NCBI RefSeq assembly: GCF_036785885.1
Contig: NC_092317.1
Location: forward strand, 4,094,501 to 4,158,500
Length of the DNA: 64,000 nucleotides
DNA from: Coffea arabica
Lineage: Eukaryota > Streptophyta > Magnoliopsida > Gentianales > Rubiaceae
Direction of reading: 5' to 3'
The notes under the pieces were generated by a model, which was given only the letters and a program-made list of their open reading frames with translations, did no database searches and was not told the DNA's origin. The position numbers and the translations under genes are program-made. Shown piece by piece: positions 1-64,000 of this stretch (the first letter of the stretch is position 1; every line of letters starts with the position of its first letter).

Positions 1-370
1 TTTTCTTCTTTTTTGCTGTTTAGATTTCTAATTGATAGTGTGTGAGCTTTGAGTCCATTTCATGGTCTTTGCATGCAAAGAAATAAACAAAGTCTTGAAG
101 CATAGCATTTCAACTATCTCCTCCAATATATTTGTATGGTTGCACAGGTGCCTCTCAGTGCTTAGCTATTGTTACTCTTCAACTACCATTAGAGGGGGAG
201 TTATGTTAGTGCAGAACAGCATTGATGTCATTCTTGACTTGTAAACATGCATTAATTGTATATGGGATCCAAGTATGCTTAGGGAAATCTAAAGAAAGAT
301 TCTCGCAGTGGCCTGTGAGCCCTGACCACCTTACCTTTCGCTTAGTGATGGTTTAACAATGATCATACGT

Positions 371-465
371 GGATAGGGTTGGGTTAGATGATAAGGGAAA
401 AGGAATTGTAATCAGAAGGTTTTGAATTCAAAATCTCTCACTTACCCAAAAAAGAAAAAAAAATC
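371..465 (+). repeat. Possible tRNA-derived SINE fragment
   Basis: The stretch runs from a GGTTAGATGATAAGG-like segment to a TTTTGAATTCAAAATCTC segment resembling a degenerate pol III B box, and then into an A-rich tail (CCCAAAAAAGAAAAAAAA). This is the layout of a plant SINE. I could not find target-site duplications by eye, so it is only a suspicion. Confidence 0.3.
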
Positions 466-1870
466 ATACGGGGAGGCTTGAATGATTTTGTAAACGAATA
501 AAACTCATCAATACTAGCAACTATTCTTGATTAGTCATATAATACGATCTTCTTGTGGTCTGTAATAATGAGATTAGCACTTACAACCATTTCTGTGAAA
601 GCCCAAAGTATCCTCCACTAATGTTTCCTCTTTAACCCATCGTACGATTGCTGTATTATTAGTTTGTTAATCCGTCGTAGTCAATATGTATTTTTTGGTA
701 AGAGGCCTGATCTTTCAGTTAATATTTCATGTTATACGTGTTTTGAAGTTCTAAAGAAATTTAGAGTGCTCTTGACCATTACCAGTTTTCAATTAATTTT
801 TCTCAAGGAAATGTGAACACTCAATAATTCTTTAATTTGCTGCTCAAGCATGCCCTCCTCCCAAAGGGTCCCAATGATTTAATAAGACATCAATTTATGG
901 GACCCATCGATGCAATAAATTATTCAAAACATACGCAAAATTTTGATTTTTTCAAGTCATCAGTTTCTTCACTCTTTGACAATTCTAGTCTGGTGGAGTC
1001 CAATAATAACATCAAGACTGGACCAACCAGATCGTAGAGCATAAGCATAGTTTATTCATATGGGTGCTCAATTAAATCCTTCAACTTCAATGGGCTATGG
1101 CTAATGGCTTTCGTTTTTGCTTCGTCAACTTCAACTAGCAATTTTAGTGCCAGACAATTCACCTTTTACAACCTTTTTTTGAGGTCACCAAACTTTCCTC
1201 ACTTCTTGATGGCCTGTCGATCAATGCATCTTCGTTTCTAAATGCTTATGAATCGAGCACAAAACTGTCTCTTAAATATAAATGACGATAGTATGTGGTA
1301 TCACTGAAAACCCTTTATGTGGTATCGAGCACAAAAATGTTTAGGTGGGATCCCCTTTAAACAAGACAAGAAAACCCTGTTAATTTTAATTACAATTTCC
1401 AAATTCGACAGCCTAAGCAAGCTGAATCTAATCAAATTTTATTATCATATATATGTGCTCTTAGAAAGCTTTTAGGAGGTTGATTTCGAATTGTAGGGTT
1501 CAATCATGAAACAAGACATTGCGCTTAGACGTGAATGGTAATGAAATTGAAAACTATTGCTAAGTGGCCTTTGTTCCCACTTTCCAAGTGGTGGGCAAAG
1601 TCTTCTAATATTCCCCACCCTTTGTTTTTCTGTTCACAAAAGGTGCATTGGAAACTTCAATTTGTACGCTAGTTTGATTATCGAGTGTGCCGTGCCATTC
1701 ATAGTAGTGTTTTTGTTTCTTCTGCTAAGTCAAAGGATTCCATGGCATTGGCAGCCCACATGAAAAATAGAAGGGAAAAAAAAATACTTACTCTCCAGTT
1801 TTCTCTCTTTCGGCACTAACTGATAGACGGTCAGTTCAATGTTTTGGCAAGCAACGACCATGATACTTGT

Positions 1871-1950
1871 TAAGGAGGTTGTGATCTAGTGAATAAAGTT
1901 AAAACTTCAGAAATGAGAGATCTTGAGTTCAAATTCCCCTTTTTCTCTCT
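1871..1950 (+). repeat. Possible tRNA-derived SINE fragment
   Basis: GTGATCTAGTGAATAAAG resembles an A box and GAGTTCAAATTCCCC resembles a B box, about 40 bases apart, followed by a T-rich tail. The spacing fits a tRNA-derived SINE head. It cannot be a functional tRNA because the acceptor and anticodon arms do not pair. Confidence 0.35.
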
Positions 1951-2220
1951 TTGTTTCTTATATTCCATTCTTCGCATTCTCAAAAAAAAGAGGATGAAAC
2001 TTTGTATAACGTTTCGATTATCATATAAAACTATAAAAAGCTTCCCGCTATACATCTTAAACTCAGCACACTCAGCAGTTCTTGTTGGAATCAAGCTCAA
2101 AATTATTAGGCCTGCATTTACCGTTGAATGACAATTGAATCGCAGAGTGCATATCATTTTCCTTAACTAAAGCGTAAGCTATTTAGCTTAGGTAGAACAG
2201 GAAGTGAAAGCAACGGATAA

Positions 2221-3253
2221 AGGCCAGTCTCCTTAGTCAATGATTTCATGTCTATTTCGGAGAATAATGTGCATATCAGGCTTCTCTTTCTTCCTCTGCT
2301 TTTCAGCTACCATATCGAATAGACCTCTCTCTCGATCGGTTATCTCAAGTGGACGGGCATAAGATTCAAATTGTCCGAAACCAGGCTTCAAGTTGGAAAA
2401 ATGAACACAGGAGTTAGCATTATTCAAGAATAGAATATACGTAATGATTGAGAATCTATGTCCATATTTTTCGTTATATGGACTGAATGTGGCGTTGTTA
2501 TTACCTTGCATCATAAAAGCGTATCAACAGGTAGGGTATTGCTTTGCATTATGCCTTCGAGGGAGAGACAGAGACCCCTCCTCCGACTTGGCTATTTTAA
2601 ATAAGCAAACACTTAGATGAATCAGAACCACACTAGGTTGATACCTACACTTTCCAGTGCTTAATCGAAATTCCACTGCTCATAACGACGACAAATGAGA
2701 AATCTCAGTCGCATTCGTGTATCCAGTCGTCATGATCAGCTGTCATCTAATTGATAGCCCACCTTTTCTTGAGTATTGGATAACGACGTTTGATCTTCCA
2801 ATAGCAGTGCTCGTTCTTTCAAAATCACCATGGGTCTGTCAGGCTGTAATTCAGTTATTTTCTTAATAGCAGTAAATGTACATGCAACTCCATGGAGAGC
2901 ACAAAACCGCCTGATAACAACATATACATAGATGAACTGGGAACGAAAGCTGTGCTCTGGAAGGATCATGGGATCAGGAAATCAACTGATCACCTAAATC
3001 CATGAGCTTGATAAGATTAACAAACATTACAGATACCCACTATAACCATGTTTTCTGCAAGGATACTACGTTCCCTAACGAGATGGGTACAAAGAATGTT
3101 GCTGCATTCACTGAGATTCATTTTTTTGAGAAACAAACACGTGTGCATAAGCCTTTTGCCTTTATGGTGCAACAGAAAGAACTTCATGTACAAAATTATA
3201 TAGGGTATCATAATCCATTACTATCTTCCGAGGGGAATATTTGTTCGTACCGG
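2221..3253 (-). other. 3' flank of the activase-like gene with two unexplained open frames
   Basis: Two minus-strand open frames lie just downstream of the Rubisco-activase-like gene: 2233-2514 (it includes SYARPLEITDRERGLFDMV) and 2736-2969 (it includes ITELQPDRPMVILKERALLL). Both have a more protein-like, charged composition than the surrounding noise frames. I do not recognise either family, and could not chain them by splice sites to any neighbour. They could be exons of a small unknown gene, remnants, or chance. Confidence 0.25.
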
Positions 3254-6200
3254 TTAGTCATCAATATTCTTCATGTATTCCTTTGAAAGCTTTGTCTCCA
3301 TTATCAGCCTTTGTTCTTTGACAAGAGAATGCCCTGATTCCAGTAAAGCTTCTATGGTTTGCTTTTTGAGCAAGAACCCCAGATAATTTTAGCAGCTCAT
3401 TTTTTCAAGACAAATAAAAATTGAGAAACAAAAAAACTCAAGTACAATTTTCTTCTTTTGTAAAATTATTTACCTTTGGCGGAGTAAAAACTGGAAGTTT
3501 TCCATCCTTTTTTTGCTTCAAAAGTCTTTTGCCCAAGTTGTCGGCCCCTCCACCATCCTCAACCCACTATAACAAAAGAAGTTGAACTAAATATTTTAAA
3601 ATATGTTGAATCTGGGAAAGCAACGCAAAGATGAAAAAGATATAGAGTCTCACATATATCAGAGAAAAGAATATAATAACATTTGTAAGTTCAACAGGGA
3701 CAGACAACTGGCTGTGACCTTGAGGAAGTCTTTTGCTAAGTGAAAATGTTAGACGATATAAAATTTCTCTGGAGTGTAGAGATTCAAAATGCATCTCCCG
3801 TGGTATTGAAGTATATTACTCATTGGTGACTAGATAGATTAAGCATTGCAAAGTTATATTGCATAGATGTCTGAAAGCACATGCATAGATGGTTATTCAT
3901 GCAAAGAATATGTCCCCTTGAGAATTAACTTGTTCACTCATAGTCATTACTCAAAAGTGAGCCTAAGTGGAAGGGGTATAATACATTGCAAGATGCGGTC
4001 GCACCTGCATACGTGAAGAGCTCAAGATAGTTCTTAAAGAATATCAGGAGTTGTCAGCAACGTACAAATACCAAAAAGACATAATTCAGTTGAATATTTT
4101 GCACCTTTAAGATTGACCGGTCATATGTTCGAGATCTCAAAGCTCCATAAAAATCCAAGGCTGCCAGTAGATTTTGAATAAGATCAGCAAAAACAGAAAA
4201 ACAAAGACATCCTCCAGTTTGCATATTGCAGTTCAGTGTCATAATTGAGTATGATTATGAATGTCCAATTTCTGAACAAAAGAAGTTTAACATCACCAAA
4301 GATAACACATTTTCCTTAAAGGACTCAAAAGAAATTCATTAGTAGGTACACTTTTGGCCAACGCAAATGCTGTTCTAATCACAGTTATTGCTCTGGATCT
4401 TCTCATAAACCATCTATCTAGTTTATGCCAAACTTAATTACGGTGCAGACACACTTCTAATTCTAACTAGAACTTCTTTAATTAAGGAAACAAGCAAAAA
4501 TTTGAATTAGTTGTCAGAAGGTAATAATAAGAGAATGTATAGCAATCCAAACTAAATGTTCTTGGCACTAGATAAGTTTTATTCATCATATATGAAGATT
4601 CATAGCTACCTTGATTAGGAAATGATTTCACTATCTCTCCAACTTCATCCCTTGACATGCCATCTTTCTCATACATCCTGTGAACAATATTCAGAATATC
4701 TTCATGGGTGGGCTGCCTGTTCATAAAAATTGCATCTGAGAAGGGAACTGGGAAAAAGCACACAACATATGAAATAACAAAACTGAGTACTAACATCTAG
4801 CTGTCACGTAGTAATCACAATAGCATGTCAACAGTAATTTTGCACTAGCAAATAGCAACCTCAAAAGCAACCAATTATTAGTACAGAATTTGAACTGCAA
4901 TATTTGTTAAAGTTCCAAACATGACATCTGCTGCTCTACCAATAAGCTAATTCTGCTTGCTATTTTTATTGGTGAAGAACTATTAAGAAACTCATCTGTC
5001 AATTCAAGTAAATGACACCTAACTACCTCATTTTCTGAGTTCAAGTTCATCGATTTGAGTAGCTTCTAATCATTTCATGATGGTTTTTGTTTCAGAAAGC
5101 GGAGGTACTTGACTGAATTCTGAGCAACGCAACAATCCTTAGGTCAAGTACTTAAAAGAGATTAACCATAGCTTCAACATACAAAATTTTTCATTGGATT
5201 TGATTACTAATTGTCTACCATTAGAACATAGAAACCAGTATCTAATAAACAATATATTTTATAATCAAGGTTTTATAAACTAGTCCATCTTATTTCAGTA
5301 AGACCTCATATGCTCAAGTATATTTGGATGGAATTACACGGCCTGCTATGTTAATACAGGTTTAACCATCATTCTTCTGTGATATCCTTGAAATATATAT
5401 CAACATGCCAAATCAAATGAAGCAATCATTTCTAAAATGCATAACGCAAAATTTAAACTCGTAAGCATTACAAGTACCAGTAAAATTTTTCCATCCTTCC
5501 ATCTCGAATCAACGGCGCATATATTGTTGAAAAATCATTTCCGGTAACAATAATAGGGATCCTCTTTGTAACATCTGATTCTTTCCAGACTTGCCCAATA
5601 CTTACCTTCGTAGGGTTATCAGACAAATTCATCAGTGTCCCAACAACAATCTGATTATTGACAGTCATTTGGGTATTACCTTCAGAAGATCACAATATAA
5701 CATGATGATCAATGGAGGCAATTTTATAAACTCAAAAAGGTGGGTAAAAGAACACAAAGGCGTATTGCATAAGAAAGATAAGGAGAAAGAGAAAATGGAA
5801 ATAGATTTGCTTATCCAACTTATAGATTGGCTCACCAAATCTTCCAAGACCAGCATCAATGTCATTGATAACCAAGCAACTCATTTTCCCCTGCATATGC
5901 CAAAATCCAAATAAAACCAAATTGAACTTTATTTCTAAACCAAGTTGAGTGAATTGAAAAAAAAAAAAAAAAACCTCTGACAGTATTTTATGATTTTAAT
6001 AGGTGTGTTTTTCTAGCTGATAAAGCTTCTATAAGATGGAAGAGAAGGTTTGCTGCTCTAAATATTTGGATAAAGCAAGCAACAAAAATACTCTTGAATC
6101 AGCTCAAATTCAATGCCTTCATAACGCTGAACATTCCTTCCATTATATCTATCAACTTTTTCTCTGTTCAAGTGACTTGACATCAGATGAAATATTTCAA

Positions 6201-7806
6201 CTCATATTAGTGATCATCCAAATTTGTCTATCTTTCCTTGCTCTCCTTTGCTAATATCTGTTTAAATACTCATTCAATCAACAGCAGCACAATAACCTTT
6301 TAAAGAAATGCATTTTGCTAGGAAGCAGAAGGGGAAGGCTACATTCTGGAGGTCGATTAAGAAGTATAAAATGGAGTATGGCAACTAATAAATTCACAAT
6401 CCTATATATACATATACCAGTAGTGAAAGTAATAAAGCTTCTAACTTGGTTCTGAACCACTTGAGAAGCAGTTCTATACCGTTCACGTATCAATTTTCCT
6501 GGTTCTCCTGTTCAAAAGGGAAAATAAATAAACATTTTAGATATTAGATGCACACAGTATTACATGGAACTGTCAGGAACCATCTTACCAGCTCTTTCTG
6601 ATTCCAGTTCACCAGCAGACATGATAATAGGTTCAACTCCCATGGCCCGGAAAATGAGTTCAGTTTGAAATGACTTCCCTTGCCCTTTTCCACCCCAAAT
6701 GCCTATAACGTTCAGAACAAATAAAACACGAGCAGCACAAGGCATGGTGCAGCGACAATATAAGTTTTTAAATTGGTTATTGGTAAATCTTTAACTCATA
6801 TCACAGATTCTGATACTGAGGTAACAAAGTACTATATACTTGCCTAGGATGAGTGGTACTTTCGTATTGAGCAGATGAGCAAGGTAGTTCTTCGCGATAT
6901 GGCACACTGTGCGGATAATAAGCCAGGTATCAGGACAACGCAGGAATACCATTTAGGACTTATGACCACAAGTGGAGATATAGATGACTGTTTCCACTAG
7001 TTTTTTTTTTTTTAAGAAAAAAAGGAGGAGAGTACCAAATTTTATCACTCTCACTTCTCAATGCAGCTAAAATTCAGTTTTTTTTTTCTTTTTTACCATT
7101 TGCGATGAATTGCTGAACTTACCAACTTTATCCTGCCACAGTGGGAAAAAAGAATTAGTTCAAAAATTATGATAAATTAAACAACATAGTTAGGACAATT
7201 TTGCCAGATAAATTACGTCGAAGAATACTATATTAACGTACCATAAAGAGCGGCGCAATGTAATAATCGCCTTGCAGATATTCAAACGACCTTGTAGCTT
7301 TCTGTCTGTAATCGAACACAATATCAGCTGAAATTCAAATAAAAATGATCATCAAATTTCCCAGATATTTTCAGAACAACAAAAAAAATAGACTAAAATT
7401 CTTGAAGAACAACAAAATGAAGCAAATTACAATCTTTCCCAAGGAAATTGCCGGCGAAGAGGTCATCGATGATGCCAGCTCTAGCTCCAACAGCAATGTT
7501 CATATTATCCGACTCTTTACCCAGCGTGTAAAGGTAATCGTTGCCTTCCTCGTCTTTGGCTTCCCAAGAGGACTGTTTGGATAATCTTCGGTTATTCAAT
7601 GATCCGTTGGAATTGGAGGAGTCTTGGAAGTTTTCGTCATTCCCGGAATTGAGTGAAGAACAGGCGATTGCGGTTTGTTTGGTGGACAATTTAGTTGCTG
7701 GAATGATTCGGGAATCGAAGAGTGAGGAAGAAGAAGTTGGGAATCGGAAAGAAAGAGAAGCGAGGCCGAGGGGGGAAAATAGGTCGGATTTGAAGAAGAG
7801 AGCCAT
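3254..7806 (-). CDS. Rubisco-activase-like AAA+ ATPase, chloroplastic (12 exons)
   Basis: This encodes a 443-residue P-loop ATPase of the Rubisco activase family, the divergent activase-like branch represented by Arabidopsis At1g73110 rather than RCA itself. The first ~60 residues are Ser-rich and look like a plastid transit peptide. Walker A (GGKGQGKS, about residues 182-189) and Walker B (CLVINDIDAG, about 241-250) are present, followed by NQIVVGTLMNLSDNPT and the arginine-containing RIPIIVTGND segment. Exons on the minus strand: 7431-7806, 7242-7327, 7123-7132, 6844-6906, 6589-6702, 6446-6507, 5836-5890, 5478-5679, 4610-4716, 4105-4160, 3474-3566, 3254-3361. All phases close in frame to a TAA stop. 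Two oddities: exon 3 is only 10 nt, and the intron after exon 4 begins with GC (AG|GCAAGT). Exact function of this branch is not known to me. RCA-like remodelling of sugar-phosphate-inhibited Rubisco is the family role. Confidence 0.88.
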
Positions 7807-7861
7807 CGGAGACGTTTGCAGATTGAGCTCCGACTAATTCTGGCCTTTCAAATTTCGCTAT

Positions 7862-8209
7862 TTATATCTGCAAAATCCCAAATTTGTGTTTACGCTATTC
7901 TCAGTTGTACCTTTACGTTATTTGGCGCCACATGAAGGAATGATGATGCCATTGCCATGTTCCTCCCCCCCTCATCTTTACTTGATTCTCATATGGCTCC
8001 CCCAATCTTTTTGAATATAGTAATTCTCATCACTACACTTTTGGCCTTTTCATTTTAGTCCAAGTTCTCGCAAAAACAAGTGGCCATGTTTCTTCTAGTA
8101 AATGATACTAGTACTATTTCATTATCGACGTACTTCTTACATTGTTTGTTTGATGACACAACCTTTTCCTTTTTCCTTTCAAGGGATGAGCGTACATTTC
8201 TCTTTCATC
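7862..8209. promoter_or_regulatory. 5' flank of the activase-like gene
   Basis: This short intergenic stretch lies upstream (minus-strand sense) of the Rubisco-activase-like start codon at 7806 and should contain its promoter and 5' UTR. I see no unambiguous TATA box or named element. It ends where the RBR-like relic begins. Confidence 0.4.
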
Positions 8210-8837
8210 CCCTGCGAGGACAGCACCATAATTAGATCATTGTTACCTCTTTCATCCAGTCTCAGCTTTCGAAATTCTGCACGCTCTAACCCCTGATGCT
8301 TCGGAACCTAACACCGTGCACTGAAGAATAGTGGGCAGATGGGGCATCAGGATTGCGGATTGCCTAATGATCCCTTCTTCAGTATCATTCACCAGCATGG
8401 CCGAGCAATTCTCATACGGAGTAAAATTTTTAAGAATCAAGAATATTTCCCGCACTCCGATAGAGCAATAACTGTTTCAGGGATTATACCTCAAGCAAAA
8501 GCAGGTTCGATGATGTAGTTGCAGTCTGAATTCAGAGAAGTTACAATACAAATAATATCTTCCATTTTAGCGCGAGCATGTCTGGCTTTACAATGGAACG
8601 AAACAGTGAAAGCGGCTTCCAAATTTGACCGTATCACGTCTTTCTTTTCTTCCATGCAGATATCACAAGATGTATTTGATGATTCACCAGCGACTTCTTT
8701 GGCTCCAGATGATCGCTTTTTCGAGTTGGGATATAAATTTGAAGATTACCTACGGAATACTCCAGGGCCTCTTGCAATTGTAGATCTTCTGCCTGTTCAG
8801 CATCTGGTGGATATGGAACTGTAAGTACTCCTTCCAT
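8210..8837 (-). pseudogene. Decayed RING-between-RING E3 ligase copy
   Basis: Read on the minus strand, this stretch resembles the three RBR genes further right. The start region matches the MERVL...DAEYAEKLQVEEALQASLANLQI segment of the 17108 copy (here EDLQLQEALEYSVGNLQIYI). A CDICME piece of RING1 follows, then ENCSAMLVNDTEEGIIRQS, the first half of the IBR, and a decayed tail that aligns with the Cys/His-rich IBR end. The matches lie in several different frames, key zinc-binding cysteines are missing and there is no RING2. It is a dead copy. It is closer to the 16013-17108 copy than to the duplicated pair. Confidence 0.75.
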
Positions 8838-9081
8838 GAATGTGGAGAAAGTACTTCAATGATTTGAGCCAGGATCTGTTGATATTCTTTTCCCTGTTCA
8901 GGAGTAGAACGTACAATTCTAATGTAAGCAGAAATTTACATGTAATTATGATTTTTCTCCATGGAAAATATATTCAGTTTATCAGCTATATCCTTATATA
9001 CAGTGCAGCAAACCAACATGTACCACTAAATCGTATGGTGACAATATTCACGACCCTCAAAGGGTTGCTTTCGCTTGATTA
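8838..9081. other. Short intergenic stretch left of the Copia insertion
   Basis: AT-rich DNA upstream of the RBR relic, ending at the CTTTA target site of the Copia element. The same sequence context resumes at 15721. Nothing coding is seen. Confidence 0.5.
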
Positions 9082-9086
9082 CTTTA

Positions 9087-9338
9087 AGTTATTAATTATG
9101 CTGAAAAGTATGTTTTTCATATTTCATTGATCTATTTATACAAGTAACTAGGTTAAATGGTCAGCCATGTACAGCTGTATATAGTCTGTAATTACAGACT
9201 ATATACAGTTGTGTTCTTAGACTAATTACAGCAGCTATCTTAGACTAATAGCTGTATTCTTAGACTAATTACAGCAGCTATCTTAGACTAATTATATAGC
9301 TGTATTCTTAGACTAATTACAGCTAATTCCTACCAACT
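9087..9338 (-). repeat. 3' LTR of the Copia element
   Basis: This 252-bp direct repeat is nearly identical to 15460-15715. It holds internal tandem units built on TTAGACTAATTACAGC and a short palindrome (TATATAGTCTGTAATTACAG and its complement). Its ends read AGTT...AACT rather than the usual TG...CA. Confidence 0.92.
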
Positions 9339-9347
9339 CTCCCCCTC
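9339..9347 (-). other. Polypurine tract of the Copia element
   Basis: On the minus strand a G-rich purine run (TGAGGGGGAG) directly precedes the 3' LTR, the usual plus-strand primer position. It also helps fix the inner LTR border at 9338. Confidence 0.75.
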
Positions 9348-11928
9348 AAGTTGGGGCATAGATATCACAAATGCCCAACTTGGATAGAGATGCATTGAAT
9401 AAGCTACTAATAACTGCATGAGTCATAATATCAGCCAACTGATCTGAACTTCTTGTATAGGGAATTTCAATTGTCCCGAAATCAAGATTATCTTTGATGT
9501 AGTTCCTATCAATTTCAACATGCTTTGTCCGATCATGTTGAATAGGATTATTTGCAATCTTAATGGCTGCCATATTATCACAAAATAATACCATAGAACC
9601 TTTTGGACTAAACCCAATCTCCTTTAAGAGAATTTTCAGCCAAGAGAGTTCTGTGATAGCATGATGCATAGCTCTATATTCAGCCTCTGCACTAGATAAT
9701 GAAACCACGTTCTGTTTTTTACTTTTCCAAGACATCAAGTTGCCTCCAACAAAAGCCAAATATCCAGAAGTTGATTTTCTATCCAACTTGCTACCAGCAA
9801 AATCAGAGTCTGTATATCCAACCACATCAAAATGTTCGTGTTTGGAGAATAAGACACCTTTTCCTGGAGCTGATTTCAAGTAAGCCAAGATTCGATTAAC
9901 AGCATTCATGTGTTGATCACTTGGATTGTGCATAAACTGGCTAACAACACTGACTGCATATGCTAAATCTGGCCTGGTATAAGTTAAATAGATTAGTCTA
10001 CCCATGATCCTTTGATATCTTTCCTTGTTTGTTGGAATCTGATCAGAAAAGAAGGCTAGGCCATGATTCACTTCAATCGGAGTATCTATTGGCTCACAAG
10101 CAGACATACCAGTTTCAGCTAGGAGTTCCAATGTATACTTCCTTTGGGAAAGGAAGAGTCCTTGCTTGGACCGTGATACTTCAATGCCAAGAAAATATTT
10201 AAGAGTCCCCAAATCTTTAATCTCAAATTCTTTGGCTAAGTAACTTCGAAAGTTCTCAATTTCTTCTTTGTTATTACCTGTTACAATCATATCATCAACA
10301 TAGACAAGAAGCACGGTAATATCATTGTAGTTACGTTTATAGAACAGCGTGTGATCTGCTGAAGCTTGCTTGAATCCAAACTCCTCCATGGCATGACTCA
10401 ATCTTCCAAACCATGCCCTTGGTGATTGTTTTAATCCATACAATGCCTTTTTCAGTCTGCACACCTTTCCTTCTTCTAGTGTAAACCCCTGAGAAGGATC
10501 CATGAAAACTTCCTCAGTCAACTCACCATGAAGAAAGGCATTCTTCACATCAAATTGTCGTAGAGTCCAGTCTAAATTAACTGCAAGTGACAATATGACA
10601 CGAACAGTGTTCATCTTGGCAACCGGTGCAAATGTCTCTTGATAGTCAATACCATAGGTTTGAGTGTAGCCTTTTGCAACCAGTCTAGTTTTGTATCTTT
10701 CAACTGTCCCATCAGACTTGTATTTGACACTGAATACCCATTTACACCCTACGGTCTTCTTTCTCATTGGTAACTCAACCATTTCCCAAGTAGAATTCTT
10801 TTGGAAAGCCATCATTTCTTCTACCATTGCATCTTTCCACATAGGATCATCAAGGGCTTCCTGAAAATGACTAGGAACATTTGCTCTTCAGTTGTCTTCT
10901 GTATATGTTCCTAGTCATTTTCAGGAAGTCCTTGATGATCCTAAGTGAAAAGATGCAATGGTAGAAGAAATGATGGCTCTCCAAAAGAATTCTATTTGGG
11001 AAATGGTTGAGTTACCAATGGGAAAGAAGACCGTAGGGTGTAAATGGGTATTCAGTGTCAAATACAAGTCTGATGGGACAGTTGAAAGATACAAAGCTAG
11101 ACTGGTTGCAAAAGGCTACACTCAAACCTATGGTATTGACTATCAAGAGACATTTGCACCCTACGGTTTTCTTTCCCATTGGTAACTCAACCATTTTCCA
11201 AGTAGAATTCTTTTGGAGAGCCATCATTTCTTCTACCATTGCATCTTTCCACTTAGGATCATCAAGGGCTTCCTGAAAATGACTAGGAACATATATACAG
11301 AAGACAACTGAAGAGCAAATGTCAAGTTTGTCTTAGACAAACGGTGATAGGATATAAAATCAGAAATTGGATAGGAAACATTGGAAGCTTTTGAAAAACC
11401 AAGCCTATCAGGTTCTTTTCGTTCACGAAGAGGATATCTTCTATTCTGATCAATATTAGGATATGAGTCAAGACTTTCAGAAGAAGTACATACCTTAGTG
11501 TCAATCTTGGAAGATTCATTCGATAGCATGGTAGTATCATCAAGGGAGGTATTATCATTAAGGGAGGTACAAGAACCAGGAGGCATAACAGTGATATCTT
11601 TTGTTCTCCTAGAATATCCTTTCTCAAAGAAATGAGCTGGTCTCTCACTATTAGTTTCAATTTTATTTTCCTGACCATCATCTAAAACTAAGGAATTCCC
11701 ATTTTCCTTTGCATTCTCTATACCTAAGATCCATATCCTTTTTTCTCCTAGCCATTATTTTTCATCTTCTCTACTTTTAATCTCCCCCTGAAAAGGAACC
11801 GCAGACATATGTCCAGAAAAATAAGACTCATTTTCACAAAATTGAACATCCATAGACACATAGTAGGTTCTCGTAGGAGGATGAAAACATTTATATCCCT
11901 TTTGTGAATTAGAATAGCCAAGGAAAAC

Positions 11929-13286
11929 CAATGTTTTTAAACTCGGACCGGTCAGTGAACCGGAGAGGTGGCCGGTTCGCGGTTCGACCGGTCCGACCGG
12001 TCCAACCGGCCGGTTCAAAGGTTCACTGTTTTTTTTTTTTTTTTTAATTTTTAGTGTTAAGTACTAAGCAGGTTTCATTCTACACTTGAACTTTACCAAC
12101 ATAACTTAATTTAAGTTATGATAATAATAAATTTTCTAAAAGTTATACACAAAACATGGAATGATAAATATAATTAAAATATCATAATTCACTACAAGTT
12201 TTCATAAATTCATTATAAACATAAATAGATACAATCCAAATGTGCACCAATTATCACAAATAAAAACACAAAAAATAAATAAATTAAATATTGAAATTCT
12301 TTTACAACCCTTAAAAAAATCCATAAAAGAGTTCAAGTTAAGATAAACTATTTGAATAGCAAACTTTTATCAGTGGCATGATAAGCAACCACACCACCTT
12401 CACAATTTCATCAACTTAAGCTGAAAAAGTTAAAATTTATTATAAAAATATAAATCTAATTGCTCAAACTAAAAAAAACTAAAAATTTTTGAAAAACAAA
12501 TATACAGTTAAACACATAAAAAATTAATTGCTACTAAACATTACTAATTAACATGTTATATTAAATTCAATGATCCTATACCATTAATTATTTTAAATTC
12601 AATTATCAATAGCTTCGATTATGTGCCAACTACCATATTTTTTACCAACCCAATGTTATTATTTGTAATTCCTACCCAATTCCTACACGGATGTGCACTA
12701 CTTTTGCAAAAATTTCATCATTAATTAATCGAATAAAAATAAAACAAAAATGAGGGAAACATATGAAAATTGAGGGGAAAATGCAAAAAACCAACTAAAG
12801 ATAATAATATAGAAAAAAACCTTGAAAAGAAAAAAATTAAACTTACTAAAATGTTGGAAAACAATAAAAGTTGAAATTTTCAACTTGTTTACAATCTGCT
12901 AAAGATAATAACTTGATAATAATGGTGAAGACTTGAGAAAATCTTGTTGTGGATATTTGGGTTAAAAATGGTTAAGAAGAAAAAATTGAAAAAAAAAATA
13001 AGAGAAGAACTTGATTTTTTAATATATTTTTTAGTCAAGTAGAATTCTCAACAAACTTAAGTACAGTCTAGCGGTAAGATTGTCATATTTAAACTTGGAG
13101 ACCCAGGTTCGAATCTTAGCTACACCATTCTTGATATTTTGTTGAAGAATCTAAAAAACCGCCGGTTCACGGTTCTTAACGGTTCGCACGGTTCGTCCGG
13201 GTTTCAACGGTTCTCCATGAACTTCCGGCTTTAGCATTAGACCGGATCGGCCGGTTCGACCGGTTGGACCGGTTCTGAAAACATTG
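11929..13286. mobile_element. Non-autonomous hAT-like DNA transposon nested in the Copia element
   Basis: A 1,358-bp insertion with imperfect terminal inverted repeats starting CAATGTTTT (left CAATGTTTTTAAACTCGG, right end read inward CAATGTTTTCAGAACCGG). It is flanked by the 8-bp direct repeat AGGAAAAC (11921-11928 and 13287-13294). An 8-bp duplication is the hAT signature. Both subterminal regions are packed with ACCGG/CCGGTTCG repeats in both orientations, typical of hAT transposase-binding sites. The core is very AT-rich and encodes no transposase. It interrupts the integrase region of the host Copia element, so it is younger than that insertion. Confidence 0.85.
13060..13132 (+). repeat. 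tRNA-like segment inside the hAT-like element
   Basis: AGTCTAGCGGTAAGATTG resembles a pol III A box and GGTTCGAATCTTAGC is a near-consensus B box about 40 bases later. This could be a SINE head or a captured tRNA fragment. The arms do not fold into a full cloverleaf by eye. Confidence 0.4.
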
Positions 13287-15447
13287 AGGAAAACACATTT
13301 GATAGTACGAGGATCAAGTTTATCTCTATGATGAGAATGAACATGAACATAACATACACAATCAAAAACCTCAGCCCAAAAATGTTTTGGAACATGCATA
13401 GTAAAACATAAGGCTCGTGCTACTTCAAGAAAGTGACGATTTTTCCGTTCTGCTGTGCCATTCTGCTGGGGTGTGTAAATACAAGTGATTTGATGAAGAA
13501 TGCCATGTTGTATCATAAAATCAGCAAGAGATCGATTCACAAATTCACGACCATTATCGAAATGAAAAACCTTAATTCTAGTGTTGAATTGAGTAAGAAT
13601 CATGTTATAAAACTAAGGAATAATATGACAAACATCACTCTTAGATTTCATCAAATATACCCAACTGACTCTAGTACAGTCATCAATAAAAGATACAAAA
13701 TATTTATGTCCTGAAGTAGAAGTAGTTGAGAAAGGACCCCACACATCAGTATAAACACATGAAAAAGGAGTGACACTTTTATTAAAACTAACTTTGAAAG
13801 GAACACGATGGTTTTTTGCATAAACACATTGTTCACATCTTAAGCTAGAAGTTGAAATATTGAAAAATAACTTAGGAAACATATGCTCTAAATAAGAAAA
13901 AGATGGATGTCCTAGTCGACGATGCCAAAGGATTATTCTTTCTATGTCTGATGTCCCACTTTTTGTTTGAAAACCTCGAGTAGATATTGTTATGCTTCGA
14001 TTGTCTTCCCAGTAATATAAACCATCCCTCTCCTTACCAATGCCAATCGTCATCTTCGTAAGATTGTCCTGAAAAACACAATGAGTAGAGTGAAAAATGA
14101 CAGAACAGTTAAGATGCTTTGTTATTTTACTAATGGATAGGAGATTATTTGAGAGTTTATGTGCAAGTAAAACAGAGGACATAGAAAACTTTGGTGAAAG
14201 AGACACATTTCCAGCGCCTATGATTGGCGTAAAATTTCCATTAGCAACCTGTACAGACTTCACAGGTGAAGATGTAAGAGAGTCAATGATAGAAGAGTTA
14301 CTAGTCATGTGATCAGTAGCCCCTGAATCAATAATCCAAGTGCTAGGATGAGCAGAAATATCGGACAAACCAAAAATACCTTCTTGAGAAGATGCTCGAG
14401 AGACATGAGACACAGAAGATGGAGTAGTGTCTATGGCAGCAACATTTTGAGCAACAGTATTATGAACCAATTTTTTATTTTTTCTCTCAGCTTGCTTAAG
14501 TTTATACCATTCTGGATAGCCATGCTTTTTCCAACAAACATCAATTGTATGTGTATTCTTATTGCAGTAGGTGCAAAATCGAGACTGAGAGGCTGTAGAA
14601 TTTCCATTAATGACAATAGGAGTGCTCTTTTGAACAGTTAGAGCTGAAGCCTCAAAGTGTGATTCTGCTCCCATGGCAACTTGTCTTTGTAGTTCTCTAC
14701 GAACCATGGAGTAGACTTCTTCTAACCTTGGTAAAGGAGAAGTACCTAGAACACGGCTGCGAACTTGATCTAACTTATTATCAAGCCCAGCAAGAAAAAT
14801 ATAAACTCGATCTTCAGCAATACGATTTCTATATTTTTCTTTATCAGCAGCACATGTCATGTCATTGGGCCGTCGATAATCGAGCTCCATAAATGTTGAG
14901 TTTAATTCGTTGTAGTATTCTGCTAGAGGCCGACCATCTTGTTGTAAATGAAAAGTCTTCTTCATTAGTTCATAAACTTCAGAGGAATCTGATACATCAA
15001 GGTAACTTCTTTTTACAGCATCCCAAACTTCCTTTGTTGTGCCGCATTGTACAAAGTGAGATATCATATTATCACTCATTGAATTAATAAGCCAAGATTT
15101 GACGAGAGAATCTTCAGCTTCCCATTCATCATAACTTGAATCATCTACTGCTGGTGCAGCCTTTTTTCCATTAATATAGCCCTTTTTTTTTCTTCCAGCA
15201 ATATGCATCTGCAAAATTTTGGACCAAACTCGATAATTAATGCCATCCAATTTAATGTGGATGGAAGAAGAAGCATCTTGTATGGTTAGAGTGGAGAGAT
15301 TCTTGCTGTTAGGAGATTCAACATCAGGTTTGGTTGACATATTGTGATGTGATTAGTGTTTTAGAGAAGAAATTTCAGTACTGTGGGCTATTGAAAGAAT
15401 GGCTGGAATTTTCAGAGAAGAGGAGAGCAAGGAAAAAAACCCCAATG

Positions 15448-15459
15448 CTCTGATACCAA
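15448..15459 (-). other. Primer-binding site of the Copia element (initiator tRNA-Met)
   Basis: On the minus strand this reads TGGTATCAGAGC, the standard plant PBS complementary to the 3' end of initiator tRNA-Met. It abuts the 5' LTR without a spacer, which supports the LTR border at 15460. Confidence 0.92.
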
Positions 15460-15715
15460 GTTATTAATTATGCTGAAAAGTATGTTTTTCATATTTCATT
15501 GATCTATTTATACAAGTAACTAGGTTAAATGGTCAGCCATGTACAGCTGTATATAGTCTGTAATTACAGACTATATACAGCTGTGTTCTTAGACTAATTA
15601 CAACAGCTATCTTAGACTAATTATATAACTGTATTCTTAGACTAATTACAGCAGCTATCTTAGACTAATTATATAGCTGTATTCTTAGACTAATTACAGC
15701 TAATTCCTACCAACT
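15460..15715 (-). repeat. 5' LTR of the Copia element
   Basis: 256-bp partner of the 9087-9338 repeat, with the same AGTT...AACT ends and the same internal TTAGACTAATTACAGC units. It is followed on the outside by the CTTTA target duplication. Confidence 0.92.
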
Positions 15716-15720
15716 CTTTA

Positions 15721-16012
15721 CCTGATTTGAAACTTTGATTTTGAATTTCCTTTTAAATATTCTCGATCGATTTTGCATCTAAATTTTGATTTTTGGATAG
15801 AATAAGAAGCTAAAATATAAAATCTACCCAATAGTTGCTAATTGCTTGGTGAAAGGCGCCTTGGTCGCCAATACAGTACTAATCAAAAATGACAAACACT
15901 ACTGAAACTTCATTGCTTTGGAATACAGTTATCAAGAGATAGATACAATGGATTCTATCCAAATTAGTTGGAGCTGAACCAGTCTTACTAACTATGAGTA
16001 TGATCCTATCGT
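15721..16012. other. Short 3' flank of the frame-broken RBR copy
   Basis: AT-rich sequence between the Copia target duplication and the RBR stop codon. It probably contains the 3' UTR. No other feature is seen. Confidence 0.45.
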
Positions 16013-17108
16013 TCATGCCTGGCAACGCCAGTGTCTTGCACTCCACTTTGATCCACATTTGTAGCAGAATTCAAACTTGCACCTGCATGCAACAGCACGC
16101 CAAACCAAACAAAAAAAAAAAGGGAGAGAGCGTGAATGATTATTAAAGAAGGGTCTTGAAATGAAGCATCGAGATCAGCATATGAGATGTCACAAATTCT
16201 AGTCTAACAAGCATTCGTCAGTTGGGGACACTGAGTATGGACTGGAATTCTACAATATTAGTTATTTTTGGATCTTTCAGATCATCAGATCAAGAAAGAA
16301 GGGAAGAAAAATATCACATTATAGACATATTGCACTATAGTAGCAAAAGAATCAGCTGACCTGCAAGTCATATGAATACATCCTGCAACCTTGTCAACAA
16401 CATAATTGCAGTTGGGACATTTGGTCCATTTCTTCTCCTTAGTAAGGACGTGCACCTTCAGATCATCGCTGCCTCTTTCATTCACTTTCAGCTTCTGGAA
16501 TTGTTTACAGTTGAAACCACCATGCCAGGGGACATAACATCGTGCACAGAACAATCGACGGCATACTGGGCATTCGGACTGTCTGATCATCTTTCCCTTC
16601 TTATCGTCATTCAGCAACATGGCTGAGCAATCCTTGAACGGACAATAGAATTTCTGTGAATCGGGGATTGTTGCCTCATTCCAGGCCTTTTCCCATCGAG
16701 CAAAAACAATTTCAGGGATTATACCCCTGAGAGAAAAAGGTTGAATGATGTGGTCACAAGTTAAAGTCGGGCAAGTTATCATATGAATGTTTTCTTGGAT
16801 CTTTGCCTCGACGTGTGTCTGGATACGCAATCACAACAGAAACTGTGAGAACAGGTCTCAAATTTGAACATTTCGTGCCTTTCTTTTCGTTCCATACAAA
16901 TCTCGCAGTATACTGTTTGTGATTCACCTGCAGCCTGTTTGGCTTTAAATGATGGACTTTTGTGGTGGGATATCTGAAGATTGGCCAGAGAAGCCTGCAG
17001 GGCCTCTTCGACCTGTAATTTTTCTGCATATTCAGCATCTGATACCTCTAACCTACTCTCCCCACTTCCTCCAACGATTTCACGCAGATATTTTAGTACG
17101 CGTTCCAT
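16013..17108 (-). pseudogene. RING-between-RING E3 ligase, frame-broken copy
   Basis: An RBR (RING1-IBR-RING2) ubiquitin ligase gene with the same two-exon plan as the intact copies. Exon 1 is 16361-17108 (ATG at 17108, MERVLKYLREIVGG) and exon 2 is 16013-16082 (CKFEFCYKCGSKW... to TGA). RING1 begins VYCEICMERKERHEMF, the IBR holds YCPFKDCSAML and CPVCRRLFCARC, and RING2 holds CPNCNYVVDKVAGCIHMTC with the catalytic Cys in GCIHM. The frame changes near 16818-16830, inside RING1 right after FCCDCV: upstream and downstream parts are each well conserved but in different frames. No intron exists there in the paralogues. Either this is a recent pseudogene or there is a base-calling error. The rest shows no decay, so loss would be recent. 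Confidence 0.8.
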
Positions 17109-19200
17109 CAAAGTTGACTACATGTTCATCAAGAAAAAATAAATCTTAAGTACGTTGATTCGGTCTAAGTCTTAAACTTTAAGTAGAAGTTAACTACAAT
17201 AGGATATATTGTTTGATCGACAAGTAATTGCTCATCTTCTGCTTCCTATTGGTAAACTTCATTGAATTTTAGAGATGAATCTTTTAAAAGCAGGTACATA
17301 GAATTGGTTGAACACTGCTGAAATCCACACTTTAACATGAACACCAGACCAGACTTCTTAATCATGGACGTAATATTGCAATGGTAGTGGGGCCAATGCT
17401 TCGTTTTTCTATTTATTCATTTTATATAAATTGGGTTGGGTTGATTCTATTGAATTTAATCGAGTTGTTTAGGACTTATTACTCTTGACAAAGTCCTAGC
17501 CATCTTAAAAAGATGCTTTTATATTTGTAAAGAAAGGAAACAGCACTCTTTAACCGTTAATTATTTGTTCAATGCGACTAAGGGAACCATTTAAAAGCCT
17601 CCTGTTTGTTTGGAGTTGCAGTAGCTTTATCTAAAAGCACTTCAATGAACAGAACTTTCACCAGTAAAAGTACTTACTAAATGCTTGATAAATCCTTATT
17701 CAAGTATACGCCCCAAACAATTATTAAAATGTTTAGGACATATATTTGATTAAGTACATTTTCTATTTTCTATTTGTAATTTTAAATGTCTAAAAAATAT
17801 TTATTTCTTCATCTAGTTAAACAAATTATAATAAAATTGTTAAAGTTAATTTTATTTTTTTTTTCAAAACACAAAAATTATTCTAAAAGCACCGATTTTG
17901 AATTTTGTGCTAGAATTGCTTTAAATGTCCAAAACCTCTGCTCCTAATTTTATTTTATTTTTTTTTTGTAATTTCAAACGGCCCCTAAGTTAGTCTAAAA
18001 TCTACCTAGGTATGAGAAGAACCACTTCAATTTATGTGGTATTTGAAACCGGCAAAATCATAGAGTTTCAGATCACAATGCATATAAAGCTAACAAAATT
18101 CTTGGTGAAATGTATGAAAAAAAATAACACGGAAAGTCTATCTTGGAAGTTGAAGTTTCAAGATCACAATGCATATAACGCCAACAAAAATTCTTGGTGA
18201 ATTACATGGAGAGTCTATCTTGGAAGTTAGAAGTGTTAAAAGACATAAGAGCAAGGTTGTTAGCTAGTGTAGACTTATAAATACCTTATATGACCAACGT
18301 ATTACATCCTTCCCTGATATGCTGACATTAAGCGCCCCAAACCCTAAATGTAGCATCTATCCTGGTTCCAAAGTTTCCAGCTCCAAGGCCCCCACAAGTC
18401 TGTATCGACAACTCCGCTTCCATAGCTTGGAGCCCATCTTCCCAACTTTCTTAACTCTATTGTATGTCTTTCCTCACTTTTTAAACTTTTTTTTTTATGG
18501 GTGTAAGTGAGAGGTTTTGAAACTCCTCCCTCTCTCGATGCCGTTCAATCCATTCCTCCCCTCCAAAACGTTATCCCTAATTTTATTTTATATTATGTTG
18601 TTTTAATCAATATACGTGAAAAACACATATCCATCATTCAGAGTGGTGATAAAGATTAGGAGCTATGGTGTTTATAGAGTTTAGATTCCTTCACATCATG
18701 AGTCTCAAATTAAAAACAAATTCAATCTATTTAAGTCTAATCTAGTGATAAAATAAACCCGAGTAACTATTATACAATGAAAAATTATCATGCGACGAAT
18801 CTATTTCTTTGAGATTTCGTAACTATTAATACATATAATCTACTTACGTGATTATTTGTGCCTTTAACTTAGTGATAAAATATACATCAATTAATATATT
18901 AGAGCACTATATGTGGTCATCAGGTCACACAAACTTCAACTCACTGACTTGGAACACTAAATGAACATAGAAGCGGGACAGTAATTTAACAACCGACTTC
19001 CTGTCAAAAAGAAAAAACAGGAAAAAAAGAACTTAAAAACAACTATTGCTGGTCTAAATGTCAAATGAATCCGGTTCAATCTTCAAATTAAGCTCCTTAG
19101 ACCCATTTAAAAGCATAAAAAAGAGTTTGGTCATTAGCGTTTGATAAATGATAGATACTCCAAACAAAACTGAATGCTGTAATTGATACTCCAAGTCTTG

Positions 19201-19372
19201 GGTGTTTGGATTGAGAAGATTTGAAACAAAATAATGTGTTTCACAAATTCCAATCACCTTTTTATCTTCCTAATCACCTTTTTATCTCACATACATCACA
19301 TCACAAAAATTGCTACAGTAATTATCTCAAATAAATCATCCAAATAAACTCCTATCCAAATAAGAATGTGTT
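19201..19372. repeat. Short MITE, TTTGGAT-ended family
   Basis: GTGTTTGGATTGAG at the left is mirrored by CTCCTATCCAAATA at the right, with the internal core CACATACATCACATCACAAAAATTGCTACAGTAATTAT shared (in either orientation) by the copies near 28226, 34358, 37221 and 55921. It is a non-autonomous inverted-repeat element. The superfamily is not resolved. Confidence 0.55.
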
Positions 19373-19630
19373 TGGATAACCAAATTTTTTTAAATAATAT
19401 TTCGCTTACATCATAAACATGTTTCTCAACCCATTTTTTTATATTCGCAACCGTTTTTTCAGGCAGCGTACATTCTTTACTTGCGCACTTCTACTATAGT
19501 TGTCCATTCGCTAGAGTCTCAAATTTTGAGTTGATAGTACGATAGATGCTTCCCCATAATCAATGGTCTTCAGACAAACTAAATTGAAACTTTACATATG
19601 ATTTGTGCTGAGGTGCAGAAATTATATTTG

Positions 19631-21387
19631 CTAACAACCACCGTGAGCTGAACTCCAAGGTTCTCCGCAAGTATAGCAGAATTGAAATCCACACCTGCAT
19701 CACCACTCATAAAGAAGACATTTTTCAACTTCCCATCTGTTTCTGTTCAGGTAATTGAATGTAGGATTTGTTTGAATCATCCAGGATCCTCGAATGCATA
19801 GACAGATAAAGATAAAGAAATGGATAATCTTGATTCAGGGTACCATGTTTGTTTGGACTGAAAATCTTTTCCAGAAAATATTTTCTTCAATTTCTGGTGG
19901 TTAGCTGCAAAGAGGTCAGGAAAATTTTTTTCCGGTAGAAAATCTTTTACATAACTTGGTGTAAAATGACTTCCGGAATTAAGATACGGAAGTTAGTTTC
20001 TCCCGACAACTATCTATCGCAACTATCTATTGTACAAAACCATCAAGTAATATACCACAGAGATCAAATCAAGAGCAACGTCCCTGCACTTGCTTCTGCA
20101 AATCCCACAACTTTCCACCTCTTCGAGCTCTCCTCTTTCCTATGTTCTTCCCTACCATCCCTTTACTCTTGCGCCACACAAACACATTTATGGATTATAC
20201 AATTCCAGATCTAGATTGGGCTTTGCATTGAGAAGTTTTGGAGAAGAAAAAAATTTCTGGTTTTAGTTTTCTAAAAATTCCCGAGGCCTTCAATGGCCCA
20301 TTATTACTCTCTATTGCTCCTCTTTCCTGTGCCTACAACATATACGTTTTCCTGGATTGTCGTGTTGAACAATGCTCTGTGATTAGGCTAGGCTGTGATA
20401 ATCAAGGGATCACCCATTCTAGTCATAGAAGGAGGAAACCACAACAAGATTCTAGAAACAAAAAAAGAAGGAACAAAAAAGTAATGGTACAATCACCATT
20501 CACAAAAACAGGAGTGACGAGCACTAGAAAGTAGAAACTGACCTGCAAGTCATGTGTATGCAGCCCTGATTTCTTTCGACGTAGTATTTGCATCTAGGAC
20601 ATCTGTTCCAACTTTTCGCCTTGGCAAGCTCCCTCAGCATAAGATCTTCCCTCCCTCTTTCATCCTCATTCATCCTGTGGAACTCTTCACAATCAACCCC
20701 AGGATGCCACGGCACATAACATTGAGCACAAAACAATCTCCGACAAATAGGACACTCGGATTCCCTAATAACTTCATCGCTATCTCTCACCAACATCGCT
20801 GAACAATCCTTAAAAGGACAATAAAACTTCTGAGATGCATCAACCAATGCATCACAAAGCATCTCATCCCACTTTTCCAATACATCTTTAGGCATAAAAG
20901 ACCTACAAGAATCAAACTCAATCGCACTTCCACAATTCACAGCAGGGCACCTGATACCGTGTACATTGTACTCAAGTCTGGCTGCAACATGTTTGCTAAT
21001 GCATTCGTTACAGAACACGTGGCCGCAACTTTGAATCGTGAACATCTGATCTCTTTCTTTTCTATCCACACAAATTTCACAAAAAATCAGTGAAGATTCG
21101 CCCGATTCTGCTGTCATCGCTTCCTCTGCCTGTTCTACTTTAAAACTGAATGATGATGATGATGTAGCAACATTAGCAGCAATATTAAGTGTAGAATAAC
21201 CCTGAGACGGTTCTGGGAGCATCGAAGCCACTAGAGCTTCTTGCAACTGCAATCCTTGAGCACACCTCACATCTGATACGGGAAAAATCTGATCACCTTC
21301 CGCATCTAATTCATCCGCCTCACAGAAAAGTGGAGACAAGTGAAAATCATTACAGGAGAGATCCAATAATGCTGGTTCTTGAGCCAT
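19631..21387 (-). CDS. RING-between-RING E3 ubiquitin ligase (RBR copy A)
   Basis: An intact RBR-type ubiquitin ligase of 302 residues, of the short plant type related to RNF217/ARI-like proteins. RBR enzymes take ubiquitin from E2 onto a RING2 cysteine and then to substrate. Exon 1 is 20543-21387 and exon 2 is 19631-19694 (845 + 64 nt, in frame to TAG). RING1 spans about residues 103-152 (CEICVDRKERDQMF ... CGHVFCNEC ... CPAVNC). The IBR spans about 190-233 (YCPFKDCSAMLV, CPICRRLFCAQC, PWHPGVDC). RING2 spans about 263-302 ([26 protein letters not shown]), with the likely catalytic Cys276 in GCIHM. The N-terminal 100 residues are acidic and Ser-rich with no known domain. The intron is 848 bp. 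Start chosen at MAQEPALLD, shared with copy B. The substrate is unknown. Confidence 0.9.
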
Positions 21388-21489
21388 AAGGCATAAGAAA
21401 CAAGGGAATTTTTGTCTATGAAGGAAGTAGGATGAAGTAGACTACTAGAAAATGTGGGTGTTGCATAGGAAATGAGTAATATGTAGATT

Positions 21490-21690
21490 CTTCAGATGGC
21501 TTAACTTGGAATGACTCCTTCTAGCAAATTAACAGATTCTTTAGATGGCTTAACCTGGAATAACTTGGGATAACTTGGAAGGAGCCTAGCAAATTAACAG
21601 ATTCTTTAGATGGCTTAACTTGGAATAACTTGGAAGGAGCCTAGCAAATTATTTCAGATGGCTTACCTTGGAAGGAGCCTTCTCTTATTG
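21490..21690. repeat. Minisatellite in the promoter of RBR copy A
   Basis: About three imperfect units of roughly 60 bp, each containing AGATTCTTTAGATGGCTTAA, GGAATAACTTGG and AAGGAGCCTAGCAAATTA, lie 100-300 bp upstream of the start codon. The sister copy B has a single unit at the matching place (near 30060-30105), so the expansion is specific to copy A. Confidence 0.75.
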
Positions 21691-21874
21691 GAATTCCTGG
21701 AGTTTGTTTGTGCCTCTTGTCTTTTCGGTGTCTCTGTCTTCAACGTTTTGACTTCAAGTCAAGCCAATTTAAAAAAGACGTTCCGTACAATTACAATTGG
21801 ATTATTTCCTGCAATTTGTTATCAAATCGAGCGTATAAGTTCAAGTAACCGCAATACTTTCGGCTTTATCAAAA

Positions 21875-23258
21875 GGGATAATTTCAGAAACCGTATAAGG
21901 GAGGTTTCTGATAATTGCAGAGATCTCCACTCAAGTTTATTAAATTACACCTACCTCCCTTGCTTTTACTATATATATAATAATATAGACCGAGAAGGCT
22001 ATATTTTTTCTTAAAAATCCTAAACTACCCTTTTTTGTACAAAAATAAAACAAAAATTATTTTGCCAATTGTTTTTTTTCATATTTCAACTAAAACCACT
22101 ATACTAACAAAATAGTCTAACAAATAGTGTAATTTCAAATTCTAAACCCAAACAATTCCATCATCATATTCATAAAATTGTTTCTCCCAAAACATGCATT
22201 CAATTCTGAAGATTTGTTCCATTTTTCAAAAATATTCTCACCATATGGTTCCATGTGGTCAAACTGCAAATCAATTGTTATTGTGTTTGCATAATCTTCA
22301 ACATAGGATACCATGGTTTGGTTCCATATAAGTGGTTTAACTCCAACTACATGAACCACGTAATGGCCTTGGAAACAATCCTTATGGGAGATTTAGGCAT
22401 GGATGGGATTAATCAAATTTTTTTTAAAAAAATGCATCATTATGACTATAGAGATCTCCAAGAAATTCATTTTGCCAAAAATCAAAATTTATTTATAACT
22501 AATCACACCCCAAACTTCAAACCCAATGCCTACATCTACTTAAAACAAAATAATCTAACCTACCATTAAATCTCCAAACATGCTAACGGCTTAAATACAG
22601 AGATGAAGCTCTATCTCCATAGTGAAACCACAACCAACAATTGTCAAGTATAAAAAGAAATAGAAATGTACTTATTAACATCTTAAAAAGTTTTTTAGAT
22701 GGATGATAGACAAATTAGCAAATTTACCTATTTCAATCCCTCTTCTCTTTTGACCAATGATTGCATTATTTGTTTCATTATTATTGTGTGGCTTTTCATC
22801 TCCTTTTAATTTGATCATGAAATAGGATTTTACTTCAATCATCAAATCCAATCCCTCAACTAAACATATGATTTGGCAATTTCAAAGAGAAAAAAGGAAA
22901 AATAGGAATATATAGTAGAGTTTAAGGGATCACTTGTGATGTGATTGGCTGCAATTATAGACAATAATTAGTGGTAATTTGAGATCGAATTATAGGAGAA
23001 AGGGGTTAACGGATGAGAATAAAGTGATAATAAGTGGGAGAGAATCGTTGTTGGTTGTAACTTGTTAATAGAATCGCTGAAAAGGTCAGGTTTCTCTTTG
23101 TTTTTTTAAAATCTCATTTCATTATACTATGAATTATTTATTAAGTGAAGGTCATTATAGTCATTTTATTGTGACAAGGGAGATTGGTGTAATTTGTAAT
23201 ACTTGAGGGGAGTTGAGTGCAATTGTTATAAATCTCAGGAAGGTTTGTGAATTATCCC
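21875..23258. mobile_element. MULE-type non-autonomous element
   Basis: A 1,384-bp insertion beginning GGGATAATTTCAGAAACC and ending GTGAATTATCCC, with the same ends as the element at 41382-42148. It is flanked by a 9-bp near-repeat (TTATCAAAA at 21866-21874 and TTTTCAAAA at 23259-23267). The sister duplication holds the uninterrupted site CTTTATCAAAATTTCCGAC near 30270-30290. A 9-bp duplication points to Mutator-like elements. No transposase is encoded. Confidence 0.82.
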
Positions 23259-23410
23259 TTTTCAAAATTTCGAACAAGCCCTTTTTTATCGTGTTTGCGT
23301 TCAAACTTTCCATGGCATTAAATTATGGTAGGAATTTGTGATTTGCATTTCTCCAAAAACCTTTTTTTTTTTTTGTAATACAATACAAAAACTCATAAGT
23401 TGTAAACTTA

Positions 23411-23631
23411 GGCCCGTTTAGTAAGTGAATTTTTTGGGTGTTTGTTTAAAATTTTACTGTAACTTATTGTAGAAATTGTAGAAAAAAAATTTGAAGTGTG
23501 TAAATTTTTGGATATTTTGAAGTGTATAGTTTAAAATTTTTGAGAAGTTTTTTGAAATTAATATAACTAAAGTTGTTAAAAAACTTGTAGCAGACAAATT
23601 TAGTCAAAAAACTTGCCTGCCAAACAAGGCC
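23411..23631. mobile_element. Tourist/Harbinger-like MITE
   Basis: A 221-bp element with terminal inverted repeats GGCCCGTTTAG / GGCCTTGTTTGG, flanked by 3-bp TTA / TTG. It is shared with the sister duplication (30428-30638, where both flanks are TTA), so it was present before the duplication. TTA targets and GGCC...TGTTTGG ends fit PIF/Harbinger-derived Tourist elements. Confidence 0.7.
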
Positions 23632-23994
23632 TTGGATGGTTAAAAAAATAAAGGAAAAATATACCTTCCTTTCGGAAAAACTCTTTTCACGACTCTGAAA
23701 AGGGTAAACTGCACTTTTTTCTTTTCTTTTTTTGGTTCTCCAATGGTTTAACAACCAGGCCTAGTGTTTTTCAAATCTACTAATTAGTACCTCTTTATAC
23801 TTTGGGTAAAAGTGCAAGATGAAGGAAACAAACACGTTTCAATAGTCACCCACCTAATGTTGTGTGGGTTTTCTAAGTTGATTCCTATTTTGTCACTTTT
23901 ATTTATACAAATTTACCCTCTAGTGGGTTAAGAAAATAGGAAAAAAAATGTTTAGAAGTCGAACTGAAAACTTTACAAGTGCCATTAATTCTTC

Positions 23995-24506
23995 CTTAAT
24001 AGCAAAAATATCAATCAATTCCAATATAAAATTGTATAAATTGATGACATTGATCAAGAAAACCGAAGAGGGAAGGGAGGGGGGATAAGTCATTTTGGTA
24101 TAGGATGTCAATTATATGATACTTCCCAGTGCTTTGACATTTTCCTTCATTTAAAGAGTCATCCATTATTGTCAAAATGACTTCTCTACTCTGGACCAAA
24201 ATATCAAATTTCACCTATACCCCTTTCCTTTTCTCTTTTTCCTGATCAATCTCACCAAAATAGACAATTATATGTTGGAATTTATAGAAATTTGTGTTGC
24301 CGACGAGAAGAAAATTGTGAAGTTTCTACTTTGACCTGTAAACTTTTCTTTTCCCCCCTGTTAACTCTTTTGAGGGTATTTTGTAGGAAAATATGCTGAG
24401 AAATGCTAAATGGATTACAAACACTCAGATACTTTAGGTTCAAAATACGTCCATCTTATACTTTTACTCCTTCAACATTAATTATTGTGATTCTAGAACT
24501 TCCGAA
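23995..24506. other. Spacer between the two duplicated copies
   Basis: About 510 bp of AT-rich DNA between the end of the left copy and the start of the right copy. I see no counterpart outside the other end of the right copy. No gene is seen. The junction may preserve how the duplication formed. Confidence 0.5.
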
Positions 24507-25986
24507 CACTCTTTAACCGTTAATTATTTGTTCAATACGACTAAGAGAACCATTTAAAAGCCTGTTTGTTTGGAGTTGCAGTAGTTTTATCTAAAAGCAC
24601 TTCAATGAATAGAACTTTCACCAATGAAAGTACTTATTAAATGCTTGATAAATCCTTATTCAAGTATACGCCCCAAACAATATGATAATAAAATTCTTTG
24701 ACTAAAAGTAATTGTCCGGGCGTTTAATTGAATAAGTACTTTTTCTATTTGATAATCTGCAATTTTAAATTTACAAAAAAATATTTATCTCTTTATTTAG
24801 TTAAAAAAATTATAATAAAATTGTTAAAGTTAATTGTTTTTATTTTTGAATTTTAAGCTAGAAAGAATTGCTTTAAATGTCCAAAACCTATGCTCTTAAA
24901 TTTAAGAAACGGTGAGCACATTTTATTTGCAATTTCAAACTGCCCCTAAGTGAGTCTAAATCTACCTAGGGTATGCAAGCCCTAAGAAGAACCATTTCAA
25001 TTTATGTGGTATCTAAAACCGGCAAAATCACAACGTTTCAGATCACAATGCATATAATGTTAACAAAATTCTTGGTGAAATGTATGAAAAAAAATAACAT
25101 GGAAAGTCTATCTTGGAAGTTGAAGTTTCAAGATCATAATGCATATAACGCTAACAAAAATTCTTGGTGAAATATATGAAATAGAATTACATGGAGAGTC
25201 TATCTTGGAAGTTTGAAGTGTTAAAAGACATAAGAGCAAGGTTGTAAGTGTAGACTTATAAATACCTTATATGACCAACGTATTACATCCTTCCTTGATA
25301 TGCTGACGTTAAGCGCCCCAAACCCTAAATGTAGCATCCATCCTGGTCCCAAAGCTTCCAGCTCCAAGGCCCCCAACCTATGACTTCCAGGCCCATAAGT
25401 CTGTATCGACAGCTCCGCTTCCATGGAGCTTTTCTTCCCAACTTCCTTGACTCTATTGTATTTTTTATTGGGAACAAACGTACTAAAATAAAAAGGGCAT
25501 GGAAAGGCAAAGTGAGAGATGCAAGGGAACGTCTTACGATTAACCAACCAGCTCTAAATTGATTCTTTTCATGTCACATGATGCTGCAAGAAAAGGAAAA
25601 GGAAAAGGAATAGAAGTAGAACAGACAACCTTATTGAACAAGCAATTTCTTCTCCATTTCAGTTCAATTTAGTTCAACAAAACATCCATCAAGCCCAGAT
25701 CAAGTCTTGGAACCTAGTAACAAAAAGTGTGTTTGGATAACCAAATTTTTTCAAATAATATTTCGCTTACATCATAAACACATTTCTCAACCCTTTTTTT
25801 TTTTATATTTTCAACCGCCTTTTTACGTCCGGTACATTCTTTACTTGTGCACTGCTACTATAGTTGTCCATTTGCTAGAGTCTCAAGTTTTGAGTTGATA
25901 GTACTATAGATGCTTCCCCATAATCAATGGTCTTCAGACAAACTAAGTTGAAACTTGTACATAAGATTCGTGCTGAGGTGCAGAAA

Positions 25987-28900
25987 TTATGTTTGCTGAC
26001 AACCACCGTGAGTTGAACTCCAAGGTTCTCCACAAGCATAGCAGAATTGAAATCCACACCTGCATCACCACTCATAAAGAAGACATTTTTCAACTTCCCA
26101 TCTGTTTCTGTTCAAGTAATTGAATGTAGGATTTGTTTGTTTGAATCATCCAGGATCCTCGAATGCATAGACAGATAAAGATAAAGAAATGGATAATTTT
26201 GATTCAGGGTCTGTTTGTCTGGACTGAAAATCTTTTCCAGAAAATATTTTCTTCAATTTCTGGTGTTTGGCTGCAAAAAGGTCAGGAAAATTTTTTTCCG
26301 GTAGAAAATCTTTTACATAACTTGGTGTAAAATGAATTCTGGAATTAAGATACGGAAGTTAATTTCTCCCGACAACTATCTATCGCAACTTATCAGTCTC
26401 CTTGGCGCTTCTCTATTGTACAAAACCATCAAGTAATATACCACAGGGATCAAATCAAGAGCAACGTCCCTGCACTTGCTTCTGCAAATCCCACATCTTT
26501 CCACCTCTTCGAGCTCTCCTCTTTCTTATGTTCCTCCCTATTATCCCTTTTCTCTTGTGCCACACAAAACACATTTATGGATCAGACAATTCTAGACCTA
26601 GATTGGGCTTTGCATTGAGAAGTTTTGGAGAAGAAAAAAAAAAAAGTGAAGCCAATGGAGGCAGGAGGAACATTTTTAGAAGAAGATTTGATACAATAAA
26701 CATCAAGTTTCAATTGCTAATTTCTTATAATGGTTCAATCAGTGGTAAGCATATTTTTATTACAATGACACTCAACCAGGTTTGGGAGATTGTGAGTTCC
26801 TGGTTCTGGTCTTTGAACAATGCTCTGTGATTAGGCTAGGCTGTGATAATCAAGGGATCACCCATACTAGTCATAGAAGGAGGAAGCCACAACAAGATTC
26901 TAGAAACAAAAAAAAAATAAAAGTAATGGTACAATCACCATTCCCAAACACAGGAGCGACGAGCACTAGAAAGGGCTAATTGATCAGAATATAGACGAAA
27001 AAAAAAAAGGTCAGACAACTACGGTTCTGACATTGGATCTGTATAAATCTATGGGTGCCGGGCTGACACAGCCCGGCACCTGACAACTTTAAAACCTGAC
27101 AACTTTAAAAAAAAAAATTGGTGTGTCAGGTGCCGGGCTGTGTCAGCCCGGCACCTGACAGCTTTGGAAAAAAACTTCATTGTCAGGTGCCGGGCTGTAT
27201 CAGCCCGGCACCTGACAGCTTTTTAAAGCTAATTCAATTTTCTGTCTTCTGATTCAATTGTTAAGAAGCCGCAGAGTTTTTGTATTTATGAGATGTCGAC
27301 TAATAAGTGGTGCTTCTTAGTTGGTGGAATCTCACCTTAGTATCCAGTTGTTTAAATTTGTTTAATGGATTAATTAAATTAGTTTAACTAAAATTGATGT
27401 ATTTAGCATAACTTAAGTATAGATATTAGTGTTATTAGTTTAATACAATTTACTTTATTATGCAAATTAGTTGATAATTAGTTTATGTTATTTAGTAAAC
27501 AATTATTTGAATTAGTTTAGTCGATTAATTAGTTGAATTAATTGTGGAATTAGTTAAATTTAAGAGGTTCGATTAAATGAATTTAGATGTATTTGGCGAG
27601 GTTAGTTTATGTTATTTAGTATATGTTATTAGTTTAATTAGTTTAAATGAATTTCGATTAAATGAATTTAAATGAATTAGTTTACTGTTTAGGGTTTAAT
27701 GTTTAGGGTTTTAGGGTTTAGGGTTTAGGGTTTAGTGTTTAGGGTTTGGGGTTTGATCTTTTGCATGATGCAACATGTCACAAATTGGAATTGATAATTA
27801 CTAATCATATCACAATTTCAGCCTTACGATATTTTCTTGAGAATAAAATGAGAAACTATAAATGAAAGAGGAAAATTCAAAATTAAAAGAATATGGATAC
27901 TAGATAATTGTATTTCAAGTCAAGTGATTTGAATATTTTTTAATCATTTAAGGAAAAGATAGAATTCTACAGTTTCTCTTTTTCAATTTCAATCATTAAG
28001 ATATCAATTTTTGTGAAAAAAGAAGAAAATTTAAAGAAACAATAAAGTGACAAAGAAAATATAATACCACAAAAAAGGAACAAAAAAATGCCAGAGAAAG
28101 AAGAGTTAATAATAGTATAGGTATAATTGTGTCCAATGCAAGATAAAGCGAGACAAAAAAATTGTTAGGAGCTACCGTGAAAAATGATATATATTTTAAG
28201 AAATTTAATTACGACGCCTGGATTTGCTTGGATTGTAAGTTATTTGGGATATTTTTACTGTAACACTTTTTGTGATGTGATGTATATGAGATAAAAAGGT
28301 AATTGGGAAGATAAAAAGGTGTATTGAAAATTGTAATGATGTTGTAAACAAATAAAATTGAAGAAATAATGCTCAATCCAAAATATTATAAAAATTTTTG
28401 TCAAGATGCCTTGACCCAAAAATTTTTTTTTTTTCACCTTTTGCGTGTTTGTAAAAGTTGAATGTCAAATGTGTTTTTTATTTTTATTTTTCTATACCGA
28501 TTCAAATTTTGACTCATACTTATAGCAAAAGTTACAAGCACCATTCTCATTGATCTAAACTAAAATAAGCCCAGCTAGTAATTTTGTTTACTTTTCCTAT
28601 TTGCCTCTTTTTTTTCCTGTGTATAATTTCCGGCTACCCCGTTTCCTGAATCAGCAGCAACATATGCAACTTGAGTTGGAATCCGTCAATACTTAGTTAT
28701 GCTATAATAATATTGAACTCTGCAAGGGTACATACTAGATTCAATTCCATGCCAATTTTGACACTTTCTTTGTCAAATTTTTTATTTTGGTTGACCTTTA
28801 TCAGATTATATAGTGCCCTATTCAAATTAATCTTCATGCAACACAACTTTTCGGGTCTCTCCCTTTCTCAACCAAAACACAAAATGGATATCTTTGGTTT

Positions 28901-29960
28901 GGGATGCTTTGATGGGCGCCGGGCTATGACAACTTAAAAAAAAAATAAAGTGGTGTCAGTCAGCCCGGCACCTGACAACTTTTAAAAAAAAAAATTGGTG
29001 TGACAGCCCGGCACCCATAGATTTATACAACCCCCATGCCAGAACCGTAGTTGTCTGACCTTTTTTTTTTACGTCTATATTCTGATCAATTAGCCGAAAG
29101 AAAGTAGAAACTGACCTGCAAGTCATGTGTATGCAGCCCTGATTTTTTTCGACGTAGTATTTGCATCTAGGACATCTGTTCCAACTTTTCGCCTTGGCAA
29201 GCTCCCTCAGCATAAGATCTTCCCTTCCTCTTTCATCCTGATTCAGCCTGAGGAGCTCTTCACAATCAACCCCAGGATGCCACGGCACATGACATCGAGC
29301 ACAAAACAATCTCCGACAAACAGGACACTCGGATTCCCTAATAACTTCATCGCTATCTCTCACCAACATCGCCGAACAATCCTTAAAAGGACAATAAAAC
29401 TTCTGAGATGCATCAACCATTGCATCACAAAGCATCTCATCCCACTTTTCCAATACATCTTTAGGCATAAAAGACCTACAAGAATCAAACTCAATCGCCC
29501 TCCCACAATTCACTGCAGGGCACCTGATACCGTGTACATTGTACTCAAGTCTGGCTGCAACATGTTTGCTAATGCATTCGTTACAGAACACGTGGCCGCA
29601 ACTTTGAATCGTGAACATCTGATCACTTTCTTTTCTATCCACACAAATTTCACAAAAACTCAGTGAAGATTCGCCCGATTCTGCTGTCACTGCTTCCTCT
29701 GCCTGTTCTACTTTAAAACTCGCTGATGATGATGATGATGCAGCATTAGCAGCAATATTAAGTGTCGAATAACCCTGAGACGGTTCTGGGAGCATCGAAG
29801 CCACTAGAGCTTCTTGCAACTGCAATCCTTCAGCATACTTCACATCTGATACGGGAAAAATCTGATCATCTTCCGAATCTAATTCATCCGTCTCACGAAA
29901 AAGTGCAGACAAGTAAAAATCATCACAGGAGAGATCCAATAATGCCGGTTCTTGAGCCAT
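25987..29960 (-). CDS. RING-between-RING E3 ubiquitin ligase (RBR copy B), large intron
   Basis: Sister of copy A. Exon 1 is 29116-29960 and exon 2 is 25987-26059 (845 + 73 nt, predicted 305 residues, TAA stop). It starts MAQEPALLDLSCDDF. RING1 has CEICVDRKESDQMF and CGHVFCNEC. The IBR has CPFKDCSAML and CPVCRRLFCARCHVPWH. RING2 has CPRCKYYVEKNQGCIHMTC plus CGFQFCYACGEPW from exon 2, with the catalytic Cys in GCIHM. The C-terminus reads GGCQQT instead of GGC. The intron is 3,056 bp against 848 bp in copy A, because the element at 26974-29095 sits in it 15-20 bp from the 5' splice site. If the intron is retained, translation would run on to about 28956 and lose the end of RING2. All zinc ligands are otherwise present, so the gene may work if splicing tolerates the insertion. 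Confidence 0.85.
27054..27216. repeat. Perfect hairpin array, GTCAGGTGCCGGGCTG modules
   Basis: There are three palindromes. 27054-27080 has 12-bp arms with loop ACA. 27125-27159 has 16-bp perfect arms GTCAGGTGCCGGGCTG with loop TGT. 27182-27216 has the same arms with loop TAT. A/T-rich spacers separate them. Partial copies occur at the opposite end (about 28914-29028). Confidence 0.9.
27688..27755 (+). repeat. Interstitial telomere-like repeat
   Basis: About eight consecutive or slightly degenerate units of GTTTAGG/TTTAGGG (the plant telomere motif) lie inside the 2.1-kb element. Confidence 0.85.
28226..28382. repeat. Short MITE, TTTGGAT-ended family
   Basis: GCTTGGATTGTAAGTTATTTGGG to GCTCAATCCAAA, with the core TTTTTACTGTAACACTTTTTGTGATGTGATGTATATGAG. 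Same family as the copies at 37221, 34358, 19201 and 55921. It is nested inside the 2.1-kb element. Confidence 0.6.
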
Positions 29961-30427
29961 AACGCATAAGAAACAAGGGAATTTTTTGTCTATGAAGGAA
30001 TTAGGATGAAGTAAACTACTAGAAAATGGGGGTTTTGGATAGGAAATGAGTAATATGTAGATTCTTCAGATGGCTTACCTTGGAAGCAGCCTTCTCTTAT
30101 TGGAATTCCGGGAGTTTGTTTGTGACTCGTCTTTTCGGTGTCTTTATCTTCGACATTTTGACTTCAAGTCAAGCCAATTTGAAAGATGTTCCGTACAATT
30201 ACAATTGGATTATTTCCTACAATTTGTTATCAAATCGAGCGTATAAGTTCAAGTAACCGCGTTACTTTCGGCTTTATCAAAATTTCCGACAAGCCCTTTT
30301 TATCGTGCTTGCGTTCAAACTTTCCGTGGCATTAACTTATGGTGGGAATTTGTGATTTGCATTTCTCCAAAAACTTTTTTTTTTTTTTTGGGTAATACAA
30401 TACAAAAACTCATAGGTTGCAAACTTA

Positions 30428-30638
30428 GGTCTCGTTTCGCAAGTCAATTTCTTGGATATTTATCTAAAATTTTACTGTAGAAGATGTAGAAAAAATTTTT
30501 GAAGTGTATAAATACTTGGATATTTTGAAGTGTATAATTTAAAAAGTTTGAGAAGTTTTTTGAAATTACTGTAATTAAAGTTGTTAAAAAACTTATAGCA
30601 GAGAAACTTAACCAAAAACTTGCTTGTCAAACAAGGCC
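30428..30638. mobile_element. Tourist/Harbinger-like MITE (sister of 23411-23631)
   Basis: A 211-bp element, ends GGTCTCGTTTCG / GGCCTTGTTTGA, flanked on both sides by TTA (30425-30427 and 30639-30641). The clean TTA duplication supports PIF/Harbinger origin. Confidence 0.75.
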
Positions 30639-31004
30639 TTAGATGGTCGGAAAAAAAAAGAAGGAAAATATACCTTCCTTTCGGAAAAACTCTTTTCGCG
30701 ACTCTGAAAAGCGTACACCGCACTTTTTCTTTTCTTTTTTTTTGGCTCTCCAATGGTTTAACAACTAGGCCTAGTGTTTTTCAAATCTAATAATTAGTAC
30801 CGCTTTATACTTTGGGTGAAAGTGCAAGATGAAGGCACGTTTTCGAGAGTCACCCACCGAATGTTGTGTGGGTTTTCTAAGTTGATTACTATTTTGTCAC
30901 TTTCATTTATACAAATTTACCCTCTAGTGGGTTAAGAAAATGAGAAGAAAAAAAAGTTTAGAAGTGGAACTGAAAACAAACTTTACGAGTGCCGTTAATT
31001 CTTC

Positions 31005-31379
31005 AAAATTCTCGTGCAAGTGAACCAATAACTAATTCATTGCAATGGGACGAACATGGCTAACACGAAACAATTACTCCTCTAACTGAAAAAAGAAAAT
31101 CACTCAGGAAAAAAAATAAAATAATTGCCTCATGAAATAGTAGTGATTGTCTTTTCTTTTTTCAGAGAAATTCCACCAAGCATATGAAAATTGGACAAAG
31201 TCTTGGTAAGATTTACAGATATTTTGTCTCTCTTCTTCCGAAAGGGCAGCTAAATCGACAATCACACACCATAATCGGCAGCTGTAGAGCCTTGTCTGCA
31301 GTTGTGCTGCATCAAAAATCCAGATGTTTTTGCGCTATAATGTCCTCTAGATTAGCTGCCAATTTGCTGTTGCCTTTGC
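31005..31379. other. Intergenic / 3' flank of 4CL
   Basis: AT-rich DNA between the right duplication and the 4CL stop codon. It probably includes the 4CL 3' UTR. Nothing else is seen. Confidence 0.5.
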
Positions 31380-34300
31380 TTATTTTGGCACGCCAGCAGC
31401 TAGTCTTGCTCTCAAGTCCTTTCTCAAGATTTTGCCAGATGGTGACTTCGGAATGGCATCAACAAAAAACACACGGTTTATTCTCTTGTAGAATATCACC
31501 TGCTCACCACGGAAAACAGCAAAAAAGAACACCAATTTAATGGCCTGAAAGCAGCAAAAACTCAAAAACAACGATTGAATATCCAGCTTTACTATAATGG
31601 AATGACCTGTTTCTTGATATATTCCTTAATTTCATCCTCGGTGATATTGGAATCTTTTGATTTCACAACAAAAGCAACTGGAACTTCGCCTGCTGCATCA
31701 TCCTTCATTCTGAAATTGACCAACAACGATGCTAAGGATCGCTTTTTCACTTGATAGTCAAAAAACATAGCATGGTGGTAATTAAGGACATAAACTGTTG
31801 TCTTGATGACAACAACATTGACACCCCTTTTGTCTAAAGGTAATTAATCACTTTCGACTTACGGGACAACAGCAGCATCTGAGATGTCAGAGTTAGCGAG
31901 GAGCAGGGCTTCAAGTTCTGCGGGTGCGACTTGGAACCCCTTGTACTTGATTAGCTCCTTAAGGCGATCAACGATGAAAAGTTCATCATCCTCGTCAATG
32001 TAGCCTACATCACCTGTATGTAACCAACCATCTTCGTCTATGGTTGCTTTTGTGGCTTCAGGGTCATCAAGATAGCCTAGACAGTGAGCAAAATAAGAAA
32101 CAGGTCACTCGGGTTTCATCACTCCCGTCCAGGAAAACTTGTACTGCTACACTGTTAAGATCTGTAGTAGGATGACTTTCTTTCCCGACCCTCAAAAATT
32201 GACGGGACTAATTATCCGTGTTAGTTTTCTTTCTTAGGTGAGTGATTGAAACAAATTTAAGTTTCTCTGCCAAAAGAATTACTAGTTTTACTGCTATATT
32301 TCTTGAGCTCTGCCCAGGAAAAACAAGAGTATGACTTTTTTTTTTTTTCCATAGACAGAATCAACACACGCACACTTAATTTAACACAGAACGCAGAGGT
32401 AACACCGAACACACCGGCCCAAACGAGCAATCTAAGGTGGGACCCACGAGAAACATCCATGAGGTTTCTTTTAATATCACCTGGGATCCCAAAGGTTTTA
32501 AAAATATCACTTACCTCCTTTACTTTTGTTATTTGTGTAACAAAATTTTTAAAAACCCTAAACTACTCTTTCACTTTCTAAATAAAAATATTTCTAGACC
32601 ACTTTGTTCACTTCAAGAAAACCATCACCTCAAAAACAATCTCTTGTAGTACTACCACATCATAATGTTATACCCCATAAAATTATAAATTTGAAAAGAA
32701 ATACACTTGCATCAATTTAACTCTATATGTTCAAAACGATTTCTTATGAATTTATATTTTTTTTCAACATCTTCTCAACTCTTGCTAAAACCATTAAACT
32801 GTATCAATCATTATAAAAATCAATTCAAACTAAACAAATAAATCATATATTACTTTATCACAATCACAAAAAGTAAAATATAAACAAAATTCAATTTATT
32901 ATAATTTATAAATAAAATATTTCATAGTCATCCAAAAAATGAGTCAAAGAGAATGATGATGCAAAGAGAAAAAGAAAAAAATGACTTTTATTTCTTTTTT
33001 CTTTTTTTAATTTTTGAGCTCCATTTATTTGATGTGTTGTGAATTATGTGTCCAGTAAGGATTAATATAGTCTTTTTACAATTATGAAGAAAGATAAGTA
33101 ATATTTCTAAAATCTTAAGAGTGTCAAGTGATATTATAAGAAACCTCCCTGATATTGGCTACAAAAGGACGGATGATTGTCATAATGATTCTGTGTATTT
33201 GATTAACAAGCATTCTTTTGTTTTCTCTCATTGTTAGGTTTACCTAATTCTGTTCCTCATCTAAATTATGACCCATCAGTCGCCAGCTCGAAACAACCTA
33301 GATTTTCCGAGTTTTAGGTACCTGGTTTACCATAGTTTTTTTTTTTTTTTTTGGTGGATGGGTAGAACTCCAATTTTGGAGTTGTAATTTCAACCTACAA
33401 TGTTGTTCATATCTTTTAAAGTATAGAAAATAGTTACACAAATAAAGATCCAATAAGCAGCCTTAGAGACTCTTTTTGACTCTGTTAAATATATATATAT
33501 ATATCACATAACATCCTATTTATAACCACACCTACCTTTCATGATTTGGTCACCTCTGATGCAGATTTCTCCAGGTTGGTTTCGGGGTAAAGAGGAACCA
33601 GTTTCGGGATCTACAATCTTCATTTCAGCATTTCTAACAACGGAACCACATCCGCCTGATTTAACCTCAAAGGGATCCTTAGCAAATGCTGAGCACATTG
33701 CTAGCACAGGGCCGGCTTCTGTCATCCCATAACCCTGCATGCATTTTCTACCATTAATATTTGTTCCTCAACTGAATCAGACAATTAATCAGCTACTTTC
33801 CCTAATGTCTAGTCATGCATCATCAGCTTTCCTTTTCTTTTTTTTTTTTTTTTTGGCTTTGGTTTTCCTGTGGGGTTGAAATTTTTCTGGGTCACCACGG
33901 TGGCTTTAAATTATGTATACTCTGAACTCAAATATATAAACTTTTTTGAAAGAAATGCATATTTAAAGCTATTTCATTGAGCATAAATCATAAATGAAAA
34001 TGATTTTTCTTCCCCTTTCAGTGAAGAGTTCCCGTTTGGATTGCATTTTCCGTCATTTTTCATGGAAAAATTACTGTAGCGATTTGATGTATGTGAGGAA
34101 AAAAGCTAATAGGGAAATGTGTTCACGGAAAATGACAAAATTTTTCTATGGAAAACAGCAATCCAAGCAAGGCCATATGTATGAGTACACACAAGAATTT
34201 ACGTAGAATGTGTTGTTAATTAATATTGTGTTTATACTTTTGAACAAGTATTCTAACCATATTCGCACAAGAACACACACAAAGAAGTTTTGCATCATTG

Positions 34301-36042
34301 TTTTCTTGTTCCCATCTTGGTAGGCCTGCATAGTTCTTAGTCTAATTCTTTAGTTGATGTTTGGATATCAAATTTTTTCAAATAATATTTTGTTTTTACC
34401 GTATACATATTTTTCAATTCACTTTTTTATATTTTCAATCACCCTTTTATCTTACCTACATTACATCACAATCACAAAAAAGTGCTACCGTAATTATTCC
34501 AAACATTAAATTCACCCACAAGCATTAAATTCCCAAAGCTAAAATGTTAAATTACATAGATCCTGCCCATCCTCATCCTTCCCACACCCAAAACTAAAAG
34601 CGGAAAACCAAGTTGATGCTAACAAAGAAATTGTAGGACGCAGAATAATAGATCATGGTAATTTTGACCCGCAATCAGCAATCAAATAGGACTAATGCCT
34701 CCAGTCCTATATCCTTCTCAATGCTGACCCGGAGCAACCTAAACTAAATGATAGTTCTCAGTTCTGAAATTCATATAGGTCACAAAAGTGAATTGATTTT
34801 CGCACTCCCCCATTTAATTCAACCTCTGCCAATATACAGTCTTCAAAAAGAGTGCTAGAAACTAGCTGGAAAGTGCATATTCACACACTCCAATTCCAGT
34901 GCCGTGGCTTCCCCCCCACCACAAAAATATTCCTCATACGTCGTACACCAAAAGAAATGAAAGCTAAACAAGGGGAAATAAAAAAAATCTATGCCTGCCT
35001 AAAACCAATAAAAAGTTATACTAGTAGTTAGTAGTAAGTCTATATCATTTACCTGACCAAGTTTGGCGTTAGGAAATTTGGTTCTAACAGCATCTTCAAG
35101 CTCCTTACCCAATGGTGCCGCTCCAGACATGACAGTCTTCACCGACGAAAGGTCATATTCATCAACCTCTGGACTTTTGGCTATGGCCAGAACAATTGGT
35201 GGCACAAATGGCCCAATTGTGACCTTATATTTTTGAATCAATTCCAAGAACGGAATTATGTCAAATTTCTGCATGATCAAGATTGTTGTGCCGGCCCTCA
35301 ACCCACATAGCAAAATTGAGTTCAGCGAATATATGTGGAACAGAGGCAAAACGCACATCATCACTTGATTGTGTATATAGAAATTTGGGTTTTCTCCGTC
35401 AACCTGTTGTGCCACGCTAGTGACAAGTCCCTTGTGGGTCAACATCACCCCCTTGGGCAGTCCAGTAGTCCCGGAGGAGTACGGCAGCGCCACCACATCA
35501 TCAGGGCTGATCTCGACGTCCGGCATTTCCCTTTCATCGGCCCCGGTTAGCTCCGAGAAGTGTAAACAACCTTCCGGTGCAGAGTCGATGCACATGACTT
35601 TCACCCCATTTTCACATGCATAGTCCTTGACCTTTTCGACATAACAGCCTTGCGTGATGATGAGCTTTGCGTTGGATGCCTTGGCTTGCTTTATGACTTC
35701 GGCAGAGGTGAAATATGGATTGGCCATCGAGGATATGGCTCCCCGGAAAGATGCACCGAGGAAGGCGAACACGAATTCCGGCGAGTTTGGCAGCAGGATC
35801 ATGATCGTATCTCCTTGCTGTATACCAACTTTGTTAAGCCCGGATGCAACTCTTCTTGCTGTGAGCTCAACTTCTTCGAAAGTGTAAATTTCATCGGTGG
35901 CGCCATTTATCAAACAAGCCTGTGATCTGAACTTAGGAAGGTCTTCGAAACAGTAAGTGTGCAGGGACAGATGTTTTGGGATGTAAATATCAGGGAGCCT
36001 TGATCGGAATATGATTTCTTCTTGCTTTGTTTTGACAGCCAT
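31380..36042 (-). CDS. 4CL: 4-coumarate:CoA ligase (class I type, five exons)
   Basis: Adenylate-forming enzyme that converts 4-coumarate, caffeate or ferulate to CoA thioesters at the entry to lignin and flavonoid synthesis. It acts in the cytosol. Predicted length is 541 residues, normal for 4CL. Exons on the minus strand: 35053-36042, 33536-33734, 31863-32076, 31607-31709, 31380-31499. All phases join in frame. Box I ([11 protein letters not shown]) and box II (GEICIRG) are intact, as are [33 protein letters not shown] and the C-terminal [14 protein letters not shown] with the catalytic Lys. I chose [18 protein letters not shown] at 36042, which matches the usual 4CL N-terminus. The frame is open 85 residues further upstream, but that stretch does not look like 4CL. 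The long HSYCFE/IYIPKHL-type start and overall sequence resemble class I (lignin-type) 4CLs. Introns 2 and 3 hold MITE debris. Confidence 0.95.
32461..33153. repeat. Degenerate MULE-type element in a 4CL intron
   Basis: It starts near AGGTTTCTTTTAATATCACCTGGG and ends AGTGATATTATAAGAAACCTCCC, the same inverted motif (AAACCTCCC, GATATTATAAGAAA) seen at the ends of 21875-23258 and 41382-42148, with decayed termini. It lies wholly within the intron 32077-33535. Confidence 0.55.
34358..34505. repeat. Short MITE, TTTGGAT-ended family, in a 4CL intron
   Basis: TGTTTGGATATCAAATTTTTTC to GTAATTATTCCAAACA, with the core CTACATTACATCACAATCACAAAAAAGTGCTACC, in the opposite orientation to the 37221 copy. 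Confidence 0.55.
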
Positions 36043-36955
36043 TGAAAAAGGGCTTATTGAAGGGTTACTACAAGCTAGGGAAGAAATTAAGAGATTCAAG
36101 AAATGGAACCAGTCAAAAGGAGGCGCGATGTAATTATTCTGCTCTCCTGGGAGTCCATTGGGCAGATGGGGCAATATTAATATGCGGGGCTCATATTGTT
36201 GTAGGTAGATGGAGGGGATTGGTTGGTGAAATGGAGGATGATCAGGTATATGGGGGTTGTTCAGGGGTAAAACCGAGAAAAGATGTTTGATGTTCATGAT
36301 TGATTCGGGGGGTTTTGGTTTGTGGGCGTGTGGTAGGTGGGAATTGAGAGCTAGCTACTTTCCCTTGTCAAACCCGAATAAATTATAATTGAATGAATAT
36401 AGAAGAAGATATGAGGATTATACCACATTTGTGATATCTTATACCTTTTTTTTTTTTTTTTGTCACACTCTTGTTTTCACACGTATGATATGTCACATTG
36501 TAGTTCATGTGAATCTGTACACGTCAATAATGTTAAAAATACCAAAATTATTAGAGCAATGGATGTACAACATTAAAATATATATTTCATATACCATACA
36601 TATCAATTATGTCAAAATTATTTTCCATTCAAAAAAAAAAGAAAGAAAAAAATTGCGTTTGGGGGGCAAAAAAATGACTACCAATCTAAGCCGTCCGTCC
36701 CCTGGCCCGAGAGACTGAGAATTGGTTGAGGACGGTTGTTTTGGGGGGTGGGGCCAGGGGAAATGGGACCACCTAAAGGATTAAGGTTTGGTGGTAGACA
36801 TGATGATGTGTTGACTTATGTAGATGAGACTTTTCCACGTTGGCTTTTACCTACCACAATTAGCTTCGCCGGAGGGGTGTGAGCGGCTGATGACGAAGCG
36901 TGAAGAAGGCCTTCGGAGTTCGGCCGGCGGGTGGGATTCAACGTTCATTTAGTCA
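36043..36955. promoter_or_regulatory. 5' flank of 4CL
   Basis: Upstream region of 4CL in minus-strand sense. It contains C/A-rich patches (on the minus strand) near 36110-36300, such as ACCCCTGAACAACCCCC. These resemble the pyrimidine-rich and AC-type elements found in phenylpropanoid promoters, but I cannot point to a clear AC box. The rest is AT-rich with an oligo-T run near 36450. Confidence 0.4.
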
Positions 36956-37180
36956 TGGGATAATTTCTTTTAGAAACCTTCCCTGAAATTTCTAATAATT
37001 TTACTAGCCTCTCCTAAAGTTTATAAAATTATATAAATCTCCCCTAAAATTAAAATTTTGATAACAAAATTAATCTAATTAGAATGACTTTCATGTTTTT
37101 ATTGTCTTTTGTTTTCCTAATGTTAACACCTTAACTAGGAAAATCAAGGAAAATGACGTTGGCATAGTACGCGAGTTATT
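36956..37180. repeat. Truncated MULE-type repeat end
   Basis: GGGATAATTTCTTTTAGAAACCTTCCCTG followed by AAATCTCCCCTAAAATT matches the left end of the GGGATAATTTC family. I could not find the opposite end, so it seems truncated. Confidence 0.5.
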
Positions 37181-37220
37181 TATAAGGTCACGTCATATTT
37201 TGAGGTAGATTGTCTTGAGT

Positions 37221-37381
37221 GTGTTTGGATTGTAAATTATTTGAAATATTTTTACTGTTACAATTTTTGTGATGTGATGTATGTGAGATAAAAAGGTAAT
37301 TGAGAAGATAAAAAAGTGTATTGAAAATTGTAATGGTAATGTAAACAAATATATTTGGACAAATAATCTCCTATCCAAATG
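37221..37381. repeat. Short MITE, TTTGGAT-ended family
   Basis: GTGTTTGGATTGTAAATTATTTG to CTCCTATCCAAAT, with the core TTTTTGTGATGTGATGTATGTGAGATAAAAAGG. This is the clearest copy of the family in the window. Confidence 0.65.
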
Positions 37382-38461
37382 ATAACTTGAATGATGTATT
37401 CCAAATGTAATAGCCAAATAAAAAATATGTTCAGATTGGAGTTTTCTTTAAAAAAATTTTTATCTTTTCTATAAACGTATTTTTTAATTATTTTTTTTAT
37501 TTCACATGTATCATATCGTTATATTATATATATGTATTATAAAAACTTCTAAAAACAGCATTGCTGATAGGTTAGACATTCAGCTATTCATTTTCTAGTA
37601 AATTTTGTCGGAAGTGCAAAATTAAAAGATGCATATCCGAAAACACTTGTAAGAAAAAAATTAGAATTAATTGTGATTGTTATTTTTATTGTTTGCCCCC
37701 TTGTACCGTTGTATCATGGCACAGCTTCTTTACCCTATTCTCCTGCCCCCCTGTCCCAATCAAGCGCATCAGCCCAAACCATCATATCATTGGTGCCCCC
37801 ACGAGGATTATTCACCACATCTTCCCCAAACAAACGTCTGACGCATTTGATTATAATAATCTTATTATTGACCGGCTAAGTGATACGAGTCACATTGTTG
37901 GAATTATTTTACTAAAAGACTTTAGGCGCATGTATCTCTCTGCATTTTATTTGAATAGAGTGTTATTTGAAATAATAACTGTAGTATTTTTTATGATGTG
38001 ATTTATGTGAGATAAAATAATAATTAAAAATATAAAAAAATAAATTAAAAAATATATTTATAATGCAAACAAAATATTATATAAAATAATTCAGCAATCA
38101 AAACACACTCGTTTTCCTTTGTCTCTCCGGTCGAACAAGGCTAATCTGAATTAGTCCTCATTTATCAATTTTGAGCAATTATAAAACAAGAAAGACAAAA
38201 AAATTGTTGAAAAATGTAGCCTCGATAGGAGGAAACAAAGAAGAAAACACAAACATATAATTGAAACTCACGAGCACGTATAATGTTTGAGTAATGACTT
38301 GTTCTATTTTTATTGACGAAATAAAACTTAACGACACCCCAATTGTTCCATCGCTATCAATAACCTTAACCACACGAGGAAACATTTTATTGAGAACAGA
38401 AATAATAATAAATCTGCAAGAATTACAAATAAATTCTTTCACGCGCCGCTGAACATAAATC
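37382..38461. other. Intergenic AT-rich DNA
   Basis: More fragments of the GATGTGATGTATGTGAGATAAAA-type MITE occur around 37990-38100. The minus-strand open frame 38179-38622 has no recognisable domain and partly overlaps the LEA_3 exon. No gene is supported. Confidence 0.5.
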
Positions 38462-38719
38462 TCATTGTAAATCATGATTATGGAACCAATTAATAGCTTC
38501 AATATCCTTTGCTGCCCCGGACGGAACATCTTCCATGACTTTTTCTTGGCCTTTAGGATAAAATATTCCAGTTCGATCATCTGGAACCCACCAATTTCCG
38601 TCATGATTATTTCCAGCCACACTACTCTTCTTCTTCTTCTTCTTCATTTCCTCCCCATTCAACTTAGCCGTTTCCGGTGGACTGCTTTTTCTGTGGAAGG
38701 CTTTCCGCAGCGTTGGTCT
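38462..38719 (-). CDS. LEA_3-type protein, last exon (partial)
   Basis: The minus-strand reading, taken from an acceptor (TATTAG|ACCAACGCTGCGG) to TGA, gives [17 protein letters not shown]..., a lysine run, then [18 protein letters not shown] and [18 protein letters not shown]. The W-V-P-x-x-x-T-G-x-x-x-P core is the hallmark of the LEA_3 / Lea5 / SAG21 family of small stress- and senescence-induced proteins, often mitochondrial. No ATG opens this frame upstream, so a short first exon must lie further right (above about 38770). I could not place it. Whether the gene is whole is therefore unknown. Confidence 0.5.
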
Positions 38720-39497
38720 AATATTTGCATTTATTAACCAAAGAAAATGGCAGTTAGACACAAGATTCAATTATACACATGGACAACTAGAAAATTTAGA
38801 AACGGAGGAAACCAATCATTATTGATTTTTACACATAAACAGCAAATTATTTAAGGTTTTTTTTTTTCTTTCTTCGTTCCTTTTTGTTTTTGGCTGTTTC
38901 TCTTCTTTAATTTATTGTACCCAATTTACGATGCCAGTACCATTTAATATTTGGTCGGTTGTAGCTCAATTGCCCATCATATATGTCACAGCACCACATA
39001 TCAACCTCCAGCATTATTGTAGCTGAATGTCTAATTCTTTTTTCCCCAACATGCATTTTCTTTTTTTCTCTTTATTTATGACCATTGCCCACACACAAGT
39101 ATAGCCACCACATGGACTGCATGTCTAATTTAAATGCCTGCCAAGGGAGGATGATTCAGGAATGGGAGCCAGAGAGAGCGTGAATCAAAAAGGTCCTACA
39201 CTCCAAACCAAACACCAAAATGTGGAGTTGCATCCACGAGTCAATATCTACTTTCTTAGAAACATGCTTTTGCCTTTTGGCCAAACTGTTGGCTCAAACT
39301 TGGAAACACTTTCAAAGATTTATTAATGATTCAGATTGTATCGTGCTAACTCATCAAGTGACGTCATGCAATTTGAATCATTGAATTTTTAAAAATCGGA
39401 TCTACCCAAATTTTGGTCGAGACTATTATGTTTCGGAGGTGGTACAACCAATCGATTCTGCGCTAAATGAAAATCCAAAAGGAGGTGGGAAAAAAAA
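38720..39497. other. Intergenic / 5' region of the LEA_3-type gene
   Basis: It should hold the missing first exon and promoter of the LEA_3-type gene if that gene is complete. I see AT-rich DNA with oligo-T runs and no sure exon. Confidence 0.4.
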
Positions 39498-39499
39498 TA

Positions 39500-39829
39500 C
39501 TCCCTCCGTCCCACTTTGATAGTTTTGATTTTTTTTTCACACAGTTTAAGAAAAAGTAGTTAACTTTGTTGGAACAATCAATGTAGGTAGCTATTTTCCT
39601 AAAATACCCTCACATTAATTAGAGCATAACTTTATGGAAACTTGAATTTATGGTAAAAAAAAGAATCAACTCTCATTAAATGAGATAGGTTTATAGTAAC
39701 AACAACTTACATTGAATAAGGGTATTTTAGAAAAATTAAAATATAATTATATTTTTCAATTGAAAAGTGGACTATAATTTAAGACAGACGAAAAAGGAAA
39801 ATAGAACTATCAAAGTGGGACGGAGGGAG
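39500..39829. mobile_element. Stowaway-like MITE
   Basis: A 330-bp element with perfect ends CTCCCTCCGTCCCACTTTGA and its complement, flanked by TA on both sides (39498-39499 and 39830-39831). CTCCCTCCGT ends plus a TA target define Stowaway (Tc1/mariner-derived). Confidence 0.93.
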
Positions 39830-39831
39830 TA

Positions 39832-41372
39832 AGAAGAAGGAAAACGATAAGATGTAGAGTTAAAATTAGCTAGTGCTATCAGTGGTTTCGTAAGCATGTC
39901 TTGCTCTGAATTTGACCATGATTGTAATAATTCTAGTTGGATTTTCAAGAATGATATTCATATCTTTTGTGAGCTGAGCCATTTGTATTGTTATTTTCTG
40001 AAATTTTTATAATATATATATTATAATGATATAATATATGTGAGATAAAAACGTGTTAAAAAAATACGTTTACAAAAAATATAAAAATTCTGAAATTAAA
40101 ATTTTCCAGTACTACTTGAGATAGAAAATCATAACCCGATTTACTTCGCAGTTTTATCTCTTTTTTAAAACTTAGAGCTAGTTGGAGGACCCTCCCATCT
40201 CTGTAAGACTGGGTCCACAATGTCAATGCCCGCCGTTGCATGTGACTTTGATCAATTTTACAAACGGAAAAAAAAAACAAAAAACAAAAAACCCCCGGCC
40301 AAAAGCAGTGCACATTTTACCTCCCGAAAGAGTGAAATGTGCGAATTCTTTTCTGCATCGATCCCGAAGATATCCACTTTTTATTAACCTTTGACATTTC
40401 ACTGTTACAAAATCATATTTCTGTAGTTTTTGACATGAAATTTGGTTCCACCAGTTTTAATTCAATCTTTTATATGCTGGATTCTTTATTTGATTTTTCC
40501 TGAATTTGGGTTTGTGCTCAACATGTTACGAGTAATTTTGACCTCTTTAGGTGGCTTCTTATCTTGCATGCGATAATTCTGCAACAGCTAGATAAAGAAG
40601 TTGGCAAATCAGCTAATTAATTAGATGCATCCAACTAATGCATAGAGAAAAGGGTTTTTGCTCCTTTTCCGAATTGCAATTGTTCGAACAAGCCGAAATC
40701 TAGTCGCATGTCACATAAGGTGAACCGGGTCTCTGCAATTTTTTTTTTTTTTTGGATAAGTAAGAATTTATTAGTACCCAAGAACCAAAATAACGAACAA
40801 GATACGTTTCTGGAAAAAAAAAAAAAAAAAGAACAAGATACGTTTCAAATCAACAACTCTAAACGATGATAATCTCACAACAGTTTGAGATACTTTGTGA
40901 ACCAACTACAAAAGAAGTAACAACAACAAACACTAAAATTTCAAATTAAAATCACATTTTTTGATAATAATCAAACCCCTTTATAGCCATCTATTAGTAT
41001 TCGTCGTTTTCGAGTTTTTGCAATTTTACTCGAACATGGACAATTTTTAAGTGTACCACCATCTCTACAAACCCAAAAAAGAAATGTGATGGCAACACTT
41101 CCAATCAAGTCGGACATCAAATTTTTGTGTTAACCCCTGAACCCAGTATCAGAATGCCTAAATAGAAGTCTGAAAAAAAAAAACTTAAAATGTAGAAAAA
41201 GGGCTTACTTGAAATACATGGAGTTCACCGTCTGAGCTCCTCTACTTGCTGAAGTTGCCATTATGTCTGACCTCACTCTCTACACCAAGAGATTGTTCTC
41301 TGGCTTGGAATTGTGTCAAGTTCTGGACACCATACCATGCCTTTTTTATACTAGTGAGTGTGGGAAAGTAGG
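39832..41372. other. Intergenic AT-rich DNA
   Basis: It has several oligo-A/T runs (near 40270, 40740 and 40818) and no exon or family I recognise. The GAACAAGATACGTTTC segment occurs twice near 40778 and 40831, with an A-run between: a small local duplication. Confidence 0.5.
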
Positions 41373-41381
41373 AATTGGATA

Positions 41382-42148
41382 GGGATAATTTCAGAAACCT
41401 CCCCCGAGATTTCTTATAATATCACTCAGTTCCCCTGAGATTTTAAAATCTCACTTACTTCCCTTAGATTGACATTTCTTATAACATTTTAACCCCTTTG
41501 GAAGAAATACAAGAAAGATAAAATTTTTGTTTCAATACTACCCTTCTATTATCTTGCTTATGAAATTTATAACAACAATAAAAACAAAATAAGGTTAAAT
41601 TTTTATAAGGTGTAAATTTCTTGAAGTAAATTATTTATTTTAGTTGTATTTGAACAAAAGCAAAATTTGCACCTTGAAAAATTCACACGTATGAAGAGAT
41701 TATTTTAGTTTTCAATACAACTTAAACTATGCAATGAATTAAAATATATTTTTCTAAAAAATATCTTGACTTCCTTAATTGTAACTATGCATGAAATTTT
41801 ATAAGGTGTTAATTATTCTCTAAAATCCTCCTAAGTGGTTGATTTTGATTAGATTTAATTTATTCATATCTCTGCTATTCCACCATGACTCTAATGTAAA
41901 GAAATATGGACCATTATTAGCTAGTAATTTACTTTTTAATTTACATTTTTTGCTTTTAAAATTTTATTTTGTTCTGACTTTTTGGTTAAACAGTTGTTAA
42001 GAGCAAGGGTAATATTGTCAATTTATGACCTTTTATAGGAATATTTAGTCTTGCCAAGTTGACAAGGGAGGTAAGTGAGATTTTAAAAACTTGAGGGGAG
42101 TTGAGTGATATTAAGACAAACCTCAGGGGAGGTTTTTGAAATTATCCC
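41382..42148. mobile_element. MULE-type MITE with clean 9-bp target duplication
   Basis: A 767-bp element starting GGGATAATTTCAGAAACCTC and ending GAGGTTTTTGAAATTATCCC, flanked by the perfect 9-bp repeat AATTGGATA (41373-41381 and 42149-42157). Extended inverted homology continues inward (CTCACTTACTTCCCTTAG against GACAAGGGAGGTAAGTGAG). This copy defines the family that also appears at 21875-23258. Confidence 0.9.
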
Positions 42149-42157
42149 AATTGGATA

Positions 42158-43555
42158 AGTGACTTTAATTTAAGCTAAGCCTGTTTAGTTTTCCAAGAAG
42201 AACGAAGGCTGACGATTGTTTTTCTGCACAGGTCATTGGTTGGTTGCTAGTGCCTAGCAGCTATTTGGATATGGAACCGGACAAGCCGTGGATGTCACGT
42301 TAATTCATTGGATAGATATGGCCGCCCCCTTGTCCAGTTCCATGCGTCAAGTAACTTCCTCAATCCTTCATTCATTGCTTGGATTTTTCAATGATCTGAG
42401 TTACCACTCATCCTTCCTTGTTTAACAAGTAGGCGATTCCTGTCTAAGGAGAAAGTTTCAAACCAAATTCAGGAATTAGGACTTCTTGCGGTCATATCAT
42501 ATGGTTCCTTTAGTTCTTAGGGCTTAATGCACATTTGATAAGCAAAGTCCAAATGTCACCCGAAGAAGATGCCTGCGGATTGCTTGAGCAATTATAATAA
42601 GGTCATGTATAGTTTGCTTTTCCAAGCAGTCAAATGTTTGTTTTTTGTACTACTTTATCTAGTCGTACTGGTAAGTTTTTTTCTTCAAATTTATTCCCAT
42701 ATGCCTTTTTCTAGCAATTTTGAACGTATATTGTTAGAATACCATGGTGCAAGTGTCCAAGAATATTCAGTCTGGGACTGAATCCGAATGATGGAAGGGA
42801 TAATGAAGGTCCATTCACCCATACCCTCTTATCCTCTCTGGCTCTCTCAAAACTTTGAGTGGGCCTAAAGCAGGTCTCCATATGGGGCGGCTTATCCTCT
42901 GAAGTAACGCAATTGAACTTCCATATTTGTTGGATAGACGTGAATGAGAATAAATCCACAAGAACTTAATGACGGCTGCCAAGACACGTCCCAGGGAAGA
43001 AAAATAGAGGGAAAGGAAAGGGGGGATGGATGAGATAGGAATGGGATGTGGCTGTTTCTCATTTTCATCCAGAAAATGAAAGGCCCCGGATAGCATTAGC
43101 CTATTTATCCTCAACCCCAAAGGGCATTCTTGTGTTGTAATCAATCTGGATAAGCCCCGAAACGGGGGAAAAAGGGGTTCTGCATAGCGATTTCATGTTA
43201 ACTCTTTGTAAAAGTTGACTAAAGAAAACGAGGGCCTCCAGAGTACCCGAATATAGGCATAGAGTTGGTAAAAGTGCCATACCTTCCCTGTAACATTTTC
43301 CTTGATTACTTTCAATTAACTGGAGCAATTTCCCATGTATTGTGCCAGAATGTATGAAACTATAAGTTGATAATCTGATCACTGCATAATGTTGTCATAA
43401 TTATCAGACCACCAATGGAAGTTTCAAATGATTTCTTCAGTGAAAAATTGCAAGTCACGGTATTCAGCAACTTGAAGCATAATTTGTTCCAAAAACGAGG
43501 CTACAGCGCTTCATTAATTATGTAGGATTCACAGTTGTCGTCTTCGCTAGGTGAA
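42158..43555. other. Intergenic, 3' flank of the ACT-domain gene
   Basis: No recognisable coding sequence. Minus-strand open frames here (42711-43382) show no domain. The last part probably includes the 3' UTR of the ACT-domain gene. Confidence 0.5.
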
Positions 43556-46330
43556 TCAAAAACTTGCCTCTTCGGTTGATGGTCTCCGCAAATAATATCG
43601 CAAGCTATTAGCAAGAACCTGAAATGTAGCACAAAAGCAAAAGATTCAGACATTGTACTGATGGTTGAGCTAAGTTCAGATAGCTTAGTATTGCAAGAGT
43701 GTATTGTCATGATAGCCAAATTTACCTGTTGAAGGGGCTTGCTGATGGCATTACCATTGTAACTGACATGAAACGTAGCCTTAGCCAACAAGCCCTGGAT
43801 GTCAAAATCAAAATCTTAAAGTGTTGCGATGTTGTTTTCATTATCAAACAGGCACATGATAAAACTATGCTAAGTTGTAAGCAGTCTTTACCTCTGTGTC
43901 AAATTCTCCTGATTCCACAGCAATGTTTATGTCAGTAATAATCTTTACAAGATCCACAAGTAATCCAGGGCGGTCTGCTGTTTCAACTTGCAATAAACTG
44001 CAATGAAGCAACCATATTATGTTATGCCTGCCTGCCATTTGACCTGAAGTATTGCATGCTGACATGCATCAACTGCAGGCTGTTCCGCTTAGGCCTTGAA
44101 AGCCATTGGATTCAGTCCTGAACTCGTGCTCTTGTAATGATGCATACAGAACAAATTCAAACATGCCGTACCTTCGCTCTGGACTATCATCATAGACACG
44201 GATATGAGTTGCTATGTCAACATCAACCTGAAAAGTTCAACATAACAATTTGACTTGAGCAAATATAAGACCACAAAAATTTGCAACCACGAAGTCTCTA
44301 AATACTTGGTCAGTGGTTATATATATATATATATCAGGCTAGCAAAGCAATTTCACCATAATTATCAATTGACAATATGCATTTTTTAGTGCCATCCACT
44401 AAGAGTTAAAAACCAGTTAGATAGCTTATTTCCAGGAATTATGATATCTAGCTGGCCCAGCATTCATTCGAACTTTCAACTAATGAACATCAGGGGTCTA
44501 ATGGGTGATAGTTTCGAGGATAGATAACATCTGAATTCTGCATGTTCATTCAGAGAGGCTATGAAGGACAGGTTCATACTTGTGGACGACAAGAGACAAA
44601 TGAAATTTGCAAAATAGAGATTAAAATACCGGCTGACTTGGCTGCACAACACCAAAGGCTGCCCCCATGGCTAACTGTGAGCTTGACTCCTAAGGTCATA
44701 ATTAAAATGTTTAAAAGGTTAGAAACAAGTGCTCTAAAAGATAATCTTAATGACCGTGAGCATAATTGAAGAACTACCGGATGATACTCAAGCAAATTGT
44801 TGATTATTGTTAAACGAATGGTCTCAAGCAACTCAGGATCCTCAACCTTTCTACCTGTAGAACTGCAAACAAGCCCAACCAATAAGTACTTAAAGCCAAA
44901 CGTACAATGCCAGTTCCATAAACTGATCCTACTGATCAATATTTTGAAAGAAAATGCAGTCTAAGCAAACATGCTATTACATAGTGCATCATATACATGA
45001 AATGAAGATTATAAGAGCATGGTTCATGATGTGAAGAAAAGGCACATAAGGAAAATATACATAAACATTAACTTACACTTTTGTGATGGCAAACTTGTTA
45101 TGTTTCCCAGATGAATCAAGATAGACATTTGCCTTGACAACATTGAGCCCGAGATTTTTAAGCGCATTCATCTGAAATGCAATTGTTAACAGTCAATAGA
45201 CATACAAAAAGCAAATGAAACCTTACAATCTATTGATCACCACAAAATCAGAATGCGAGTGAGGGGCATCAACAACCAAATTAGTAGGAAAGACAGCAGC
45301 AGCATACTGTGTCAATAAGAGCCCCAAGGCGATCCCCAAATGTGATCTCCACCAAAGTTGCATTGGGGTCAGAATCCTGATCTATTATAACTTTGGGAAT
45401 TGGAACTTCCTCAGTTTCTTGCGGGCTTTCGCCCTGCTTTTTGGAAAAACCAAACAAACGATAAATATATCAAAATGGAAAGAAATTGGTGATTCAATCA
45501 GCTTTATAAGCAACTGGGTTAACCAACAGTGACTACCTACCACCACAGCTGCAGCTGGGGACGCTTGCAAAAGAAGCCTCGCTTCTGAAGATGGAAATCT
45601 GGCATCAAATCACCACCAAATTTGGTGAAAAAAGGAAAGGAAAAAAAAACAAGCCAATAAGAAACAATTAACTGCTAACGCCGAAAAAGACAAAGTTTTG
45701 ATGCAAAAGACATTAACAGTTCAATCATTAATGTATTTTGTACCATCTAGCAAGAAAACACCCAAGCGGAGCCGTTACCAATAAATCAGCTTAGTCCAAC
45801 AGGATATTGGCATGACAAGAACTTTTGTGGGAGGGGGTTTTAACTTGAGGAATAAGATAAGCAGCATTTTAACGCCATGTGCAATTCTAAAAATGCAACA
45901 GAGACAGAGTCATAAAGCTAATCACGGTAGTTTCCAGATAATGCAACCAGTTGACAGAAGAGCTTCAATATGCTAAAGTTTAGTTGCAAGTTAAGAAAAT
46001 ATTAGTCAAATTAAAATCTGGTCCAACAGCAGCAATCAGATAAAAATTACAGATAAACAAAACTTAAAACGATGAATAAAGTGTAGGGTTAGACAATTAC
46101 ACTAATGAGTTAGCCTTAATACAAGATAAATCCAGTTAGCTCAGAAACAATTAAAGAATCCCAAATGTGAGCAAAGACCTTTTCTTGGAAAAATTACAGA
46201 ATCCCTGAACTGGATCCGAACCAAAAGGGCAAGTAAAGAGGGAAGCTTTAGCAATGGGGTGCTTGTCAATTGCCTTTAGATTAGTATAAAGCCCAGGAGT
46301 TGTCCCAGAAGAAGCCATTGCCACAGCCAT
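43556..46330 (-). CDS. ACT-domain-repeat protein, ACR11/ACR12 type, chloroplastic
   Basis: A 288-residue protein in ten exons: 46179-46330, 45545-45599, 45308-45433, 45077-45171, 44778-44862, 44630-44689, 44172-44227, 43892-43997, 43726-43794, 43556-43618. All phases close in frame. The N-terminus ([20 protein letters not shown]...) looks like a plastid transit peptide. Two ACT modules follow: [20 protein letters not shown]-to-FAITK, and [20 protein letters not shown] to FHVSY. ACT domains bind small ligands, mostly amino acids. Arabidopsis ACR11, the plastid relative, has been linked to glutamine synthetase GS2 and Fd-GOGAT. The [20 protein letters not shown] segment seems to me closer to ACR12 than ACR11, from memory. 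The exon-2 donor is ambiguous (GTGGTGGGTAGG). I chose the phase that keeps [13 protein letters not shown] in frame. Confidence 0.9.
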
Positions 46331-47625
46331 TTGAGCAGCAAAGGGCGAAAAACAGTATAGAGAAGTGTTAGACTTAGCAAAAAGGGAAAGAGCTTTTAGT
46401 AAAGTGAAAAAGGTTCCGTCTTTGCTTTATCTGGGATTATGGGATTCTTGAATTTGTACCACTAGTACTTGAAAAAGGAGTAGTAGAAGGAGAAGAACAT
46501 GACGAGACGATGATGATGCAAATGAAGAGGTGGGAATTGAAAGATGTATCGTGGGGACTAAAATGTAACCATTTGGCTGAAAGGGAAACAGTAGTTGTCG
46601 CGCTTGTTCTAGGACTATCCGCCATTCTCATGATTTATCTGTCTATCTGCCCATGTTGTCTTTATGAGGGAGTGCCCATAATAACATTCAATTTTTTTCT
46701 CCAAAATACTTAAACATCAGTACTAATGATCTTTTTCTTTTTGTCTGTCTTCATGTCTGAGCCTCAATAATCTAACTCGCCTTTCCTTTCTTATTTATGA
46801 CTTTTGCAAAGGTTGATGATCCTTTTAGTTAAATTTATCTTATATTCCGATTCCCTTAACGGCACTTCTGCTTTTGTTCATTTTGTCTTTCTATTTTCTA
46901 TCCTCTACCATCAACTTGAGAGTTTTTTTTTTTTTTTTCGAAGGACATCAACTTGAGAGTTGGGCAGTAATAGGGACCCAAATGCCTAAAATGTCGTGGT
47001 CTTATTTGGGGTCCAATTGTCCCCCACCCCTACTTATGTAGGCGTTATTCTTTAAAGCACGTATGTATTTCTATAGTGATTTATTATTTGCATCCGGGAT
47101 GCAGAGTGAGTTTTTTCATTTCTGTTATCTCTCACCTCGTGTGAAGGTGACAAAGCACGTGCACAAATATCACCTAGTCTTTCAATTGGGCGGTAGATAA
47201 TTAGTAACGTAACTTCTGGCCTATGGGTGCCATCCAGCTCAAGTAGCGCTCGAGTTTTGATCACTGCCAATGCTATTGTTTGACTTCGAATAAGTTCGTG
47301 ACGTTAAGCTTGGACTCGGCTCAACGCACTGGAAAATAATGTCGAATTCAAATCGCATGATATCAAGTAAACTGTAAACCTTGTCGAGTTTGAGTTTTGA
47401 ACGTTGTTTCATGTAAATTTATTAAAATATAAATTCATAATAGTCATTCCATAATTACAATATATAATATAAAAATAATACAAATACTTAATTAAGCTCA
47501 TCGAACATTCGAGTAATACTCAGATTTGACTCACGTACGAAGCTAGTGGCTCGAATTCGGTCAAATCAAGTTCGATCCGAGTGCTTGACCAAGCTCACGA
47601 GTGGCTTGGCTCACCCAGACCTCTA
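46331..47625. promoter_or_regulatory. 5' flank of the ACT-domain gene and intergenic DNA
   Basis: The first several hundred bases upstream of the start should contain the promoter and 5' UTR. A GAAGGAGAAGAACATGACGAGACGATGATGATG-type GA/GAT-rich segment lies near 46480-46530. Further right is AT-rich DNA without recognised genes. Confidence 0.4.
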
Positions 47626-47628
47626 TTC

Positions 47629-48226
47629 GGCCTGTTTGGCACTTAAGTTTTTTACCCTGTTTTTAATGGACAAAAATTTTTAAAAACTTTGTCTATAATA
47701 ATTTGAAAAAAAATCTCAAAATTTTAATATACACACCCTAAAATATTCAAAAACAAATAAGTTTTTCTTTTTTTTTTTCCCTTCTTTTGTTTCTCCCTCT
47801 ACCTCATCCTACCATCGCTAGCTAGTGGCGTCAGCATTATCCTTTTTTTCTTTCCTCCTCTTCTTTCTTTTCACTCTTCTCACCTCCTCCCCCTTTGGTT
47901 GCACAACGGGTCACGCGACCAAAGGGGACAGAGGGAAGAGAGAGGGTGAGGGGGAAGGAGGAGAAAAGAGGGAGAGAAGGAGAAAGAAGGGAGGAAGGAA
48001 AAAAAAAAGAAAGAAAGAGGGATGCAGAGTGACAGTGATTGTCGCGGTAGGGAGGGAGGGAGGAGAAAAAAAGAAGAAAGGAAAAAGAACAGGAGAAGGA
48101 AAGGAAAGAGGGCAATTTTTTTTTTCCAAATCCTTAAACAAAACAAAAGTTTTTCTACAATTTCTATAATAACTTACAATAAAATTTTATATAAACACTC
48201 AAAAAAATCACCATTCAAATAGACCC
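47629..48226. mobile_element. Tourist-like MITE with a purine-rich core
   Basis: Both ends match the Tourist-like pair in the duplications: left GGCCTGTTTGGCACTTAAG, right end read inward GGGTCTATTTGAATGG... with TTATAGAAATTGTAGAAAAA. It is flanked by TTC on both sides (47626-47628 and 48227-48229). The middle (about 47770-48115) is unrelated to the 0.2-kb relatives and is dominated by GA-rich sequence. Confidence 0.65.
47920..48115 (+). repeat. Homopurine (GA-rich) tract
   Basis: Nearly 200 bp of almost pure A/G on the plus strand (AGAGGGAAGAGAGAGGGTGA type), with one short interruption near 48020-48045. It gives long open frames in all three minus frames, which are artefacts of low complexity. 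Confidence 0.85.
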
Positions 48227-48229
48227 TTC

Positions 48230-49390
48230 ATTTGGATTAGAGCGCTTTTAGAAGTGTTTATAGAAAATTGTACAATGGCGATGTGATATATTTGACAAAA
48301 AAATTCATTAAAAATGTATTAAAGAAAATATTTCAAAATTAATTTCTAAAAAATTTATAGTCACAAACGGTACCTAAGTTTTCTTTGAAAAAGGAAAAAA
48401 GAAATGCTATCTTGTAAGATTGTGGGCGGAATGAAATCATAATGTTAAAGTGCACACGGAGAGTGAACGGTCATTAATCACTTAATCGTGCTAGCTCTTA
48501 TCTTCGTGTTAATGAATGCTATTATCAGGGAAGGGCCTAAGTGAAATAATTATACAAAGACAGTAAATGACATTATTGTGAAAACTTTGTGATGATATTT
48601 CTCTGTCTAAGTTTTACTATTACAAGTGCAGATTACGAGTTTGTTGTCGCTCCTACCTTTTCCCTCCCATCCCTTCTTATAATTTAGGAGGACGTAATTG
48701 TGAAACCCATCCATTTACTTTTCTTTTTTCCTTGTATTTGATGCTGTCTTTGTTTCTTAACCTTTCACTCATTGTATTTACCATCGTGTCTGTCTAGATA
48801 CATTAATATCGTGTCAGCTCATAGTGTCTAAATTCGTTGCATCTCAATTAATGTATTGTAAACCTTTATAGTACCATTACAATTTAGTCATAATTCCATT
48901 TACCAGGGTTGATACTAAACCACTAATTCGCGGAGTTAGTGGTCAGAGAGTTTGAACTCCCATCTAATAGATCAGGGTTTAAATCTTGATTGGCAGGAAT
49001 AAAGTTTGGTTGTTTTATCATAATGCAAAAACACAAGATTTGGTGTGCTAGGTATTTACATCATGACTTTGCTTTTACTCTAGGTATTTTTCATTTCATG
49101 GTGCTATAGAGATCTCGGCATGTTTTGGATGTTCTCAGCTGAATTGTGACTTTAAGCATGCTTAAATTTCCTTCTTGCACTGTCTTTGGTTGCCAAGGGA
49201 AAAGGAATGAATTAGTTTCAAAATACTCATATTGACGTGTAATTAGCTGTTTTGTATGATCTTTTGCAACTAATTGACCAAAAAATGGATATCCCGGAGT
49301 TTAGGCTTATTAAAGTTTACAAATTAAGTCACTGACACCTCTAATGCATTTCGGCGTCTTTTATATCCAACGGACAGCCCTATCATGTAT
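48230..49390. other. Intergenic DNA with a possible SINE fragment
   Basis: No gene recognised. A stretch near 48925-49010 has an A-box-like GAGTTAGTGGTCAGAG and a B-box-like GGGTTTAAATCTTGATTGG, resembling a tRNA-derived SINE head. Confidence 0.45.
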
Positions 49391-49398
49391 CCACACAC

Positions 49399-49432
<34 letters not shown>

Positions 49433-49528
49433 GTACAGATATATACGTATATGTATATGTATGTATGTATGTATGTATGTATATGTATGTATGTATGTAT
49501 CTACACACGCGCACACACACATATATTT
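49391..49528 (+). repeat. Compound microsatellite (ATGT)n / (CA)n
   Basis: Two long ATGT/GTAT arrays, interrupted by GTGTACAGATATATACGTATATGTATA, end in ACACACGCGCACACACACATATAT. Open frames across it (Met-Tyr-Val-Cys repeats) are artefacts. Confidence 0.95.
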
Positions 49529-52045
49529 CAGAGACATATTATCTAGTCAGAGCTTGCAAAGGCACTGTCTTGCCTCAGTATTCTCTTAGAAAGAGTTATT
49601 CTGTGGATATATTTGTTCTTGGATTGGACATAGCATTTGCTTGAAATAAAATACCACTTTTGCTGCTGATTGTCAAATTAGGATGCCATTTAATTATCTT
49701 TTGACTGACCTTGAAACCTTCGTGGTGTGAAAAAGAACTTGCTAATGTTCTGCACTTTAAAAGCTAGAAGCCTCCTGTCATACAAAGGAAATCTTATTAT
49801 ATCAGAAGTGTAAATGGGTAATTGGTGAGCAACTAGTCTAACCATGTAGTGCAAGCCATTGGCACTAAAATTTTCAATATTAGTATGTATTAGCAAGCTT
49901 CTATCTGATGGCATGAAACCACTAATGGCTGAATTGCTCTTTTGTTTGATTGCAATGAAACTTTCTGATTTACTCTCATCCATTACCTTGATGAGAGAAA
50001 ATAAGATATCATATCCCTCAAACTTTGATAGCATTTAGACTATTCTACTCTTGACCATATAACTATTGCGTAGTTACAGTTCATCACTTATCATGTTCCA
50101 AGTGAGGTTGATTTATAAGTGTTCTGTCTTTTTAGTTTTCTGCTAGTTTAGTACTTATAGCTGCACTTTTAGGTTATTGTAGCTGAAGATTCAGTTACGA
50201 TTATCCATCATTTGTGTTCTCCTACTTAATCTTAATCTTTATGTTGTCATCAAAACTCTGAAGTCACGTATACATCAGGTATAGAGGGCTAAGCAATAAT
50301 ATGTGTTTGAGTCTTGTGCATGCGGTGCTTCCTGAAGAAGTAGATGACTGAAAATGGTTGTTGTATGCCCATACTTCTATGAAGTAGAGTGTTGCTTTTC
50401 CATAGTGTTAACTTTAATCCTTGTCCTGCTTTTGATGCTATCTGAATGTTGTAATCTTGCCCCGGTTCTGATTGCTCAGCATTCTTTGCCCATATGACAA
50501 CAATTTCTTATTTTTGAAGATAATCGGTAAGGGAGTAATCCTGCCCTTAATCATAAAGGCCTCTGTGGAATTGCAGCTCTTAGATTATTCAAATAATACT
50601 GCTTTTCAGAAAATGTGAATCTACCAACAAATTTAACTTTATTTGTTTGCATTGCTAGTTCCATTACTTCACTTTTCGTGCATGTCCAGGAAACTAACGA
50701 AATCTTCCTGCTTTTAGGTTGACATGAGAGCTCGAATACGAGGCAATAAGGGCTACTAATTGGAAGAGTATTCTCACACGTCCTGTCTGATTTAACCGGG
50801 CGATGATTCACTTGCTTAGCTTGGTGCATGGTACTTGATGAGTGAATTAAAACAACAGGCTAAATACTTTCTTCTGAGACTAAAAATAGGACTTCTGGGA
50901 ACCCTTTCAAGAGAGCTAAACATAAGATAGTATGTGTATTAAACTTTGATGTTTGGTGTTGATTGAACTATGCTGGGGACAGATAGTTGGTTTCCGTTAT
51001 GTTTGAATTGCTTGGAGGCAACTATAATCTTATTTCTTTTTGTTCACTGGTTGTAGTAAAGGACCATAAGCTTCTTTATTCTGCTGCCTCTGCGCGTATG
51101 CTGCGATCTTCTTCTCCACCATTTTCAGTGGCAGACTGATAGGTTATTGGATAAATTACTTGTAGGAACCTGGATTAGATTAGATGCATGATGAACTTTC
51201 ATCTGTTCAGGATTTCAATTTCCTTATTCTGATCGCTCTAATACATAATGATGCTTGCAAAAGATCATTATAGTACAACATTGTGATTTTAACAGTTGAA
51301 GGTGGATGCTTAAATATGAATTGAATTACTCCCCTGACGCATCTTCTTCCTGATTTAAACTGTCAGCTTTTTATTGTGAAGTGGAAGAAAAAACCATTTT
51401 CTCATGCCCGATGGTATCTGTGTTCCACAAAAAGCTTTTCACGCTCCAACTGAGAGAGTTTCTGAGACAATCCCTCGTGTTAAACTCATAGAAGTGTCAG
51501 ATTTTTTTATTTTATGAGGCTGTAGATCGAGCATATACAAGATTGTTTTTTTTTTTTTTTTGGCTATTTAGGAAGGCAAAAAAAAAGAAGGGGGACTGTA
51601 ATTAATCACCAAATCAATTTTTGTTTGCGAAAAAATTTGGAAAAATAATTTGAAAAATGGAAACATATGAAGTACACACAAGTTTTTTTTTTTCCCCTTT
51701 CTTTTCTTTCTTTTTTGCTACTGAGGAAGGCAACCAAAAAAGGGACTGTACTTAACCACCAAATAAATTCTTTTGGGAAAAATTTGAAAAATGGGCACCA
51801 AATTAAGTAAAAGTGTGAGTCCTCTTTCATGAATATCCTTTCTTTTCATTACCCTTTTTTCCCCCAAAATTTCCCCAAAAAATTTTTTTTTTGGTTGCAA
51901 AGGGGCAAAGACGTGAAATCAAGATAAAATAGAGACGACAGGGATGTCTAATCCCACTGACTGGCACTGGCTCCTTTTTTTGATGCTCGACGTATATTTA
52001 GTCAAATCCTCGTACTCCCGCGAACGACCATAAACCATCGTTCCC
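49529..52045. promoter_or_regulatory. Intergenic region and 5' flank of FRIGIDA
   Basis: About 2.5 kb with T-rich, intron-like composition and no protein family that I recognise. It ends at the FRIGIDA start codon. A tandem-like pair occurs near 51555-51660 and 51680-51790 (GCTATTTAGGAAGGCAA..., GCTACTGAGGAAGGCAA..., each followed by GGGACTGTA.TTAA.CACCAAAT), a roughly 130-bp imperfect direct duplication about 250-500 bp upstream of the FRIGIDA ATG. Confidence 0.5.
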
Positions 52046-55000
52046 ATGGCGCAGCCGGCAGTAACGGCACCCATGCTTCCGCCTATCAAGGCTGAACACG
52101 ATCCCAATCCACCACCTCCGCAACCAGAAACTACCACCCCTATCAACCAAGAACCACAACCCACCACCACCACCACTTCCCCCCCATCTCGACCACCACA
52201 AACCCCGTCATCTCCTCCGTTTGTCCCATCTTTTCTCAATTCAATAACCTACCTCCGCGACCTGTCCGCCGCCCTTGAAACCTTCCACAGTTGCTATTAC
52301 GACCTCCAAGCTCACCTCGATTCCATTAATTCCGCTCTTGATTCCCAATTATCTCTCCAAAAATCCAATCTTTCCTCCCCACCCCGTGAAATTTTACCCA
52401 TTATTCCCCTCCCTCCGCCCACCTCCACCCGACCGCCATCAAACCCTTCTCCAGTAAAAGAAAAAGAAAAAGGAAAAGGGAAATCATGTCAATCAGAGCT
52501 GGAAAGCCTTTGTACATTAATGTCTAGCAGGGGGCTTCGGAAATACATGGTAACTAATATTGGAGAACCGGATAAACTCCGAGAAGAAGTTCCAAAAGCA
52601 TTGGAACTCTCGCCTAATCCGGCAAAATTGGTTCTTGAATGCTCTGGGAGATTTTTTTTGCAAGGGAGTAAAGCTTATACTAAAGATTCCCCCATGATTC
52701 CGGCGAGGGAGGCTTCTGTTTTAGTGTTAGAGTGTTTTTTGCTGATGGAAAATGAGGGTGGCGATGATAGAGTGATTAAGATTGAGAAGGCGATTAAAGA
52801 AGAGGCCGCTGAGGCTGCTATGGCTTGGCGAAAGAGATTGATTAATGAAGGAGGTTTGGCTAAGGCTAGTGAGATCGATGCCAGAGGATTGTTGTTTTTT
52901 CTTGGGTGTTTTGGGATACCTGCGGGGTTTAGAAATGACGATTTCAGGGATTTGGTTCGAGCCGGTAATGTAAAGGAGATTGCAGGTGTTTTGAAGAGAT
53001 CAAGTGTTCTTGTCACCAAGTTTTCAGGTCTCATTTTTTGCGCTTAAAAAGATATTAAGAAACTTTAATTTACATTTTGTTTCGTAGTAGATATTTAGAT
53101 GCTGTTTTAAGCTGTTGATTTATATGCTTTTGATGGATGCTTATAGTTTGTTTTTGCTTGTGTACTGTATGCTAACTATGTACTTCATTTAACTATTAAA
53201 ATCCTAATTCCTAATGTTGTGGTTAAGCGTATTACAGGAACATCAGGTGCAGCAATTCGTCGTGCCTTAGTGTAGTGTCTTTAATAAAAACCTAACATTT
53301 GAACATATTAGGATGATTAGCTAGGTCTTTAGAGAAGCAGGAACAGTTCACACAAGTGTTTTGGTTTGTCAGTACCTTGTTGTTGAACTTATTAGACTCT
53401 CTAATATGAGAGCCACAAGTGAAACTATTGGCAAAATACTTGTAACTGATAGATGTCATTGTCATGGTAAATGCTTTTTTTTTTTTTTTTAAATTGACTG
53501 GAAAAGATGTTCAGACCAATGTGTACAGGACTATGAACCCATTATTGACTACAAAGGCTGGCTCAAGTAAAATGTTAAGCACTTTCGACTATGGTAGCTT
53601 AGACTGCCAAACTTTATTTGGTCCATATAAATGGTTTACAGTTATAGTTAAGACTCTTTAGTGTGTTTGTTTAATTAATCATCTTTACACTCTGGCATCT
53701 TGAATTTGCAAGAGCAGCTAAACTGGATATGCTGTTCTAGAGAATTTTTCAAGTAGCCTTGTGGGCCAAATAGCTGGTTTCCTCTTTTGAGCAGCAGATG
53801 ATGCATTTTGCAACTTTTTTAAAGTTTTTAATTTGCTTTTTTTCCATGTTTGCCCACATATAATTTACCAGTTCCATGCATGTTTGTCCTTTTAGTAAAT
53901 AGTTCTCTAGTTAGATGGCACCTGATTTTCTTTTGTTGTGATGGGTGATTTAAGTGGCTCCACTGACTGTAAACTAGATCTTCCTATAAAAGTTTATTGA
54001 ACTATTGAACCGTGTGTTTAAGGTTTATCTTGTTTGATAGTATGTACTTGAAATGCACACTTTGCAGCTGCAATGCTTTGAGCAGCTTTCAAGACATGTT
54101 ACTTTCTGATTACATCCATTTCTTGCCTTCTTTGCATTAGCTTGTTCTTTTTTTTTTTTTTTTTGCAACTTGAACTATTTGCCCATATTTAGTTACCTCT
54201 ACTCTTCTTTTCTTATTTTTCTTTGTAAAAGTAATTGCATGCTTAGAATGTACCTAGGTGAGTTTGCTGTACTAAAGGTAGTTTGTATTCATAGCACTTG
54301 TTGTTTTATATGTGGTCTCTGGCCAAGCAATCTGTTTTGTCTGTTTCAGACATAATAGGTTGGATGGTGAAGAATAAAATGGCTGTTGATGCTGTTGATG
54401 TTGCTTGTACTTTTGGCTTTGAGGATAAGTTCAATCCTCAAACAATTTTGACTTCATTTTTGCGAGAGTCTAAAGAAACCTCCAAGAAAACGAAAAGTTC
54501 AACACAGGGTTCATTGGCTGCATTGGTAGGTTCAGTTTGAGCTCAGAATTGTTTGCGTCCTTTTTGTCTTGTTTTTCATCTGATTGCAAGTTGCCTGTTT
54601 TTGCAGAATGAGGCAAAGAAGAAGCAATTGTCTGCTTTGACATCTGTTGTCAAGTGTTTGGAGAGTCATAAAATTGATCCCTCAAAGCTTCTACCAGGAT
54701 GGCAAATCAATGAGAAAATCAAGAGCTTGGAGAAAGATATTGCTGATTCTGACAAGCATATAAGGGAGAAGGCAGTTCCAAAACGAAAAGCAGATCAAAC
54801 TGATTCTTCAAATTTGAAGAGCCAAGAAGTCAAACGGTCACGTTACACTGGTCAAGGACCACAGCAGCAGAAAGTACATATTCATATTGATAGCGAGAGG
54901 AACATTCTGGATGGAGTCCATGGACACATAAACAGATCTTATGCTTTACCATCTGCATTGCATGGAGCTGGTGCAAGGTTGTTACCAGAGGGCATTGCTT

Positions 55001-55452
55001 GCTCTGTTGTAGGAATTGGTGGTGATGTCCTTGGAGCTGGAATAGGTGGTGGTATATCGGGAAGTGCCCATAGTGTTGTGCGAACTGGTTCTTATGCTGG
55101 AGTCCACAGTGGAGCACTAGTAGATGCAGCAGGACATATAATACATTATGATGGTCACCCATATGGATTGCGGGGTGATACAGCCGTGAGTGAACGGCTG
55201 GCAGCTCCTGCTTATGCTGCACAACCTCCATCTTATGGGCTTGCTGGCTTGTATAAGGGGACATCACCATCCTTGGACAACTTTCCAGGGTTGCCTTCTA
55301 ATTCGACGGTAGCACATAGGAGCTCTGCCTCTGATCTCTATCAGTTTGCTGATTCTATTGTTGAAAGCGAATCATATCACAGTGGTGGTTCGCGCGCGGC
55401 TGGTGCAATTCCTCCTGTTGTGCCTGCTCACCATTCATCCTACTTGTATTGA
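52046..55452 (+). CDS. FRI: FRIGIDA protein, flowering-time scaffold (three exons)
   Basis: A 667-residue protein matching FRIGIDA itself rather than the FRL paralogues. In Arabidopsis, FRI scaffolds a complex that raises FLC expression and so delays flowering until vernalisation. Exons: 52046-53027, 54350-54525, 54607-55452 (982 + 176 + 846 nt, in frame). The three-exon layout is the same as in Arabidopsis FRI. The N-terminus is Pro/Thr-rich. A helical stretch (LRDLSAALETFHSCYYDLQA) is followed by the conserved central domain (about residues 150-420) with LCTLMSSRGLRKYMVTNIGE, GRFFLQGSKAYTKDSPMIPA, AMAWRKRLINEGG and ARGLLFFLGCFGIP, then FGFEDKFNPQTILTSFLRES and LPGWQINEKIKSLEKDIA. The C-terminal ~200 residues are disordered, rich in Gly, His, Tyr and Ser. 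No truncation is seen, so the allele looks functional. Whether it acts through an FLC homologue in this plant is unknown. Confidence 0.93.
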
Positions 55453-56463
55453 ATTTTTGGAATTAGTCCGCTCGTCGTAGCCTGATAAGTTTTTGTCTAG
55501 GCTTTTTTAGTTAGCATACATAGTGAAAATGAAGGAACAAATGAGGGTTAACTGATTTGATATCGAAAGCTCCACTCTCCAGCAAATTGCTGAATATTTA
55601 AATATCATCTGCGTCTATTCCTTCTTATGGAGTTAAATGGAAGGCTTTCACCCTCTGGTGTTAATTGTGCAGGCAAGAAAAGGGTGAAGTTGAAGGCTTT
55701 GATCCTCTTGTGTTAATGATCCTTTGGTCAAGGTTTAATGCTTCTTGTGGAAACGGCTTATGATCAAACTATACAGGAGTAAATGATTCATTCAAAGACG
55801 ATGCCTATATAATGACTTTTCAGTTGCCTTCAAAATCATCTGCTTCTGTTTCTATCATAAGAAAAACAACTTTATGCATCATGATAGACTATAGCAAATA
55901 GTTTGCATTCACCGTATATATTTGGATTTGGATGGTGTATTGTTTAAAATATTATTTTTAATAATTATTATAGCACTTTTTTGCGAATTCTTTGGATAGT
56001 GTATTATTTAATTTTTTTTGTGATTAATTTACGTGAAATAAATAGAATTTATTGAAAAATGTGTTGTTGATATAAGCACAAAAATTATTTCAAATAATGA
56101 CATATTTAAAGACTGTCACGTGATTTAAAAGTTTGTTATTACCAGAAAGAGAAAAGAAAAAAAGACACGAAAAATTCTTATTATTAAGTATTCATCCTGT
56201 TTACAACCAGAAAGCAAAAAAGTTTTCAAGAAAAACAAAAAGAAATTAACAAAAAGAAAAGCCGGAGGTTATATATGTAATTTTACACTCCTGCAGCGTC
56301 TAAATTTCAGTTTTAAGCTCAAGAACGTGGGAAGCTGAGGGTTTTGTTTCTGTCACTCTTGCGAAGCAGCAAAACCCCCCTGCCCCGGCAGTCCTCTCTA
56401 GGAAGTGGGAACGAATCATCAAAAGAAGAGTAGAACCACCACCAACAACCCAACCCGGAAAGA
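55453..56463. other. FRI 3' flank and U2A' 5' flank
   Basis: The first part is probably the FRI 3' UTR. An AT-rich MITE-like piece (TTTGGATTTGGATGGTGTATTG to ATTATTTCAAATAATG, about 55921-56103) follows. The last 150 bp should hold the promoter and 5' UTR of the U2A' gene. Confidence 0.5.
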
Positions 56464-59400
56464 ATGGTGAGATTAACAGCAGACCTGATGTGGAAAAGCC
56501 CTCATTTTTTCAATGCTATTCGGGAGCGCGAGCTAGATCTTCGAGGTTCCCTTCCTTTCTCTTAATTTACTACACAAGGTTTTACTTACGTTCTTAATTG
56601 ACCTTCTTTTGATGCAATTACCTCTGAAATTTCTAAAATTCATGAAGTATATCCGTTGGATTGAAAACTCTTTTGTTAAATTAATTGCTACTATCTGTTT
56701 TTCTGTGAAGGAAACAAGATCGCAGTCATTGAGAACTTGGGTGCTACTGAGGTTAGCTTTCCCTCCTTATTTCAACGAGAATATTTTGTGGGTTTTTGTT
56801 TTTGGGGAATTTATTTGAATTCAAGATGCTGGTTTGTATGTTCAGGATCAATTCGACACCATTGATTTGTCCGATAATGAGATAGTGAAGTTCGAAAACT
56901 TTCCGTTTCTTAACCGGCTTGGCACTTTGTTATTGAACAACAATAGGATTACTCGAATTAATCCCAACCTTGGAGGTGAGACCCTTAATACAATTAAATG
57001 TTAGTGGATATCATGCTTCAAAACAAGTTCCTTCTTTTTCTTCTTTAATTAACTGAAAAATGTTTTTACTTTGTCTCATTTTAACGTTGCAGAGCTATTG
57101 CCAAAGTTGCATTCTTTGGTCCTGACTAACAACAGACTGACTAACTTGGTTGAGATTGATCCACTAGCATCGCTTCCCAAGTTGCAATTCCTTAGCCTGC
57201 TGGATAACAATATTACAAAGAAACCCAATTATCGGTTGTATGTCATCCACAAACTTAAGTCTCTGCGTGTGTTGGATTTCAAGAAAGTGAAACAAAAGGT
57301 CAGCGTAATTATTGCTGCAACTGATATGTTGACTTTTATTTGCTAAAGTTCGGGTTGCAAGTGCTTTAATACTGTGTGCTTGTTTAGTTTTGAGACTGGA
57401 TTATTGGATTTTTTTTTGGGAAATTAAACAGAAACTTAAGCCAAAGTTGAGAGAGTTTTTTATTTGGTCGCTCCAACTCATAAATAACAGAAGTAAATAA
57501 TTATTCTCTAGTGGAAGGGTGTTAAATATTAGCAATCATATGGAAACAAATTGAGAATGTGAGCATTTTGGTGCTGGCTGATTACATCAATGATTGAGAA
57601 AGTAAGTTATATAGTGTTTCTTTTCAACCATACATTATAGCATAACTTTTGCATATGGATTTTGACCTCTCACTACTTTTGAGCTTAATTGGTTTGGAAT
57701 ATTTATATAGACTTTTTTCTTTTTCGTTGAAACAGGAGCGACTTGAAGCAAATAGTCTATTTGCATCTAAAGAAGCTGAAGAAGAAGCTAAAAAGGTATC
57801 TACAAAGACATTTGAACCCGGTGAGGTTCCAAGCACCCCAGAGGTTCCAAAGGAGGAGCAAGCACCTAAAGCAGTTGCTCCTACACAAGAACAAATTTTA
57901 GCTATTAAGGTATTCTTGTCAGATTTTATTTTTATTTTTTTTTTTCAGAAACTGAACTATTGATTTTAAAAGCTTAACTTTTCTATCAATTCTAGATCCC
58001 AAGGAAAATTTTTTTTGTTAGTTTCAAGTTCATGATTATGGAGCATTTTAGTACATAAAAAGCAGTTTCAATTTGTACTCCCAAAACCTAAGATTCTTCT
58101 TGTGACTGCTGTTCTGAAATTTATTCTTCTTGCTTGACTTTGTTCTACTGCCCTACCTGTCTTTTGGATGTGTTTTGCTTTAGTTTATTAACATTCTGGT
58201 GTACATCTGCAGGCTGCAATTGTGAATTCCCAAACTCTGGAAGAGGTGGCAAGGCTTGAACAGGTGAAGTTCTTTACAAGTCCATATGAAGAATTATAAA
58301 CAACATTTGATTCTGCTCTGATCTTGGTGGTCCTTTCACTGCATAGAATACACATAAATTGTAATCAAAATCACCTATACTTCCCTTTGTTTTACAAACA
58401 TGTGAATTTGAAATCTTTGAGACTAAGTATCTTGAAAAAAAAGGCATAAAGGAGGTTATATGCATTTTGTAGTGAAGGAATTTTGACTATTGAGATGGAA
58501 AGTACTCTCTGGATGGAAAGTACTCTCTGTCAAAGGGAAAGAAGGAATGGTGCAGATTTTCAGTCTGGCAAATCTGTTACTCATTTCCATCTTTAATTCT
58601 AGTTCTTCAACCTTTACTTTTCCAAATTCCAGCTGATGCACCCAATGGTGTTAACTTTTGTGCAGGCACTGAAAACTGGCCAACTTCCTGCTGATTTAAA
58701 CATTGGAGAGATTGATGATGCAGGTAAAAGTGAAAATGCCAGAGAGGACAAAATGGTTACTGATAGTGAAGAAAAAACCAATGATCAACCTGGAAAGGCT
58801 GAATCTGAAAATAAGAATGATGGTCCTGAAGAAATGGAGCAGGTCTTGCCACGTAACTTTGTCATTACTCTTGCTGTGAACTTCTTGTTTTGGCCAGTTA
58901 CATAAATGTTGTGACCGTAGTAAATAGAATTTGCTTGAGAAAATCTGGTCATTAATCTGAATTGATTAAAAACCCCTTTGGAATAGCTGAAATGATCATA
59001 AATTTTGTTATAACATATGAAAACTGCTACAACCCGCTTGCTCAGCAAAAATCTAGCTGTGCTTGACCTATTCCTGAATTGTCACTTTCAGCATCAACCG
59101 CACACATTTTCACTGCATGGTATAGTACATGAATGATTAACCAATTATCTGTTCGGCTCACTTCACTTTTGTATTAGGCCTCTTCAAGATAGCTATTGAA
59201 CATTGGTATTCTTCCGACCTAGTTCCTAAATCACAAGATTCACAACTTACTGCTGCTAGAAAATCAGGATATTGACATTTCATAAACCTTAGAACTTATT
59301 TATGACGGGCTACTCTGCTTTCTTCTTTTTCCCTTTTCTCCTTATTCGGTTTTGTGCAGTTTTATTGATGACTGCAGCTATTACTTGAGCAATTATATTT

Positions 59401-60261
59401 ACTTGTGTGCTTATCTCAAGCATGCAATGACGATTCATACTCACATCCCCTAGTTGATGGCTTCAAAATGTGTAAAGCAGTTTCCCTTCTTCACACAAAC
59501 CCCCCCCCCCCGGGGGGGGGTGGGATTAAAAGTGTAGGGAATAGCTAATGTCTCATTCTAGTTTGATTTCTTTATGTCCTGTAGCCCAGTTTTGTTAAAC
59601 TGTATTATTTGCAGAGTGCAAAACATTTTTACAAGTTCTTTTCAAGTATCAAATGAACTTTGTTTTAGGTCTAATACTTTTCAACTGTATAAATTGTCAA
59701 CTTTCAGGAGTAAAGAGTGGGCTTTGCTTCATTTGCAAGTTTTCTGGAGTACTGAAAAGCGGTTGACAATTTGAGGATTATGGCCTGCAGCTCTTTTTTT
59801 TTTTTTTTTTTGGTTGGTCGGTCAGATACTAGTTATGTCCAATTAGAGATACACTTATGTACTCCTAACCACGTTTTCGTAACCATTGAACTGGAAGCAT
59901 ATTAGTCATCGTTAGGTTAAGTTGTATCTTTCAGAATTACCTTTTGACAATTTTGGATTCACCAAAAGGCAATGAAGGTAGAATTATAGCCGTATATGCT
60001 TGCAAACTTTGTGATTAAGTTTTGCTGAAGAATGTGTATGCAGTATAAAATGCATCTTGCTGATTAGATGCCGGATGTCTGAGAATGTTTTTGCAATGAT
60101 ACCCTCGAATGTGGCATTAATAATTGTCAAAAAAATGTCTGAACAGACTACTTGAAAAGAATAATGATTTTGGCAAAATTAACCTCTTGAAACTTTTGCT
60201 CCTTAATCAGGACGTTGATATGTTGCAACAAAACAAGCAATTCGTACAAGTAAGAAAGTGA
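56464..60261 (+). CDS. U2A': U2 small nuclear ribonucleoprotein A' (LRR protein)
   Basis: Core U2 snRNP subunit, which pairs with U2B'' to bind stem-loop IV of U2 snRNA during splicing in the nucleus. Predicted 303 residues, slightly longer than the usual plant form of about 250-280. Exons: 56464-56545, 56711-56751, 56846-56975, 57093-57298, 57736-57909, 58213-58263, 58666-58842 and probably 60211-60261 (912 nt, in frame). MVRLTADLMWKSPHFFNAIR is the typical start. Leucine-rich repeats follow (LDLRGNKIAVIENLG, IDLSDNEIVKFENFP, LLLNNNRITRINPNL, LVLTNNRLTNL, LSLLDNNITKKPNYR), then the LRR cap (VIHKLKSLRVLDFKKV). The C-terminus is acidic and Lys/Glu-rich (IVNSQTLEEVARLEQALKTG onwards). The last exon (DVDMLQQNKQFVQVRK) is the least certain, being separated by a 1.4-kb intron. 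Translation through the exon-7 donor would instead stop within about 20 codons. Confidence 0.9.
59500..59520. repeat. C12-G9 palindromic homopolymer in a U2A' intron
   Basis: Twelve C followed directly by nine G and then TGGG. It can fold on itself or form G-quadruplex/i-motif structures, and is also a typical place for assembly or polymerase-slippage error. Confidence 0.85.
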
Positions 60262-60844
60262 ATGTATCTTGTTCTAAATCTCACCTGCTGAAGAAGCATG
60301 CATGATTGGAATCGAGTGAACAGGAATTACGGTGCAAGATCTATTGAATAACATCCCTTATCTAATATTTCCTCGTCCTACCATCCCAGAACCAACAAAT
60401 CTGTGGACCTCATCGAATAAATGATGACATTGCCTGAAATGCTGTCACCACAAGTGGTGTTACAAGAAGTATAGTATTTCTCCCCAACTCTCTGATCCCT
60501 ACGGCATTTGCAAATTGCTAACCGGTTGCAACACCAAAGTATAATATCACTGGCTATCCGGGCAGTTGACAATGCCAATAGTAAGTAATATATACCAATA
60601 GTATGTACAAAGTTGATGGCAGTAATTCCTCCTTCAAAAGTAAAAAAGCAGATCATATATAGCATAAACCATTTTGGAAAAATGTATATGTGAATTCATG
60701 ACCTTCGGTGCTTGTCCAACGAATAATTCTGGGCTGTGTAATTCAGTCTGTACAAGAATGAATAGATTATGTACACTTTTTAGGTGCGTTCTCAGTTAAA
60801 AAGTGTATACTATATTTGTGTGGACGTTCTCCTCGACGACTCAT
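60262..60844. other. Convergent 3' ends of U2A' and ClpD
   Basis: Tail-to-tail spacer of 583 bp holding both 3' UTRs and the stray ClpD exon fragment. The UTRs may overlap. Confidence 0.55.
60365..60465 (-). pseudogene. Duplicated ClpD exon fragment between U2A' and ClpD
   Basis: About 95 bp here (TCCTCGTCCTACCATCCCAG ... GTGGACCTCATCGAATAAAT ... GACATTGCCTGAAATGCTGTCACC) closely match 63900-63985, the ClpD exon encoding the first-domain Walker B region ([24 protein letters not shown]). The copy sits 380-480 bp beyond the ClpD stop codon on the same strand, carries small changes and lacks the start of the exon. It is a stray exon copy, not part of the gene. Confidence 0.8.
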
Positions 60845-63800
60845 TTACAACACTGAGGATGTATCAGACAAATGGATACTCCGTCTTGATTTGTTGGTGA
60901 CAACAGGGTTACCCGAATCATCCAAGTAAATTATGGCAACATCCCCAGGCTTGTAATCTCCAGAAAGCACAGATTCACTCAAGGGATCCTCAATTATTTG
61001 AGTGACCGTCCTCCTAAGAGGCCGAGCGCCATAACTTCTATCAAACCCTTGCTGGCAAATGAGGTCCATCACTGCTTCTGATACCTCCAGACTAATTCCT
61101 AAGGAGGTAAGCCTTTCTTTCACTTCACCAAGCATCAGATTTAATATCTCAAGCATCTGAAGAATAAAAAGAAAGAAAAAATGGTTACTGAAATCGATAA
61201 TGCTAAAGAATTGCCACCAGCGACTTATCCCACACTGTTAAAATGGACAAGCTGAATAGTCAGGGGTGCTGTTATAGATTTCATAAGAGGCAGAAGAAAT
61301 CTTCTGAAGAATAATAATTACTGAATAATCATTAAAGACGAACCTGTGGCTTCTCCAGAGGGCGAAACACCACTACTTCATCTATCCGGTTAAGTAATTC
61401 TGGACGAAAATAAGCCTTCAACTCTTCCATTACCAATGCTTTCATTCCAGCATATGATGCAGAGACATCATCACTAATGAAGAAACCAATGGAGTTTTGT
61501 CTTCCTTTCACGATGGCAGTGGAACCCACATTAGATGTCATCACAATAAGTGAATTCTTGAATGATACTCTTCTACCCTATAAACAAAATTCAATGGAAT
61601 AGAGATGTAAGAAGCCACAATATGAGATAATTAACCATAACTTCAAAAATTTGAAAGGAATAGCTTGAATTTGGTATCCACCATTTTGAGAATTCAAACC
61701 TGAGAATCAGTAAGATGACCATCTTCAAACATCTGAAGAAGAATATTGAAAACATCTGGATGTGCTTTTTCTATTTCATCAAGCAGCACGACTGTGAAAG
61801 GCTTTCTCCTGATAGCTTCCGTAAGAGTTCCTCCCTCACCGTAGCCTACATAACCAGGGGGTGATCCAATCAACTTGCTCACTGCATGCCTCTCCATATA
61901 TTCACTCATGTCTAATCTGAGCATGGCTGACTCCTGCAACCATGGTCATCAAAAATAACTAATTATTACCATATTTGGGAAAAAACGAAATGCAGTATGT
62001 AAAAACTCTGTAAGACACAGACATGATAACAAGAAAGGAAAGAATCATAAGCAAAATTTGTAGCAAATATAGTGAAACAAAACAGGATGGTCCCAAACTA
62101 CTCAACTTCCAGAAGATTCCTAGAATGTTGGATGCAATAAGGGCCTTTCACTTCGTAAACGTGATATTCATAGGGACATTAATATTTTTATTGTTCTTTT
62201 TTAGCATAAAGTATTTGACTATAACATAGTTACGATAGAGGCTCAAGTTCTTACTGAACCAAAATAGCACGCTGCTAAAGCTTTTGCTAGTTCAGTTTTG
62301 CCGACGCCAGTGGGGCCACAGAAAAGCATTGCAGCAATTGGCCTATTTGGGTCCTTTAGGCCAACGCGGGATCTCTTAACAGCACGAGATATGGCAACTA
62401 CAGCCTCATCTTGACCAACAACCCTTTTCTTAAGCTGTTCATCAAGACTCAAGAGAAGCACCCTTTCATCTGCAGTAAGCTTCTGAACTGGAATCCCCGA
62501 CCATAGAGAAGCAACTACTGCAATTTCTTCAGGTCCAACCACTGAAGCACTGCAGCAAAAGAGAATTGTTTAAAAAAAAGTACACTGCATTCAATCTAAA
62601 GGCACGGAAGTCTATTTATCTAGTTACAATTGAATAAAGGGCAAAATCATACTCATTATCTGTAGGAATGGAAGGCAGAGGAGGTCCCAAAGTGAATCTG
62701 CTATCTTCTTCCCTCTTGGATGTATCATCCTTTTCCTTGAATGAACTTGCCAGGACCTGCAAGTAGAGAGATAAGATCAATGCCATTAGACTAAGGGAGT
62801 CACTCAAATTCCATAGAAAGTCTGTTGAGTCAACATAGAATAATGCCATTACCAATTCATGCATGTTTTGAACAGCTCTAATTTCTTGCCAATAATCACT
62901 TGGTGATTTTGAAAGTATTGAAGTTTGCTCTTCCTTTCTCCTCTTATGGGCTTCCATACGTGCTCTACTTCCTGCCTCATCAATGAGATCAATAGCTTTA
63001 TCCGGAAGATATCTGTCAGGTATATATCTAGCTGACAGATGCACAGCAGCATCTATGGCTTCCGATGTGTATCTACATTTGTGATGAGACTCATACTTTT
63101 CACGCAATCCCAACAGTATGTGGACTGCATCCTCCTACAGAAAGGCATGGAACATCTTATCAGCAGGAAGGCATCAAAAGATACTTTGTAGCATTGTCAA
63201 TACCATAAGTATTAAAAAGATAGTAATGAAGTCAAAACCTGGCTAGGTTCAACAATTAAGACAGGCTGGAATCTTCGGGCTAATGCTTTATCCTTTTCAA
63301 AATGTAATCTGTATTCATCCATGGTTGTAGAAGCAATACACTGTAACAGGTCGATATGTCAGTGTAGCTCAAGCATCAATTAATTCCACAATTTAAGCCA
63401 ACTACTTCATTGTGCATGAGTGGTGACAATGCTAAGAGATACTTTCAAAGCCTTATATTCATGCCTACTCTTGTCATCATTTGTTTTATGAACCTAATAC
63501 AGACGAATCCATTTTCTTCCCACATGCTTAGCAACCCAGATGATCTGACGATTAAAACTGTAGCACTATACTTTCTTAGCTTATTTTCCAGAATATCAAA
63601 CTAGGCTCTGCTTCTCACTTGCCCTTGCTTCTTAAGCCACAGGCCATGATCAAAAACTCGTGTTCACAGGCAGCAATTGACTTCATTTTTTCGGCTACTA
63701 ATTCCAAGCTAAGATTAGAAACATGAGCTTACAATATCCATGACCATACCAGTGTAACATGATTTCTTGTCCAGGTATCAATGAGTATCCGGTAACATAA

Positions 63801-64000
63801 TGCACACTAAAGCATCTACCAAGGAAGAAGTATTACCTGTAACTCACCCCGTCCAAGTGATGGCTTCAATAAATTGGCAATATCAAGACCAGATCCCTTA
63901 TTGCCTCGTCCTACTGTCCCAGAACCAATAAGTGTGTGGACCTCATCAATAAAAACAATGACATTGCCTGCAATGCTGTCACAACAAGTTAAGCCACAGT
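60845..64000 (-). CDS. CLPD: ClpD (ERD1) Hsp100 chaperone, chloroplastic, 5' part outside window
   Basis: AAA+ unfoldase of the plastid Clp system, which feeds substrates to the ClpPR protease. In Arabidopsis ClpD is ERD1, induced by dehydration and senescence. Visible exons on the minus strand: 63837-63975, 63239-63340, 62853-63134, 62653-62756, 62255-62549, 61700-61933, 61344-61577, 60845-61156 (stop TAA at 60845). The first domain's Walker B ([15 protein letters not shown]) and [20 protein letters not shown] and [16 protein letters not shown] come first. The second domain follows: Walker [29 protein letters not shown], Walker [38 protein letters not shown] and the C-terminal [29 protein letters not shown] and the shortened middle region without a full UVR-type M-domain separate ClpD from ClpC and ClpB. 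The N-domain and first Walker A lie beyond the window. Confidence 0.93.

Follow-up and report, generated by a model that had tools for sequence, protein, structure and literature searches.

The insertion at 26974-29095 of the window (the whole 64,000-nucleotide stretch of Coffea arabica DNA that was analysed) is almost certainly a non-autonomous Mutator-like DNA transposon (MULE) of the sequence-capturing, Pack-MULE-like sort, belonging to a family in which members of approximately 10 kb carry the gene for a MURA-like transposase, in many cases together with one for a plant mobile domain (PMD) protein. This classification is based on 9-bp target duplications and on related ends that enclose a MULE transposase. 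The 9-bp duplication, the empty site, the family with its large gene-bearing relatives, the make-up of the interior and the near-identical copies were all observed directly for this element, which is an ordinary kind of element and a well-resolved case with an interesting end structure. The original prediction had described it as unclassified and matching no named family with such a combination of features, a view that does not hold at the superfamily level given the transposases and exact 9-bp duplications found with related ends; the match is to the superfamily and to a published group description rather than to a named repeat-library entry.

Target site, duplication length and host gene

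The mirror-image ends of the element are real: its two outer arms of 97 nt are 93% complementary, in keeping with the long terminal inverted repeats (TIRs) of MULEs (Table 1). When the flanks were joined after removal of 9 bp and compared with the empty site in the sister RBR copy A, 114 of 120 positions were identical, while the 14 other lengths reached at most 87 (lengths 0-14 tried, n = 15). The clean empty site predicted in the sister gene was thereby confirmed and, together with other copies in the genome, supports a mobile insertion. GAAAG had been noted on both sides and is indeed common to both flanks, but it is not the full duplication, which is 9 bp; the motif is the shared remainder after later changes in the right copy of the duplication.

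Table 1. Coordinates of the element, its parts and its surroundings (window positions)
Feature	Position	Strand	Remarks
Whole element, read as non-autonomous MULE	26974..29095	+	2122 bp
Left copy of 9-bp target duplication, ACTAGAAAG	26965..26973	.	same as sister empty site
Right copy of target duplication, GAAAGAAAG	29096..29104	.	3/9 changed vs ACTAGAAAG
Empty target site, sister RBR copy A	20523..20531	.	reads ACTAGAAAG, equal to left flank of element
Left TIR core	26974..27070	+	TATAAA at 27042-27047
Right TIR core	28999..29095	-	TATAAA on minus strand at 29022-29027
Hairpin module 1	27054..27080	.	12-bp stem, 3-nt loop
Hairpin module 2	27124..27160	.	17-bp stem
Hairpin module 3	27181..27217	.	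17-bp stem
Right-arm half-hairpin remnants	28959..29016	.	missing halves present in copies on C22, C19 and C4
Segment also found in the non-coding tandem repeats that precede the transposase frame of large elements	27346..27689 (element 373-716)	+	87% to L071, 92% to L072
Telomere-like TTTAGGG array	27687..27754	+	period 7, 9.6 copies; also downstream of frames in 10-kb C6 element
Non-coding segment	27752..28214 (element 779-1241)	+	91-92% to sites on C2, C3 and C9 that lie close to matches of transposase, PMD or family ends
Small dispersed repeat	28225..28382 (element 1252-1409)	.	whole or partial matches at 37222-37379, 37962-38073, 34411-34503 and 19243-19334 in window
Copied DNA, likely from host locus, ~530 bp	28384..28915 (element 1411-1942)	-	91% to each of two paralogues, C130 and C21
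5' splice site, RBR copy B	29115..29116	-	last exon base 29116, first base of intron GT 29115; 20 bp from element

Alignment of the flanks of several copies, as had been proposed for fixing the duplication length, was extended to the family. Fifty of 72 loci were used, the other 22 overlapping the same places, and their 57 ends gave 17 candidate pairs less than 12 kb apart. An exact 9-bp duplication was found in 12 of these pairs, within the 8-11 bp described for MULEs (Dupeyron et al. 2019, PMC6446971); two of the 12 share the left end C2:48121330, leaving at most 11 distinct elements. Among 735 control pairings of left and right flanks across different contigs, the maximum was 7 of 9 identical positions. 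The five pairs with no exact 9-mer at their ends were the window copy (6/9), the C6 10-kb element (5/9), C1:56548122 (4/9), C2:46236921 (4/9) and C16:5048709; their longest exact flank matches were 5 bp in two, 3 bp in one and 0 in two, with none of 6-8 or 10-12 bp. The C2:46236921 pair is probably a false pairing, its right end matching another left end exactly. At C16:5048709-5050760, the 9-mer GGAGACTGG lies on both sides, with three extra bases between it and the left end, perhaps reflecting imprecise end joining like that of the altered right flank in the window. At C2:48121330-48129378, two right ends 5.4 kb apart are each followed by the same flank, GCAGTAGGAGGATA, which suggests local duplication of an element end plus its flank.

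Counting against the MULE reading are the imperfect duplication of the window copy itself (6/9) and the fact that 5 of 17 pairs, including the window copy and the protein-read C6 10-kb element, show no exact 9-bp duplication. GAAAG immediately borders the window copy at either end and the C1:56548122 pair likewise has a longest exact match of 5 bp, as would be expected if the element were of a novel type that duplicates 5 bp of its target (GAAAG) and stands outside the plant superfamilies known so far. Such a type has next to no probability, considering that the sister empty site fits a 9-bp duplication, that 12 of the 17 pairs have 9 bp against two (window copy and C1) with 5 bp, and that related ends surround MULE transposases. 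A 5-bp-duplication superfamily was rejected for the window copy by the empty site and as a general rule by the proportion of 2/17 pairs.

The insertion lies in an intron of RBR copy B. The RBR identity assigned to both gene copies was borne out by RING and IBR domains in each, and the first-exon frame is kept in both. Exon 2 was recognised near 26058 in copy B, and copy A has its donor at 20542 and exon 2 near 19693; these donor positions, with acceptors being approximate, agree with the predicted enlargement of the intron from approximately 0.85 kb in copy A to approximately 3.06 kb in copy B. The element lies 20 bp inside the RBR-B intron, close to the 5' splice site as had been suggested.

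Family copies and transposase-bearing relatives

The genome-wide search with the element ends that had been recommended was run on one genome assembly (1.198 Gb, 131 contigs). The first 20 bases of the element end, with at most two mismatches, occurred 172 and 159 times, compared with 0 and 0 for the reversed control. Whole-element copies of approximately 96% identity were present on C22 and C19, and a copy with a near-identical interior on C4 (among the best 40 of 4243 candidates). The idea that there is no other copy in the genome was rejected by these three copies and the 331 end matches. Over element positions 251-1942 (1,692 aligned positions), the window copy differed from the C4, C22 and C19 copies by 1, 5 and 6 substitutions, respectively, given as raw counts with no clock applied; the same four-copy comparison revealed length differences of 7 and 14 bp in the telomere-like array and an insertion of approximately 150 bp in C4. 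That four copies on as many contigs are nearly identical in sequence shows that the element has moved recently. The extra insertion of approximately 145-150 bp in the C4 copy (C4:903308-905506, L004), at element position 1718, is probably a nested MITE, as its ends look like those of a small inverted-repeat element.

The absence of a transposase was correctly noted for the copy at 26974-29095 itself, but it does not extend to the larger relatives, which encode one. End pairs approximately 9-11 kb apart on C6, C2, C3, C17, C18 and C22 enclosed MULE transposase matches, and the large pairs on C2, C3 and C22 (9.96-10.7 kb) combined such matches with exact 9-bp duplications. The domains of a MURA-type transposase (PF10551, PF03108 and SWIM) were found inside end pairs of relatives: the frames of the C6 copy of approximately 10 kb matched PF10551 (6.7e-20), PF03108 (1.6e-7) and SWIM PF04434 (5.2e-8), with the plant mobile domain PF10536 in two further matches to separate frames (9e-54 and 2.2e-19). 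A relative on C20, whose end starts with the same 20 bases and of which the left part was analysed, contained a 629-residue open frame with PF10551 and PF03108. A close autonomous partner was not found among the best 40 of 144 candidates, the nearest transposase-linked ends being 85% identical (C22), which also counts against the MULE reading.

The PMD gene that characterizes PMD-bearing plant MULE groups was also recovered. Among the matches listed, 61 of 100 transposases were followed on their own strand, at a distance of up to 5 kb, by a PMD match, and no other PMD/transposase arrangement within 5 kb was seen among these 100. By identity class of the listed transposase matches, from closest to most distant, the pairing occurred in 20/25, 16/25, 5/18 and 20/32, and conversely 59 of the 120 PMD matches listed had an upstream transposase. 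For 20 of the 32 more distant MULE transposases listed (40-50% identity), the PMD match followed on the same strand at a distance of 1.0-1.5 kb. The transposase-PMD pairing looks old and stable in the genome searched.

Maize MuDR/Mu elements generate a 9-bp target duplication. A MULE with PMD is a known kind of element (PMC6446971, PMC5418596, PMC7156037, PMC8616336, PMC9168764). The match to a described family with a known transposase that would have told against an unclassified element was found in part: a MULE transposase and exact 9-bp duplications occur in larger relatives whose ends are related, as they do in published plant MULE groups. Several of these combine a 9-bp duplication, a SWIM finger and PMD (Table 1 of PMC6446971), and PMD was first described with a rice MULE, genic PMDs having been proposed to be captured by MULEs twice (Ikeda et al. 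2017, PMC5418596). The PMD-bearing groups 45-48 (VANDAL, MuDR-9_OS, MULE-Monocots and MDR; PMC6446971) resemble the present family in the 9-bp duplication where given, the SWIM transposase, PMD in half or most members and long TIRs in several, a likeness at the level of group description. PMD lies on the sense strand in the present cases, whereas in that account it is sometimes antisense in groups 47-48 and often or mostly so in MUDRAVI2 and MUDR; the descriptions of groups 45-48 given there, unlike the present family, make no mention of hairpin modules or telomere-like arrays. The second gene of MuDR is mudrB (PMC6446971), not PMD. A primer for the TIRA end of maize MuDR, GAGATAATTGCCATTATAGACGAAG (PMC2563033), shares TAATTG and TATAGACGAA with the end of the window element; the TATAGACGAA likeness may be due to chance, since the ends of L069/L070, a large relative, lack it.

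Ferguson and Jiang (2012, PMC3310237) described MULEs that have several TIRs, as well as Pack-MULEs in which motifs recur within the TIR. As presented there, these elements are like ours in being non-autonomous, with long TIRs holding repeated motifs, captured host DNA and altered TIR structure, but the captured piece of the coffee element has no recognised exon and the motif repeated in its ends is a perfect palindrome, not a TIR duplication. Minisatellites have been reported in two animal MULE groups, Rehavkus and Phantom of aphids (PMC6446971), where a tandem array in or next to the transposase region offers a precedent for the telomere-like array; this likeness to animal groups concerns the presence of an array. 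A limited literature search on palindromic or hairpin structures at MULE ends and on telomere repeats associated with MULEs, covering titles and abstract openings among the papers listed, turned up no description of the same combination.

Interior composition and captured DNA

The telomere-like array predicted inside the element is present (Table 1). An array peculiar to the window copy was rejected, as the 10-kb C6 element also has one. The non-coding segment that follows the array additionally matched other places at approximately 80% (among the best 40 of 4243 candidates). In its assembly from non-coding pieces of large elements and approximately 530 bp of apparently copied host DNA, the element resembles a Pack-MULE.

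The two paralogous loci on C130 and C21 are approximately 96% identical to each other in the captured segment and can be aligned with each other over approximately 3.1 kb, well past both ends of the match, and this segment is the sole match of the element to either locus, making the host locus the likely source. At positions that separate C130 from C21, the captured piece sides with C130 9 times and with C21 11 times and stands alone at 33, so that capture probably predates the C130/C21 split, unless evolution has been faster in the captured copy. The captured piece contained no recognised exon, and a 79-residue frame near it had no Pfam match.

We infer an order of deletion and capture in which the coding part of a member of the ~10-kb family would have been lost and non-coding pieces from both sides of it joined, with the small dispersed repeat and the copied host DNA piece being added to the joined pieces and the terminal inverted repeats of the family being kept. 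The retained ends would most likely be bound in trans by a transposase from a relative elsewhere in the genome, and mobilisation in trans by this enzyme would move the element and leave the 9-bp target duplication.

Hairpin modules and remodelling of the ends

Of the perfect GC-rich hairpins predicted at both ends, three are present in the left arm, whereas the right arm holds only half-modules, none of them intact. Across 55 distinct family ends, which are best matches and not a random sample of the family, 37 contained one or more GC-rich hairpins whose stem measured at least 10 (18 none, 12 one, 16 two and 9 three), compared with 0.0018 such hairpins per end expected by chance in mononucleotide shuffles (20 per end). 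TATAAA stood at end position 68-69 in 31 of the 55, elsewhere in the searched interval in 2 and was absent from it in 22, and module 1 begins 12 bp past its first base. Among the 32 ends with TATAAA at 61-80, at least 10 of the 12 pairs of module 1 were kept in 18, and most of the other 14 looked truncated by eye. The seven distinct stem-forming variants of module 1 comprised three with loop-only changes and four with one or two one-sided mismatches; no compensatory pair was found among them, and compensatory change as proof of hairpin function is not supported at this module. In 7 ends the intact module 1 has the loop ACA and in 5 others TGT, which is the reverse complement, and the related end L062 has a palindrome of quite different sequence at the module-1 position.

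The differences among the window, C4, C22 and C19 copies were concentrated in the ends: 21 of 30 substitution columns (counted only where all four copies have letters) and 13 of 16 gap events lay within 430 bp of arms, these arm changes being linked and hence not independent events. The outer 70 bp on either side had no substitution and 3 of the 16 gap events, of one base each. By eye, the arms differed in that hairpins were half-deleted, loops were inverted and the left-arm spacer of the window copy looked like the right arm reversed.

On a reading that we consider moderately probable, the hairpins have no function of their own and are unstable palindromes, being deleted, inverted and exchanged between the arms when DNA is replicated or gaps are repaired. 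The two loop orientations, the clustering of substitutions and gaps in the arms with outermost 70 bp free of substitution, and the spacer that looks like a reversed right arm are consistent with such instability, although clustered substitutions arise by segment exchange and frequent loss alone leaves the 37 module-bearing ends of 55 unexplained. That frequency, the start of module 1 at 12 bp after the first base of TATAAA and the unrelated palindrome of L062 at the same position would instead fit functional end parts kept by selection, acting as transposase or host-factor sites or as structures in the 5' leader of a transcript that begins within the inverted repeat. A selected function of this kind appears unlikely, as 10 or more pairs of module 1 survive in no more than 18 of 32 ends, no compensatory pair occurs there and the recent C4 copy, with an exact duplication, has no intact left-arm modules, a loss that may postdate its insertion.

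The hairpins of the family are widespread but often truncated, and we read them as palindromes with quick turnover and a possible function. A bolder proposal, to which we attach little credence, is that of a MULE lineage in which palindromic hairpin cassettes lie immediately within an inward-facing TATA box and would, over an evolutionarily very short time, be inverted, lose one half or be exchanged between the two arms, the ends being remodelled while the outer 70 bp keep their sequence except for single-base length changes; the cassettes might fold into hairpins in the 5' leader of the transposase transcript or contribute to small-RNA recognition.

Collectively, an element formerly taken as unclassified is now a MULE insertion with a known empty site. 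Its position 20 bp from the donor of RBR copy B, with an uninterrupted paralogue nearby, provides a natural test of the effect of an intronic MULE on splicing, and the four almost identical copies make the remodelling of MULE ends directly readable.
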